Below the pieces are notes generated by a model. It searched no databases and was not told the DNA's origin. It saw only the letters and a list, made by a program, of their open reading frames with translations. Of a stretch of DNA of 52,387 bases, positions 1 to 52,387 are shown piece by piece. The stretch is taken from contig NZ_KZ304971.1 in NCBI RefSeq assembly GCF_002723615.1, positions 1 to 52,387 on the forward strand, given 5' to 3'. Position numbers and translations under genes: made by a program. Position 1 is the first letter of the stretch. Each line of letters opens with the position of its first letter. The DNA comes from Limimaricola cinnabarinus (GTDB taxonomy: Bacteria; Pseudomonadota; Alphaproteobacteria; Rhodobacterales; Rhodobacteraceae).

Positions 1-603
1 GGCTCGGGCCATGCGCTGATCGGGCCGGGCCGCCATGCGCGCCGCTGCGGGCCGCAGGCGCAATCGCCCTCGGGCCTCGCCAACGCCGCCCGCCTCGCGC
101 CACCGGCGCCGACGGGGGTGATGGCCTTCCTCGACCCGCGCGCCGGGGCGCTGGACGTCGCCGCATCGGCGGTGGCGCTCCCCGATCCCGCAGCGCCGCC
201 GCGCGGATACCGCCGCGCCTGGGAAGACGGGCGGCTCAACCCCAATCGCGGGGTGCGCATCGTCGAGCGCGCGGGCGCGGGGCAGGTGCGTGCGCCGGTC
301 ACGGCCGCGCCGGTGACGGTGCCCACGGCGCTTCTGGGCCGGGTTTCGACCCGCTCGGCGCCCGCCGCCATGCCACAGGCGGCGTCTGCCGGGCGCTTCG
401 TGCAGGTGGGCAGCTACGGCGTCGCCGCCAATGCCGAGCGCGCCGCGGCGCGGCTCCGGGCGATGGGGCTGCAGGTCGCGCGTGGCCGGAGCGGGGGGCT
501 GCAGATCGTGGCGACCGGCCCCTATGCCGCTGGCGCGCCGCTGGCGCAGGCCTTGGCCCGCGTGCGGGCGGCAGGCTACGTGGACGCCTTCGCGCGCAAA
601 TGA
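1..603 (+). CDS. SPOR domain-containing protein, 3' part
   Basis: The reading frame is open from base 1 to the stop at 601-603, so the gene begins before the window; the first ATG inside (118) is probably internal. The last 70 or so residues (from GRFVQVGSYG to the end) have the layout of a SPOR domain, a fold that binds glycan strands stripped of stem peptides at the division septum. The preceding region is rich in Ala and Pro and looks disordered, and its GYRRAWEDGRLNPNRG stretch resembles linkers of SPOR proteins in Rhodobacteraceae. It is probably exported or inner-membrane anchored, but the N-terminus that would show this is missing. It converges on the next gene with 43 bases between the stops. 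Confidence 0.75.
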   Translation, partial: GSGHALIGPGRHARRCGPQAQSPSGLANAARLAPPAPTGVMAFLDPRAGALDVAASAVALPDPAAPPRGYRRAWEDGRLNPNRGVRIVERAGAGQVRAPVTAAPVTVPTALLGRVSTRSAPAAMPQAASAGRFVQVGSYGVAANAERAAARLRAMGLQVARGRSGGLQIVATGPYAAGAPLAQALARVRAAGYVDAFARK

Positions 604-605
604 CC

Positions 606-637
606 GGCGGTTCGGTGCCCCGGCGCCGAATCCCGCC
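606..637. terminator. Weak hairpin between convergent genes
   Basis: TTCGGTGCC (611-619) pairs with GGCGCCGAA (622-630) through one G-U pair, flanked by GGCGG and CCCGCC. It lies between two convergent stops. There is no T tract, so termination is an inference from position. Confidence 0.3.
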
Positions 638-646
638 CTTTCGGGC

Positions 647-1657
647 TCAGTCGCGGCAGATGCCCTGCAGGCTGACCCAGTCGCCATCGGAGATGACCGG
701 CCCCGCCGCACCGGCGGGCTCGGCGGCCACGAGAACCGCCGAGACATCGCCGCGCGGGTCGGTGGCGCGGGCCCATGGACCGATCGGCACGCCGGCCTCG
801 GCGAAGCTGTCGAGCAGCAGATCGTCCTCGGCGCGCGGTGCGGGGGTGGTGATCAGCTGCTCGGCCCGCTCCTGCAGCTTTTCGGTCGGGATGTCGCCCG
901 TGGTCAGCAGCTTGAGCACGGTGGCAAAGCCCGCCTCGCGCAGCAGCGCGTCGAGCGGGTCGTGTTCCAGGCGGCTTGCCTGCGTGGCCAGCACGTGGCC
1001 CGCGATGACGGCGGGGTCCTCGGTGCTTTCGATCAGCTCCTGCGGCAGAACGAGGATGCTGCCGGGCAGGTAGAGCGGCCCGGCCAGCCCCTCGGGCAGC
1101 ACCACGATCTGCCCGCCATCGCGGCCCAGGAGCCGGTCGCGCAGGCGGCCCAGCGCCTCGCTGCCCAAGGGATCGCGGCAGCTGGGGCCGGTGGTCTTCT
1201 GGATCATGCCGAGCAATGTCGCGCCGATCTCCGAACGCTTGCCGGGCGGCACCACGCCCAGCGTCTGCTGCATCAGCGCGCCGGGCAGCCAGAACAGCGC
1301 GAGCCCGAGGCCGAGCACCAGCCCGCCCGCGATCATCCCCTGCCGCAAGCGCCCCGGTCGAGGCTGGCGCGCGGCGACGGCGCGGCTCACCCGTTCCAGC
1401 GCGCCGATCATGGTGTCGTCTTCGATCTCGAGCGTCTCGCTCGCCTCGGCATCGGGGGCATAGAGCGCCGGGCGTTCGCCGGGGTTGAGCCGGTGCAGCG
1501 CGGGCAGCGACCAATGCGTGACCGGAAGGCCGCTTTCGTCGGAAAGCACCAAGGTCGCCTCGCCAAAGGAGATCGTCACCGGGCGCGGCTCCGCCCCCGG
1601 TTCGCAGAACCAGATCCCATCCGTTTCCAGCCGGGCGAATTCCTTGAGTGCGGTCAT
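647..1657 (-). CDS. Membrane-anchored protein of unknown function, M48-like remnant
   Basis: A 336-residue protein I cannot name. The start at 1657 is chosen because AAAGGAAC sits just upstream; an upstream in-frame ATG at 1705 lacks such a site. Residues 1-100 form a soluble acidic domain. Residues about 108-128 are one hydrophobic helix (AGGLVLGLGLALFWLPGALM). The soluble C-terminal part has the run DPAVIAGHVLATQASRLEHD, which resembles the active-site helix of M48 metallopeptidases, but HExxH is absent, so catalysis is unlikely. A Rhodobacteraceae-restricted membrane protein is my best guess. It follows fadB on the same strand with a 115-base gap and may be transcribed alone. Confidence 0.7.
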   Translation of the reverse strand: MTALKEFARLETDGIWFCEPGAEPRPVTISFGEATLVLSDESGLPVTHWSLPALHRLNPGERPALYAPDAEASETLEIEDDTMIGALERVSRAVAARQPRPGRLRQGMIAGGLVLGLGLALFWLPGALMQQTLGVVPPGKRSEIGATLLGMIQKTTGPSCRDPLGSEALGRLRDRLLGRDGGQIVVLPEGLAGPLYLPGSILVLPQELIESTEDPAVIAGHVLATQASRLEHDPLDALLREAGFATVLKLLTTGDIPTEKLQERAEQLITTPAPRAEDDLLLDSFAEAGVPIGPWARATDPRGDVSAVLVAAEPAGAAGPVISDGDWVSLQGICRD

Positions 1658-1772
1658 CGTTCCTTTCGCGGGCCCGACGTCCCGGCTTGCCGTTTCGATG
1701 AACATAGCCGCGGGTGTGGCCGAGGAACAGGGGGCGCGTGTGGCGGCGCAAGGGCCGCCACACGCCGCCCGG

Positions 1773-3974
1773 TCAGGCCGCCTTGGCGGCCCGCCCGTCG
1801 CCGTAGCGGTCGTAGAAGCCCGCGCCCTGCGATGCCATCTCGCGCAGCAGGTCGGGGCAGGCGAAGCGGGGCCCGTGCGTCTCGGCCAGCGCGTCGCAGC
1901 GCTCGGCGGCGAAGCCCGCGCCGATCATGTCGAGCCACGAGAACGGCCCGCCCGACCACGGGGCGAAGCCCCAGCCGAGGATCGCCGCCACGTCGCCCTC
2001 GCGGATGTCGGTCAGCACCCCGTCCTCGAAGGCGCGCACCGCTTCGAGCACCTGCGCGAAGAGGAGCCGCTGCTGCACCTCGATGAGGTCGGGCTGATCC
2101 TCGGCCACCGCGAAACGCTCCGAGAGCCCCTCCCAGAGCCCGGTGCGCTGGCCCTTTTCGTCATAGGCATAGAAGCCCGAGTTCGACTTGCGGCCCATCC
2201 GGCCCTGATCGGCCATCCAGAACAGCACCTCGTCCACCGCCTCGTCGGGGTAGGCGTCGCCCATCGCGGCCTTCGTCGCCTTGGCGATCTTCACGCCGAG
2301 ATCGATCGAGGTCTCGTCGACGAGTTGCAGCGGCCCCAGCGGCATGCCGACCATGCGCGCCGCGTTCTCGATCAGCGCCGGTTCCACCCCCTCGGCCACC
2401 ATGCGGATGCCCTCGTTGATGTAGGGGATGATGCAGCGGTTGGCGTAGAAGAAGCGCGCGTCGTTGACGACGATCGGCGTCTTGCGGATCTGCCGGGTGA
2501 AGTCGAGCGCCTTGGCCACCGCCACGTCGCCGGTCTTTTCGCCCTTGATGATCTCCACAAGCATCATCTTGTCGACGGGCGAGAAGAAGTGGATGCCGAT
2601 GAACCGCTCGGGCCGCGCGCTGGCCTTGGCCAACTCGGTGATCGGCAGGGTCGAGGTGTTGGTGGCGAAGATGCAATCCTCGCCGATCACTTCCTCGACC
2701 TTTTTCGTCATCTCGGCCTTCACGCCGACATCCTCGAACACCGCCTCGACGATCAGGTCGCAGCCCTTCAGCGCCTCGATCTCGGTGGTGGCGTTGATCC
2801 GGCCCAGCACCTGCTCCTTCTTCTCGGGGCTGACCTTCTTGCGCTTGATGCCCTTGTCGAGCAGCGCCTCGGAGTAGGATTTGCCCTTGTCGGCGGCGGC
2901 CTGTTCGCGGTCGATCAGCACCACCTCGATCCCGGCATTGGCCGAGACATAGGCGATGCCCGCGCCCATCATGCCCGCGCCGAGGATACCGACCTTCTTC
3001 ACGCTCTGATCGGGGGCGTCGGGCCGGTTCGCGCCCTTTTCCAGCGCCTCCTTGTTGAGAAAGAGCGAGCGGATCATCGCGGTGGAGGAGGGGTCCATCA
3101 GCACGCGTGTGAACCAGCGCGCCTCGATCTTGAGCGCGGTGTCGAAGGGCACCAGCGCGCCCTCATAGACCGCCGAGAGAAGCGCCTTGGCCGCCGGATA
3201 GACGCCTTGCGTCTTGCCATGGACCATCGCGGAGGCGCCGACGAAGGTCATGAAGCCCGCCGGGTGGTAGGGCGCGCCGCCGGGCATCTTGTAGCCCTTG
3301 GCATCCCAGGGCTTCACGATGTCGGCGTCCTTGGCCCCGAGCACCCAGGCCTTGGCGGCGGCGAGCGGGTCTTCGACCACCTCGTCGATCACGCCCAGCG
3401 CCTTGGCCTTCCTGGGGTCGTTCAGCTTGCCCTCGAGCAGCAGCGGCGAAGCCCCCATTGCGCCGAGCTTGCGCGCGAGCCGGGTGGTGCCGCCGGCGCC
3501 GGGAAAGATGCCGACCATGATCTCGGGCAGGCCGATCTTGGCCTTGGGGTTGTCGGCGGCAAAGATCCGGTGGCAGGCCAGCGGGATCTCGAGCCCGATG
3601 CCGAGCGCGGTGCCGGGCAGGGCGGCGGCGACGGGCTTGCCGCCCTTGTTGGTCTTGGGGTCGAGGCCCGCGCGCTCGATCTTGCGCAGCACGCCATGCA
3701 TGCGCATCACGCCCTCGAACACGGCCTTCGCGGGCTCGTCGCCGCCGGCCTGCTTCATCCCGGCGATCACGCCGAGATCCATGCCGCCGGCGAAGTCCTT
3801 CTTGGCGGAGGTGATGACGATGCCCTTGACGCTCTCGTCGGCCATGGCCTCGTCGAACAGCGCTTCCAGCTCTTCGAAGCCCTGCATCGACATGACGTTC
3901 ATGGAGCGGCCGGGCACGTCCCAGGTGATGACGGCCACGCCGTCGGCATCGCGCGCGATGGTGAAATCGGTCAT
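1773..3974 (-). CDS. fadB: FadB-type multifunctional enoyl-CoA hydratase / 3-hydroxyacyl-CoA dehydrogenase
   Basis: This 733-residue enzyme carries out the hydration and NAD-dependent oxidation steps of fatty-acid beta-oxidation. The crotonase domain (about 1-190) keeps both catalytic glutamates, Glu129 (ALGIGLE) and Glu151 (GLPE). A Rossmann dinucleotide fold follows at 329-340 (GILGAGMMGAGI), and the dehydrogenase histidine is His462 in HFFSPV. The C-terminus holds the two helical dimerisation domains. The start at 3974 is preceded by AGGAGG. It sits downstream of the thiolase gene on the same strand, separated by one small gene, an arrangement expected for a FadBA trifunctional complex. 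It could also serve the lower phenylacetate pathway, whose own paaF and paaH are missing from the paa cluster. Confidence 0.95.
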   Translation of the reverse strand: MTDFTIARDADGVAVITWDVPGRSMNVMSMQGFEELEALFDEAMADESVKGIVITSAKKDFAGGMDLGVIAGMKQAGGDEPAKAVFEGVMRMHGVLRKIERAGLDPKTNKGGKPVAAALPGTALGIGLEIPLACHRIFAADNPKAKIGLPEIMVGIFPGAGGTTRLARKLGAMGASPLLLEGKLNDPRKAKALGVIDEVVEDPLAAAKAWVLGAKDADIVKPWDAKGYKMPGGAPYHPAGFMTFVGASAMVHGKTQGVYPAAKALLSAVYEGALVPFDTALKIEARWFTRVLMDPSSTAMIRSLFLNKEALEKGANRPDAPDQSVKKVGILGAGMMGAGIAYVSANAGIEVVLIDREQAAADKGKSYSEALLDKGIKRKKVSPEKKEQVLGRINATTEIEALKGCDLIVEAVFEDVGVKAEMTKKVEEVIGEDCIFATNTSTLPITELAKASARPERFIGIHFFSPVDKMMLVEIIKGEKTGDVAVAKALDFTRQIRKTPIVVNDARFFYANRCIIPYINEGIRMVAEGVEPALIENAARMVGMPLGPLQLVDETSIDLGVKIAKATKAAMGDAYPDEAVDEVLFWMADQGRMGRKSNSGFYAYDEKGQRTGLWEGLSERFAVAEDQPDLIEVQQRLLFAQVLEAVRAFEDGVLTDIREGDVAAILGWGFAPWSGGPFSWLDMIGAGFAAERCDALAETHGPRFACPDLLREMASQGAGFYDRYGDGRAAKAA

Positions 3975-4023
3975 GTCGACCTCCTGTTGGCAGGATATGT
4001 GGAAAAGGGGCGGACCGGCGGCG

Positions 4024-4416
4024 TCAGCCGTCCGGCTCTGGCGGCGCACCGAACTCGATCATCTCGATCACCGGGCGCGGCGCGTCGAAGCGACAGTAGT
4101 AGATCACGTTGATCTCGATGCGCTCGGCGCCGCAGGCGCTCTCGAAGCTGCGCTCGATCCAGACCCGGAACCGGCCCTTGCGCGGCAGCTCCAGCGTGTG
4201 GACGCGCAGTTCGCTCTCCTGCATCCGCAGGGCGCCGAGATCGCGCTGCCAGCTCAGCAGCCAGCTGCGATATGTCTCGCGCGTGGCCAGGACCGAAATC
4301 CCGCTCATCCCCTGCACCGGCAGGGGATAGTCGCAATCGTCGAGCATCTCCTCGATCCGCCCCTCCCGAAACAGCCGGGCATGGCGTTCGATGAACTGCG
4401 ACATGGGACAGGACAT
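4024..4416 (-). CDS. Small NTF2-like (SnoaL-type) protein of unknown function
   Basis: A 130-residue protein with no close family I can name. The pattern of an N-terminal helix (SQFIERHARLFREGRIEEML), a short loop carrying DYPLPV, then strands with alternating hydrophobic residues fits the NTF2/SnoaL cone fold, used by ketosteroid isomerase-like enzymes and by non-catalytic binding proteins. The start at 4416 has a G-rich site about eight bases upstream; ATG at 4404 is an alternative. It lies between fadA and fadB, only 49 bases before the fadB start, so it is probably co-transcribed with the beta-oxidation genes. A function on an acyl-CoA or hydroxy-acid substrate would be speculation. Confidence 0.7.
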   Translation of the reverse strand: MSCPMSQFIERHARLFREGRIEEMLDDCDYPLPVQGMSGISVLATRETYRSWLLSWQRDLGALRMQESELRVHTLELPRKGRFRVWIERSFESACGAERIEINVIYYCRFDAPRPVIEMIEFGAPPEPDG

Positions 4417-4533
4417 GTCGGTGCCCCCCCCGGATCATGAACGGCGCGACACCGAAAACACTAATTTGCGAGGGCGGGATGTCCATGCGTCGCCGTGTGT
4501 CGTGCCGGGACAGGATGGCGCCATGCATCATTT

Positions 4534-5741
<1,208 letters not shown>

Positions 5742-5745
<4 letters not shown>

Positions 5746-6392
5746 GTCGTCTCCTTTCGAACCCGGTCGGCGGGGGAGCCGGGCATCAGCTCGTAGGGGT
5801 GTTTCCAGCCGGGCAGCGCCGCGATGCGGTCGAGCCAGCGGTCGATATTGGGATGGTCTGCGCGCTCGAAGCCGAAGGGCTCGGGGTAGTAGAGATAGCC
5901 GCAGCAGGAGAAATCGGCATTGGTCGGCCCGTCGCCCACCAGCCAGTCGCGCGAGGCGAGCGCCCGGTCGAGCGTGGCATAGGTGGGGGCGAGGCGGCCC
6001 TTGAGCCACTTGATCACCTGCTCGGGGCGCTTTTCGGGCGGCAGGAAGTTCATCAGGAAGCGCAAGGTCCCGGCCTGCCCCGAAAGCTTGTGATTGTCCC
6101 ACAGCACCCAGCGCAGCACCTCGCGGCGCTCTTCGGGGGTGGTGCCGCCGAACCTGCCGGTGCGTTCGCTGATCCAGTCCTGGATCGCGCCGGACTGGCT
6201 GAGCCGCGTCCCGTCATCGGTTTCGAGCACCGGCACCTCGCCCATCTCGTTGAGCGCGCGAAACGCGTCCGAACGGGCCGCGCCCGCGAAGAAATCGACC
6301 TTGACCGGTTCCCAGTCGAGCCCGGCGAGGGTCAGCGGCAGGGCCGCCTTGTAGGCGTTGCCGCTTTCGCCGAAGCAATGCAGTCGGATCAT
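5742..6392 (-). CDS. Glutathione S-transferase family protein
   Basis: A 216-residue two-domain protein. Residues 1-80 form the thioredoxin-like glutathione-binding fold (MIRLHCFGESGNAYKAAL start; EMGEVPVLE with the cis-proline; the Ser-containing RLSQSGAIQDWI motif), and residues 90-210 form the all-helical substrate domain. The residue at the catalytic position near the N-terminus is probably the Ser in GESGNAYK, so a serine-type transferase is likely. AAGGAG precedes the ATG at 6392. Its stop overlaps the fadA start by four bases, tying it to the beta-oxidation operon. A role in detoxifying reactive acyl or enal intermediates is an inference. Confidence 0.88.
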
Positions 6393-6433
6393 CTCGTCTC
6401 CTTGGATCGTGGCGCCCCGCCAGAGCCGGGCCT

Positions 6434-6457
6434 TTGCGTATTTGAAGAAAGATGAAG
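6434..6457 (+). repeat. 24-base intergenic element, copy 1
   Basis: TTGCGTATTT-GAA-GAAAGATGAAG. It matches two other copies in the window (6607-6630 on the minus strand, 17905-17928 on the plus strand) except for three central bases and the last base. This copy lies upstream of the glutathione transferase gene. Confidence 0.7.
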
Positions 6458-6469
6458 GGGAGGGCGCGC

Positions 6470-6485
6470 TTTAACCCATCGTCAA
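6470..6485 (-). promoter_or_regulatory. Candidate operator upstream of the GST-fadA-fadB genes
   Basis: Read on the minus strand the bases are TTGACGATGGGTTAAA, an imperfect palindrome (TTGAC-N5-GTTAA). It resembles a second dyad at 9293-9308 ahead of the MerR gene. Binding by one of the MerR paralogues is an inference only. Confidence 0.3.
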
Positions 6486-6548
6486 CACTCGGCGGCCAAA
6501 CTCGCAGCCGCGGTACAGGCTGGCGAGCCGATGACCGTGGAAGATGAA

Positions 6549-6593
6549 CCCCGCGGCGCCCGGCGCTTCGTTCGGATGCCGGGTGCCGCGGGG
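6549..6593. terminator. Long GC-rich hairpin in the 6393-6657 gap
   Basis: A 16-base arm at 6549-6564 pairs with 6578-6593 with one G-U mismatch and a 13-base loop. The hairpin is framed by GATGAAC (6543-6549) and GTTCATC (6607-6613), which are themselves inverted copies of the end of the 24-base element. On the minus strand it follows the gene ending at 6658, so it may terminate or stabilise that transcript. There is no T tract. Confidence 0.45.
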
Positions 6594-6606
6594 GGATCGC
6601 CGGCCC

Positions 6607-6630
6607 GTTCATCTTTCTAAAAATACGCAA
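6607..6630 (-). repeat. 24-base intergenic element, copy 2
   Basis: On the minus strand: TTGCGTATTT-TTA-GAAAGATGAAC. It lies 27 bases after the stop of the small ribbon-helix-helix-like gene and just before the long hairpin. Confidence 0.7.
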
Positions 6631-6657
6631 CTCCTCCATCTGCCTCCCGCGCAGGTC

Positions 6658-6870
6658 TCACCGCTTGCGCGCCTCCAGCTCCGAATTGAACAGCCTCAGC
6701 CTGTGGCCGAAGGTTTCCTCGTCGAGGATGCTGTCGAAATTCTCGAACAGGAAGGAGAGCGCCTCGCCCTCGTCGAGCCCGGCCTCGCGCGCGAAGCGCT
6801 TCAGCCGGCGATAGCCATCCTCGCTCATCGCGACGGGAAATCTGCGGGTCAGTCTCAGGCGCTTTGGCAT
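6658..6870 (-). CDS. Small ribbon-helix-helix-like protein
   Basis: A 70-residue basic protein. The segment LTRRFPVAMSEDGYRRLKRFAREAGLDEGEALSFLF can be read as one beta strand followed by two helices, the layout of a ribbon-helix-helix (Arc/MetJ/CopG) DNA-binding unit; the C-terminal helix is extra. GGAGG lies seven bases upstream of the ATG at 6870. It starts 59 bases after the acyl-CoA dehydrogenase gene and is probably co-transcribed with it. No toxin-like partner adjoins it, so I do not call it an antitoxin. A local regulator of fatty-acid genes or a conserved hypothetical are both possible. Confidence 0.7.
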   Translation of the reverse strand: MPKRLRLTRRFPVAMSEDGYRRLKRFAREAGLDEGEALSFLFENFDSILDEETFGHRLRLFNSELEARKR

Positions 6871-6929
6871 CTCGTCCTCCGGTCCGGGTCATCCGGGGCG
6901 AGCCTCGCCCCGGACGCACCGCGCGTCCA

Positions 6930-8708
6930 TCAGAAAGCGTCGGCGTCCAGCGCCATCACCGGGGCGGCGCCGCTCTCGATCCGCGCGAGATGCATCTTCG
7001 TCGCCGGAAGCTGGCGCGCCATGTAATAGCGCCCGGTGGCGAGCTTGGTCTCGTAGAAGGCGCGGTCGCCGGTGCCTGCCGCGAGCCCGGCCTGCGCCGC
7101 GCGGGCCATCCTGGCCCAGGTCCAGCCAAGGCAGACATGTCCCATCAGATGCATGAAGTCGGTGCTGCCCGAAAGCGCCGCGTCGGGCTCCTTCATGCCG
7201 CTTTGCATGAAGAACATCGCCGCCTGCTGCATGTCCTTCGACGCGGATTTCAGCGGCTCGACGAAGTCGCGCGCGAAATCGGCGTCATCGGCATTCTCGC
7301 GGCAGAAGACCTTGATCTCCTCGATCAGCGTCATCATCGGCTTGCCGCCCTGCGCGGCGAGCTTGCGGCCCACGAGGTCGAGCGCCTGAACGCCGTTCGC
7401 GCCCTCGTAGATCATCGCGATCCGGGCGTCGCGCACGAATTGCGACATGCCCCATTCCTCGATGTAGCCATGCCCGCCGAAGACCTGCTGCGCCTGCACG
7501 CACATCTCGAAGCCCTTGTCGGTCAGGAAACCCTTGATGATCGGGGTGAGCAGCGAAATCATCGCCTCGGCCTGCGCGTCGCCGGTCTTGTGGCTGCGGT
7601 CGATCAGCATCGCGCCCCAATAGGTGAAGGCGCGCGCCGCCTCGTTGAAGCTCTTCTGATCCATCAGGCTGCGGCGGATGTCGGGATGCACGATCAGCGG
7701 ATCGGCGGGGCCGTCGGGGTTCTTGGCGCCGGTGACGGCGCGGCCCTGCAGCCGGTCCTTGGCATAGGCCAGCGCGTTCTGGTAGGCCGCCTCGGATTGC
7801 GCCCAGCCCTGCAGGCCGACGCCGAGACGGGCCTCGTTCATCATGGTGAACATGGCGCGCATGCCCTTATGCGCCTCGCCCAGGAGATAGCCCTCGGCCT
7901 CGTCGTAGTTCATGACGCAGGTGGCGTTGCCGTGGATGCCCATCTTTTCCTCGAGCGCGCCGCAGGCGACGCCGTTGCGCGCGCCAAGGCTGCCATCCTC
8001 GTTCACGAGAAACTTCGGCACCACGAAGAGCGACACGCCCTTGATGCCCTCGGGGCCGCCGGGGATCTTGGCCAGCACGAGGTGGACGATGTTCTCGGCC
8101 ATGTCGTGCTCACCGGCGGAGATGAAGATCTTCTGGCCCGAGATCCGGTAGGTCCCGTCCTCCTGCGGCACCGCCTTGGTGCGCATCAGCCCGAGATCCG
8201 TGCCGCAATGCGGCTCGGTCAGGTTCATCGTGCCGGTCCATTCGCAGGAACCGAGCTTCGGCAGCCAGCGCGCCTTCTGCTCGTTCGTGCCGTGGATGTT
8301 GATGGCCGTGTAGGCGCCGTGGGTCAGGCCCTGATACATGTTGAGCGCCATGTTGGCCGAGACCATCGGCTCGTTGGCGGCGGTGTGCATGAGATAGGGC
8401 AGGCCCTGTCCGCCGAACTCCTCGGCGACGTCGATGGCGGTCCAGCCGCCCTCGCGGATCTGGTCGAAGGCGGCCTTGAAGCCCTTGGGCGTGCGGACCA
8501 CGCCATTGTCGAGCTGGCAGCCCTCGCGGTCGCCCGAAAGGTTCAGCGGCGCGAGAACGGCGGAGGAAAGCTTGCCCGCCTCTTCGAGGATCGCGGCGGT
8601 GAAATCGGCATCGAGATCGGCATAGCCCGGCGTCTCCTGCTCGGAGACGCGCAACATCTCATGCAGCACGAACTGGATGTCGCGGATCGGTGCGGTGTAG
8701 CTTGGCAT
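6930..8708 (-). CDS. Acyl-CoA dehydrogenase, long DmdC-like form
   Basis: A 592-residue flavoprotein that would introduce the 2,3-double bond into an acyl-CoA and pass electrons to electron-transfer flavoprotein. It has the usual N-terminal helical, middle beta ([13 protein letters not shown] at 161-173) and C-terminal helical domains, with the catalytic base Glu435 in IYEGANG, plus an extra C-terminal helical extension of about 120 residues. That length and the [17 protein letters not shown] stretch match the subfamily that includes 3-methylmercaptopropionyl-CoA dehydrogenase (DmdC) and long-chain enzymes. The substrate cannot be fixed from sequence. GGAGGAG precedes the start. Its position beside MerR regulators and fad genes suggests general fatty-acid use. 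Confidence 0.9.
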
Positions 8709-8758
8709 TCCCTGTCTCTCCTCCGGCGGGCCGCACGGGGCCCGGTCTGGTCCGATGC

Positions 8759-8789
8759 GCGCGGCCCGGGCTCCTCCCCCGGGCCGCGC
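8759..8789. terminator. Perfect 12-base-pair hairpin between MerR gene and acyl-CoA dehydrogenase
   Basis: GCGCGGCCCGGG (8759-8770) and CCCGGGCCGCGC (8778-8789) pair perfectly around a seven-base loop. It sits between the stop at 8823 and the start at 8708 on the minus strand. There is no T run, so it may be a terminator, an attenuator or an mRNA-stability stem. Confidence 0.45.
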
Positions 8790-8822
8790 AATCTCATCTC
8801 GACCAGATGACGGAGAGGGCGG

Positions 8823-9221
8823 TCAGGCCGCCGCTGCCCGCGCGCGCAGCTGGTTCAGCCGCTCCGCGCCCCAGCTCATCTGCGCCTCCAGTTCCCGGAT
8901 CGCCTCGTCGAGAGCGGCGCGCTGCTCCTGCATCTCCTTGAGATGCCGCTCGGCCACCTCGAAGGTGCGCGCAAGCTGCACCTCCTGCTGGTCGTCGGTC
9001 TCGTAGAGATCGAGCAGCTGGCGGATTTCCTCGAGGCTGAAGCCGAAGCGCTTGCCGCGCAGGATCAGCTTGAGCCGGGCCCGGTCACGCCGGGTGAAGA
9101 GCCGCTTGGTGCCTTCGCGAATGGGAAACAGAAGCTCCTTTGCCTCGTAGAAGCGCAATGTGCGGGGCGTCACGTCGAAGCTGTCGCACATCTGGCGGAT
9201 GGTCATGGTCTGGTCGGTCAT
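8823..9221 (-). CDS. MerR family transcriptional regulator 1
   Basis: A 132-residue regulator. The N-terminal winged helix carries the family pattern TPRTLRFYEAKELL, followed by [22 protein letters not shown] and a long coiled-coil dimerisation helix (about 75-125). It has no cysteines at metal-sensor positions, which fits metabolite-responsive MerR proteins such as LiuR/PsrA-type regulators of acyl-CoA catabolism. The start at 9221 has only a weak AAGAAAAA upstream; the more upstream in-frame ATG at 9311 would read through the likely promoter. It precedes the acyl-CoA dehydrogenase on the same strand. Autoregulation through the dyad at 9293-9308 is an inference. Confidence 0.87.
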   Translation of the reverse strand: MTDQTMTIRQMCDSFDVTPRTLRFYEAKELLFPIREGTKRLFTRRDRARLKLILRGKRFGFSLEEIRQLLDLYETDDQQEVQLARTFEVAERHLKEMQEQRAALDEAIRELEAQMSWGAERLNQLRARAAAA

Positions 9222-9292
9222 TTTTTTCTTAAACCCTTGGTGTCCGGTCAGACGATTCACCTGCGGGTTCTGAATAGACCTTACAAGCAAAG

Positions 9293-9308
9293 GTGACGCG
9301 AACGTAAA
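9293..9308. promoter_or_regulatory. Candidate MerR-type operator (ACG-N4-CGT dyad)
   Basis: GTGACGCGAACGTAAA, read on the other strand TTTACGTTCGCGTCAC, has an ACG-N4-CGT dyad about 70 bases upstream of the MerR start at 9221. Branched-chain acyl-CoA regulators of the LiuR type are known to use ACGT-rich palindromes, which is why I note it. The bases 9222-9429 otherwise contain no supported gene. Confidence 0.35.
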
Positions 9309-9429
9309 CATGACCCGACGTCACCAGCGACATGACGAAAGGTCAAGAAAAATCCGCCTGTTGCCGAGAAATTTTGTTCTCTTGGTCAAAAAACGTCATG
9401 CGCGTTTGGGTTGTCGTCTCAGACAGGGA

Positions 9430-9798
9430 TCACTTGGAGGATGCAATGGATTCGTCGCGCAGCTTGCGCAGCTCCGAGATGGTTTCCTCAAGCTCGCGGC
9501 GCTGCGCCTCCAACACGTCGATCTGCCTTTGCGCCATGTCGACCCAGACCTCCATCTGCGCCTTCGTGCCCTCGGTCTCGTAGAGGATCAGGAACTGGCG
9601 AATCTCCTCCAGGCTGAAACCGAAGCGGCGCCCGCGCAGGATCAGCGTCATCCGCGCCACCTCGCGCTTGCCATAGAACCGCGCGCGGCCCTGTTTCTCG
9701 GGCGCCAGCAACTCGATGTATTCGTAATAGCGCAAGGTGCGGGGGGTTACCTCGAAATGCTCGCACATTTCTTTGAAAGTCATAGGGGTATCGGACAT
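9430..9798 (-). CDS. MerR family transcriptional regulator 2
   Basis: A 122-residue paralogue of the next gene. It shares TPRTLRYYE, the [19 protein letters not shown] block and the same length of coiled coil (about 78-118). AAGGAG lies upstream of the ATG at 9798. It is separated from regulator 1 by 208 bases that hold the regulator 1 promoter, so the two are probably transcribed separately. Divergently, 117 bases away, starts a thioesterase operon, making that operon a second plausible target. There are no effector-binding cysteines. The pair most likely arose by tandem duplication. Confidence 0.87.
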
Positions 9799-9915
9799 CT
9801 CTCGGGCTCCTTCGGGCAGACATTAGGAGCGGCGCCCCCTGACGACAACACGCCTTCGTCGCGCTTTGTTCAAGTTTGCGCTTGCGGGAACCACGAGGAT
9901 CGCGAAGTTGTCCTC

Positions 9916-10359
9916 ATGACAGAGAATTCCTCTCCCGAACTGGCCCGCGCGCAGCAGTTCATCGACGCCCTGCCGCATGCGCAGGCGCTGGCGCTGCAGC
10001 TGACCGCGCTGGCTGACGGACATGCGGTGATCCGCATGCCATGGGCCGCGCAGCTGGTCGGCGACCCGGAAACCGGCGTGATCCATGGCGGCGCCGTCTC
10101 GGCCCTGATGGACACCTGCGCGGGGGCGGCGGTGATGTCGCACCCATCGGCCCCCACGAGCACCGCGACGCTCGATCTGCGGATCGACTACATGCGCCCC
10201 GCCACGCCCGGCCAGACCATCACCGCCAAGGCCGAATGCTGGCATGTCACGCGCTCCGTCGCCTTCGTGCGCGCCGTGGCCTGCGACGAGGACGAGACGC
10301 GCCCCGTGGCGACCGCCACCGGCGCCTTCACGGTCGAAAAGCCGAAGGACAAGCCATGA
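9916..10359 (+). CDS. PaaI-like hotdog thioesterase 1
   Basis: A 147-residue single-hotdog protein of the PaaI/DUF4442 thioesterase group, expected to hydrolyse acyl- or aryl-CoA. The signature [19 protein letters not shown] (about 54-72) has the HGG turn and the acidic catalytic Asp. The following strands carry [12 protein letters not shown]. It is chosen from a longer frame because the start at 9916 matches the domain boundary, although the ribosome site is weak. It overlaps the next thioesterase by four bases (ATGA). The true substrate is unknown; it is not the paa-cluster paaI, which lies at 39.9 kb. Confidence 0.85.
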
Positions 10360-10862
10360 GCCGCCAACGCCCCGAACCGGTGCAGGTCATCAAGACACGG
10401 CGCGACGCGGCGCTCGAGCGGCTGGTGGGCGGCGTGCCCTACATCGCCTTTCTCGGCATCCGCTTCGAGCGGCATGGCGACGAGCTGACCGCCGTGCTGC
10501 CCTATGCCGACAGGCTGATCGGCAACCCGATGCTGCCCGCCCTGCATGGCGGCGCGACGGCGGCCTTTCTGGAGACCACCGCCATCGTCGAACTGGCCTG
10601 GTCGCGCATGTGGGGGCTGATCGAGGCGGGCACGCCAGAGGCGCAGGCCGAGGCCGAGGCCCGGCCCAACTGGCCGCGCACCATCGACATCACCGTCGAT
10701 TACCTGCGCTCGGGCCTGCCGCGCGACGCCTATGCCCGCGCCCGGATCAACCGCTCGGGGCGGCGCTACGCGAGCGTCCATGTCGAGGCCTGGCAGGACA
10801 ACCGCTCGCGGCTTTTTGCGCAGGCGACCGGGCATTTCCTGATGCCGGGGCGGGATGGCTGA
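10356..10862 (+). CDS. PaaI-like hotdog thioesterase 2
   Basis: A 168-residue hotdog protein. The motif [17 protein letters not shown] (about 61-77) has the HGG turn and a Glu in place of the usual Asp at the catalytic position; the next strand reads [13 protein letters not shown]. An insertion rich in Ala and Glu follows the central helix. It is translationally coupled to thioesterase 1 (ATGA overlap) and overlaps the MATE gene by eight bases, so the three genes form one operon. Paired hotdog genes may form a heteromer, which is an inference from context only. Confidence 0.85.
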
Positions 10863-12183
10863 GGCCGCGCTGCCGCCGGGACGACCGCTCACCCATGCCC
10901 GCGTCCTGAAGATCGCGCTGCCGATCGTGCTGTCGAACGCCACCGTGCCGATCCTCGGCGCGGTCGACACCGGCGTGGTGGGGCAGATGGGGGCGGCGGC
11001 CCCGATTGGCGCGGTGGGCATCGGCGCGGTGATCATCTCGGGCATCTACTGGATCTTCGGCTTTCTGCGCATGGGCACCACCGGGCTCGCGGCGCAGGCG
11101 CTGGGCCGCGAGGACAGGGCCGAGGTCTCGGCGCTGCTCACCCGCGCGCTGATGATCGCATTTGCCGCAGGCGCGGCGCTGATCGTTCTGCAGGGCGCGG
11201 TCTTCGCCGCCGCCTTCACCGTCGCCCCGGCAAGTGCGGAGGTCGAGACGCTGGCGCGCGATTACCTCGCCATCCGCATCTGGTCGGCCCCCGCCGCCAT
11301 CGCGATCTACGGGCTGACCGGCTGGCTCATCGCGCAGGAGCGCACCGCCGCCGTGCTGGTGCTGCAGCTGTGGATGAACGGCGCGAACATCGCGCTCGAC
11401 CTGTGGTTCGTCCTCGGCCTCGGCTGGGGCGTGCCCGGCGTCGCCACGGCCACCTTCATCGCCGAATGGTCCGGCCTCGCGCTCGGGCTGTGGCTGTGCC
11501 GCGACGCCTTCGCCACCCCCGCCTGGCGCGACAGGCTCAGGGTCTTCGACCCGGAGCGGCTCAGGCACATGGCGGCGGTCAACACCGACATCCTGATCCG
11601 CTCGGTGCTCCTGCAATCCATCGTCATCAGCTTCCTGTTCTGGGGCGCGGGCTTCGGCGACGTGCCGCTCGCCGCCAATCAGGTGCTCCTGCAATTCCTC
11701 AACATCACCGCCTTCGCGCTCGACGGCTTCGCCTTTGCCGCCGAGGCGCTGGTGGGGCAGGCGATGGGCGCGCGCGCGGCGCTGCGCCTGCGGCGCGCGG
11801 CGATCCTGCCCTCGATCCATGGCGGGGTGGTGAGCCTCGGCCTCGCGCTGGGCTTCTGGATCTTCGGGCCGAGGGTGATCGACCTGATGACCACCGCGCC
11901 CGAGGTCCGCGAGGCGGCGCGCGCCTACCTGCCATGGATGGTGGCGACGCCGATCTTCGGGCTGATCCCCTGGATGCTCGACGGCATCTTCATCGGCGCC
12001 ACCCGCAGCCGCGACATGCGCAACATGATGCTGGTCGCGGCGGCGATCTACTTTGCCGCCGCGATCCCGCTCACCCACCTGTTCGGCAATCACGGGCTCT
12101 GGGCCGCGATGCTGGTGAGCTACGTCGCGCGCGGCGCGACGCTGGGCGCGCGCTACCCGGCGCTGGAGCGCGCCGCGGCCTAG
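10855..12183 (+). CDS. MATE family efflux transporter (DinF-like)
   Basis: A 442-residue inner-membrane protein with about twelve hydrophobic segments in two related halves, the MATE layout. These antiporters use Na+ or H+ gradients to expel cationic compounds. The N-terminus ILSN-like motif ([20 protein letters not shown], residues 24-43) and the [15 protein letters not shown] stretch are typical of the DinF branch. It is the last gene of the thioesterase operon. Its TAG stop shares the tetranucleotide CTAG (12180-12183) with the convergent pyrD stop, leaving no room for a terminator between them. Confidence 0.9.
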
Positions 12184-13229
12184 AGCCAGTCGGCCCGGCC
12201 CGTGCCCACCGCCTGCGCCACGTTGTCGAAGCCGTCGCGCGCCAAGAGCGCATCGAGCCCGCGCGCGATTTCGCCCGCGAGGCTGACGCCGCCATAGACC
12301 AGCGCGGTATAGAGCTGCACCGCGCTCGCCCCGGCGCGGATCTTCTGATAGGCCTGCTCGGCCGAGCCGACGCCGCCGACGCCGATCAGCGGCAGATCGG
12401 TCAGCGCGGACAGCCGCGCCAGCACCCGGGTCGAACGCTCGAACAGCGGCTGGCCCGACAGGCCGCCCATCTGCTCCTTCTGGCTGTCGGTCAGCCCCTC
12501 GCGCGACAGCGTGGTGTTGGTCGCCACGATGGCCGACACGCCCGTTTCCCCGGCCACGCGCGCCACGTCCTCGATCTCGGGCTCCGACAGGTCGGGCGCG
12601 ATCTTGAGAAAGACGGGCAGGGGGCGGGCGAGCCCGGCATTGGCCTCCATGACGCCCGACAGGAGGGCGGTGAGCGCCGCGCGCCCTTGCAGATCGCGCA
12701 GGCGTTCGGTGTTGGGCGAGGAGACGTTGACGGTCGCGAAATCGAGATGCGCGCCGCAGCGGGTCAGCACGGTTGCGAAATCCGCCGCGCGATCCGCGCT
12801 GTCCTTGTTGGCCCCGAGATTGAGGCCGAGGATGCCCGCGGGGCGGCGCTCCAGCCGCGCGGCGATCCTCTCCATGCCCTCGTTGTTGAAGCCGAAGCGG
12901 TTGATCGCGGCGCGGTCGGCGCTGAGCCGCCACAGCCGCGGGCGCGGGTTGCCCTCCTGCGGGCGGGGCGTCGCCGCGCCCACCTCGACAAAGCCGAAGC
13001 CCGTGCGCGCCAGCGCGTCGAGCGCCACGGCGTTCTTGTCGAAGCCCGCCGCCAGCCCGACCGGGTTGGGCAGGTCGAGCCCCGCGACGCGGGCCCGCAG
13101 CCTGTCGCTCGTCACCGGCCCGCCCTTGGGGCCGAGCCCCGCCTTGAGCGCCCTGAGCGCCAGCCCGTGACCGGTCTCGGGGTCGATCCGGTGCAGCGCG
13201 GCGAGGCCGAGCCTTTCGAGCGCGCTCAT
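12180..13229 (-). CDS. pyrD: Dihydroorotate dehydrogenase (quinone), class 2
   Basis: A 349-residue FMN enzyme of pyrimidine synthesis that oxidises dihydroorotate to orotate and reduces membrane quinone. The N-terminal helical segment (about 1-40) is the membrane and quinone-binding extension of class 2 enzymes. [12 protein letters not shown] begins the barrel, NVSSPNT carries the catalytic serine, and [20 protein letters not shown] is the FMN phosphate site. The start at 13229 overlaps the DUF952 stop by four bases, so the two are coupled. The stop converges on the MATE gene with a shared CTAG. Confidence 0.95.
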
Positions 13230-13564
13230 GCCATGTCCTTCGGGAACTCGTGCCGCCCGCCCGCCAGCGGCAGCTTTTTCGACCAGGCGACTTCGGAGCG
13301 TTTCAGCGGCCGGTAGAGATGCGGGAAAAGCTGCCCCCCGCGCGAGGGCTCCCATTTCAGCGCATCGCCCAAGGGCTCGGCCTCGACCGCGGCGAGAAGC
13401 AGCCCGTCCTCGCCCGCGAAATGCTTCGCGGCCGTCTCGCGCGCCTGCTCGGCGGTCGAGAAATGGATGAAGCCATCGGCCAGATCGACGGGAGCGCCGC
13501 GGGTCTCGCCCGCCAGCTCCAGCTCGGCCCATTCGGGCGCGCGGAATATCTTGTAGATCAGCAT
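13226..13564 (-). CDS. DUF952 family protein
   Basis: A 112-residue protein of the DUF952 family, whose members are related in fold to glutathione-dependent and RNA 2'-phosphotransferase-like domains but have no settled function. Visible conserved parts are YKIFRAPEW at the start, [16 protein letters not shown], and [12 protein letters not shown] near the end. The start at 13564 is chosen for GAGG eight bases upstream and because it begins at the domain; ATG at 13612 is a longer alternative that would overlap the candidate PHO box. It is co-transcribed with pyrD, a pairing seen in other Rhodobacteraceae as far as I recall. Confidence 0.85.
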
Positions 13565-13605
13565 GACCGCCTCATGGCCGCGCCCCGCCGCGACGTCAAG
13601 CATCG

Positions 13606-13623
13606 CCGTCATGCGTCTGTCAT
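13606..13623 (+). promoter_or_regulatory. Candidate PHO box upstream of the 5'-nucleotidase
   Basis: CCGTCAT-GCGT-CTGTCAT: two seven-base direct repeats, one mismatch apart, separated by four bases, matching the PhoB site consensus CTGTCAT-N4-CTGTCAT in spacing. The spacer is less AT-rich than usual. It lies 90 bases before the nucleotidase ATG, in the right orientation for activation under phosphate limitation. Confidence 0.4.
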
Positions 13624-13712
13624 GCCGCTAGGGCAGGACAACGGCGGCTTTGACAGACGCCGCGCCCTTGGCGCAGGCTCAAGCCCGTAACGTAACCGAC
13701 AGGGACGCCACA

Positions 13713-15275
13713 ATGAAACTCGGACTTTTCGGCACCACCGCCGCGCTCGCTCTCGTGGCCGGTGCCGCGCAGGCGGAATACAGCCTGACCCTCCTGCACA
13801 CCAATGATTTCCACGACCGCTACGAGCCGATCTCGAAATATGATTCGACCTGCTCGACCGAGGACAACGAGGCCGGCGACTGCTTCGGCGGCGTCGCGCG
13901 TCTCGTCACCGCGGTGAACGAGGCCCGCGCGCGCGCCGGCGACAACCTGCTGCTCGTCGATGGCGGCGACCAGTTCCAGGGCACGCTGTTCTACACCTAT
14001 TACAAGGGCGAGATGACGGCCGAGTTCATGAACCAGCTCGGCTATGACGCGATGACCGTGGGCAACCACGAGTTCGACGACGGCCCCGAGGTGCTGCGCG
14101 CCTTCATCGACAATGTCGATTTCCCGGTGCTGATGTCGAACGCCGACGTCTCGGGCGAGGAAAAGCTCGCCGATGCGATCCAGAAGTCGACCGTGATCGA
14201 GCGCGGCGGCGAGAAGATCGGCCTGATCGGCCTCACCCCGCAGGACACCGACGAGCTGGCGAGCCCCGGCCCCAACGTCATCTTCACCGATCCCGTCGAT
14301 GCGGTGCAGGCCGAGGTCGACCGGCTCACCGAAGAGGGCGTCAACAAGATCGTCGTGCTGAGCCATTCGGGCTTCGAGACCGACAAGCGCGTGGCCGAGG
14401 CGACGACGGGCGTCGACGTGATCGTGGGCGGGCATTCCAACACGCTTTTGTCGAACGAGCAGGAGGACGCGGTCGACGTCTATCCGGTGATGGTCGGCGA
14501 TACGGCGATCGTGCAGGCCTATGCCTATGGCAAGTTCCTGGGCGAGCTGAACGTGACCTTCGACGATGAGGGCGTGATCACCGAAGCCTCCGGCGAGCCG
14601 GTGCTGATCGACGGCCAGGTGGTCGAGGACCAGACGGCGGTGGACCGCGTGGCGGAGCTCGCCAAGCCGCTCGACGAGATCCGCAACCGCGTCGTCGCCA
14701 ACACCACCGCCCCGATCGAGGGCAACCGCGACGTCTGCCGCGCGCAGGAATGCGAAATGGGCAACCTCGTGGCCGATGCCATGCTCGACCGCGTCGCCGA
14801 TCAGGGCATCCAGGTCGCCATCACCAACTCGGGCGGGCTGCGCGCCAGCATCGACGAGGGCGAGGTGACGATGGGCGAGGTGCTGACCGTGCTGCCCTTC
14901 CAGAACACGCTCTCGACCTTCCAGGTTTCGGGCGCGGCGCTGCTCGAGGCGCTGGAGAACGGGGTGAGCCAGATCGAGGAAGGCGGCGGCCGCTTTCCGC
15001 AGGTCGCGGGCATGACCTTCGCGGTCGATGCGGCGGCCGAGCCGGGCAGCCGCATTTCGGACGTGATGATCGATGGCGAGCCGCTCGACCCCGAGGCCAC
15101 CTATGGCGCCGTGTCGAACAACTATGTCCGCAATGGCGGCGACGGCTACAAGATGTTCATCGACACCGAGAACGCCTATGATTTCGGCCCCGATCTCGCC
15201 GATGTCACCGCCGAATACATGGCCGCGCAGGGCGATTACGAGCCCTACACGGACGGCCGCATCACGATGAAGTAA
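13713..15275 (+). CDS. Secreted 5'-nucleotidase / 2',3'-cyclic phosphodiesterase family
   Basis: A 520-residue periplasmic metallophosphatase that would release phosphate and nucleosides from nucleotides. The signal peptide is residues 1-21 (cleavage after GAAQA). The N-terminal metal domain shows HTNDFHD, DGGDQFQGT, GNHEFDDGP, LSHSGFETD and GGHSN. The C-terminal substrate domain contains NSGGLRASID and the NNYVRNGGDGY loop. Two cysteine pairs (CSTEDNEAGDC, CRAQEC) suggest disulphides. AGGGA precedes the ATG at 13713. A strong terminator follows, so it is monocistronic. The candidate PHO box upstream suggests induction by phosphate starvation. Confidence 0.93.
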   Translation: MKLGLFGTTAALALVAGAAQAEYSLTLLHTNDFHDRYEPISKYDSTCSTEDNEAGDCFGGVARLVTAVNEARARAGDNLLLVDGGDQFQGTLFYTYYKGEMTAEFMNQLGYDAMTVGNHEFDDGPEVLRAFIDNVDFPVLMSNADVSGEEKLADAIQKSTVIERGGEKIGLIGLTPQDTDELASPGPNVIFTDPVDAVQAEVDRLTEEGVNKIVVLSHSGFETDKRVAEATTGVDVIVGGHSNTLLSNEQEDAVDVYPVMVGDTAIVQAYAYGKFLGELNVTFDDEGVITEASGEPVLIDGQVVEDQTAVDRVAELAKPLDEIRNRVVANTTAPIEGNRDVCRAQECEMGNLVADAMLDRVADQGIQVAITNSGGLRASIDEGEVTMGEVLTVLPFQNTLSTFQVSGAALLEALENGVSQIEEGGGRFPQVAGMTFAVDAAAEPGSRISDVMIDGEPLDPEATYGAVSNNYVRNGGDGYKMFIDTENAYDFGPDLADVTAEYMAAQGDYEPYTDGRITMK

Positions 15276-15295
15276 GGCCCCCTCGGGGTCGGGGA

Positions 15296-15328
15296 GGGCG
15301 CGCGCCGGGGGACCGGCGCGCGCCCTTT
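15296..15328 (+). terminator. Intrinsic terminator of the 5'-nucleotidase gene
   Basis: GGGCGCGCGCCG (15296-15307) pairs perfectly with CGGCGCGCGCCC (15314-15325) around a six-base loop, followed by TTTC. Confidence 0.75.
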
Positions 15329-15346
15329 CGCATCAAGCCGTCCTTC

Positions 15347-15631
15347 TTAGATGTCCGACAGGTAATCGGCCGAGACGTAGCCGCCCAGAGCCGGCGCGTC
15401 GGCGAGCGTGACGCGGCACCACAGCTGGCCGCTCTCGGTCACGCAGTCGCGCCGCGTCAGTCGCGTGCCGTCGGGCAGGCCGAGGATCACCTTGTATCCC
15501 AGACCGGGCCCCGCCCGCAGCTTCAAAAGCTCGTCCGGGCCGGCCCCGTCGACGACGGTCCGGCTGCCGGAGGCGGCGCAGCCGGCGAGAAGCGCGGCGG
15601 CCGTGAGCGCGGCGATGAAGGGGCGATGCAT
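15347..15631 (-). CDS. SH3 domain lipoprotein
   Basis: A 94-residue predicted lipoprotein. The start at 15631 gives a lipoprotein signal (MHRPFIAALTAAALLAGC) with lipobox LLAGC, so the mature protein begins at Cys18. The remainder (about 28-92) reads as a bacterial SH3b domain: LKLRAGPGLGYKVILGLPDGT, then a disulphide-capable pair (RRDCVTES and LWCRVTL) and a terminal GGYVSADYL. Such proteins bind peptidoglycan or act as structural modules in the periplasm. It is divergent from the SRAP gene, sharing a 140-base intergenic region. A longer upstream frame exists but would place the lipobox internally. Confidence 0.82.
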   Translation of the reverse strand: MHRPFIAALTAAALLAGCAASGSRTVVDGAGPDELLKLRAGPGLGYKVILGLPDGTRLTRRDCVTESGQLWCRVTLADAPALGGYVSADYLSDI

Positions 15632-15771
15632 GGGCGGGCCTCGTTCTTGTCCTGTCTGGTGCGGTTCTGTCAGGCGCGGTGCGCGGAAGAAAGCGCGAAG
15701 CCGCCCGGCAGGCTGGCAATCGCGCAGCGTGTCGAAGATGCTATGCCTGTCCCGAACCACAGGAGGCGCCC

Positions 15772-16434
15772 ATGTGCGGACGCATGGCCATCACGCTGCC
15801 CCATGACGCCATGGCGCAGATGTTCGAAGCCGCCCCGGCCAACGATTTGCCAGAAGTGCCCAACTACAACGTCTGCCCGACCGTGCAGGTGCACACGGTC
15901 ACCTCCCTTGAGGGCGCGCGCCGCCTGCGGCCCATGCGCTGGGGCTTCATCCCGCATTGGTACAAGGCCCCCAATGGCGGGCCGCTGCTGATCAACGCCC
16001 GCGCCGAGACGGTGGCCGAGAAGCCCGCCTTCAAGCAGGCCGTGCGCGAGCGCCGCTGCCTGATCCCGGCATCGGGCTTCTACGAATGGACGGTGGATGC
16101 GGAGGGCAACAAGCTGCCCTGGTTCATCCACCGCGAGGACGGCGCGCCGCTCGCCTTCGCGGGGCTGTGGCAGGATTGGGAGCGGGACGGCGAAAGCCTC
16201 GTCACCTGCGCCGTCGTCACCACCGCCGCCGATGGCGCGATGCGCGACATCCACAGCCGGATGCCGGTGATCCTCGAAGCCGACGACTGGCCGCTCTGGC
16301 TTGGCGAGGCGGGGCATGGCGCGGCGGTTCTGATGCGCGCGAACCCCGATCCGCTGGCCTTTCACCGGGTCGATCCGAAGGTGAACTCCAACCGCGCGCG
16401 GGGCCCCGAACTGATCGAGCCGATTGACGCCTGA
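15772..16434 (+). CDS. SRAP / HMCES (YedK-like) abasic-site DNA-protein crosslinking protein
   Basis: A 220-residue SRAP-domain protein. The family forms a thiazolidine crosslink through Cys2 with abasic sites in single-stranded DNA, shielding them during replication. All hallmarks are seen: Met1 followed directly by Cys2 and Gly-Arg (CGRMA), PNYNVCPT with the conserved Asn, INARAETVAEKPAF, CLIPASGFYEW with the catalytic Glu, and HSRMPVIL with the catalytic His. AGGAGG lies six bases from the ATG at 15772. I looked for an alphaproteobacterial LexA site (GTTC-N7-GTTC) in the 140 bases upstream and found none, so SOS control is not supported here. Confidence 0.93.
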   Translation: MCGRMAITLPHDAMAQMFEAAPANDLPEVPNYNVCPTVQVHTVTSLEGARRLRPMRWGFIPHWYKAPNGGPLLINARAETVAEKPAFKQAVRERRCLIPASGFYEWTVDAEGNKLPWFIHREDGAPLAFAGLWQDWERDGESLVTCAVVTTAADGAMRDIHSRMPVILEADDWPLWLGEAGHGAAVLMRANPDPLAFHRVDPKVNSNRARGPELIEPIDA

Positions 16435-16478
16435 GCCGTCTTGAAGCCCCCCGCGCGAGCCGCTATCAAGGCCCCGAA

Positions 16479-16552
16479 GCGGGCGTGATGTAGTGGTAGC
16501 CTGTCAGCCTTCCAAGCTGAACGTGCGGGTTCGATTCCCGCCGCCCGCTCCA
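16479..16552 (+). tRNA. tRNA-Gly(TCC)
   Basis: A 74-base cloverleaf with the CCA end encoded. Acceptor GCGGGCG pairs with CGCCCGC, the anticodon loop CTTCCAA (16509-16515) has TCC at 16511-16513, and the T arm is GCGGG-TTCGATT-CCCGC. It lies alone between the SRAP gene and the convergent lactate dehydrogenase. Confidence 0.95.
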
Positions 16553-16579
16553 ATCCCCATCCAGATAGACGAGCGGGCA

Positions 16580-16598
16580 GGGGCGGACATGCCGCCCC
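16580..16598. terminator. Short hairpin after tRNA-Gly / lactate dehydrogenase
   Basis: GGGGCGG (16580-16586) pairs with CCGCCCC (16592-16598) over a five-base loop, 9 bases from the stop of the convergent gene. There is no T tract. Confidence 0.35.
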
Positions 16599-16607
16599 CG
16601 GCCGATA

Positions 16608-17816
16608 TCAGGCGGGCAGCGATGTCGCCCGGTCGGAAGAGCGCGCGCCGCTTTCCTGCCATTCGCCCTCGAAGTCGCGCGGCACCAGAAGGTTGTGCGG
16701 GCCGAGATCGGCCACGTCGCGCTCGCCGCACAGCGCCATGGTGAGGTCGAGCTCCTTGCGGATCACCTCCAGCGCCGCGGTCACGCCCTTTTCGCCCATC
16801 GCGCCGAGGCCGTAGAGCCAGGCCCGGCCGATCATCGTCGCATCCGCGCCCAAGGCCAGCGCCTTCAGCACGTCCTGGCCAGAGCGAATGCCGCTGTCGA
16901 GCCAGATCTCCGTCTCGCCCTTCACCTCGCGCACGATCGACGGCAGGATGCGAATCGAGGAGAGCGCCCCGTCGAGCTGCCGCCCACCATGGTTCGACAC
17001 TACGATCGCATCGGCGCCGCATTCGACCGCCTTGCGCGCGTCATCGGCGTCGAAGATGCCCTTGAGGATCAGCTTGCCGTCCCATTTGGCCGCGATCTTG
17101 CGCACCTTTTCCCAGTCGAGCTTGAGGTCGAACTGCTCGGCGGTCCATTTCATCAGGCTGCGGGCGTCCTCCACATTCGAGGCATGGCCGACGATATTGC
17201 CGAACTGCCGCCGCTTCGTGCGCAGCATCTCCAGCCCCCATGTCCACTTGGTCGAAAGGTCGAGCATCGTGGCGGGGGTGAGCTTGGGCGGGGCCGAGAG
17301 CCCGTTCTTGAGATCCTTGTGCCGCTGGCCCAGAAGCTGAAGATCCAGCGTCAGCACCAGCGCCGAGCAGCCCGCCCGCTTGGCCCGCTCGATGATCCGG
17401 TCGACGAAATCCTCGTCGCGCATCACGTAGAGCTGGAACCAGAAGGGGGCGGAGGTATGCTCGGCCACGTCCTCGATCGAGCAGATCGACATCGTCGACA
17501 GCGTGAAGGGCACGCCGAACTTCTCCGCCGCCCGCGCCGCCTTGATCTCGCCATCGGCGTTCTGCATGCCGGTCATGCCGACGGGGGCGAGCGCCACCGG
17601 CATCGCCACCTTTTCGCCCAGCATCCGGCCCGCGGTCGAACGGTCGGACATGTCCACCGCCACCTTCTGGCGCAGGCGGATCTTCTCGAAATCGGTGGTG
17701 TTCTCGCGGAAGGTCTGCTCGGTCCAGCTGCCGGATTCGGCATAGTCGAAGAACATCTTCGGCGCGCGGCGCTTGTGCAGCCGTTTGAGATCCTCGATGC
17801 AGGTGACGATTGGCAT
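16608..17816 (-). CDS. lldD: FMN-dependent L-lactate dehydrogenase (alpha-hydroxy acid oxidase family)
   Basis: A 402-residue TIM-barrel flavoenzyme that oxidises an L-2-hydroxy acid, most likely lactate, and feeds electrons to the respiratory chain. Conserved parts in order: FDYAESGSWTEQTFREN near the N-terminus, LAPVGMTGM, FQLYVMRD, LTLDLQLLGQRHKD, LKGIFDADDARKAVECGAD, the catalytic-base motif SNHGGRQLDG, LDSGIRSGQDVLKALALGAD and GRAWLYGLGAMG. The start at 17816 has a G-rich ribosome site. The LLGQRHKD loop and the length fit LldD, but glycolate or mandelate specificity cannot be excluded. It appears to be monocistronic, with a terminator from trpA upstream. Confidence 0.9.
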   Translation of the reverse strand: MPIVTCIEDLKRLHKRRAPKMFFDYAESGSWTEQTFRENTTDFEKIRLRQKVAVDMSDRSTAGRMLGEKVAMPVALAPVGMTGMQNADGEIKAARAAEKFGVPFTLSTMSICSIEDVAEHTSAPFWFQLYVMRDEDFVDRIIERAKRAGCSALVLTLDLQLLGQRHKDLKNGLSAPPKLTPATMLDLSTKWTWGLEMLRTKRRQFGNIVGHASNVEDARSLMKWTAEQFDLKLDWEKVRKIAAKWDGKLILKGIFDADDARKAVECGADAIVVSNHGGRQLDGALSSIRILPSIVREVKGETEIWLDSGIRSGQDVLKALALGADATMIGRAWLYGLGAMGEKGVTAALEVIRKELDLTMALCGERDVADLGPHNLLVPRDFEGEWQESGARSSDRATSLPA

Positions 17817-17870
17817 GGCATTCCCCCCGATTGGTAAGGATGATTTACCAGCCGCCGCCGGGCACCGCAA

Positions 17871-17900
17871 TGAAAACGGCGCCCGCGAGGGGGCGCCGTC
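17871..17900 (-). terminator. Intrinsic terminator of trpA
   Basis: On the minus strand ACGGCGCCC-CCTCGC-GGGCGCCGT is followed by TTTTC. The nine-base-pair stem covers 17876-17899 and lies 34 bases after the trpA stop. Confidence 0.8.
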
Positions 17901-17904
17901 GGAA

Positions 17905-17928
17905 TTGCGTATTTTCGGAAAGATGAAC
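17905..17928 (+). repeat. 24-base intergenic element, copy 3
   Basis: TTGCGTATTT-TCG-GAAAGATGAAC. It lies between the trpA stop (17934) and the trpA terminator, so the trpA mRNA carries its complement in the 3' untranslated region. Confidence 0.7.
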
Positions 17929-17933
17929 GAGGG

Positions 17934-18725
17934 TCAGGCCGAATGCGCGCCGTCGGCCAGCGTTTTCACGAAGGACAGCACCTCCGCCACCGGCTTGCCC
18001 TCGGCGATCTGGCTGACGATGGCCGAGCCGACCACCGTGCCGTCGGCGATGCCGGCGATGGATTTCGCGGTCTCGGGCGTTCGCACGCCGAAGCCCACGA
18101 TGATCGGCAGGTCGGTCTGCGACTTGATCCGCGCGACTTCGGGGGCCACCGCGTCGGCCTGCGCCTCGGCCGCACCCGTGATGCCGGTGATCGAGACGTA
18201 ATAGACGAAGCCGGAGGTGTTCTGCAGCACCTTGGGCAGGCGTGCGTCGTCGGTGGTGGGCGTGGCGAGGCGGATGAAGTTCAGCCCGGCCTGCTGGGCG
18301 GGGATGCACAGCTCGGCATCCTCCTCTGGCGGCAGGTCGACCACGATCAGCCCGTCGATTCCGGCCTCGCGCGCCTGTTCGAGGAACCGGTTCACGCCGC
18401 GCGAATGGATCGGGTTGTAATAGCCCATCATCACGATCGGCGTCTTGTCGTCGGTCTTGCGCAGGTCGCGCGCGATATCGAGCGTGCGGTCGAGCGTCAT
18501 GCCCTGCGCCAGCGCCCGCTGGCCCGCAAGCTGGATCGTCGCGCCATCGGCCATCGGATCGGTAAAGGGCAGGCCCAGCTCGATGATGTCGACGCCCGCG
18601 CCGGGCAGGCCGCGCACGATCTCCTTGGAGGTCTCGAAATCCGGGTCGCCCGCCATGACATAGGCCACGAAGGCCTTGCGCCCTTCGGATTTCAGCCGCG
18701 CGAAAGTGTCGTCGATCCGTGTCAT
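17934..18725 (-). CDS. trpA: Tryptophan synthase alpha chain
   Basis: A 263-residue TIM barrel that cleaves indole-3-glycerol phosphate to indole and glyceraldehyde 3-phosphate and passes indole to TrpB. Catalytic Glu49 (DIIELGLPF) and Asp60 (DPMADG) are present, followed by [15 protein letters not shown], the [11 protein letters not shown] strand, [11 protein letters not shown] and the phosphate-binding [11 protein letters not shown] and GSAIV segments. The start at 18725 is preceded by GAGGGG. No trpB or trpF lies next to it; in Rhodobacteraceae trpA is often apart from the other trp genes, as here. A clear terminator follows. Confidence 0.96.
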
Positions 18726-18791
18726 GCCCGTCCCCTCTGGCCCGATCCTCATGCGGTTTGGGCCAAAGGGGGGCGGAAATCAATGGGGGCC

Positions 18792-19214
18792 TCAGTCCGG
18801 AATGGGCGCCTCGACCCCGATCATCCAGCGCGTGCCGAAGCGGTCGGTCAGCGTGCCGAAGCCCTCCGACCAGAAGGTCTTGGTGAACTCCATGTGGATC
18901 TGCCCGCCCTCGGCCAGCGCGTCGAACACCGCGCGGGCGCGCGGCACATCGGGCAGGTCGATGGTGATCGAGCAGCCCGCCATCTCGGGGCTGCCGCCCA
19001 TGATGTCGTCGCTGGCATAGATCCAGCCCTCGCCGATCTTCAGCGCGGCATGCATCACCGCCTGCGGGCTGGCCTCGGGGATGCTGTCGCGCATCTCCTG
19101 CGGCGCTTCGGAAAAGGTCATGACATTGGCGGGGGGCGCATCGAAGATCCTTGCATATTCGGCCAGCGCATCGGCGCAGTTGCCATGGAAGGTGACATAG
19201 GGAATCGGGATCAT
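18792..19214 (-). CDS. VOC family protein, PhnB-like
   Basis: A 140-residue protein of the vicinal-oxygen-chelate superfamily, PhnB/3-demethylubiquinone-methyltransferase-like group. Visible features are [21 protein letters not shown], the [17 protein letters not shown] strand pair, and the terminal [15 protein letters not shown]. Members lack a settled reaction. The start at 19214 has AAGGAG upstream. It lies 66 bases before trpA on the same strand; co-transcription is possible but no functional link is obvious. It is divergent from ychF. Confidence 0.87.
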
Positions 19215-19268
19215 CGCGCGCGCTCCTTGTTGCTCGGGGTGAGCATGGCATGCAGGCGCCCAAGGCAC

Positions 19269-19307
19269 CAAGGCCCGTTACCAAGAGCCGTTGCCAAGGC
19301 CCGTTGC
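19269..19307. repeat. 13-base tandem repeat, three copies
   Basis: CAAGGCCCGTTAC, CAAGAGCCGTTGC and CAAGGCCCGTTGC run head to tail, with a degraded fourth unit after. It sits in the divergent intergenic region between the PhnB-like gene and ychF. Confidence 0.7.
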
Positions 19308-19375
19308 CAAGCTTGGCTTGCGCGCGGGCGCGCCTGCGGATAGGACCGCCGCGATGTGCTGCTAGGAGGCGTGAC

Positions 19376-20473
19376 ATGGGCTTTCGCATGGGGATCGTGG
19401 GGCTGCCGAACGTCGGCAAGTCCACCCTGTTCAACGCGCTGACGCGCACCGCCGCGGCCCAGGCCGCCAATTTCCCGTTCTGCACGATCGAGCCGAATGT
19501 CGGCGACGTCGCCGTGCCCGATCCCCGGCTCGACAAGCTGGCCGAGATCGCCAAATCCAAGCAGGTGATCCCCACGCGGATGACCTTCGTCGACATCGCG
19601 GGCCTCGTGAAGGGCGCGTCCAAGGGCGAGGGCCTGGGCAACCAGTTTCTCGCCAACATCCGCGAGACCGACGCCATCGCCCATGTGCTGCGCTGCTTCG
19701 AGGATGGCGACGTGGTGCATGTCGATGGCCGGGTCGATCCGGTGGCCGACGCACAGGTGATCGAGACCGAGCTGATGCTCGCCGATCTGGAATCGGTCGA
19801 GAAGCGGCTGCAGAACATCGGCCGCAAGGTGCGCGGCGGCGACAAGGAGGCGGTCGATCAGGAGCGCCTGCTGAAGGCCGCCCATGCCATGCTGTCGGAC
19901 GGCAAGCCCGCCCGCATGGTCGAGGTGTCCGACGACGACGCCAAGGCGTGGAAGATGCTGCAGCTGATCACCGCCAAGCCGGTGCTCTATGTCTGCAACG
20001 TCGAGGAGGCCTCGGCCTCCACCGGCAACGAGCATTCCGCCAAGGTCGCCGAGATGGCCGCCGCCGAGGGCAACGCCCATGTCGTGATCTCCGCCCAGAT
20101 CGAGGAGGAGATCAGCCAGCTCGACGCCGACGAGGCCGAGATGTTCCTCTCCGAGATGGGGCTCGAGGAGGCCGGTCTCGACCGGCTCATCCGCGCGGGC
20201 TACGACCTGCTGCACCTTGAGACCTATTTCACCGTCGGCCCCAAGGAGGCGCGCGCCTGGACGATTCGTCAGGGCACGCTCGCGCCGCAGGCGGCGGGCG
20301 TCATCCATGGCGATTTCGAGCGCGGCTTCATCCGCGCCGAGACCATCGCCTATGATGATTTCGTCGCGCTGGGCGGCGAGAGCGCCGCCAAGGAGGCGGG
20401 CAAGATGCGCGCCGAGGGCAAGGGCTACACCGTCAAGGATGGCGACGTGATGCACTTCCTGTTCAACACCTGA
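19376..20473 (+). CDS. ychF: Redox-regulated ATPase YchF (OBG-family GTPase)
   Basis: A 365-residue P-loop protein of the Obg group that prefers ATP and associates with ribosomes. The G1 loop GLPNVGKST is at residues 8-16, [10 protein letters not shown] follows as the switch region, and [20 protein letters not shown] is G3. The altered G4 motif, which in the family relaxes guanine specificity, falls in [12 protein letters not shown] coiled-coil insert (about 130-185) and a C-terminal TGS domain ([13 protein letters not shown] onward) complete the usual layout. AGGAGG precedes the ATG at 19376. A bidirectional terminator follows. Confidence 0.95.
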
Positions 20474-20507
20474 GGGCAGGGGGCTTCGAGACCCCATGCC
20501 GACGAAA

Positions 20508-20539
20508 ACGCGCCGCATCCCCCGATGCGGCGCGTTTTT
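20508..20539. terminator. Strong bidirectional intrinsic terminator
   Basis: ACGCGCCGCATC (20508-20519) and GATGCGGCGCGT (20524-20535) pair perfectly over a CCCC loop, with AAAA before and TTTT after. It serves ychF on the plus strand and the UdgX gene on the minus strand. Confidence 0.85.
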
Positions 20540-20549
20540 CATGGCAGGA

Positions 20550-21998
20550 TCACTGGGCGCGCAGCTCTTCCAGATGCGCCTGCGCCGATTTCAGATCGGC
20601 GCGGAATTTCTCGGTCTCGTCCTCCCTGAGCGCCGGATCGGGCAGGCGCAGCAGGTAGGAGGGGTGCACCGTCAGGAACACCGGCACGCCGCCCTCCGTC
20701 GCCTCGATCGAACCGCGCCGCGACAGGATGCCCTTGCGCGATCCGGTCAGGCTCTCGGCCGCCGTGCCGCCCATCGACAGGATCAGCTTCGGCCTGATCA
20801 GCTCGATCTCGGATTTCACCCAGAAGCGGCAGGCCTTGATCTCGGAGGTGTTCGGGTTCTGGTGGATGCGCCGCTTGCCCTTCGGCGTGAACTTGAAATG
20901 CTTCACCGCATTGGTGACGAAGGCGCGGTCGCGCTCGATCCCGGCCTCCCTGGCGATGCGGTCGAACATCTGGCCCGCGGGGCCGACGAAGGGCCGCCCC
21001 GCCAGATCCTCCTGATCGCCCGGCTGCTCGCCCACCACCATGAGATCGGCGTCGCGCGGCCCCTCGCCGGGCACCGCCTGTGTCGCGTTCTCGTAAAGCG
21101 GGCAGCGGGTGCAGGCGTTCTCTTCCGCCTTGAGCTGATCGAGATCATCGGCCATCGGGCGCAGAACGCGCGGGGCGGCAAGCCGTTCCGTGATCTTGGC
21201 CGCGCGCAGCGGCGGCAGGGTCGGCGCGGCCTCCTGCATGGCGCGGGCGCGGCTCTCGGCGCTTGCGATCATCTCGGGGATATGCCGCGCCTCGGGCAGG
21301 TTCTTCCAGTATTTCTTGGGCATCTCCGACATCATCGCCCCGACCTTGAGCCGCGCGGGGTTGAAGATGTTGCGGAAATAGGTGCCCCAAAGCTCCTCGG
21401 TCGCATCGTCGGGAATCTCGGGCTTGGGCTGGCCCTCGGCAAAGCCGAGCGCGCCATCCTCGAACACCGCCGTCAGGTCCGGCGTGGCGATCATCCAGTC
21501 CATGTCCGCGAAACGGCGCGCAAAGAAGGGCGCGGTCGGCTCCAGCGTGTGATGCGTGGGCTCGAACCACGCGGCAAAGCGGCGGCGGGGCTGGTCGGGT
21601 GCGCCGATCTCGCGAAACCGCACGAAGGCGGTCATCTTGTGCCTGTCGCGCCGCACCGCCTTTTCCATCGCCCTGAGCTTGGCGAGATCCGCATCGCCGC
21701 GATCCTCCATAAGCCCCTTCTCGGAGCCGAGCCGCCACAGCAGCGCGTAGAGCCGGGCGAAACGCTCGGGGTCGCTGTGCCAGATCACGGTATTGGCCAG
21801 CTCCACGAAGCTGCGCGGCACCGAGATGGTCTTGCTCGCGGGCGCGATCTCCTCCGGCGGGGTGGCGAAGAGATCGGCCTCCGCCGCACCCCGGCTCCAG
21901 GTCACCTCCGAAGGCGGCACCCCGCGCGACACCAGCCCGCGCGCGGCGTCGCGCCAGGCGGTGTCGGTTCCGATATGGGGCAGGGCGACATGGGGCAT
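20550..21998 (-). CDS. DUF4130 - UdgX fusion, uracil-DNA glycosylase-like DNA-crosslinking protein
   Basis: A 482-residue two-domain protein. Residues about 1-250 match the DUF4130 domain found in a DNA-metabolism protein family of unknown activity (AWFEPTHHTLEPTAPFFARRF, MDWMIATPD). Residues about 285-482 are a UdgX-type uracil-DNA glycosylase: CTRCPLY with Cys296 and Cys299, motif A GEQPGDQED (323-331), the diagnostic KRRIH (375-379) whose histidine in mycobacterial UdgX bonds covalently to the abasic sugar after uracil release, Cys390, and HPSYLL (445). Where classic family 4 enzymes have VKC, this has VKH. ATG 21998 is preferred over TTG 22007 and GTG 22004 because GAGG is ten bases before it. 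It follows the radical SAM gene by 12 bases. Confidence 0.92.
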   Translation of the reverse strand: MPHVALPHIGTDTAWRDAARGLVSRGVPPSEVTWSRGAAEADLFATPPEEIAPASKTISVPRSFVELANTVIWHSDPERFARLYALLWRLGSEKGLMEDRGDADLAKLRAMEKAVRRDRHKMTAFVRFREIGAPDQPRRRFAAWFEPTHHTLEPTAPFFARRFADMDWMIATPDLTAVFEDGALGFAEGQPKPEIPDDATEELWGTYFRNIFNPARLKVGAMMSEMPKKYWKNLPEARHIPEMIASAESRARAMQEAAPTLPPLRAAKITERLAAPRVLRPMADDLDQLKAEENACTRCPLYENATQAVPGEGPRDADLMVVGEQPGDQEDLAGRPFVGPAGQMFDRIAREAGIERDRAFVTNAVKHFKFTPKGKRRIHQNPNTSEIKACRFWVKSEIELIRPKLILSMGGTAAESLTGSRKGILSRRGSIEATEGGVPVFLTVHPSYLLRLPDPALREDETEKFRADLKSAQAHLEELRAQ

Positions 21999-22010
21999 GG
22001 GCACCAAACC

Positions 22011-23243
22011 TCAGAACAGCGACAGCTGTTCCGGCTTGGGCGCGAAACGCGCGGCGAGGTCGGGGCTGTCGAGCAGCGCGCCCGGCGTCCAGTCGAGCAG
22101 CGACACGAAGGGCCGGGCGTTCTTCATGTTGGCCCCCATCCGCGCCAGATCGTCCCAGCGCAGCCGCCGGTGCCGCCGCGCCGCGATGATCCGCTGCACC
22201 GTCCGCTCGCCAAAGCCCGGCACCCGCAGCAGCGTCTCGCGGTCGGCCCGCATCGGATCGACCGGGAAGGCATGGCGGTTCCTGAGCGCCCAGGCCAGCT
22301 TGGGGTCGATCGAAAGATCGAGATTGCCATCGGTGCCCGCGGTGATCTCGGTGGCGTCGAAGCCGTAGAACCGCATCAGCCAGTCGGCCTGATAGAGCCG
22401 GTGCTCGCGCATGAGCGGCGGCTTGATCAGCGGCAGCTTGGCCGTGGCGTCGGGAATGGGCGAGAAGGCCGAGTAATAGACGCGCTTGAGCCCATAGGAG
22501 GAATAGAGCCGGGTGGACTGGCCGAGGATCGTCGCGTCGTTCGAGCCGTCCGCGCCGATGATCATCTGCGTCGATTGCCCGGCTGGCGCGAAGCGGGGCG
22601 GGCGCTTGCCGGTATGGCTCTTCTCCTTCGCCGCCTCCTTGCGCATCCGCACCCCGGCCATCGCGCGGCGGATCGTGTCGGGCTTCTTCTCGGGCGCGTA
22701 TTGCGTCACGCTGGCATCGGTCGGCATTTCGACATTGATCGAGACCCTGTCGGCATAGAGCCCGGCCTGCTCGATCAGCTCTTCGCTCGCCTCGGGAATG
22801 GTCTTGAGATGGATGTAGCCGCGGAAGTTCTCCTCCAGCCGCAGCTTCTTGGCGATGCGGACCATGTCCTCCATCGTCTTGTCCGGGCTCTGGATGATCC
22901 CCGAAGACAGAAACAGCCCCTCGATGTAGTTGCGCCGGTAGAACTCCAGCGTCAGCTTGACGACTTCGTCCACCGAGAAGCGCGCGCGCTCGGTGTTGGA
23001 CGACACCCGGTTCACGCAATAGGCGCAATCGAAGATGCAGAAATTCGTCATCAGGATCTTCAGAAGGCTGATGCAGCGCCCGTCGGGCGCATAGGCGTGG
23101 CAGATGCCCGAGCCTTCGGTCGAACCGAGACCCTTTCCGTCCTTCGAGTTGCGCTTCGACGTGCCCGACGACGCGCAGGAGGCGTCGTATCGAGCGGCGT
23201 CCGAGAGGATGGCGAGCTTGCGCTCGAGGCTGTGCGTTGTCAT
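22011..23243 (-). CDS. Radical SAM protein with helix-hairpin-helix, putative DNA modification or repair
   Basis: A 410-residue member of the radical SAM family annotated as putative DNA modification/repair, which habitually pairs with DUF4130-UdgX proteins. The cluster motif is CxxxCxxC at Cys69, Cys73 and Cys76 (FCIFDCAYC). The N-terminal ICHAYAPDGRCISLLKILMTN and the central SINVEMPTD and STQMIIGADG blocks are family-typical. A helix-hairpin-helix (LLRVPGFGERTVQRIIAARR) near residue 350 points to DNA contact. The start at 23243 has no good ribosome site. No substrate is known for the family; direct action on uracil-containing or damaged DNA is an inference from the partner. Confidence 0.9.
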   Translation of the reverse strand: MTTHSLERKLAILSDAARYDASCASSGTSKRNSKDGKGLGSTEGSGICHAYAPDGRCISLLKILMTNFCIFDCAYCVNRVSSNTERARFSVDEVVKLTLEFYRRNYIEGLFLSSGIIQSPDKTMEDMVRIAKKLRLEENFRGYIHLKTIPEASEELIEQAGLYADRVSINVEMPTDASVTQYAPEKKPDTIRRAMAGVRMRKEAAKEKSHTGKRPPRFAPAGQSTQMIIGADGSNDATILGQSTRLYSSYGLKRVYYSAFSPIPDATAKLPLIKPPLMREHRLYQADWLMRFYGFDATEITAGTDGNLDLSIDPKLAWALRNRHAFPVDPMRADRETLLRVPGFGERTVQRIIAARRHRRLRWDDLARMGANMKNARPFVSLLDWTPGALLDSPDLAARFAPKPEQLSLF

Positions 23244-23256
23244 GAGATTCAGGTAA

Positions 23257-23277
23257 TGTTCCTGCCCTTGCCGAACA
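23257..23277. promoter_or_regulatory. Dyad TGTTC-N11-GAACA between radical SAM and phosphoesterase genes
   Basis: Five-base arms TGTTC (23257-23261) and GAACA (23273-23277) lie in the 90-base divergent promoter region. It is not the alphaproteobacterial LexA direct repeat GTTC-N7-GTTC, though it reuses the GTTC/GAAC half-sites in inverted order with longer spacing. Confidence 0.35.
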
Positions 23278-23333
23278 AGCGGGGGGGCCTGCGACAGCTT
23301 GTCCGGCGGCACCATCCCGCTAGGTCGGGGCGC

Positions 23334-24221
23334 ATGCAGCCCATCCACGCGATCCCCGACATCCATGCCGATCCCGACCGGCTCGCGCGCAGCCTCGATG
23401 CGGCCGAACCCGGCGCGCGGATCGCCTTTCTGGGCGATTTCATCGACGCGCTGCCGGGGCAGGCGGCGGTCTCGGACCGCGCCGTGCTCGAGCGGGTGCG
23501 CGATCTGGTCGAGACGGATCGCGCCGTGGCGGTGATGGGCAATCACGAGCTGAACGCGATCCTGTTTCACCGGCTCGGCATCGACGGCGCGGCGCTGCGC
23601 CGCCACAGCCCGCGCAACCGGGCCCAGCATCGCAGCTTCGTGGCCGATTTCGGGATCATGACGCCGCAGGCGCTGGGCTGGACGGACTGGTTCCTGACCC
23701 TGCCGCTGTGGCGCGAGGAGGACGGCCTGCGCCTCGTCCATGCCTGCTGGAGCGCGCCCGCGATCGAGACGGTGGCCGCGCGCCGGCCCGACGGGCGACT
23801 GCGCGAGGCGGACCTGCCCGAGATCGCCGCCCGCTCGACCCGCTTCGGCCGGGCGGTGCAGCTGCTGGTGACGGGGCCGGAGCAGCGCCTGCCGGAGGGG
23901 ATGGGCTTTCACGACAGCCATGGCAGCCTGCGCCGCCGCGTCCGGCTGGCCTGGTGGCGGCACGGCGCGAAAAGCTGGCGCGACGCCGCCCTGTCGGTGC
24001 CTGACCCCGAGGAGCTGCCGCGCACCGCGCTGCCCGCGCGCGGCGACCTGACCTTCTACCCCAAAGGCGCGCCGCCCGTGCTCTGCGGCCATTACAAGAT
24101 GCGCGGCGCGCCCTGCATCGAGGCCCGCAACGTCGCCTGTCTCGACTATCCCGGCACGCCCTGCATCTACCGCTGGCGGGGCGAGGCGCGGCTCATGGAG
24201 GAGCATCTGCAGGCTGTTTGA
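23334..24221 (+). CDS. Calcineurin-like metallophosphoesterase
   Basis: A 295-residue two-metal phosphoesterase. The metal-binding motifs appear in order: DIHAD (9-13), GDFID, GNHELN and, near the C-terminus, GHYK. The order and spacing resemble bacterial serine/threonine phosphatase and bis-nucleoside tetraphosphatase branches; the segment between GNHE and GHYK is longer than in ApaH. The start at 23334 is chosen because MQPIHAIPDIHAD begins the fold; a much longer frame running upstream through the radical SAM and UdgX genes is an antisense artefact. It is divergent from the repair pair, so a DNA-end or nucleotide substrate is possible but unproven. Confidence 0.85.
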   Translation: MQPIHAIPDIHADPDRLARSLDAAEPGARIAFLGDFIDALPGQAAVSDRAVLERVRDLVETDRAVAVMGNHELNAILFHRLGIDGAALRRHSPRNRAQHRSFVADFGIMTPQALGWTDWFLTLPLWREEDGLRLVHACWSAPAIETVAARRPDGRLREADLPEIAARSTRFGRAVQLLVTGPEQRLPEGMGFHDSHGSLRRRVRLAWWRHGAKSWRDAALSVPDPEELPRTALPARGDLTFYPKGAPPVLCGHYKMRGAPCIEARNVACLDYPGTPCIYRWRGEARLMEEHLQAV

Positions 24222-24297
24222 AAACACGTGGCAGTTTTCTGCGAGAAGGCCGATTTCGCCCTTGTTTTCACCCCACACGCCGCATAGACACACCGGC

Positions 24298-24387
24298 GGA
24301 GACGTGGCCGAGTGGTCGAAGGCACACCCCTGCTAAGGGTGCAGGCGGGAAACCGTCTCGAGGGTTCGAATCCCTTCGTCTCCGCCA
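24298..24387 (+). tRNA. tRNA-Ser(GCT)
   Basis: A 90-base class II tRNA. The acceptor GGAGACG pairs with CGTCTCC, the anticodon loop CTGCTAA has GCT at 24332-24334, a long variable arm (GGCGGGAAACCGTC region) is present, and the T arm GAGGG-TTCGAAT-CCCTT follows. CCA is encoded. Confidence 0.95.
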
Positions 24388-24654
24388 CCATTCCCCCAGA
24401 TTTCATCCTGCAACCGATCAGGCGCAGCAATATCTGCCGTCTGTTCGTGATGCAGCGTCGCAGCCTGTCATTTGCCGAGCTTGCGGAAGGAGCGCGCCGT
24501 CATTCGGACGTGCCAACTCATATCAGCGAATGCATGAGGCCCCGATCGCAAGCGCGAACGGGGCCTCAAGCAACTCCGGTAACGGAACATGCCGGGGCGA
24601 CCGGCCGTCGCCCCCGACCTGCAAAGTCGAAGGGCGGGGGCCGGTCCTTCAGCC
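24388..24654. other. Intergenic region after tRNA-Ser
   Basis: I see no supported gene here. It has a nine-base-pair hairpin (GAGGCCCCG 24536-24544 with CGGGGCCTC 24559-24567) and a larger imperfect GC stem at 24601-24644, directly after the phosphate transporter stop on the minus strand. The latter may end that transcript. No integrase fragment or tRNA-end repeat was found. Confidence 0.4.
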
Positions 24655-26136
24655 TCAAAAGCCGATCTGGCGCAGCAGCACGAAGCACAGCGCCGAGAGC
24701 AGCGCCGCGGCGGGGACGGTGATGACCCAGGCCGCGATGATGGTCAGGAAATGCGAGCGGCGCACCAGCTTGCGCCGGGCGCGTTCCTGCTTGGCGATCC
24801 GCGCCGCGGGCGGGCGGCCCTCGTTGATCTTGCGGGCGCGGCGCTCGGCGTGCCATTCGCGGAAGAAGCCGACGCCGAAGACGCCGCCCACCGCGATATG
24901 GGTCGAGCTGACCGGCAGGCCGAGCCAGGAGGCCGCGATCACCGTCACCGCCGCCGAGAGCGCCACGCAATAGGCGCGCATCGGGTTGAGCTTGGTGATC
25001 TGGCTGCCGACCATGCCGATCAGCTTGGGCCCGAACAGCACCAGGCCGACCGAGATGCCGACCGCGCCGATCACCATCACCCAAAGCGGGATCGCGACCT
25101 CGCCCGCCACGCCCGAGGCCTGCTGGGCATAGACCACCGCCGCCAGCGGCCCGACCGCGTTGGCCACGTCATTGGCGCCATGCGCAAAGGACAGGAGCGC
25201 CGCAGAGACCACCAGCGGCACCCGGAACAGCACCTTGAGCGACTTGTTGCGGTTCTCCAGCCCGATCGATTGCCGCCGGATCAGCGGCCGCGACAGGGCG
25301 GTGAAGAGCACGCCCGCCGCCGCCCCGATCATCAGCGCGGTGAGGATGTCGATCTTGACCAGCCGTTTCAGGCCCTTGAGCGCGAGATAGGCGGCGAAGG
25401 CGGCGGTCATCAGGCCGATCAGCACCGGCACCCATGTGCGCGCCGCGGCGATCTTGTCCTCGACATAGATGATGCGCCACTTGATGAAGGCGAGCATCAT
25501 GGCCGCGATCACGCCGCCCAGCACCGGCGAGATGACCCAGCTTGCCGCGATGGCGCCCATGGTGGGCCAGCTGACGGTCGACAGCCCCGCCGCCGCGATG
25601 CCCGCGCCCATCACGCCGCCGACCACCGAATGGGTGGTCGAGACCGGCGCGCCGACCCATGTGGCGATGTTGACCCAGATCGCGGCCGACAAAAGCGCCG
25701 CCATCATCGCCCAGATGAAGATCTGCGCATTGGCGAGGCCGGCGGGGTCGATGATTCCCTTGGAGATGGTCGAGACCACGTCGCCGCCCGCCAGAAGCGC
25801 GCCCGCGCTTTCGCAGACGGCGGCGATGACGATCGCGCCGGCCATCGACAGCGCCTTGGCGCCGACGGCGGGGCCCATGTTGTTGGCGACGTCGTTGGCG
25901 CCGATATTGATCGCCATGTAGGCGCCGAAGGCGGCGGCGACGACGACGACGAGGCTTTGCGGCTCACCGCCGGTCAGCACCGCCGCGACGAGCGCGGCGA
26001 GGGTGACGAAGACGAGCGAGGCCCCGACGCCGACGAGCGGGCGCGAGGCATACATCGAGGCGGCTTCGAAGCGCGACAGCCGGTTCAGGTCCCGGTCGAG
26101 CGTCTTCCACTGGTGCGAGGGATCGTTCTGGGTCAA
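24655..26136 (-). CDS. pit: PiT family inorganic phosphate transporter
   Basis: A 493-residue inner-membrane symporter for phosphate (as a metal phosphate) driven by the proton gradient. It carries both halves of the PiT signature, GANDVANNMGPAVGAKAL in the N-terminal half and GANDVANAVGPLAAV in the C-terminal half, with about ten to twelve hydrophobic segments and a basic cytoplasmic loop between the halves. The start is TTG at 26136, supported by AAGGAG seven bases before; no closer ATG has such a site. A Nudix hydrolase gene lies 108 bases upstream on the same strand. I saw no PHO box upstream, in keeping with low-affinity constitutive uptake. Confidence 0.93.
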   Translation of the reverse strand: MTQNDPSHQWKTLDRDLNRLSRFEAASMYASRPLVGVGASLVFVTLAALVAAVLTGGEPQSLVVVVAAAFGAYMAINIGANDVANNMGPAVGAKALSMAGAIVIAAVCESAGALLAGGDVVSTISKGIIDPAGLANAQIFIWAMMAALLSAAIWVNIATWVGAPVSTTHSVVGGVMGAGIAAAGLSTVSWPTMGAIAASWVISPVLGGVIAAMMLAFIKWRIIYVEDKIAAARTWVPVLIGLMTAAFAAYLALKGLKRLVKIDILTALMIGAAAGVLFTALSRPLIRRQSIGLENRNKSLKVLFRVPLVVSAALLSFAHGANDVANAVGPLAAVVYAQQASGVAGEVAIPLWVMVIGAVGISVGLVLFGPKLIGMVGSQITKLNPMRAYCVALSAAVTVIAASWLGLPVSSTHIAVGGVFGVGFFREWHAERRARKINEGRPPAARIAKQERARRKLVRRSHFLTIIAAWVITVPAAALLSALCFVLLRQIGF

Positions 26137-26166
26137 CGGTCGGCTCCTTGCGGGCGGGGGCGGGGC

Positions 26167-26211
26167 TTGAAAGAGCGAAGCTGGAAAGAGCGGGGCGGGA
26201 AGGAACGGGGC
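26167..26211. repeat. Degenerate 15-base tandem repeat, three copies
   Basis: TTGAAAGAGCGAAGC, TGGAAAGAGCGGGGC and GGGAAGGAACGGGGC run head to tail in the purine-rich spacer between the Nudix and phosphate transporter genes. Confidence 0.6.
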
Positions 26212-26244
26212 GAAGCGAGGCTAGGGCGGGCAGGGCGCATCGGC

Positions 26245-26724
26245 TCAGGCGCGCTCGAGGCTGCGAAGGCTGGCGGGCAGATCGCGCAGCAGCGTCTTGA
26301 GCTGCGGCTCGTCGACCTTCTCGGCGGCCTCCTCGGGCGTCATCCAGCGCCGTTCGCGCCGGTCGGCCTCGGGGAAATCGGATTGCAGCTCGGCGCCCTC
26401 GAAGGCGTAGACATCCACATCCGTCACCACCGGCACGTTGCCGCGCAGGCGCTTGGTGTAGCGGTAGCGCCCGATGAGGCCCCGCCCGCTGCCCACGGGG
26501 CGGATGCCGGCCTCTTCCCAGGCCTCGTCGAGCGCGGTGCCTTCGGCGTCGAAGCCCTTCTTCGGCCAGCCCTTCGGCAGGATCCAGCGCTTGGTCTCGA
26601 GAGAGGTCACCAGCAGCACCTCGAGCCCCCGGTCGCTCTCGCGGTAGCACAAGGCCGCCACCTGAAAGCGCGGAGGCCGTCTCAGCAGCGGCGCGATGAA
26701 GTTCATCCAGAGTTTGGCTAGCAC
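26245..26724 (-). CDS. Nudix hydrolase with altered Nudix box
   Basis: A 159-residue pyrophosphohydrolase of the branch related to diphosphoinositol-polyphosphate and Ap6A hydrolases (ETKRWILPKGWPKKG). The Nudix box GWPKKGFDAEGTALDEAWEE has Phe where GX5E expects Glu and Asp where RE expects Arg, but keeps the metal-binding EAWEE glutamates, so activity is likely. The start is GTG at 26724, with AGGTGG upstream; a later ATG (26706) lacks a site. It lies just ahead of the phosphate transporter, and a shared role in phosphate or polyphosphate metabolism is an inference. Confidence 0.87.
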   Translation of the reverse strand: MLAKLWMNFIAPLLRRPPRFQVAALCYRESDRGLEVLLVTSLETKRWILPKGWPKKGFDAEGTALDEAWEEAGIRPVGSGRGLIGRYRYTKRLRGNVPVVTDVDVYAFEGAELQSDFPEADRRERRWMTPEEAAEKVDEPQLKTLLRDLPASLRSLERA

Positions 26725-26810
26725 GGCAATCCACCTGAATTGTTGAAGCCCAATCGTCTAGACCGGGCCTTGCCTTCGCATCAAGCATCGCGTCCGGATT
26801 TTTTGCAGAT

Positions 26811-26837
26811 CTTCCGTCGCGCTCCTTCCGTCGCGCT
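26811..26837. repeat. 13-base direct repeat upstream of the Nudix gene
   Basis: CTTCCGTCGCGCT occurs at 26811-26823 and again at 26825-26837. The 238 bases between the Nudix start and the next gene hold no other feature I can support. Confidence 0.6.
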
Positions 26838-26962
26838 TCGGGGGCGGCCGGCGCGTCTCGTGGGATGCAAGCAGGCCCCGTGCCGTTACCACGATGGGTC
26901 ATGCGCTCCCCGCATGGCGGGATTGACTGGCATTCGGCCGCGAAGACGCCCATTTGGCAGGC

Positions 26963-27169
26963 ATGAGAGCGATGAAGCTCTCGGATGTTCCAGATGAGCT
27001 TGTGATGACCCAGAACGATCTCTACGCCCGCCCGACCCAAGCCGAAATCGAAGCCGTCATGTCCGAGGCCCGCCAGTTGCGTGCCGCTCATGTCGCTGGC
27101 GTCTTCCGCGCCGTGGCCCGCAAGCTGCGCGGCCTGACCGTCGGCGGCAAGGCTTCGGCCGCGGCCTGA
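26963..27169 (+). CDS. Small conserved orphan protein of Rhodobacteraceae type
   Basis: A short protein of 54 to 68 residues. The part beginning MTQNDLYARPTQAEIEAVMSEARQLRA resembles a small family I recall only from Rhodobacteraceae (RSP_7527-like), made of one amphipathic helix and a basic C-terminal tail (ARKLRGL). ATG at 26963, 26972 or 27005 could start it; 27005 fits the family best, but none has a strong ribosome site. The function is unknown. It stands alone, convergent with the oxidoreductase gene, with a GC hairpin between. Confidence 0.6.
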   Translation: MRAMKLSDVPDELVMTQNDLYARPTQAEIEAVMSEARQLRAAHVAGVFRAVARKLRGLTVGGKASAAA

Positions 27170-27177
27170 TCGCGATC

Positions 27178-27207
27178 GGCGGGGCGGCCCCGAATGGCCG
27201 CTCCGCC
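27178..27207. terminator. Hairpin between convergent genes
   Basis: GGCGGGGCGGCC (27178-27189) pairs with GGCCGCTCCGCC (27196-27207) with one G-U pair over a six-base loop. No T tract follows on either strand. Confidence 0.4.
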
Positions 27208-27221
27208 GCGCCTCTCCAAGC

Positions 27222-30200
27222 CTAGCGCAGCGCCGCGCGCAGCTCTTCGACGCGGGGCTTCACCCGCGCCACCGCCTCGGCCTTGACCGGGCCGAAACCG
27301 CGGATCTCCATCGGCGCCGCCAGCATCTCGCGGCAGCTGTCGAGATCCCCCGCCTGGGCCGCCTTGCGGCAATCCGACATGACCGCCTCGAACCAGCCGA
27401 TCAGGGCGCGCTCCATGCGCCGCTCCTCGGTATGGCCGAAGGGGTCGAGCGCGGTGCCCCTCAGGCGCTTGAGCCGGGCCAGCCCGCGGAAGCCCGGCTT
27501 GATCCAGGCCCCGAAGGCGCGCTTGCGCGGACGGCCCCGGCTGTCGCGGCCCAGCGGCAGGAGCGGCGGGGCAAGGTGATGCTTCACCGTGAAATCGCCC
27601 TCGAACTCGGCCTTCAGCGTCTCCTCGAAGCCGGTTTCCTCGTGCAACCGCGCGACCTCGTATTCGTCCTTGTAGGACATCAGCTTGAACAGCGACTTCG
27701 CGGCGAGGATGGTCAGCTCCTCGACCTGCTCGGCCGGCAGGTCGAGCCCGGTGCGGAACGCGGTCAGGGTGTCGTGGTAGCGCTGGGCCCAGGCGCCGTC
27801 CTGGTAATCGGCGAGGAAATCGCCGCGCCGCTCGATCACGCTTTGCATGGTTTCCGGCGCGGCGGGCGCGCGGCCCAGCGCGGCGTCGAGCGCTGCCGGA
27901 TTCGCGGCCAGAAGCCGCCCGTAAGCCAGCGCCATGCGATTCTTCTCGATCGCCACGCCGTTGAGCTCCACCGCCTGCTCCAGCGCCGCGAGGCTCACCG
28001 GCACGAGGCCGCTTTGCCAGGCATGGCCGAGCATCATCACGTTGGAGAACACGGCGTCGCCCAGAAGCGCCTCGGCCACGGCATTGGCGTCGAAGGCGTC
28101 GAGCTTTTCCGCCCCCACGGCCTGCGCGATCGCCGCCTCGCGGGCATCGACCTTGAGATCGGCGTCGCGGTGCAGCACCAGATCGCCCGTCGGCATCTCG
28201 GCGCGGTTGAGGACCACGCGCGTGCCCTTCCGGTAGCAGACGCTCGCCTTGGGCGAGGACGACGCGACGATGTCGCAGGCGATCACCGCATCCGCCGTGC
28301 CGGCCTCGATGCGGACTTGGTGGATCTCCTCGGGGCTGCGGGCGAGGCGGATGTAGCTCAGCACCGTGCCGAATTTCTGCGCGAAGCCGGTGAAGTCGAG
28401 CACGCTCGACCCCTTGCCCTCCAGATGCGCGGCCATGGTGATCAGCGCACCCACGGTGACGACGCCGGTGCCGCCGACGCCCGAGACCAGAAGCTCGTAG
28501 GGCTTCGACAGCGTGGGCAGGTCGGGCAGGGGCAGGTCGCGCGCCAGCGCCAGCGCGTCGATGCCCGCGCCCTCGCGCTTCTTGCGGGTCGCGCCCTCGA
28601 CGGTGACGAAGCTCGGGCAGAAGCCTTCGAGGCAGGAGAAATCCTTGTTGCAGCTCGACAGGTTGATCTTCCGCTTGCGGCCGAACTCGGTCTCCTTGGG
28701 CTCGACGGAGAGGCAGTTCGACGCGACCGAGCAATCGCCGCAGCCCTCGCAGACGAGCTCGTTGATATAGGCGAAGCGCTTGGGGTCCTCCATCGTGCCG
28801 CGCTTGCGGCGGCGGCGCTTTTCGGTGGCGCAGGTCTGCTCGTAGATCAGCACGGTGACGCCGGGGATCTCGCGCAGCTCGCGCTGGATGCGGTCGAGCT
28901 CGCGGCGGTGGTCGATGGTGGTGCCGCGCGGCAGGTCGGCCTTGTCGAACTTTTCGGGGTGATCAGAGACCAGAGCGATCCGCTCGACCCCTTCGGCCCG
29001 GCAGGACTGGGCGATGGCCTGCACGCTCACCGGCCCGTCGACCGGCTGGCCACCGGTCATGGCGACGGCGTCGTTGTAGAGGATCTTGTAGGTGATGTTG
29101 GTCTTCGCCGCGACCGCCTGCCGGATGGCGAGGCTGCCTGAGTGGTACCACGTGCCTTCGCCCAAGTTCTGGAAGATGTGGCGGTTGCCGTTGAACTTCG
29201 AGGTCACGGCCCAGGGCACGCCTTCGCCGCCCATCTGCGCGTAGCCCAGCGTTTCGCGGTCCATCCAGGACGCCATGACGTGGCAGCCGATGCCGGAATT
29301 GGCCTGGCTGCCCTCGGGCAGCTTGGTCGAGCTGTTATGCGGGCAGCCCGAGCAGAAATAGGGGGTGCGGGTTGCGCCGGGGATGGTGAGGATCGGCGGC
29401 GGGGTCTCGGTCAGCGCCTTCGCCTTGGCCGGGAAGCCCTCGCCCGGGAACAGCTTGTCGAGGCGCTGGGCCAGGACGGGGAGCAGCACCTTGGGCGACA
29501 GCTCGCCGGTCCAGGGCAGGAGCGCGTTGCCCGGCCCGTCGAACTTGCCGACCATGCGCTCGGGCTTGTGGCCGGGCCAGTCGTAGAAATATTCCTTGAG
29601 CTGGCTCTCGATGATGCCGCGCTTTTCCTCGACGACGAAGACCTCCTGCTTTTCCTGCACGAAGTCGAGCGCGGCGCGGCGGGCCAGCGGCCAGACCATG
29701 CCCACCTTGTAGATGTCGATGCCGAGGCGGCGGCATTCGGCCTCGTCGAGCCCCAGAAGCCGCAGCGCCTCCATCAGGTCGAGATGGCCCTTGCCGGTGG
29801 TGACGATGCCGAAGCGGGCCTCCGCGATGCCGTAGATCGCGTGGTCGATCGGGTTGGCCTCGGCAAAGGCCTGCACGGCGGCGAGCTTGTGCTGCATCCG
29901 CGCCTCGATCTCGGGCGAGGGCAGGTCTGACAGGCGGACATGCAGCCCGCCCTGCGGCGCGGTGTAGTCGGGCTGATTGAACTCGCGCGGCGGCAGGAGG
30001 TCCACCGACTGGCCGCTCTCGACCGTCTCCGACACCGCCTTGAAGCCGACCCATGTGCCCGAAAAGCGCGACAGCGCGAAGCCCCATTCGCCGAAGGGGA
30101 GGTATTCGGCGACCGAGGCCGGGTTCAGCACCGGCATGAACCACGACATGAAGGCGACGTCGGACTGGTGCGACATGGACGACGAGACGCAGCCATGATC

Positions 30201-30653
30201 GTCGCCCGCCACCACCAGCACGCCGCCCTTCGCGGAAGAGCCATAGGCGTTGCCGTGTTTCAGCGCATCGCCCGAGCGGTCCACGCCCGGCCCCTTGCCG
30301 TACCACATCGAGAACACGCCCTCGACCTCGCGCTGCGGGTCGAGCGCGACCTGCTGGGCACCGAGCACCGCCGTCGCCCCGAGGTCCTCGTTCACCGCGG
30401 GGAGAAACTCGATCTTGTGCTCTTTCAGCTGTTTCTCGCCGCGCCACATCTCCATGTCGAGCGCGCCCAAGGGCGAGCCGCGATAGCCCGAGACGAAACC
30501 GGCGGTGTTCATCCCCGCCGCGCGGTCGCGCCGGGCCTGATCGAGCATGACGCGCACCAGCGCCTGCGTGCCGGTGAGAAACACCCGGCCCTCGGTCCGC
30601 TCGTAGCGGTCCGACAGCTTGTAGCTTCGGAAACTGTGCGACTGGTCTGTCAT
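27222..30653 (-). CDS. Indolepyruvate ferredoxin oxidoreductase, single-chain IorA-IorB type
   Basis: A 1143-residue thiamine-diphosphate enzyme that decarboxylates aryl-2-oxo acids (indolepyruvate, phenylpyruvate) to aryl-acetyl-CoA and reduces ferredoxin. In order: an N-terminal pyrimidine-binding part (TAGFVSGYRGSPLGALDME), the TPP-binding part (SGIGCHVMASWMD, then the GEGVPW region), one [4Fe-4S] motif CEGCGDCSVASNC after residue 620, and a gamma-type domain (SGVGGTGVVTVGALI) in the C-terminal third. GGAGGA precedes the ATG. In Phaeobacter a homologue supplies phenylacetyl-CoA from phenylpyruvate, and the paa cluster 600 bases away fits the same role. It is divergent from an Lrp gene. Confidence 0.93.
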   Translation of the reverse strand: MTDQSHSFRSYKLSDRYERTEGRVFLTGTQALVRVMLDQARRDRAAGMNTAGFVSGYRGSPLGALDMEMWRGEKQLKEHKIEFLPAVNEDLGATAVLGAQQVALDPQREVEGVFSMWYGKGPGVDRSGDALKHGNAYGSSAKGGVLVVAGDDHGCVSSSMSHQSDVAFMSWFMPVLNPASVAEYLPFGEWGFALSRFSGTWVGFKAVSETVESGQSVDLLPPREFNQPDYTAPQGGLHVRLSDLPSPEIEARMQHKLAAVQAFAEANPIDHAIYGIAEARFGIVTTGKGHLDLMEALRLLGLDEAECRRLGIDIYKVGMVWPLARRAALDFVQEKQEVFVVEEKRGIIESQLKEYFYDWPGHKPERMVGKFDGPGNALLPWTGELSPKVLLPVLAQRLDKLFPGEGFPAKAKALTETPPPILTIPGATRTPYFCSGCPHNSSTKLPEGSQANSGIGCHVMASWMDRETLGYAQMGGEGVPWAVTSKFNGNRHIFQNLGEGTWYHSGSLAIRQAVAAKTNITYKILYNDAVAMTGGQPVDGPVSVQAIAQSCRAEGVERIALVSDHPEKFDKADLPRGTTIDHRRELDRIQRELREIPGVTVLIYEQTCATEKRRRRKRGTMEDPKRFAYINELVCEGCGDCSVASNCLSVEPKETEFGRKRKINLSSCNKDFSCLEGFCPSFVTVEGATRKKREGAGIDALALARDLPLPDLPTLSKPYELLVSGVGGTGVVTVGALITMAAHLEGKGSSVLDFTGFAQKFGTVLSYIRLARSPEEIHQVRIEAGTADAVIACDIVASSSPKASVCYRKGTRVVLNRAEMPTGDLVLHRDADLKVDAREAAIAQAVGAEKLDAFDANAVAEALLGDAVFSNVMMLGHAWQSGLVPVSLAALEQAVELNGVAIEKNRMALAYGRLLAANPAALDAALGRAPAAPETMQSVIERRGDFLADYQDGAWAQRYHDTLTAFRTGLDLPAEQVEELTILAAKSLFKLMSYKDEYEVARLHEETGFEETLKAEFEGDFTVKHHLAPPLLPLGRDSRGRPRKRAFGAWIKPGFRGLARLKRLRGTALDPFGHTEERRMERALIGWFEAVMSDCRKAAQAGDLDSCREMLAAPMEIRGFGPVKAEAVARVKPRVEELRAALR

Positions 30654-30783
30654 GGCGGAGTCCTCCCTCGACTCTGGCTTGCCTCACTGTGGACCACGCA
30701 GGCTGGATATTGCTTTCAGTTTCGCGCGATCAGCCGTAGTTTGCGGGATGCCGTTTCAGGCGCGCGCCCAATTTCGGAATGCC
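30654..30783. promoter_or_regulatory. Divergent promoter region, oxidoreductase / Lrp regulator
   Basis: 130 bases between the two starts, more AT-rich than the surroundings. Control of the oxidoreductase by the divergent Lrp-type protein is expected from the arrangement, but I could not pick out a convincing operator. Confidence 0.4.
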
Positions 30784-31248
30784 ATGGTCACCTCCCTCGA
30801 TCCCGCCGACATCCGCATCCTGACCGCGCTGCAGGAGGATGGCCGCCTCTCCAATGCCGATCTGGCCGAGCGCGTCGGCATGTCGGCCTCGTCCTGCTGG
30901 CGGCGGGTGCGGGCGCTGGAGGAGGCGGGCGCGATCGAGCGGCCGGGCGTGCGGCTCAACCCCGAGGCCTGCGGGCTGGGGTTTCAGGCGATCGTGCATG
31001 TCAGCCTCGTGCGCCACGAGATGCGGCCCGTGGAGGATTTCATCCGCGCGGTGCAGGCCCGGCCCGAGGTGCAGGAATGCTACGCCACCACCGGGCAGGC
31101 GGATTATCACCTGCGGGTGCTCTGCCGCGATCTCGCGGCCTATAACGCGTTTCTGGAGGAATTCCTGTTTCGCCAGCCGGCGGTGGCCAGCGCCCAGACC
31201 AACATGGTGCTGCGCGCCGTCAAGACGCGCAGCAAGCTGCCGCTCTAG
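30784..31248 (+). CDS. Lrp/AsnC family transcriptional regulator
   Basis: A 154-residue regulator. The N-terminal helix-turn-helix (LDPADIRILTALQEDGRLSN then LAERVGMSASSCWRRVRALE) is followed by the RAM/ACT ligand domain (HVSLVRHEMRPVEDFIRAV, TGQADYHLRVLCRDL). The start at 30784 fits the family length; ATG at 30748 would extend it. It is divergent from the arylpyruvate oxidoreductase, so sensing an aromatic amino acid such as phenylalanine and controlling that gene is a fair inference. Its TAG stop shares CTAG (31245-31248) with the convergent paaY stop. Confidence 0.92.
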   Translation: MVTSLDPADIRILTALQEDGRLSNADLAERVGMSASSCWRRVRALEEAGAIERPGVRLNPEACGLGFQAIVHVSLVRHEMRPVEDFIRAVQARPEVQECYATTGQADYHLRVLCRDLAAYNAFLEEFLFRQPAVASAQTNMVLRAVKTRSKLPL

Positions 31249-31853
31249 GGCTTTGTCGTGACGAGGTATTTCGGATCATAGGCCGGGGCCTCGATCCGCC
31301 TGCGGCCCTCCTCGGCGCGGGGCAGGGGGTCGCAGGCCACGAGCTTTTCGCCCGCTTCCGCCGCGAGCCGGGTGTAGATCGCGGTGCCCTGGCTCTTCCA
31401 CGCGACCTCGTCCTCGGTCAGCTCGCGGATCACCTTGGCGGGCATGCCGACGACCATCGAGCGCGGCGGGATCTGCATGCCCGCCTTCACGAAGGCGAGT
31501 GCTGCGACGATGCTCTCGGCCCCGATCACCACGTCGTCCATGATCACCGCGTTCATGCCGACCATCGCGTTCTCGCCGACGCGGCAGCCATGCAGCACCG
31601 CGCCATGGCCGACATGGCCGCGCGGCTCGATCACCGCGTCCTTGTTGGGAAAGGCGTGCATGACGCAGGTTTCCTGCAGGTTGGCGTTCTCGCCCACCAC
31701 CACGCGCCCAAAATCGCCGCGCAGGATCGCGCCGGGGCCGATATAGGCCCCCGCGCCGACATGGGTGTCGCCGATCAGCACCGCCTCGGGGTGGACGAAG
31801 GCCGAAGGGTCCACCACCGGCACGACGCCGTCATAGGCATAGACGCGGGCCAT
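31245..31853 (-). CDS. paaY: PaaY-type hexapeptide-repeat thioesterase / gamma carbonic anhydrase-like protein
   Basis: A 202-residue left-handed beta-helix trimer-forming protein. Hexapeptide repeats run through residues 15-145 (VHPEAVLIGDTHVGAGAYIG, VGHGAVLHGCRVGENAMVG), with histidines placed as metal ligands as in gamma-class carbonic anhydrases. PaaY in phenylacetate clusters hydrolyses dead-end CoA thioesters, including the product that forms when the PaaZ aldehyde cyclises. Start ATG 31853 overlaps the paaZ stop by one base (TGATG), so TTG at 31856 is not needed. It is the last gene of the operon. Confidence 0.9.
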   Translation of the reverse strand: MARVYAYDGVVPVVDPSAFVHPEAVLIGDTHVGAGAYIGPGAILRGDFGRVVVGENANLQETCVMHAFPNKDAVIEPRGHVGHGAVLHGCRVGENAMVGMNAVIMDDVVIGAESIVAALAFVKAGMQIPPRSMVVGMPAKVIRELTEDEVAWKSQGTAIYTRLAAEAGEKLVACDPLPRAEEGRRRIEAPAYDPKYLVTTKP

Positions 31854-33898
31854 CAAAGATCGCGCTGCTCTTTGGCCACCAGCGTCAGCACGTCGTATTG
31901 CGCCACCACCTCGGCATCGTCGCGCAGCACGGTGCAGTCCCAGCGCACCTCGCCGTAATCATCCGTTTCGCGCGGGTTGATCTGCTTGGCGGTGAGCTGG
32001 ACGCGCAGGCTGTCGCCCGCGTTCACGGGCGTCATGAAGCGCAAGCTGTCGACGCCGTAATTGGCGAGCACCGGGCCTTCGTCGGGCTGCACGAAGAGAC
32101 CCGCGGCGAAGGAGACGATCAGGTAGCCATGCGCGACGCGGCCCTCGAAGAACGGGTTCCGCTTCGCCGCGTCCTCGTCCATGTGGGCGTAGAAGGTGTC
32201 GCCGGTGAACTCGGCGAAATGCTCGATATCCTCGAGCGTCACCTTGCGCGCCTCGGTGACGATGGTGTCGCCGATCTCCAGCTCCGCGAGCGACTTGCGG
32301 AAGGGATGCACCTCGGTCTCGCGGCGGCTCGCGCCGGGCATCCACTGGCCGATGACGGCGGTCAGCTGGTCGGGCGTGCCCTGCAGCGCGGTGCGCTGCA
32401 TGAAATGCTTCACGGCGCGCATGCCGCCCAGCTCCTCGCCGCCGCCCGCGCGGCCCGGCCCGCCATGCACCATCTGGGGCAGGGGGGAGCCATGGCCGGT
32501 CGAGGTCTTGGCCGAGAGGCGGTTGCCGAAGAGCACGCGGCCATGCAGCTTGGCGATGCCGCGACCCAAGGTCTTCGCGACCTCCGTGTCGTCGGTGAAG
32601 ACTGACGCCACCAGCGAGCCCGCGCCGCGATTGGCGATGTCGATCGCCTCGTCGAGGCTGTCATAGGGCATCAAGGTGCAGACCGGGCCGAAGGCCTCGA
32701 TCTCGTGCGGGGCCTTCGCGTTGAGCGGGTCGTCGCAGACCAGCACGCAGGGCGCGACGAAGGCGCCTTTCTCGGGCACGGCACCCGGCTCGATCACCAC
32801 GCGCGCCTCGGCACCGATCGCCTCAACGGCCTTACGCACTTCCTCGACCTGATCGGTCGAGGCCAGCGCGCCCATGCGGGTCTCCTTCTTGCCCGGATGG
32901 CCGATGGTGGTCTTGGCGATGCGGGCGCGCAGCGCCTCGACGGCCGGTTCGACAAGCGCGCGCGGCAGGATGGCGCGGCGGATCGCGGTGCATTTCTGGC
33001 CCGCCTTGGCGGTCATCTCGCGATGCACTTCCTTGACGAACAGCTCGAATTCAGGGCTGTCGGGCGTGGCGTCCGATCCGAGGATGCAGGCGTTGAGGCT
33101 GTCGGCCTCGGCGGTGAAGCGCACCGCGTTCTCGATGACGGCGGGCGTATTGCGCAGCTTGCGCGCGGTGGCCGCCGAGCCGGTGAAGGTCACCACGTCC
33201 TGGCAGGTCACCCGGTCCAGCAGGTCGCCGGTGCGGCCGCAGATCAGCTGCAGCGCGCCCTCGGGCAGCTCGCCGGTTTCGAGGATCAGCCGCACGCAGG
33301 CCTCGGTGAGATAGGAGGTCTGGCTGGCAGGCTTCACGATGGCGGGCATGCCCGCGAGCCAGGTTGGCGCCAGCTTTTCCAGCATCCCCCAGACCGGGAA
33401 GTTGAAGGCGTTGATGTGGATGGCCACGCCTTCGAGCGGCATCAGCACGTGCTGGCCGATGAAGCTGCCATCCTTCGACAGGATCTCGGGTGTGCCGTCG
33501 GGGATGACATGGGCGTTGGGCAGCTCGCGGCGGCCCTTCGAGGCATAGGAGAGCATCGTGCCGATGCCGCCCTCGATGTCGATCCAGCCATCCGAGCGGG
33601 TCGCGCCGGTGGCGGTGGAGATCGCGTAGAGCTCTTCCTTGCGCTCCATCAGGGCAAGGCCGATGCGCTTCATCATCATGGCGCGCTGATGCGTCGTCAT
33701 CTCGCGCAAGGCGGGGCCGCCGACCTCGCGGCCATGGCGCAGCATCTCACCCATGTCGATGCCGGTGGCGTCGACGCGGGCGACCGGATCGCCGGTCGCG
33801 GCATCGGCGACGATTTGGCCCTCATCGGTGCCGGCCTGCCAGCGGCCCGCAACATAGGACTCCAGGCGGCGCGGCTCGGTGGGAATGGCGTCCAGCAT
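31853..33898 (-). CDS. paaZ: Bifunctional ring-opening enzyme: oxepin-CoA hydrolase / semialdehyde dehydrogenase
   Basis: A 681-residue fusion. The C-terminal MaoC hotdog domain (about 540-681, with catalytic Asp567 and His572 in GDTFYAH) opens the oxepin ring, and the N-terminal aldehyde dehydrogenase domain oxidises the resulting semialdehyde to 3-oxo-5,6-dehydrosuberyl-CoA using NADP+. Glu264 (TAEADSLNAC) and nucleophile Cys303 (GQKCTAIRR) are in place, so both halves look active. In TDA-producing roseobacters the PaaZ aldehyde is a branch point to tropone compounds, but no tda genes are seen here. It starts three bases after the paaE stop. Confidence 0.95.
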   Translation of the reverse strand: MLDAIPTEPRRLESYVAGRWQAGTDEGQIVADAATGDPVARVDATGIDMGEMLRHGREVGGPALREMTTHQRAMMMKRIGLALMERKEELYAISTATGATRSDGWIDIEGGIGTMLSYASKGRRELPNAHVIPDGTPEILSKDGSFIGQHVLMPLEGVAIHINAFNFPVWGMLEKLAPTWLAGMPAIVKPASQTSYLTEACVRLILETGELPEGALQLICGRTGDLLDRVTCQDVVTFTGSAATARKLRNTPAVIENAVRFTAEADSLNACILGSDATPDSPEFELFVKEVHREMTAKAGQKCTAIRRAILPRALVEPAVEALRARIAKTTIGHPGKKETRMGALASTDQVEEVRKAVEAIGAEARVVIEPGAVPEKGAFVAPCVLVCDDPLNAKAPHEIEAFGPVCTLMPYDSLDEAIDIANRGAGSLVASVFTDDTEVAKTLGRGIAKLHGRVLFGNRLSAKTSTGHGSPLPQMVHGGPGRAGGGEELGGMRAVKHFMQRTALQGTPDQLTAVIGQWMPGASRRETEVHPFRKSLAELEIGDTIVTEARKVTLEDIEHFAEFTGDTFYAHMDEDAAKRNPFFEGRVAHGYLIVSFAAGLFVQPDEGPVLANYGVDSLRFMTPVNAGDSLRVQLTAKQINPRETDDYGEVRWDCTVLRDDAEVVAQYDVLTLVAKEQRDL

Positions 33899-33901
33899 GT
33901 C

Positions 33902-34972
33902 TCAGTGTCCTTCGTATTCGATGGTGATCTCGTCGGAGAGCGGCAGACACTGGCAGGTCAGCACCAGCCCGTCCGCCACCTCGTTGTCCTCGAGAGCGTA
34001 GTTCTGCATCATCTCGACCTCGCCCGACTTCACCCGGCCGATGCAGGTCGAACAGACCCCCGCCTTGCAGGAGAAGGGCGCGTCGATGTCGTGTTCGCGG
34101 GCGGCCTCGAGCACCGACTGGCCGGTGCGCGGCATCTTGAAGCTGCGCGACACGCCGTCGAGGATCACGGTCGCGCGGACCATGTCGCCGCTCTCGCGCG
34201 CGGCCTTCGCGGCCTCGCGCATCTTGGCGCGGCCCGGCTGGGCGGCGCCGAACAGCTCGAACTTGATCTTGTCCTTGGGCATGCCCGCCTCTTCGAGCGC
34301 GCCCGCCACGTCCTTCATCATCGCCTCGGGGCCGCAGATGAAGGCCATCTCGGCCTCGGGGCTGACCCATGGGCCGAACAGCGCGCGGCACTTCTCGGCG
34401 TCGATCCGGCCCGAGAACAGCTCGATCTCCTGCGCCTCGCCGGAAAAGACATGCACGACGTTCAGCCGGTCGAGATAGCGGTCCTTGAGATCGCCCAGCT
34501 CGGTCTTGAACATCACCGAGGAGAGCTGCCGGTTGCCATAGACCAGCGTGAAGCGCGCCTGCTTTGATCCCTGCAGGATGCTCTTGGCGATCGACAGGAC
34601 CGGCGTGATGCCGGAGCCCGCGGCAAAGCCGAGATAATGCTTTTCGCCCGCCTCCTCGGGGGCGGCGAAGCGGCCCTGTGGCGGCAGCGCCTCGAGCGTG
34701 TCGCCGACCTTCAGATCATGCTTGGCAAAGCTGGAGAACGCCCCGCCATCGACCTTCTTGATGCCGACGCGCAGCCCCTCCTCGGGCGTGGCGCAGATCG
34801 AGTAGGAACGGCGCAGCTCCTCGCCGTCGAAATCGCGGCGGAAGGTGAGGTATTGGCCGGGGCGGAAGCGGAACGCCTCGCCATCGCCCTTGGCGGGCGC
34901 GAGTGAGACGACCACGGCGTCGCGGGTGTCGTGGTCGATGCCGGTGACGGTCAGCGGGTAGAATTCTTGCAT
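33902..34972 (-). CDS. paaE: Phenylacetyl-CoA epoxidase reductase subunit
   Basis: A 356-residue iron-sulphur flavoprotein that carries electrons from NADPH to the PaaABC(D) oxygenase. An N-terminal ferredoxin-reductase module (FAD site RRSYSICATPEEGL, then YLGFAAGSGITPVLS and the FICGPEAMM nucleotide site) is joined to a plant-type [2Fe-2S] ferredoxin with Cys302, Cys307, Cys310 and Cys340 (CX4CX2CX29C). The start at 34972 overlaps the paaD stop by one base. The order paaABCDE is the canonical epoxidase operon. Confidence 0.95.
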   Translation of the reverse strand: MQEFYPLTVTGIDHDTRDAVVVSLAPAKGDGEAFRFRPGQYLTFRRDFDGEELRRSYSICATPEEGLRVGIKKVDGGAFSSFAKHDLKVGDTLEALPPQGRFAAPEEAGEKHYLGFAAGSGITPVLSIAKSILQGSKQARFTLVYGNRQLSSVMFKTELGDLKDRYLDRLNVVHVFSGEAQEIELFSGRIDAEKCRALFGPWVSPEAEMAFICGPEAMMKDVAGALEEAGMPKDKIKFELFGAAQPGRAKMREAAKAARESGDMVRATVILDGVSRSFKMPRTGQSVLEAAREHDIDAPFSCKAGVCSTCIGRVKSGEVEMMQNYALEDNEVADGLVLTCQCLPLSDEITIEYEGH

Positions 34973-35457
34973 CAGATCGCCTTGAAGTAATCGAAGGGCT
35001 CGCGGCAGTCGCGGCACCGGAATTGCGCCTTGCAGGGGGTGGAGCCGCGCCCGGCCAGCATCTCGGTGTTCTCCGAGCCGCATTGCGGGCAGGCGGCGGT
35101 CTGGGCCGAGAGCATGCCGGCGCAGTTGGCGGCATTGAGCTGCGGCGGCGCGATGCCGTAATCGAGCAGCTTCTGGCGCCCCTCGGGGCTGATCCAGTCG
35201 GTCGACCAGGCGGGCGACATCCTGCGGCGGACGTCGACCTTCTCGATGCCGCGCGCGTGCAGCGCCGTCTCGATGTCGAGCGCGATCACCAGCGTCGCGG
35301 GGCAGCCCGCATAGGTGGGCGTCACCTCGACCACCAGCGTGTCGTTCTCCCAGCCCACGTCGCGGACGATGCCGAGATCGACCACCGAGATCGCCGGGAT
35401 CTCGGGGTCGGGCACCTCGCCCAGCCAGTCGCGCACGGTGTCGGTGTCGGGCCGCAT
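34972..35457 (-). CDS. paaD: Phenylacetyl-CoA epoxidase maturation protein PaaD
   Basis: A 161-residue protein needed for epoxidase function, probably in iron-sulphur or metal-centre assembly. The N-terminal MIP18/DUF59 domain (about 8-90) has the family motif TYAGCPAT with Cys52. The C-terminal segment carries a zinc-ribbon-like set, CPQC (123, 126) and Cys148 and Cys151 in FRCRDC. Start at 35457, five bases after the paaC stop. The alternative name paaJ in some annotations refers to this gene and not to the thiolase. Confidence 0.93.
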   Translation of the reverse strand: MRPDTDTVRDWLGEVPDPEIPAISVVDLGIVRDVGWENDTLVVEVTPTYAGCPATLVIALDIETALHARGIEKVDVRRRMSPAWSTDWISPEGRQKLLDYGIAPPQLNAANCAGMLSAQTAACPQCGSENTEMLAGRGSTPCKAQFRCRDCREPFDYFKAI

Positions 35458-35462
35458 CGCGC

Positions 35463-36212
35463 TCACCAGCGGGCGTCGGGGAAGGTACGCGGGACCGACT
35501 GCATCTCGGCTAGGATGTAGCCCATCGTCTCGGTGTGGATGCCGGTGCGGCCGCCGGTGCGGGCGTGGCCGTTCTCGGGGATGGTGAGCGTCGCGCGGCT
35601 CAGCGTCGCGGCGGTCTCGGCGTCGAAGGCGCGGCGCACGCGGTCGAGCCCCGGCAGAACGCCTTGCCCCGCGAGCGTCTCCTCCACCTCGTCGGTCGCC
35701 ATCAGATCGCCGGCATAGGGCCACAGCGCATCGAGCGCGCCCTGCATCTTGGCGCGGCTTTCATCCGAGCCGTCGCCCAGGCGCACGATCAGGTCGCGCG
35801 AGCGGTCGATGTGATAGCGCACCTCCTTCACGGATTTCTGCGCCAGGTCGCGGATCGCCTCATGGCTGCTGTCGCACAGCGCCTCCTGCATCGGCAGGTG
35901 CCAGGCGTCGAACAGATATTGCCGCATCAGCGCATGGGCGAAATCGGTGTTGGGCCGCTCGACCAGCTGCGCGTTGAGGAACTGCCGCTCGGTGCGAAAG
36001 AAGGCGAGGTCGTCGGGCGTGCGGCCCTTGCCCTCGGCCTCTGCCGCGATCTCGTACCACAGCTGGGTCTGGCCGATCAGGTCGAGACCCATGTTGGCGA
36101 AGGCGATGTCCTCTTCCAGCACCGGCGCGTGGCCGCACCACGCCGCCGTCTGCTGGCCGAGGATCAGCGTCGTGTCGCCCATGCGCAAGCAGAAGGTGAC
36201 GATCGGGTCCAT
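35463..36212 (-). CDS. paaC: Phenylacetyl-CoA epoxidase structural subunit PaaC
   Basis: A 249-residue four-helix-bundle protein of the ferritin-like superfamily that pairs with PaaA and holds the complex together; its own diiron site is lost in the family. Recognisable segments are EEDIAFANMGLDLIGQTQLW, RQYLFDAWHLPMQEAL and VKEVRYHIDRSRDL. ATG 36212 overlaps the paaB stop by one base, so the GTG one codon upstream (36215) is not preferred. Confidence 0.94.
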   Translation of the reverse strand: MDPIVTFCLRMGDTTLILGQQTAAWCGHAPVLEEDIAFANMGLDLIGQTQLWYEIAAEAEGKGRTPDDLAFFRTERQFLNAQLVERPNTDFAHALMRQYLFDAWHLPMQEALCDSSHEAIRDLAQKSVKEVRYHIDRSRDLIVRLGDGSDESRAKMQGALDALWPYAGDLMATDEVEETLAGQGVLPGLDRVRRAFDAETAATLSRATLTIPENGHARTGGRTGIHTETMGYILAEMQSVPRTFPDARW

Positions 36213-36496
36213 CACATCGCCCCCACGTCTTCGGGGATCTCGAAGAAGGTCGGGTGGCGATAGACCTTGGATTTGGGCGCCGCGAAATTGTGCTCCGCGG
36301 TGTCGGGGTCGAAGGCCGCGATCTTGGCGGATTCGACCACCCAGATGCTCACGCCCTCATTGCGACGGGTATAGACGTCGCGCGCGTTCTTCAGCGCCAT
36401 CTCGCTGTCGGGCGCGTGCAGGGAGCCCACATGCCGGTGCGACAGCCCGTGCTGGCCGCGAATGAAGATCTCCCAAAGGGGCCATTCCTTGCTCAT
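36212..36496 (-). CDS. paaB: Phenylacetyl-CoA epoxidase subunit PaaB
   Basis: A 94-residue small subunit, thought to bridge PaaAC pairs. The family is easily recognised from WPLWEIFIRGQHGLSHRHVG at the N-terminus and NARDVYTRRNEGVSIWVV in the middle. The start at 36496 is five bases after the paaA stop. Confidence 0.95.
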   Translation of the reverse strand: MSKEWPLWEIFIRGQHGLSHRHVGSLHAPDSEMALKNARDVYTRRNEGVSIWVVESAKIAAFDPDTAEHNFAAPKSKVYRHPTFFEIPEDVGAM

Positions 36497-36501
36497 CTCG
36501 C

Positions 36502-37473
36502 TCACTCCGCCGCGATCTGTTGGTTCTGTTTGTCGGCATGGGCGGTCAGGCCGTCGCGATACCACGCGCCGTCGTCCCAGGCCTTGTTGCGGGCCGCGAG
36601 GCGGTCCTTGTTGCAGGGCCCGTTGCCCTTGATGACCTCGAAGAACTCGGACCAGTCCGGCTCGCCGAAATCATAGCAGCCCGTCTCCTCGTTCCATTTC
36701 AGCTCCGGGTCGGGGACGGTCAGGCCGAGCCATTCGGCCTGCGGCACGGTCTGGTCGACGAATTTCTGCCGAAGCTCGTCATTGGTGTTCTGCTTGATGC
36801 CCCAGCGCATCGACTGCTCGGAATGGACCGAATCCTTGTCCGAGGGGCCGAACATCATCAGCGACGGCCACCACCAGCGATTGAGCGCGTCCTGCGCCAT
36901 CGCCTTTTGCTCCTCGGTGCCCTCGCAGAGCTGGCGCATCACGTCGAAGCCCTGCCGCTGGTGGAAGCTCTCTTCCTTGCAGACGCGGATCATCGCGCGG
37001 GAATAGGGGCCGTAGGAGCAGCGCTGCAACGGCACCTGGTTCATGATCGCCGCGCCATCCACGAGCCAGCCCACGGCGCCCATGTCGGCCCATGTCAGGG
37101 TCGGGTAGTTGAAGATCGAGGAATACTTGGCCTTGCCCGAGAGAAGCTGCTCGGTCATCTCGTCGCGGCTGATGCCCAGTGTTTCGGCGGCGCAGTAGAG
37201 ATAGAGCCCGTGCCCGGCCTCGTCCTGCACCTTGGCGAGAAGGATCGCTTTGCGCTGCAGCGAGGGCGCGCGGGTGATCCAGTTGCCCTCGGGCAGCTGG
37301 CCCACGATCTCGGAATGGGCGTGCTGGCTGATCTGGCGGATCAGCGTCTTGCGGTAGCCTTCGGGCATCCAGTCATTCGCCTCGATCCGCACGCCGCGGT
37401 CGATCTTTTCCTGGAACTCCCGGTCCTTCTCCGAGGTCTCGGCGGCCCCGGTCTCGACGAGCTGTGCATACAT
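36502..37473 (-). CDS. paaA: Phenylacetyl-CoA epoxidase catalytic subunit PaaA
   Basis: A 323-residue diiron oxygenase subunit that converts phenylacetyl-CoA to its 1,2-epoxide. Two ExxH diiron motifs are present, Glu85/His88 in DEAGHG and Glu168/His171 in EESFHQ, within ferritin-like helices. AGGAG lies eight bases ahead of the ATG at 37473. It opens the second transcription unit of the paa cluster, just after paaX, with a 156-base intergenic region carrying a candidate promoter and repeated TTGCAT boxes. Confidence 0.96.
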
Positions 37474-37535
37474 GTCGGATCTCCTGCGGCTGGCGCTGAC
37501 GCGATACCCTCACGGGATTCTGCGCCTCATGCAAA

Positions 37536-37565
37536 ATATGTGACACGTGACGCGGCACATTTCAA
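37536..37565 (-). promoter_or_regulatory. Candidate paaA promoter
   Basis: On the minus strand TTGAAA (37560-37565) and ACATAT (37536-37541) are 18 bases apart, 63 bases before the paaA ATG. The -10 hexamer abuts a TTGCAT box (37529-37534 complement). The paaG promoter candidate has the same 18-base spacing. Confidence 0.35.
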
Positions 37566-37587
37566 GTCACAAGATGGATTGCGTGTG

Positions 37588-37598
37588 ATGTATTGCAT
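37588..37598. promoter_or_regulatory. ATGTRTTGCAT box upstream of paaA
   Basis: ATGTATTGCAT. The only difference from ATGTGTTGCAT at 41207-41217 is one base. Together with the inverted ATGCAA at 37529-37534 it frames the paaA promoter. PaaX is the obvious candidate to bind, although the box differs from the enterobacterial PaaX site. Confidence 0.4.
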
Positions 37599-37629
37599 CG
37601 CGGCTCCGGCCCGCGACACGCGCGGCCGG

Positions 37630-38481
37630 TCAGTCGTAGGAGAGATCCGCGATGCGCCGGGCGATCCGGGTCGGGTCGGCCCTGAGCGGGCCGTCGCGAT
37701 CGACGAAATCGCGCGCCACGGCGGCATCGGCGCGGGGGGTGAGATGCAGGTAGAGCCGCGCGAAAAGCGCCCGCACCGCCGGACCCTGCCAGTCCTCGGG
37801 CAGCATTCCCAAGGGCAGCGCCGGGTCGGACAGCGCGATGTCGCGATAGACATGCACGAGCAGGAGCCGCAGGCCCAGCGCCTCCTCGGGGCTGCAGGTG
37901 ACGCCGTCGAGCGGCGCGAAGGCCTGCATGAAACGCGCCATCCGTTCGGCCAGCGCGTCGAGCGGCCAGGCGGCGCGGGCCATCTGGGTGAGGTCGTCCT
38001 CGGTCGTGGCGCGGAAATGCGGCGCGCCAAGGGGGGGCAGGGGGTCGCCCCGGTCGGGCAGGATCGCGAGATAGGGCTCGGCCATGCCGAAGCGCAGAGC
38101 CGTCAGCCGGTTCACCAGCGCCTCGCGCCCCGGCCCCTGCGGCAGCGCCACGAGGTGCCAGCCCCTGAGCGGGGCGGCGCGCGGGCGGCGATAGATCAGC
38201 CGGGCGGCGCGCTGGAATTCCTTTTCCGCCGCGGGCGTGAGCCGGTAATAGCTCTTGCGCCCGTCCTTCATCCCCTCGATCCGCTCGGAGGCCACCAGCC
38301 GCGACACGGCGGTGCGCACCCGGCTTTCGCTCAGGCCCACGGCGGCGCAGGCCGAGATGATGTTGCCCATCCAGATCTCGCCGCCGCGCGGGGCCACCAC
38401 GTCGCCATAAAGCGTCACGATGAAGGCGCCGGCGCTGACCTGATGGGCGGCGAGGGCGTGATCGAGGGCGTCAGGCGACAT
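37630..38481 (-). CDS. paaX: PaaX family transcriptional repressor
   Basis: A 283-residue regulator of the PaaX family, which represses phenylacetate genes until phenylacetyl-CoA binds. The N-terminal winged helix (GAFIVTLYGDVVAPRGGEIW, GLSESRVRTAVSRLVASERI) is followed by the family-specific central segment (RLIYRRPRAAPLRGWHLVAL) and the C-terminal PaaX domain. GGAG sits seven bases upstream of the ATG at 38481. It lies between paaK and paaA in the same orientation, so it is likely autoregulated. Confidence 0.92.
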   Translation of the reverse strand: MSPDALDHALAAHQVSAGAFIVTLYGDVVAPRGGEIWMGNIISACAAVGLSESRVRTAVSRLVASERIEGMKDGRKSYYRLTPAAEKEFQRAARLIYRRPRAAPLRGWHLVALPQGPGREALVNRLTALRFGMAEPYLAILPDRGDPLPPLGAPHFRATTEDDLTQMARAAWPLDALAERMARFMQAFAPLDGVTCSPEEALGLRLLLVHVYRDIALSDPALPLGMLPEDWQGPAVRALFARLYLHLTPRADAAVARDFVDRDGPLRADPTRIARRIADLSYD

Positions 38482-38538
38482 GTCGGCTCCGGGTTGTGCG
38501 CGCGCATCGGTGTATGATGCGCGCGCGAAGGGCGCAAT

Positions 38539-39849
38539 TCAGCCCTTGGGCCGGGCGTCGACGACGCGCTTCGCCTTGCCTTCGGAGCGCTGGATCGCGC
38601 CGCAGGGCTTGATCTCGACCTTGCACGACACGCCGACCACGCTCTTGACATGGCCCATCAGCTCGCGCGCGGCGGCCTGCAGCGTGGCCTCGTCGATCTC
38701 GGCCTTGCATTCGCAATGGATGCACATCTCGTCCATCCGGCCCTTGCGCGACAGGTGAATCTGGTAATGCGGGGCCAATGCCGCGCATTTCAGGATCTGC
38801 TCCTCGATCTGGGTCGGGAAGACATTGACGCCGCGCAGGATGATCATGTCGTCGCTGCGCCCCGTCACCTTCTCCATCCGCCGCATCGAACGCGCGGTGC
38901 CGGGCAGAAGGCGCGTCAGGTCGCGGGTGCGGTAGCGGATGATCGGGAAGGCTTCCTTGGTGAGCGAGGTGAACACCAGCTCGCCTTCCTGCCCGTCCTC
39001 GACCGGCTCGCCGGTCTCGGGGTCGATGATCTCGGGGTAGAAGTGATCCTCCCAGATATGCAGCCCGTCCTTGGTTTCGACGCATTCCTGCGCGACGCCC
39101 GGGCCCATCACCTCGGACAGGCCGAAGATGTCGACCGCGTCCATGTCGAAGGCCTGCTCGATCTCGCCGCGCATGGCGTTGGTCCAGGGCTCGGCCCCGA
39201 AGATGCCGGTCTTGAGCGAGCTTTCGCGCGGGTCGAGCCCCGCGGCGCGGTAGGCGTCGAGGATCGACAGCATGTAGGAGGGCGTGACCATGATGATCGA
39301 AGGCTTGAAATCCTCGATCAGCGTGATCTGCCGCTCGGTCATGCCGCCCGAGATCGGCACCACGGTGCAGCCCAGCCGCTCGGCCCCGTAATGCGCGCCA
39401 AGCCCGCCGGTGAAGAGGCCGTAGCCGTAAGCCACGTGGCAGATATCGCCCGGCGCGCCGCCCGCGGCGCGGATCGAGCGGGCCATGACGTCGGCCCATG
39501 TGTCGATGTCGTTTTTGGTATAGGCCACCACGGTCGGCTTGCCGGTCGTGCCCGAGGAGGCGTGCAGCCGCGAGATCTGGCTCTGCGGCACCGCGAACAT
39601 CCCGAAGGGGTAGTTGTCGCGCAGGTCCTGCTTCACGGTGAAGGGGAATTTCTTCAGGTCCGACAGGGACTTCAGGTCGTCGGGATGGACGCCGCATTCG
39701 TCGAACTTCGCGCGGTAGAAGGGCGAGCCCTCATAGGCGCGCTGCAAGGTCTGCTTCATCCGCTTGAGCTGCAGCGCCGTGATCTCGTCGCGCGAGGCGG
39801 TTTCGATCGGATCGAGGGGCGCGCGGGCCCCGGTGGGTCTGGTGAGCAT
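38539..39849 (-). CDS. paaK: Phenylacetate-CoA ligase
   Basis: A 436-residue adenylate-forming enzyme that activates phenylacetate with ATP and CoA. The P-loop-like SSGTTGKP is at 98-105, followed by AYGYGLFTGGLG, FGAEPWT, the adenosine-binding IFGLSEVMGPG, and the hinge GRSDDMIILRGVNVFPTQ. The start at 39849 is preceded by GAGGAGG. It handles free phenylacetate, while the oxidoreductase at 27-30 kb would give phenylacetyl-CoA directly. paaI lies 41 bases upstream. Confidence 0.95.
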   Translation of the reverse strand: MLTRPTGARAPLDPIETASRDEITALQLKRMKQTLQRAYEGSPFYRAKFDECGVHPDDLKSLSDLKKFPFTVKQDLRDNYPFGMFAVPQSQISRLHASSGTTGKPTVVAYTKNDIDTWADVMARSIRAAGGAPGDICHVAYGYGLFTGGLGAHYGAERLGCTVVPISGGMTERQITLIEDFKPSIIMVTPSYMLSILDAYRAAGLDPRESSLKTGIFGAEPWTNAMRGEIEQAFDMDAVDIFGLSEVMGPGVAQECVETKDGLHIWEDHFYPEIIDPETGEPVEDGQEGELVFTSLTKEAFPIIRYRTRDLTRLLPGTARSMRRMEKVTGRSDDMIILRGVNVFPTQIEEQILKCAALAPHYQIHLSRKGRMDEMCIHCECKAEIDEATLQAAARELMGHVKSVVGVSCKVEIKPCGAIQRSEGKAKRVVDARPKG

Positions 39850-39890
39850 GTCGTCCTCCTCGGGCGCCTGTCCGTGGCGCCGGTAAGTGT

Positions 39891-40334
39891 TCACTTGGCG
39901 CGCGGCGTCACGATCCGCGAATTGCCGCGAAAGCTGGCGATCAGCGTGCCGTCCTCGCGCTGCACCGCCACGTCGTAAAGGCCCGCGCGCCCGGCGCGCG
40001 TCACTTCCCGGCCAATGCCGATCAGCACGTCGCCCAGGCGGCCCGGCGCGTGGTAGGTGATGTCGCATTGCACGCCGACGGCCTGGTAGTCGTAGCTGTT
40101 GGCGGCAAAGGCGAAGACGCTGTCGGCGAAGGCGAAGGTGAACCCGCCATGCAGCGTGCCATGGCCGTTCACCATGTCCTCGCGCACCGGCATCCGCATC
40201 CTGGCAAAGCCGGGGCCGACGTCCAGAAGCTCCATCCCCATCGCCTTGCTGGCGGTGTCCTCGGCCCACATCTCGGCGGTGCGCTTCTCGGCCTGCGCCT
40301 GCGGGTCGAGCGCGGTCTCCACCGCGCCGCTCAT
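39891..40334 (-). CDS. paaI: Hydroxyphenylacetyl-CoA thioesterase
   Basis: A 147-residue hotdog thioesterase. The motif GHGTLHGGFTFAFADSVFAF (about 61-80) contains the HGG turn and catalytic Asp of PaaI. Its role is to rescue CoA from stalled ring-hydroxylated intermediates. The start at 40334 overlaps the paaG stop by four bases (ATGA), giving coupled translation. Confidence 0.93.
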   Translation of the reverse strand: MSGAVETALDPQAQAEKRTAEMWAEDTASKAMGMELLDVGPGFARMRMPVREDMVNGHGTLHGGFTFAFADSVFAFAANSYDYQAVGVQCDITYHAPGRLGDVLIGIGREVTRAGRAGLYDVAVQREDGTLIASFRGNSRIVTPRAK

Positions 40335-41128
40335 TGCGCGCGCCCGGTGAAGACCGGCTCCCGCTTTTCGGTGAAGGCGCGCACGCCCTCGGCGTAGTCG
40401 GCCGAGAAGCCCGCCTTGCGCTGCAGGTCGCGCTCGAGATCGAGGCTGGCGTCGAGATCCTGTCCGCCGGCGGCCTGGATCGCCTGCTTGGTGAGACCAT
40501 AGCCATAGGTCGGCCCCTTGGCCATCGAGGCGGCCAGCGCCCCGGCCTCTTCCAGGAGCGCCGCATCGGGCACGGCGCGCCAGATCAGCCCCCATTCGGC
40601 CGCCTGCGGGGCGGAAAGCGGCTGGCCGGTCAGCGCCAGCGCCTTGGCGCGCGCCTCGCCCAGCGCCCGGGTCAGCGTCCATGTCCCGCCCGAATCCGGC
40701 ACCAGGCCGAGCTTGGCGAAGGACTGGATGAAGCGCGCCCTCTCGCCCGCGATCACGATGTCGCAGGCGATGGCGAGATTCGCGCCCGCGCCGGCGGCGA
40801 CGCCGTTGACCGCGCAGATCACCGGCTTGGGCAGGGCGCGGATGGCGCGCACCAGCGGGTTCCAGAGCGTGCCGATGGTCTCGCCCAGATCGGGCGCGCC
40901 GCCCTCGGCGTCGGGGTGCCGCTGGCCGAGGTCCTGCCCGGCGCAAAAGCCGCGCCCGGCGCCGGTCAGCAGCACCACCCGCACCGTCTCGTCCTCGGCG
41001 GCGCGGGTGATCGCGGCGCGCAGGCCCGCATGCAGCTCGGGCGTGAAGGCGTTGAGCCGGTCGGGCCGGTTCAGCGTCAGCCGCAGCACGCCCTCCGACA
41101 GGTCTTCAAGCAGAACTGGCTCGGTCAT
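40331..41128 (-). CDS. paaG: 1,2-epoxyphenylacetyl-CoA isomerase
   Basis: A 265-residue crotonase-family enzyme that isomerises the ring epoxide to the oxepin. Oxyanion-hole regions are GAGRGFCAGQDLGQ (about 60-73) and NGVAAGAGANLAIACDI; the downstream FIQSFAKLGLVPDSGGTWTL carries the catalytic Asp typical of PaaG in place of the hydratase Glu. GGGAGGG precedes the ATG at 41128; the upstream GTG at 41140 is weaker. First gene of the leftward paa operon. Confidence 0.93.
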   Translation of the reverse strand: MTEPVLLEDLSEGVLRLTLNRPDRLNAFTPELHAGLRAAITRAAEDETVRVVLLTGAGRGFCAGQDLGQRHPDAEGGAPDLGETIGTLWNPLVRAIRALPKPVICAVNGVAAGAGANLAIACDIVIAGERARFIQSFAKLGLVPDSGGTWTLTRALGEARAKALALTGQPLSAPQAAEWGLIWRAVPDAALLEEAGALAASMAKGPTYGYGLTKQAIQAAGGQDLDASLDLERDLQRKAGFSADYAEGVRAFTEKREPVFTGRAQ

Positions 41129-41206
41129 GGTCCCTCCCACGGATCATGCGCCGCATCCTTGCGCCTCCCCTCAAAGGAGCACGAAATCGGGGCGCTTTCG
41201 GCAAAA

Positions 41207-41236
41207 ATGTGTTGCATGATGGAGGCGACTGGTCAA
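41207..41236. promoter_or_regulatory. paaG promoter candidate with ATGTRTTGCAT box
   Basis: On the minus strand TTGACC (41231-41236) and ACACAT (41207-41212) lie 18 bases apart, about 80 bases before the paaG start. The box ATGTGTTGCAT (41207-41217) overlaps the -10. The whole region 41129-41298 is the divergent promoter shared with the LIV transporter genes. Confidence 0.4.
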
Positions 41237-41298
41237 TGAATAAAGCGTCACGGAATGCCGAAATTATATGCCTAGATGTGACGAAAGGGAGGAAAGAC

Positions 41299-42441
41299 AT
41301 GACAAGACAAGCCGTTGCTGCCGGTGTCTCGGCGCTGGCCCTGCTGACAGGCGCCCCCGCGCTGGCCGAGATCAAGATCGGCGCATCGCTCGCCGTCACC
41401 GGCCCCGCGGCCTTTCTCGGCGACCCCGAGGCCAAGACGCTGGAGATGCTGGTCGAAGAGCTCAACGCCAATGGCGGCATCAATGGCGAGGAGGTCGAGC
41501 TGGTCCTCTATGATGACGGCGCCGACCCCAACAAGGCGCGCACCTTCGCGACCCGCCTGATCGAAGAGGACGAGGTGGTCGCGGTGATCGGCGGCTCCTC
41601 CACCGGCACCACGATGGCGATGGCGCCGCTCTTCGCCGATTACGAGATTCCCTTCATCTCGCTTGCGGGCGCGGTGGTGATCATCGACCCGGTGCAGGAA
41701 TTCGTCTTCAAGACGCCGCACACCGACCGCATGGCCTGCGAGAAGATCTTCGCCGACATCACCTCGCGCGGGATGACCAAGGTCGGGCTGATCTCGGGCA
41801 CCGGCGGCTTCGGCGCCTCGATGCGCGAGCAGTGCCTCGACGTGGCCGAATCCTCGGGCGTCGAGATCGTCGCCGATGAGAGCTATGGCGGCTCCGACAG
41901 CGACATGACCCCGCAGCTGACCAACATCGCCTCCACCGACGGGATCGAGGCGATCGTCAATCCCGGCTTCGGCCAGGGCCCGGCGGTGGTGACGCGCAAC
42001 TACGCCCAGCTCGGCCTCGACATGCCGCTCTACCAGAGCCACGGTGTCGCCTCCGACGAGTTCATCAAGCTTGCCGGTGACGCCGCCAACGGCATCCGCC
42101 TGCCGGCGACGCCGCTCCTGATCCCCGACCAGCTGGCCGAGGACGACGTGCAGCGCCAGCCGGTGCAGGACTACATCGCCGCCTATGAAGAGGCTTACGG
42201 CGAAAAGCCCTCGACCTTCGGCGGCTATGCCTATGACGCCTTCCACCTGCTGGTCGACGCGATCGAGCGGGCGGGCTCCACCGACCCGGTCGAGATCCGC
42301 GATGCGCTCGAGGCGACCGAGGAGCTCGCGGGCGTCACCGGCGTCTATACCTTCTCGCCCGAGGACCACATGGGCCTCGACCTGTCGGCCTTCCGCATCC
42401 TCGAGATCGAGGATGGCGGCTGGAAGCCGGTCGAAGAATAG
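41299..42441 (+). CDS. LIV-type ABC transporter substrate-binding protein
   Basis: A 380-residue periplasmic binding protein of the branched-chain amino acid (HAAT) family. The signal peptide ends at about residue 23 (GAPALA), followed by EIKIGASLAVTGPAAFLGDP, the typical first strand. Two alpha/beta lobes follow (VIGGSSTGTTMAMAPLF, LISGTGGFGASM, TFGGYAYDAFHLLVDAI). GGGAGGAAAGAC precedes the ATG at 41299. Members bind leucine, but several bind aromatic acids. Divergence from paaG makes phenylacetate or a related aromatic acid a real possibility. Confidence 0.9.
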   Translation: MTRQAVAAGVSALALLTGAPALAEIKIGASLAVTGPAAFLGDPEAKTLEMLVEELNANGGINGEEVELVLYDDGADPNKARTFATRLIEEDEVVAVIGGSSTGTTMAMAPLFADYEIPFISLAGAVVIIDPVQEFVFKTPHTDRMACEKIFADITSRGMTKVGLISGTGGFGASMREQCLDVAESSGVEIVADESYGGSDSDMTPQLTNIASTDGIEAIVNPGFGQGPAVVTRNYAQLGLDMPLYQSHGVASDEFIKLAGDAANGIRLPATPLLIPDQLAEDDVQRQPVQDYIAAYEEAYGEKPSTFGGYAYDAFHLLVDAIERAGSTDPVEIRDALEATEELAGVTGVYTFSPEDHMGLDLSAFRILEIEDGGWKPVEE

Positions 42442-42452
42442 AGGAACGCAAC

Positions 42453-43325
42453 TTGTCGGAGCTTCTGCAATTTCTTGTCTCCGGGATCACGGTGGGCGCG
42501 ATCTACGCGGCCATCGCCCTGGGCTTCACCCTGATCTACAACGCCTCCGGCGTGGTGAACTTCGCGCAAGGCGAGTTCGTGGTGATCGGCGGCATGACGG
42601 CGGCGGCGCTGATCGGCGCGGGCGTGCCGGTCTGGATCGCCGCGCCGCTGGCGGTGATCGCGGGCATGCTGGTGGGCGTCCTGCTCTACCGGCTGGCGAT
42701 CAAGCCCGCGCGCGAGGCGCCGCTGGTCTCGCTGATCATCATCACGATCGGCGCCAGCATCTTCTTGCGCGGTGCCATGCAGGCGGTCTTCGACAAGCAG
42801 ATCCATCGTTATGACGGCTTTTCCGGCGACGCGCCCCTGCGCGTCGGCGGGGCCACCATCCTGCCCCAAAGCCTCTGGATCGTCGGCGGCAGCATCGCGG
42901 TCTTCGCCTTTCTCGCCTGGTTCCTGAACCGGACGCGGGCCGGGCGCGGCATCAAGGCCACCGCCTCGAACCGCATGGCCGCCGCCCTCGTCGGCATCAA
43001 CACCGGCCGGGCGATGAACCTGTCCTTCGCGCTTTCCGCCGCGATCGGCGCGCTGGCGGGCGTTCTGGCGACGCCGGTGACCTTCACCAGCTACGATGTC
43101 GGCGTTCTGATGGCGCTCAAGGGCTTTTCGGCCACCATGCTGGGCGGCGTCGGCTCGCCCCTTGGCGCTCTGGCGGGCGGGCTTCTGATCGGGCTGATCG
43201 AGGCGCTGACCGCGGGCTACATCTCGTCGGACTACAAGGACGCCAGCGCCTTCATCGTCATTCTTCTCGTGCTGTTCCTGCGCCCGCAGGGCCTGTTCGG
43301 CGCGCGCATCACGGAGCGGGTGTAA
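42453..43325 (+). CDS. livH: LIV-type ABC transporter permease, LivH family
   Basis: A 290-residue inner-membrane permease with about eight hydrophobic segments. Family markers are GITVGAIYAAIALGFTLIYNASGVVNFAQGEF at the start (spanning residues 10-41), and GFSATMLGGVGSPLGALAGG near the C-terminus. The start is TTG at 42453, supported by GAGGAA; it follows the binding-protein stop by 11 bases. It overlaps the next permease by one base (TAATG). Confidence 0.93.
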   Translation: MSELLQFLVSGITVGAIYAAIALGFTLIYNASGVVNFAQGEFVVIGGMTAAALIGAGVPVWIAAPLAVIAGMLVGVLLYRLAIKPAREAPLVSLIIITIGASIFLRGAMQAVFDKQIHRYDGFSGDAPLRVGGATILPQSLWIVGGSIAVFAFLAWFLNRTRAGRGIKATASNRMAAALVGINTGRAMNLSFALSAAIGALAGVLATPVTFTSYDVGVLMALKGFSATMLGGVGSPLGALAGGLLIGLIEALTAGYISSDYKDASAFIVILLVLFLRPQGLFGARITERV

Positions 43326-44356
43326 TGGCCGGGCAGGGGACGACCACCGCGCCGCAAGAGAGCGGGCGCGAGATGCAGGCACGGACCGAACCCGCGCGGC
43401 GCCGCGTCATCGGGCCGGGGCTGCGCACCTTCCTGATCTTCGCCGTGCTGGTGGGCCTGGGCGCGCTCATCTTCCCGTCGAGCTACTTCTACCGGGTCGG
43501 CACGCTGGTGTGGATCAACACGCTCGCCGTCACCGGCATCGTGGTACTGCTGGGCTATGTCGGCCTCGTCAGCCTGGGCCATGCGGGCTTCTTCGCCATC
43601 GGCGCCTATGCCACGGCGATCCTGCCGAATTACGGCATTCCATCGCCGCTGGCGATGCTGGCGGGCGTGGCGCTGGCGGGGCTGCTGGCGCTGGCGGTCG
43701 GTCGGCCGATCCTGAAGCTCTCGGGCTACTACCTCGCCATCGCCACGCTGGGCCTCGGCATGCTGATCTGGATGGTGCTGTCCAAGGAAGCGTGGCTGAC
43801 CGGCGGGCCGGACGGCATGGTCGTCTCGGGCATGAACGCGCGCAACCTGTTCAAGATGGTCGGGCTGAAGCTCAAATCCGCCGAGGCGTGGTACTGGGTC
43901 GCGGGCTTTGCCGCCGCCATCGGCGCGGCGATCGCGGTGAACCTCGCAGGCTCCCCCTCGGGCCGGGCGCTGCGCGCGATCCATGACAGCGACGTGGCGG
44001 CCCGCTCGCTCGGCGTGGACGTGGCAAAGGCCAAGTCGCGCGCCTTCGTGATCTCGGCCCTCTATGCCGCCGTGGCGGGTGCGCTTCTGGCGCTGGCCAA
44101 TGGCTACATCACGCCCGAGACCGGCGGCTTCATGCATTCGGTCGAGATGGTGACCATGGCGGTGCTGGGCGGGGCCTCCTCGGTGTTCGGCGCGCTTGTC
44201 GGCGCGCTGATCCTGACCGCGCTGCCGCAGGTGCTCACCGTCTTTGCCGATTACGAGCACATGGTTCTGGGCGGCATCATGGTGCTGACCATGATCGCGA
44301 TGCGTCGCGGCCTCGTGCCCTTCATCGTCGATCTGTGGAACAGGAGGAAATCATGA
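43325..44356 (+). CDS. livM: LIV-type ABC transporter permease, LivM family
   Basis: A 343-residue permease. After a 30-residue cytoplasmic N-terminus come about nine hydrophobic helices, with the family stretch GLVSLGHAGFFAIGAYATAI and, in the cytoplasmic EAA-like loop, SPSGRALRAIHDSDVAARSL. It pairs with LivH to form the channel. Overlaps the livG start by four bases (ATGA). Confidence 0.94.
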   Translation: MAGQGTTTAPQESGREMQARTEPARRRVIGPGLRTFLIFAVLVGLGALIFPSSYFYRVGTLVWINTLAVTGIVVLLGYVGLVSLGHAGFFAIGAYATAILPNYGIPSPLAMLAGVALAGLLALAVGRPILKLSGYYLAIATLGLGMLIWMVLSKEAWLTGGPDGMVVSGMNARNLFKMVGLKLKSAEAWYWVAGFAAAIGAAIAVNLAGSPSGRALRAIHDSDVAARSLGVDVAKAKSRAFVISALYAAVAGALLALANGYITPETGGFMHSVEMVTMAVLGGASSVFGALVGALILTALPQVLTVFADYEHMVLGGIMVLTMIAMRRGLVPFIVDLWNRRKS

Positions 44357-45141
44357 GCCTCGACATCGACGGCATCGGCATCGCCTTCGGCGGCATCAAG
44401 GCGGTGGACGATGTCAGCTTCACCGCGCGGCCGGGCGAGGTCACCTCGATCATCGGCCCCAACGGTGCGGGCAAGACGACGCTGTTCAACCTCGTCTCGG
44501 GCGTCTACCGCGCCAGCGCGGGCCGGGTGCGGATCGACGGGCAGGACGTGACCGGCCTGCCGGGCCACGCGCTGGCGCGGCGCGGCATGGCGCGGACCTT
44601 CCAGAACCTGCAGGTCTTTCCGCAGATGTCGGCGCTCGACAACGTCATGACCGGCTGCCACATGCAGGAGAAGTCGAACCTTCTGGCCGACCTGCTGGGC
44701 CTGGCTTCGGCGCATCGCGAGACCGCCAGGAGCCGCGACGCCGCCATGGCGGCGTTGCAGCGCGCGGGCCTTGCCGAGCTGGCGCATCGCCCGGCCTCGG
44801 AGATGTCCTATGGCCAGCTCAAGCGGCTGGAGATCGCCCGCGCGCTGGTCACCGGCTGCACCATCCTTCTGCTCGACGAGCCGGCGGCGGGCTGCAACGC
44901 GGTCGAGACGCGCGAGGTCGACGATCTCATCCATGCCATCGCCGCCGAGGGCAAGACCGTCGTGCTGATCGAGCACGACATGCGCATGGTGATGCGCATC
45001 TCCTCGCATATCGTGGTGCTCGACCAGGGCCGCAAGATCGCCGAGGGCGGCCCGGAAGAGATCCGCAACAACCCCCACGTCATCGCCGCCTATCTCGGCG
45101 CGCATGGCGCCGCCGAAGCCGAGGCCGCCGCCCATGTCTGA
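44353..45141 (+). CDS. livG: LIV-type ABC transporter ATPase, LivG family
   Basis: A 262-residue ATPase. Walker A GPNGAGKTT is at 35-43, the signature reads MSYGQLKRLEIARAL (with SYGQ in place of SGGQ, normal for LivG), Walker B is ILLLDEPAAG, and the switch His is in IEHDM. The C-terminal GRKIAEGGPEEIRNNPHVIAAYLG is typical. AGGAGG precedes the ATG at 44353. Confidence 0.95.
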   Translation: MSLDIDGIGIAFGGIKAVDDVSFTARPGEVTSIIGPNGAGKTTLFNLVSGVYRASAGRVRIDGQDVTGLPGHALARRGMARTFQNLQVFPQMSALDNVMTGCHMQEKSNLLADLLGLASAHRETARSRDAAMAALQRAGLAELAHRPASEMSYGQLKRLEIARALVTGCTILLLDEPAAGCNAVETREVDDLIHAIAAEGKTVVLIEHDMRMVMRISSHIVVLDQGRKIAEGGPEEIRNNPHVIAAYLGAHGAAEAEAAAHV

Positions 45142-45844
45142 ACCGCTTCTCTCCATCGAGGGCCTGCGCTCCGCCTATGGCCCGATCGAGGTGCTGCATG
45201 GCGTCGATCTCACCGTGCAGGAGGGCGAGATCGTCTCGCTCGTCGGGGCCAATGGCGCCGGCAAGACGACGCTGATGCGCTGCATCTCGGGCGTGCAGCC
45301 GGTGAAGGCGGGGGCCATCCGCTTCGGGGGCGAGGACATCGCCCGTCGCCCCGACCATGCGCGCGCGGGGCTCGGCATCGCGCATTCGCCGGAAGGGCGG
45401 CAGATCTTCGGCGATCTGAGCGTGGCCGAGAATCTGAGCCTCGGCGGCTATCACCGCAGCGATGATCTCGGCCCCGACATGGAGGAGGTCTTCGGCCTCT
45501 TTCCCATTTTGCGCGACAAGGCGGCGCTGCCCGCAGGCGGGCTTTCGGGCGGCCAGCAGCAGATGCTCGCCATCGGCCGCGCCATCATGGGCCGCCCGAA
45601 GCTCATGCTGCTCGACGAGCCGTCGATGGGCCTCGCCCCGGTGCTGGTCGACCAGGTGCTCGCGGTGGTGAAGAGCCTGCGCGATCGCGGCGTGACGCTT
45701 CTGATGGTCGAGCAGAACGCCTATGCCGCGCTGTCGATCGCCGATCGCGGCTATGTCATGGAGCAGGGCGAGATCACGCTGGCGGGCAAGGCCTCGGATC
45801 TCATCGCCGATCCGCGCATTCGCGAGGCCTATCTCGGGGCGTGA
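45134..45844 (+). CDS. livF: LIV-type ABC transporter ATPase, LivF family
   Basis: A 236-residue ATPase. Walker A GANGAGKTT is at 38-46, the signature LSGGQQQMLAIGRA, Walker B LMLLDEPSMGLAP and switch VEQNA (Asn in place of His, normal for LivF). The start overlaps livG by eight bases. It ends the operon, and a strong terminator lies 25 bases on. Confidence 0.95.
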   Translation: MSEPLLSIEGLRSAYGPIEVLHGVDLTVQEGEIVSLVGANGAGKTTLMRCISGVQPVKAGAIRFGGEDIARRPDHARAGLGIAHSPEGRQIFGDLSVAENLSLGGYHRSDDLGPDMEEVFGLFPILRDKAALPAGGLSGGQQQMLAIGRAIMGRPKLMLLDEPSMGLAPVLVDQVLAVVKSLRDRGVTLLMVEQNAYAALSIADRGYVMEQGEITLAGKASDLIADPRIREAYLGA

Positions 45845-45865
45845 CGCGGGGCGCGCATGAACGGC

Positions 45866-45892
45866 AAAGGGGGCCGCAAGGCCCCCCTTTTT
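45866..45892 (+). terminator. Intrinsic terminator of the LIV transporter operon
   Basis: GGGGGCC (45869-45875), loop GCAA, GGCCCCC (45880-45886), then CTTTTT. The AAA before the stem makes it partly bidirectional for the convergent dppF. Confidence 0.88.
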
Positions 45893-45896
45893 CGTG

Positions 45897-46919
45897 TCAG
45901 CTCTCCGGCGCTTCGGCCGAGGGCTTGCCCTCGCCCTCGGGAAAGAAGCAGGCCGATTTCTGCACAGCGCCATCAAGCAGGGGCCGCGCGGCGCGGCACT
46001 TCTCCTGCGCCTTCCAGCAGCGCGGCGCGAAGGCGCAGCCGGGCGGCACCGCGAGCGGCGAGGGCAGCTCGCCCTCGAGCTTGATCCGCTCCTTGGCGGC
46101 CTCCGGGTCGGCGCGCGGCGTCGCCGAAAGAAGCGCCTTGGTATAGGGGTGCTGCGGGTTCTCGAAGATCATGTCCTTCGGGCCCGTCTCGACCGCCCGG
46201 CCCAGATACATCACCTTCACCTCGTCGGCGACGTGGCGCACCACCGACAGATCGTGGCTGATGAAGAGATAGGCCAGCTGCATCCGCTCCTGCAGGTCGA
46301 TCAGCAGGTTCAGCACCGAGGACTGGATCGACACGTCGAGCGCCGAGACCGGCTCGTCGAGCACCAAGACCTCGGGCTCCAGCATCAGGGCGCGTCCGAT
46401 GGCGATGCGCTGGCGCTGCCCGCCCGAGAACATGTGCGGGTAGCGGTCGAAATGCTCTGGCCTGAGCCCCACCAGACGCAGCATCTCGCGCGCCTTCTCC
46501 TCGCGCTCGGAATGCGGCATCTTGGGGCGGTTGATGAGCAAGGGCTCCATCAGGATCTGCCCGATCCGCTGACGCGGGTTGAGCGAGCCGTAAGGGTCCT
46601 GGAACACGATCTGCACCTTGGAGCGCAGGCTCTTCCACGCATCCGGCGTGGCGTTGGTTCCCGAAATCTCCAGCTCGCCGCGGGTCGGCTCCTCGATCAG
46701 CGTCACGACGCGGGCCAGCGTGGACTTGCCGCAGCCGCTTTCGCCCACCACCGCCAGCGTGCGGCCCGGCGTCAGCTCGAAATCGAGATCCGACAGCGCG
46801 CGCACGGTCTTGGGCTTGCCGAACAGCCCGCCGCCCACCTCGTAGTGGCGGGTCAGGCCCTTCGCGGTGACGACGGGGCCGGTGGTGGTGGTCGGGGCGT
46901 CTGTGGTCACGGCACTCAC
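45897..46919 (-). CDS. dppF: Peptide ABC transporter ATPase, DppF type
   Basis: A 340-residue ATPase of the dipeptide/oligopeptide transporter. Walker [21 protein letters not shown] in the Q-loop region, signature [14 protein letters not shown], Walker [13 protein letters not shown] and switch ISHDLSVV are all intact. The C-terminal [16 protein letters not shown] cysteines are of the kind that bind a [4Fe-4S] cluster in Dpp/Opp ATPases. The start is GTG at 46919, overlapping dppD by four bases. Confidence 0.94.
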
Positions 46920-47893
46920 GAGGCGAGCCTTTCGTCGGTGTTGAGCGGGTAGTGACAGCGCGCAAGCCCGAGATCGGGCCCGCGCGGTTCCGGCGGCACC
47001 TTGCGGCAGTGGTCATCCGCGAATTTGCAGCGCGGCGAGAAGAGGCAGCCCTTGGGCCGGTCGAACTGGCCGGGCACCACGCCGGGAATGGTCGGCAGCC
47101 GCTTGTCGGTCGCCCGCTCGGGCAGGGCGGCGAGCAGGGCGGCGGTGTAGGGGTGGTGCGGCGAACGGAACAGCGGGCGCACCGGCTGCTCCTCGACCTT
47201 CTGGCCCGCGTAATGCACCGAGACGCGCTGCGCCGTCTCGGCCACCACGCCCATGTCATGCGTGATCAGGACGAGCCCCATGCCGGTCTCCTCGCGCAGA
47301 TTGACCAGCAGGTCGAGGATCTGCGCCTGAATCGTCACGTCGAGCGCGGTGGTCGGCTCGTCGGCGATCAGCAGCTTGGGGTTGCAGGAGATCGCCATGG
47401 CGATCATCACCCGCTGGTTCATGCCGCCCGACATCTGGTGCGGAAAGGCTTTCAGCCGCTGCTCGGGGTCGGGGATGCCGACGAGGTCGAACAGCTCCAC
47501 CGCCCGCGTCTGCGCCGCCTTGCGGTCCATCCCGAGATGGATACGCAGCGCCTCGCGGATCTGGAAGCCCACGGTGAAGCAGGGGTTGAGCGAGGACATC
47601 GGCTCCTGGAAGATCATCGCCAGGTCCTTGCCGACGATCCTGCGGCGGGCGCGGGCCGACATCTTCGACAGGTCGTGCCCGTCGAAGACCATCTCGTCCG
47701 CCGTCACCTTGGCGGTCCAGGGCAAAAGCCCCATCAGCGCCAGCATCGACACCGACTTGCCCGATCCGCTTTCGCCGACGATGGCGAGCACGTCGCCCTT
47801 GTCCACGTCGAGATCGACCTGGTCGACGGCGCGGAAGCGGCCGCCGGTGGTCGAGAATTCGACCGAGAGGTTGCGCAGTCTCAGAAGGCTCAT
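46916..47893 (-). CDS. dppD: Peptide ABC transporter ATPase, DppD type
   Basis: A 325-residue ATPase partner of DppF. Walker [10 protein letters not shown]-loop [11 protein letters not shown], signature [14 protein letters not shown], Walker [13 protein letters not shown] and switch ITHDMGVV are seen; the C-terminal cysteines [15 protein letters not shown] recur. GGAG precedes the ATG at 47893, four bases after the dppC stop. Confidence 0.94.
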
Positions 47894-47897
47894 GAGA

Positions 47898-48806
47898 TCA
47901 GCTCCGCTTCAGTTTCGGATCGAGCGCGTCGCGCAGCCCGTCGCCCATCAGGTTGATGGCCAGGACGGTGACGAGGATCGCGAGGCCGGGCAGGGTGACC
48001 ACCCACCACGCGCGCAGGATGAATTCGCGCGCCTCGGCCAGCATGGTGCCCCATTCCGGCGTCGGCGGCTGCGCGCCCATGCCCAGGAAGCCCAGCGCGG
48101 CGGCGTCGAGGATCGCGGTCGAGAAGCTGAGCGCCGCCTGCACGATAATCGGCGCGAGGCAGTTGGGCAGCACGGTGACGAACATCAGCCGCCACAGGCT
48201 GGCGCCCGCGACGCGGGCCGAGGTGACGTAGTCCTTGCCCAGCTCGCCGATCACGCTCGCGCGGGTCAGCCGCACGTAATGCGGCTGCAGCACGATCGCG
48301 ATGGCGATCATCGCATTGAGCAGCGACGGCCCGAGGATCGCCACCAGCACCAGCGCCAGCAGCAGCGACGGGAAGGCGAGGATGATGTCCATCAGCCGCA
48401 TGATCAGCGCGTCGAGCCATTTGGGCGAAAAGCCCGCCAGAAGCCCGAGCATGATGCCGCCCGAGGCCGCGACCACCACCACGACGATGCCGACGAAGAA
48501 GGAGTAGCGCGCGCCGTTCAGAAGCCGCGAGAGCATGTCGCGCCCCAGCGGATCGGTGCCCAGCGGGAAGGTCCAGTTGCCGCCCTCCTGCCAGACGGGC
48601 GGGATCAGAGCGAATTCGCGGAACTGCTGGGTCGGATCATGCGGCGCGATCCACGGCGCGGTGGCCGCGACGATCACGAAGACCACGAAGACCCAGAAGC
48701 CGAACACGGCGCCGCGGTTTTCACGGAAGTAGAACCAGAACTCGCGCAGCCGTCCGGGGCGCTTCTCGACCTGGGTTTCCACCTCTTTTGAGAGTGCGTG
48801 GTCCAT
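47898..48806 (-). CDS. dppC: Peptide ABC transporter permease, DppC type
   Basis: A 302-residue permease with a short cytoplasmic N-terminus, an N-terminal anchor helix ([20 protein letters not shown]), the motif [21 protein letters not shown], and five core helices. The ATPase-contact loop is in the [19 protein letters not shown] region. The start at 48806 overlaps the dppB stop by one base (TGATG). Confidence 0.93.
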
Positions 48807-49813
48807 CAGCGCTTCCTGATCTTGGGGTTGATGAGGCCGTAGAGCAGGTCGACGGTCAGGTTCACCACCATCACCATCACGGCGATGAGCAGCAGGCCGC
48901 CCTGCACGACCGGGTAATCGCGGCGGAAGATCGAATCGACCATCCACTTGCCGATGCCCGGCCAAGAGAAGATCGTCTCGGTCAGGATCGCGCCGGCGAG
49001 CAGCGTGCCGACCGACAGGCCGATCACGGTGATGACGGGGATGAGCGCGTTCCTGAGCGCGTGCAGCCCGTTGATCCGGCCCGGCGGCAGGCCCTTGGCG
49101 CGCGCGGTGCGGATGTAATCCTCGCCCAGAACCTCCAGCATGGCCGAGCGGGTCTGGCGCGCGATCACCGCGAGCGGGATGGTGCCAAGCACGATGGTCG
49201 GCAGGATCAGGTGCCGCACGGCGGAGGTGAAGGCGCCGTCCTGCCCCGAGAGCAGGCTGTCGATCAGCATGAAGCCGGTGACGTCGTCGAAGAAATAGAG
49301 AAGATCGATCCGGCCCGAGACCGGGGTCCAGCCGAGATTGCCCGAAAACACGATGATCAGCAGCAGCGCCCACCAGAAGATCGGCATCGAGTAGCCGACC
49401 AGCGCGGTGGACATCAGCGCCCGGTCGAAGAACTTGCCGCGGTTCATCGCCGCGATCACGCCCGCGGGCAGGCCGAGCGCCACCGCGAAGATCATCGCGC
49501 TGATCGACAGCTCCAGCGTTGCGGGAAAGAGCGCGAAGAACTCGTCCCAGACGGGCCGCTTGGTGACGTAGCTGGTGCCGAGATCGCCCTGCAGAACGCC
49601 GGTCAGGTAATCCCAGAACTGCGCATAGATCGGCCGGTCGAAGCCGAACTGCACCACGAGCTCGTCATAGCGCTCCTGCGTCATGCCGCGCTCGCCCGCC
49701 ATGACGATGATCGGATCGCCCGGCAGCACGCGGATGAAGGCGAAGGAGATGAGGGTCACGCCGATGAAGGTCGGCACGAAGGTCGCAAAGCGCGACAGCA
49801 CGTAGCGCAGCAT
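48806..49813 (-). CDS. dppB: Peptide ABC transporter permease, DppB type
   Basis: A 335-residue permease with an N-terminal helix (FVPTFIGVTLISFAFIRVLP GDP region), a periplasmic segment, and five core helices; the ATPase-contact loop is MLEVLGEDYIRTARAKGLPP. Its ribosome site is modest (AAGG about 12 bases upstream of ATG 49813). It is separated from dppA by 341 bases. Confidence 0.93.
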   Translation of the reverse strand: MLRYVLSRFATFVPTFIGVTLISFAFIRVLPGDPIIVMAGERGMTQERYDELVVQFGFDRPIYAQFWDYLTGVLQGDLGTSYVTKRPVWDEFFALFPATLELSISAMIFAVALGLPAGVIAAMNRGKFFDRALMSTALVGYSMPIFWWALLLIIVFSGNLGWTPVSGRIDLLYFFDDVTGFMLIDSLLSGQDGAFTSAVRHLILPTIVLGTIPLAVIARQTRSAMLEVLGEDYIRTARAKGLPPGRINGLHALRNALIPVITVIGLSVGTLLAGAILTETIFSWPGIGKWMVDSIFRRDYPVVQGGLLLIAVMVMVVNLTVDLLYGLINPKIRKR

Positions 49814-50154
49814 CTAGCGGCCCGCCTTGCTGAGGGCCGCGCGCCTGGGCGCGGCGGGTCCGGTGAAATGGGGGATGACCATGCCGGTACGGGTCTCCTG
49901 TTGCTTGGCTATCGGGGCAATCGGGGCAATCGGGTGGCAGTCGGGGTCTCGGTCGGCGGCGGCCCGGCACGGGCCACCCGTTGAGCGCGCCTCGTATCAC
50001 GCGGATCAAGATCCTGTCGACAATTCGTGATGCGTGACGCGGGGTCTCGTCCAGACTGCGCGCGCCGTGGCGCCGCGGTCAAGCGGCGCGGGCCTCATAG
50101 GCGAAGGGTCCGGGGCCTGCACGGCCCCGGACCCTCATCTCACGATCGCGCGGA
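49814..50154. other. dppA-dppB intergenic spacer
   Basis: 341 bases with no supported gene. It holds a 9-base tandem repeat ATCGGGGCA (49911-49928), a palindromic core CTGTCGACAA (about 50013-50023) of the kind bound by some GntR-family repressors, and the strong dppA-proximal hairpin. The spacer may uncouple high dppA expression from the membrane components. Confidence 0.4.
50106..50134. terminator. Perfect hairpin after dppA
   Basis: GGGTCCGGGGCC (50106-50117) and GGCCCCGGACCC (50123-50134) pair perfectly over a five-base loop, 21 bases after the dppA stop. Only two T residues follow on the minus strand, so partial termination or 3'-end protection is likelier than full termination. Confidence 0.55.
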
Positions 50155-51738
50155 TTATTCGGCGATCGAGACGTTGTCGAAGAGGTGGCCGCCCAGCGGG
50201 TGGACGACATAGCCCTCGACCTCTTCGCGCATCGGCATGGAGACGACCGAATGGGCGATGGTGGCCCAGGGCGCCTGCTCCTTGAAGACCTTCTGGGCCT
50301 CCTTGTAGAGCTCGGCCCGCTCTTCCTGGGTCGACTTGGTCTTGGCCTCCTGGATCAGCCCCTCGAACTCCTCGTTGCACCACTGCGCGCGGTTCGAGCC
50401 GCCGACGCCGTCACAGCCCAGCAGCACGGCGAGGAAGTTGTCCGGGTCGCCATTGTCGCCGGTCCAGCCCAGAAGCACCGCGCCGTCGCGATCCTCGTCC
50501 TTCGAGCGTTCGAGATACTCGCCCCACTCGTAGGAGACGATCTCGACGTCGACGCCGATCTCGGACATGTCTTCCTGGATCAGCTCGGCCATGCGCCGCG
50601 CGTTGGGGTTGTAGGGGCGCTGCACCGGCATCGCCCAGATCTTCATCGACAGATCCTCGACACCGGCATCCGCGAGCATCTGCCTGGCGGCCTCGGGGTC
50701 GTAATTGTCGTCCTCGATCTCCTCGTTGTAGGACCACATGGTCGGCGGGATCGGGTTCTTGGCGATCTTGCCCGAGCCCTGGAACACCACGTCGAGGATC
50801 GCCTGCTTGTCGATCGCCATGTTCAGTGCCTTACGCACCTCGGGCTGGTCGAACGGCGCCTGCTGGGTGTTGTAGGCGAGATAGCCGACATTGAGGCCCT
50901 CCTGCTCCATCACCTCGATGCCGTCGGCCTCCTTCATCGCGGAGATGTCGGCCGGGTTCGGGTAGGGCATGACGTGGCACTCGCCCGCCTGCAGCTTCTG
51001 GTAACGCACGCTCGCGTCGGGCGTGATCGCGAAGATCAGGTTCTCGACCTTGGCCGGATCGCCCCAGTAGTCGTCGAAGCGCTCGTAGCGGATCACCGCG
51101 TCCTTCTGGTAGGCCACGAATTCGAACGGGCCGGTGCCGATCGGCTGCTGGTTCAGCATCTCGGGGTTGTCGGCGACGGCATCGGCGTATTCGGCCGAGA
51201 GGATCGAGGCGAAGTCCATCGCCATGTTGGCGATGAAGGGCGCCTCGGGGCGGGTCAGCTTGAACTTGACGGTGTAGTCGTCGACCTTCTCGATGCTCTC
51301 GATCAGGTCGGGCATCGACATGCCCTGGTAGTATTCCCAGGTGCCGCCCGAGGCCATGTGGAACGGGTGATCCTCGTTGCCCTGGCGCTCGAAGCTGAAG
51401 AGCACGTCATCGGCGTTGAACTCGCGCGAGGGCGTGAACTGGTCGTTCGAGTGGAATTGCACGCCCTGGCGCAGGTTGAAGGTGATCTCGGTGCCGTCCT
51501 CGGACACTTCCCAGCTCTCGGCGAGGCCGGGGACCACCTCGGTGGTGCCGGTCTTGAACTCGACGAGCTGGTTGTAGACCGTGTGCGACGAGGCGTCGAA
51601 GGTGGTGCCGGAGGTGTAGAGCGCCGGGTCGAAGCCCTCGGGGCTGCCTTCCGAGCAATAGACGAGGTTCTGCGCCTGAGCGGCGCCCGCGAGCGCGAGG
51701 GTGGCCGCACCGGCGGCGAGCCATGTCTTCATCTTCAT
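50155..51738 (-). CDS. dppA: Periplasmic dipeptide-binding protein
   Basis: A 527-residue binding protein of solute-binding family 5. The signal peptide is residues 1-22 (cleavage after GAAQA), then NLVYCSEGSPEGFDPALYTS, characteristic of DppA (dipeptides, heme or delta-aminolevulinate in various species). Later markers are GTGPFEFVAY, VRKALNMAIDK and LLGWTGDNGDPDNFL, the last typical of dipeptide binders. AGGGAGAACGAC precedes the ATG at 51738. It is the first gene of the leftward dpp group, followed by a hairpin. Confidence 0.94.
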   Translation of the reverse strand: MKMKTWLAAGAATLALAGAAQAQNLVYCSEGSPEGFDPALYTSGTTFDASSHTVYNQLVEFKTGTTEVVPGLAESWEVSEDGTEITFNLRQGVQFHSNDQFTPSREFNADDVLFSFERQGNEDHPFHMASGGTWEYYQGMSMPDLIESIEKVDDYTVKFKLTRPEAPFIANMAMDFASILSAEYADAVADNPEMLNQQPIGTGPFEFVAYQKDAVIRYERFDDYWGDPAKVENLIFAITPDASVRYQKLQAGECHVMPYPNPADISAMKEADGIEVMEQEGLNVGYLAYNTQQAPFDQPEVRKALNMAIDKQAILDVVFQGSGKIAKNPIPPTMWSYNEEIEDDNYDPEAARQMLADAGVEDLSMKIWAMPVQRPYNPNARRMAELIQEDMSEIGVDVEIVSYEWGEYLERSKDEDRDGAVLLGWTGDNGDPDNFLAVLLGCDGVGGSNRAQWCNEEFEGLIQEAKTKSTQEERAELYKEAQKVFKEQAPWATIAHSVVSMPMREEVEGYVVHPLGGHLFDNVSIAE

Positions 51739-51962
51739 GTCGTTCTCCCTGTCAGCCCGGCCATTTTCCGACACGCGAGGTGCAGGTCGGCCGATGCGTT
51801 GTGCCGGCAGGTTGTCCCAGCGCGGCGCGTCAGGCAAGACCCCCCGTTCCTCTGACCCGGCGGAAAGGTGGCGCATGTCCCTGTGGCAGCCGCAAGGCAC
51901 CCCCGCTTGCGGCCCCCCGCCGGGGCGGGCATGGTCGCCACGCAACCTCCGGGCCTCGACTC

Positions 51963-52387
51963 ATGACATTCCCGTTTCGATCCCTGTCGCGCCGCGGGCC
52001 GGCGCCCGCGGAGAAGTCCGCCGCGCCCGCCGAGCCGCTCCTGGGCGCCGCGCTGGTGACGCTGACGGTTCTGGTCACGCTCGAGGACTGGGCGCCGGGC
52101 ACGCGGGCGGGGCTCTGGGCCGCGTGGTGCGTGCCCTTCGTGGTGGCGCTTCTGGCGCTTCGCCTGCGGGGGCGGCGGCTCGGCTTCGTGGTGGTGGCGC
52201 TGCTCGTCACGCTGGCGCTCTGGATGCAGGGCGAGGGCTGGGGCGCGCGGGTCATGGCCGGGTTGGGCGCGGCGGCCTTCATCGGCGCGTTCTTCGTGGC
52301 GCTCTCCACCTTGCGCGCGGCAGCCGAAACCTCGCCCGCGATCCGCGCCTGCGGGCAATATCTCGCGGCGCAACCACCGGGGCGCCC
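51963..52387 (+). CDS. Membrane protein, 5' part
   Basis: An open frame from ATG 51963 to the window edge (141 codons) with no stop. After a 25-residue Arg/Pro/Ala-rich cytoplasmic start come three or four hydrophobic segments (LLGAALVTLTVLVTL, WCVPFVVALLALRL, FVVVALLVTLALWM, AFIGAFFVALSTL), then TLRAAAETSPAIRACGQYLA before the edge. I do not recognise a named family. The ribosome site is weak. The 224 bases between it and dppA contain no other feature I can support. Confidence 0.6.
   Translation, partial: MTFPFRSLSRRGPAPAEKSAAPAEPLLGAALVTLTVLVTLEDWAPGTRAGLWAAWCVPFVVALLALRLRGRRLGFVVVALLVTLALWMQGEGWGARVMAGLGAAAFIGAFFVALSTLRAAAETSPAIRACGQYLAAQPPGR

Follow-up and report, generated by a model that had tools for sequence, protein, structure and literature searches.

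A radical SAM gene paired with a DUF4130-UdgX fusion in Limimaricola cinnabarinus: a candidate SOS-induced DNA-repair unit at the replication clamp

The two genes and their family assignment

Within the window analysed here (a stretch of 52,387 nucleotides of Limimaricola cinnabarinus, contig NZ_KZ304971.1, positions 1 to 52,387), a gene for a radical SAM protein (rSAM) is followed on the same strand by a gene for a DUF4130-UdgX fusion (Table 1). A preliminary description of this DNA, made from the sequence alone, had already reported the 12 bases that separate the rSAM stop from the fusion ATG and the CxxxCxxC motif of the rSAM protein, and both were found exactly as given, the 12 bases being 22010..21999. 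The same applies to the motifs of the UdgX half, namely the GEQPG motif A (GEQPGDQED, starting at fusion residue 323) and the KRRIH R-loop with its histidine (at 375), which are accompanied by the HPS motif B at 445. The helix-hairpin-helix (HhH) placed in the rSAM protein corresponds to a Pfam HHH_5 match over residues 312-355, which at 26.5 bits lies slightly below the cut-off of 27, and a PDB profile search returned weak RuvA and ComEA chain matches for this region (E mostly 0.01-0.2). One remark of that description did not survive: VKH in the place of VKC is not a peculiarity of the window protein and was rejected as such, being the UdgX norm, as seen in MsmUdgX (TNAVKHFKFT in the PDB alignment) and in 94 of the 103 fused relatives.

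Table 1. Features of the locus, in coordinates of the window
Feature	Position	Strand	Details
LexA box GAACATTACCTGAAT	23247..23261	-	alphaproteobacterial GAAC-N7-GAAC, one mismatch; starts 18 bases ahead of the rSAM ATG
rSAM gene (TIGR03916 rSAM_link_UDG)	23243..22011	-	ATG start, 410 aa; Cys triad C23/C48/C57; CxxxCxxC 69/73/76; HhH ~312-355; C-terminal QLSLF 406-410
QLSLF codons 406-410 and stop	22011..22028	-	consensus beta-sliding-clamp-binding motif, extreme C-terminus of the rSAM protein
DUF4130-UdgX fusion gene	21998..20550	-	ATG start, 482 aa; TIGR03915/DUF4130, residues 10-237; UdgX, residues 240-471
Divergent metallophosphoesterase gene	23334..24221	+	context only; LexA box lies in the intergenic region shared with the rSAM gene

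In the NCBIfam scan, the rSAM protein scored 575.6 bits with TIGR03916 (cut-off 343.5), the N-terminal half of the fusion protein 205.8 bits with TIGR03915 (cut-off 112.25; Pfam DUF4130 gave 132.6 bits for a cut-off of 27) and the UdgX half 320.5 bits with TIGR03914 (cut-off 189.95), all far above chance. The latter half also passed the broader UDG_fam4 subfamily model (135.4 bits vs 125.3) and stayed below the cut-off of 250 for the type-4 UDG model NF040953 (128.4 bits). Note that the association of rSAM with DUF4130-UdgX is not new, since the pair is already curated (TIGR03916 beside TIGR03915-TIGR03914) and published, with two papers tying its families to SOS repair, and that NCBI labels the TIGR03916 family 'putative DNA modification/repair'.

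Conservation of the pair and the LexA box

Among 299 Pseudomonadota genomes (counts for which kinship was ignored), rSAM was over cut-off in 53, and DUF4130 was over cut-off in all of these 53 and always on the same strand; conversely, 53 of the 56 DUF4130-positive genomes carried rSAM over cut-off. The two genes were also paired in 80/80 nearest loci (the best 80 of at least 591 relatives), and the pair is present too in Bacteroidota, Bacillota and Fusobacteriota records; in the control search, Caulobacter vibrioides also scored over cut-off. The pairing of rSAM and DUF4130 is obligate and that with UdgX is not. DUF4130 was found in three genomes without rSAM, with its near-invariant residues gone in two (L115 and L116) and intact in the third (L114).

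Beyond the pair, no family among the 30 largest clusters occurred in more than 11 of 93 loci, and a third conserved neighbour was thus rejected; the other three large neighbour clusters (90, 90 and 49 loci) consist of the partner or of frames that, judged by position, overlap the pair or run antisense to it. The insert of ~3 kb between rSAM and DUF4130 in L117 and L118 was also rejected as a clue: of the four frames of the L117 insert, one encoded a beta-helix protein and one matched cytochrome-c weakly, the other two being without match. For five divergent DUF4130s, the Pfam scan (E up to 10) gave no useful distant relative, and the PDB profile search with the fusion returned just UDG chains, a polymerase and chance matches, hence no lead. 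It should be noted that the tallies rest on different sets: duplicates L001, L087 and L132 were dropped from the fusion motif tally before counting; the DUF4130 alignment excludes L001, L087, L109 and L131-L133, its conservation count also omitting L057, L095 and the three orphans; the tree excludes L001, L038, L087, L109, L113, L117-L119, L131-L133, L134 and L135; and the cysteine tally of 133 rSAM proteins excludes L001, L087, L117-L119, L131-L133 and L135.

Of the 81 close loci (a set built on the best 80 of at least 591 relatives), 78 have the exact LexA box (GTTC-N7-GTTC, either orientation), from which the window copy differs by one mismatch, ahead of the pair, its start being commonest at -17 (32 of the 78 loci with an exact box); locus L002 has an exact box. 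A LexA box was also present in 26/26 further alphaproteobacterial loci examined (controls 1.8% and 0.25%), none of whose rSAM proteins is identical to a near-locus rSAM. Outside this class, a CTGT-N8-ACAG box was found in 9/18 rows (control 2.4%), the other half being without this stricter box; since L108 and L131 are one locus in these rows, 9/18 corresponds to 8/17 distinct loci and 12/18 to 11/17. Genome-wide, the exact LexA pattern showed no excess in the window's genome (27/20 vs 33/19 for the reversed-pattern control), so that the window box is meaningful by position only. We take the window pair to be the COG4277-COG1573 operon of the SOS literature, to which it probably corresponds. 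For the COG1573-COG4277 operon, a passage of PMC8565304 predicts SOS regulation in Bacteroidetes and states that SOS control was reported in Verrucomicrobia and Alphaproteobacteria.

Cysteines and clamp-binding motif of the radical SAM protein

The LexA box, as well as the cysteine triad and the clamp motif described below, had gone unmentioned in the preliminary description. CxxxCxxC (C69/C73/C76) was found in 133/133 rSAM proteins, and C23, C48 and C57 are each kept in at least 131 of the 133 (L038 is without C23 merely because the chosen start is internal); in the alignment of these proteins, the canonical three and C23/C48/C57 are the only cysteine columns above 10%. The three additional positions supply the further group of three or more conserved cysteines expected of a two-cluster radical SAM enzyme, which suggests that C23/C48/C57 form a candidate second Fe-S cluster; alternatively, these residues could be zinc ligands or a hydrogen donor.

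Passages of PMC12309361 and PMC4549789 give the beta-clamp-binding pentapeptide consensus as QL[SD]LF / QxxLF, to which the tail of the rSAM protein conforms. Indeed, Q406 is conserved in 133/133 aligned rSAM proteins, and Q[LM]xL[FLWI] lies within the last 45 residues in 118 of them (against 1.1% in shuffled tails and 0.4% in the remainder of the proteins), while the strict QL[SD]LF occurs in 44/133 (0.02% in shuffled tails, 0 elsewhere). The 15 tails outside the looser pattern each have a variant (e.g., QASLF, QLGFGF and QLSMF). The motif forms a conserved island, with a mean entropy of 0.92 vs 2.49 bits in the preceding linker (36 rows, <75% identical), and was found in 0/130 partner proteins. 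The rSAM protein may thus dock on DnaN, bearing in mind that such a pentapeptide can be present without binding the clamp. A literature search pairing radical SAM with QLSLF or a clamp-binding motif gave no report of the combination. Taken together, the clamp motif and the extra cysteines point to a repair enzyme acting at replication forks.

Proposed role, alternatives and known systems

The preliminary description had pictured a UdgX that marks or traps a uracil lesion, with the rSAM enzyme repairing the base, freeing the trapped protein or making a modified base that UdgX reads. Several parts of it hold: by co-occurrence the pair is a real unit, its DNA-repair setting is supported by the LexA boxes, and the crosslinking motif of the UdgX half is kept, with the R-loop histidine in 100 of 103 DUF4130-UdgX fusions (L095 is a loss within this count solely since DUF4130 and UdgX there sit in different frames). 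In addition, the fusion is frequent, in 39/53 genomes and 73/80 near loci (the best 80 of at least 591 relatives). However, UdgX over cut-off is missing in 13 of the 53 rSAM+DUF4130 genomes, 20/120 loci have DUF4130 without UdgX (a state that changed no fewer than 7-8 times on the tree), L053 and L071 retain rSAM and DUF4130 although their two fusions no longer have the crosslinking histidine, and 10 genomes have UdgX over cut-off without DUF4130. The missing UdgX and the lost histidines argue against trap-and-release as the core function, which we consider improbable, and UdgX is best read as an optional module of the unit. A radical enzyme adjoining a base-recognising domain would also suit DNA hypermodification or a phage-related system, but matches were found in only 10 of 50,697 phage records, namely eight gut entries labelled 'Bacteriophage sp.' without annotation and two entries for 'Acinetobacter phage MD-2021a' (the one examined carries glyS, glyQ and aidB), and at two IMG/VR loci (single pattern-based scan). 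Along with the LexA boxes, these few matches led us to reject such a system as very improbable, and together they disfavour a modified base recognised by UdgX.

Many radical SAM enzymes modify proteins, and DUF4130 could accordingly be the substrate of a peptide-modifying rSAM and thereby be activated for DNA repair. The obligate pairing and the decay of DUF4130 in two of the three genomes without rSAM would agree with this; yet the HhH and the clamp motif on the rSAM protein itself suit a DNA-directed enzyme, and we give partner modification little credence. Damage-induced mutagenesis instead of error-free repair, in which rSAM and DUF4130 would alter a template base (e.g., thymine) for DnaE2/ImuB to pass or mutate, finds its basis in gene order, since rSAM, fusion and DnaE2 are consecutive on one strand, with DnaE2 directly downstream, in G087, G131, G155 and G250, and an ImuA-like gene is divergent from the pair in L096, L097, L099 and L100. 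DnaE2 was over cut-off in 45/53 rSAM genomes vs 69/246 others (the same 299 Pseudomonadota, kinship ignored), the ImuA-ImuB-DnaE2 mutasome is described as under SOS control in a passage of PMC8565304, and a figure legend of PMC3765255 presents DUF4130 as a predicted mutagenesis-related enzyme linked to SplB-like rSAM photolyases and UDGs, with possible thymine modification. On the other side, 8/53 genomes are without DnaE2 over cut-off (in one of these, G054, the gene is split in two) and, in the 45 genomes that have it, DnaE2 lies within 10 kb of the pair in 8 and farther away or on another contig in 37; the mutasome is therefore no fixed neighbour, and mutagenesis as the role of the pair seems unlikely to us.

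On balance, we lean towards an SOS-induced DNA-repair unit acting at the replication clamp, in which the radical enzyme and its obligate DUF4130 partner would process damaged bases. The mutasome links given above, including the frequency of DnaE2 in rSAM genomes, and the decay of DUF4130 in two of three genomes without rSAM count in favour of this reading as well. DNA damage would relieve LexA, whose box is observed and whose control is predicted or reported in print, and the operon would be made; the rSAM protein would then dock on the beta clamp via its C-terminal QLSLF and grip DNA via its HhH. A SAM-cleaving 4Fe-4S cluster on C69/C73/C76, probably with a second cluster on C23/C48/C57, would produce a 5'-deoxyadenosyl radical by which the damaged base is reversed or otherwise altered, while DUF4130, in keeping with its constant pairing, may be a dedicated partner that presents the lesion or does a second chemical step. 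Where fused, UdgX would serve as an optional cap for uracil/abasic sites: judging from its kept motifs and from the chemistry known just for MsmUdgX and its kin, it may excise fork-exposed uracil and stay covalently on the abasic sugar, shielding the site until it has been passed by translesion synthesis or recombination. In a bolder and more tentative version, this would be the first radical SAM enzyme of DNA repair tethered to the replication clamp, SOS-induced and two-cluster, which with its obligate partner DUF4130 might directly reverse or process base damage where forks stall, across several bacterial phyla, in step with ImuABC/DnaE2 where present and with UdgX as a plug-in cap. If true, bacteria have a widespread radical-chemistry repair enzyme riding the replication clamp. 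With a clamp tail, a candidate second-cluster triad, a LexA box and UdgX reduced to an optional part, what had been a guess about the function becomes a handful of testable points.

Compared with known systems, the window pair has the families, order and fusion of the TIGR03916/TIGR03915/TIGR03914 set (rSAM_link_UDG / SAM_7_link_chp / UDG_fam_dom), with all three models over cut-off and no departure from the family found; neither the TIGR family names nor the related literature passages mention a clamp tail, a cysteine triad or the optional nature of UdgX. The ImuA-ImuB-DnaE2 mutasome is SOS-controlled and adjoins the pair in some families; unlike the pair, it is a polymerase system. SplB (spore photoproduct lyase) is, like the window rSAM, a radical SAM enzyme tied to DNA repair and SOS, and a passage of PMC3765255 terms DUF4130-linked rSAM proteins SplB-like. 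In a comparison made via models, the window rSAM differs by its HhH, clamp tail and obligate partner; the NCBIfam scan (E up to 0.001) matched it to TIGR03916 alone and to no spore photoproduct lyase model, and its 22 PDB profile matches (E up to 1) contained no SPL chain. Finally, MsmUdgX (Mycobacterium smegmatis, PDB 6ail and 6iod) has in common with the window UdgX the GEQPG motif A, the KRRIH R-loop, the HPS motif B and CxxC...VKH...C, whereas the window UdgX is fused C-terminal to DUF4130 and shares its operon with a radical SAM gene, the operon being preceded by a LexA box.

Composition of the pair

The preliminary description located the pair and its motifs correctly, as confirmed by gene calls together with family and motif matches. 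The two genes are separated by 12 bases, and every match of the window pair to the NCBI models TIGR03916, TIGR03915 and TIGR03914 was above cut-off, with the helix-hairpin-helix of the radical SAM (rSAM) protein matching Pfam slightly below threshold. Among the matches listed, the nearest relative of the window rSAM protein is from Limimaricola (96%), and the window locus is typical of a family already known.

Features with coordinates in the window and in compared loci (L-handles)
Feature	Locus	Position	Strand	Observation
rSAM gene, 410 residues	window	23243..22011	minus	TIGR03916, 575.6 bits; Pfam Radical_SAM
DUF4130-UdgX gene, 482 residues	window	21998..20550	minus	TIGR03915 at 10-237, TIGR03914 at 240-471; Pfam DUF4130, UDG
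SRAP protein	window	15772-16434	plus	PF02586, 5.8e-70; ~4.1 kb past the end of the UdgX gene
Distant rSAM homologue	L113 (Gemmatirosa)	3830-5095		HhH-like region; QLSLW tail
Split pair	L117	3261-5684		~3 kb insert between rSAM and DUF4130; beta-helix protein, weak cytochrome-c match
rSAM relative (62%)	L134 (IMG/VR contig)	5971-7218		flanked by phage-tail-like and hemerythrin-like genes, both judged by eye
Degenerate UdgX half	L053	6230-7675		proline replaces R-loop His
Degenerate UdgX half	L071	6230-7660		proline replaces R-loop His; motif B also lost

In a survey of 299 Pseudomonadota genomes (G-handles), rSAM was above cut-off in 53 and DUF4130 in 56, all 53 being common to both (hypergeometric P 1e-55, phylogeny ignored); the two lay on the same strand in 53/53, and in 46 of these fewer than 300 bases separated the profile matches. 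DUF4130 was also directly downstream of rSAM in 80/80 near relatives (the best 80 of at least 591, on genome contigs). The annotated pair is present in Bacteroides and Spirosoma plasmid records, and it was found by profile in Acetoanaerobium and Fusobacterium records and in 4/4 gut scaffolds examined, while no third neighbour recurred widely around it among the compared loci. Note that L118, as well as L117, carries ~3 kb between the two genes, and that the 774 bases downstream of the L134 relative held no DUF4130 match. The record titled ‘Acinetobacter phage MD-2021a’ (L112, CAKLQH020000003.1), in which glyS, glyQ and aidB surround the pair, looks like a mislabelled bacterial contig.

DUF4130 occurs without rSAM in three genomes (L114, L115 and L116), where no rSAM remnant was found near it and where an exact LexA box still precedes it. 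It is intact in L114; in L115, F125 and R127 are altered (R127 is kept in 129/129 relatives) and P227 and W231 are gone, and in L116 it is truncated ahead of P227, W231 and E236. The decay in L115 and L116 fits a DUF4130 that would be of little use without the rSAM protein. UdgX, unlike DUF4130, occurs above cut-off without a full match to either of the others.

UdgX as an accessory

Within the 53 genomes holding the pair, UdgX is fused or adjacent in 39, lies at the end of another contig in one (probably the same gene, broken) and is not found above cut-off in 13, some of which show weaker UDG-family matches. In ten genomes UdgX is above cut-off and DUF4130 is not; one of them, G071, still has a DUF4130 remnant, interrupted by a stop. 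When the rSAM proteins are placed on a FastTree of 120 rows, the fused (100) and stand-alone (20) states of DUF4130 require 8 changes, and starred branches force no fewer than 7 of these. The R-loop His, i.e., the crosslinking histidine of KRRIH, is retained in 100/103 fusions, the exceptions being L053, L071 and L095, the last of which is out of frame. UdgX is an accessory that mostly retains its crosslinking residue where present and is not required by the pair. The earlier proposal, in which UdgX marks or traps the lesion, is disfavoured by the 13 pair genomes without UdgX above cut-off and by the loss of this histidine in L053 and L071.

Among the fusions close to that of the window, eight (L005, L013, L024, L026, L029, L031, L036 and L091) lack both CxxC cysteines, a later cysteine and the histidine of VKH, which is replaced by Arg or Gln; all four residues were lost jointly, with GEQPGD, KRRxH and HP(S/A) still in place. 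This concerted loss, which represents four changes on the rSAM tree, fits a presumed C-C-H-C iron-sulphur site in UdgX and suggests that the cluster may be dispensable. L032 is missing only the CxxC pair, and the window UdgX has all four presumed ligands. A putative altered ligation relative to family 4, previously read from VKH, thus gains support from the concerted loss, but as a trait of UdgX generally and not as a peculiarity of the window protein. Motif A reads GEAPGD in L037, L051 and L056, with the R-loop intact; PMC10359453 describes an MsmUdgX Q53A mutant that still formed the complex.

Clamp motif, cysteine triad and SOS context

The clamp-binding consensus is given as QL[S/D]LF, or more broadly QxxLF, in PMC12309361, and PMC4549789 describes the motif as usually C-terminal; the window rSAM protein ends in QLSLF. 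Q406 is aligned in 133/133 rSAM proteins. In 118 of them a looser clamp pattern falls among the final 45 residues, compared with 1.1% for shuffled tails and 0.4% for the remainder of these proteins, and it forms the exact protein end in 98 of the 118. The other 15 each carry a variant (e.g., QASLF, QLGFGF and QLSMF), and the motif was found in 0/130 partner proteins. Over 36 rows less than 75% identical, motif and catalytic domain are equally conserved (0.92 vs 1.11 bits), with a variable linker (2.49 bits) ahead of the motif. The rSAM protein would dock on the clamp through this tail. A literature search pairing ‘radical SAM’ with QLSLF or a clamp-binding motif returned no paper joining them.

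C23, C48 and C57 are present in 131, 132 and 132 of the 133 rSAM proteins, i.e., nearly as strict as the canonical three; every remaining cysteine column is at 10% or less. The sole true exception is L113, in which all three and H49 are gone; this homologue scores 303 bits, under the family cut-off of 343.5, has no DUF4130 detected by profile within 8.9 kb, and possibly represents an ancestral or sister subfamily. The joint absence of the three cysteines and the partner, a thin case of one exception, suggests that C23/C48/C57 may form a second metal site.

The alphaproteobacterial LexA direct repeat is GTTC-N7-GTTC (PMC8565304), or GAAC-N7-GAAC on the opposite strand. Counting both orientations, 78 of the 81 near loci carry an exact repeat in the 200 bases upstream, and the remaining three, window included, have a one-mismatch box; random 200-mers of the same loci gave 1.8% and 0.25%, one value per orientation. 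The box most often starts at -17 (32/78), is at -18 in the window and is exact in L002. It was also exact in 26/26 further alpha loci examined, whose rSAM proteins are never identical to a near one, and non-alpha rows showed CTGT-N8-ACAG in 9/18 (control 2.4%) and CTG-N10-CAG in 12/18 (control 10%). The pair would accordingly be expected to respond to SOS induction.

DnaE2 was above cut-off in 45/53 rSAM genomes vs 69/246 others (Fisher P 1e-14, kinship uncorrected), and within 10 kb of rSAM in 8 of the 45. In G087, G131, G155 and G250 it immediately follows the UdgX part and shares its strand. The other four (G035 = L097, G111 = L100, G159 = L099 and G289 = L096) have a divergent ImuA-like gene, as do the rSAM-less L114, L115 and L116; in L115 this gene is followed by one resembling a Y-family polymerase and by DnaE2 (1564 bits). 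The ImuA name is given by context, since the matches (34.7 and 35.9) are far under the curated cut-off of 150.

Relation to known systems

Altogether, the pairing, motifs, boxes and gene orders observed point to the rSAM protein as a putative DNA-directed radical enzyme that would dock on the clamp, be induced by SOS and act on lesions together with a dedicated partner; UdgX would be an add-on module holding uracil or abasic sites. Covalent capping of abasic sites is also done by SRAP/HMCES proteins. The link among the present families was already drawn by curators in the NCBI model names, the rSAM model being described as a ‘putative DNA modification/repair radical SAM protein’. We take the COG1573-COG4277 operon to be the rSAM / DUF4130-UdgX pair. 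SOS regulation of this two-gene operon was predicted for Bacteroidetes in 2021 in PMC8565304, which states that such control had already been reported for Verrucomicrobia and Alphaproteobacteria and cites one Verrucomicrobia and one Caulobacter paper. An earlier print source on the linked families, PMC3765255 (2013), presents DUF4130 as a predicted mutagenesis-related enzyme that is associated with SplB-like rSAM photolyases and UDGs ‘which might modify thymines’. Given these curated links and the printed SOS prediction, the pair itself is no discovery; the novelty lies in the combination of features by which its function becomes testable.
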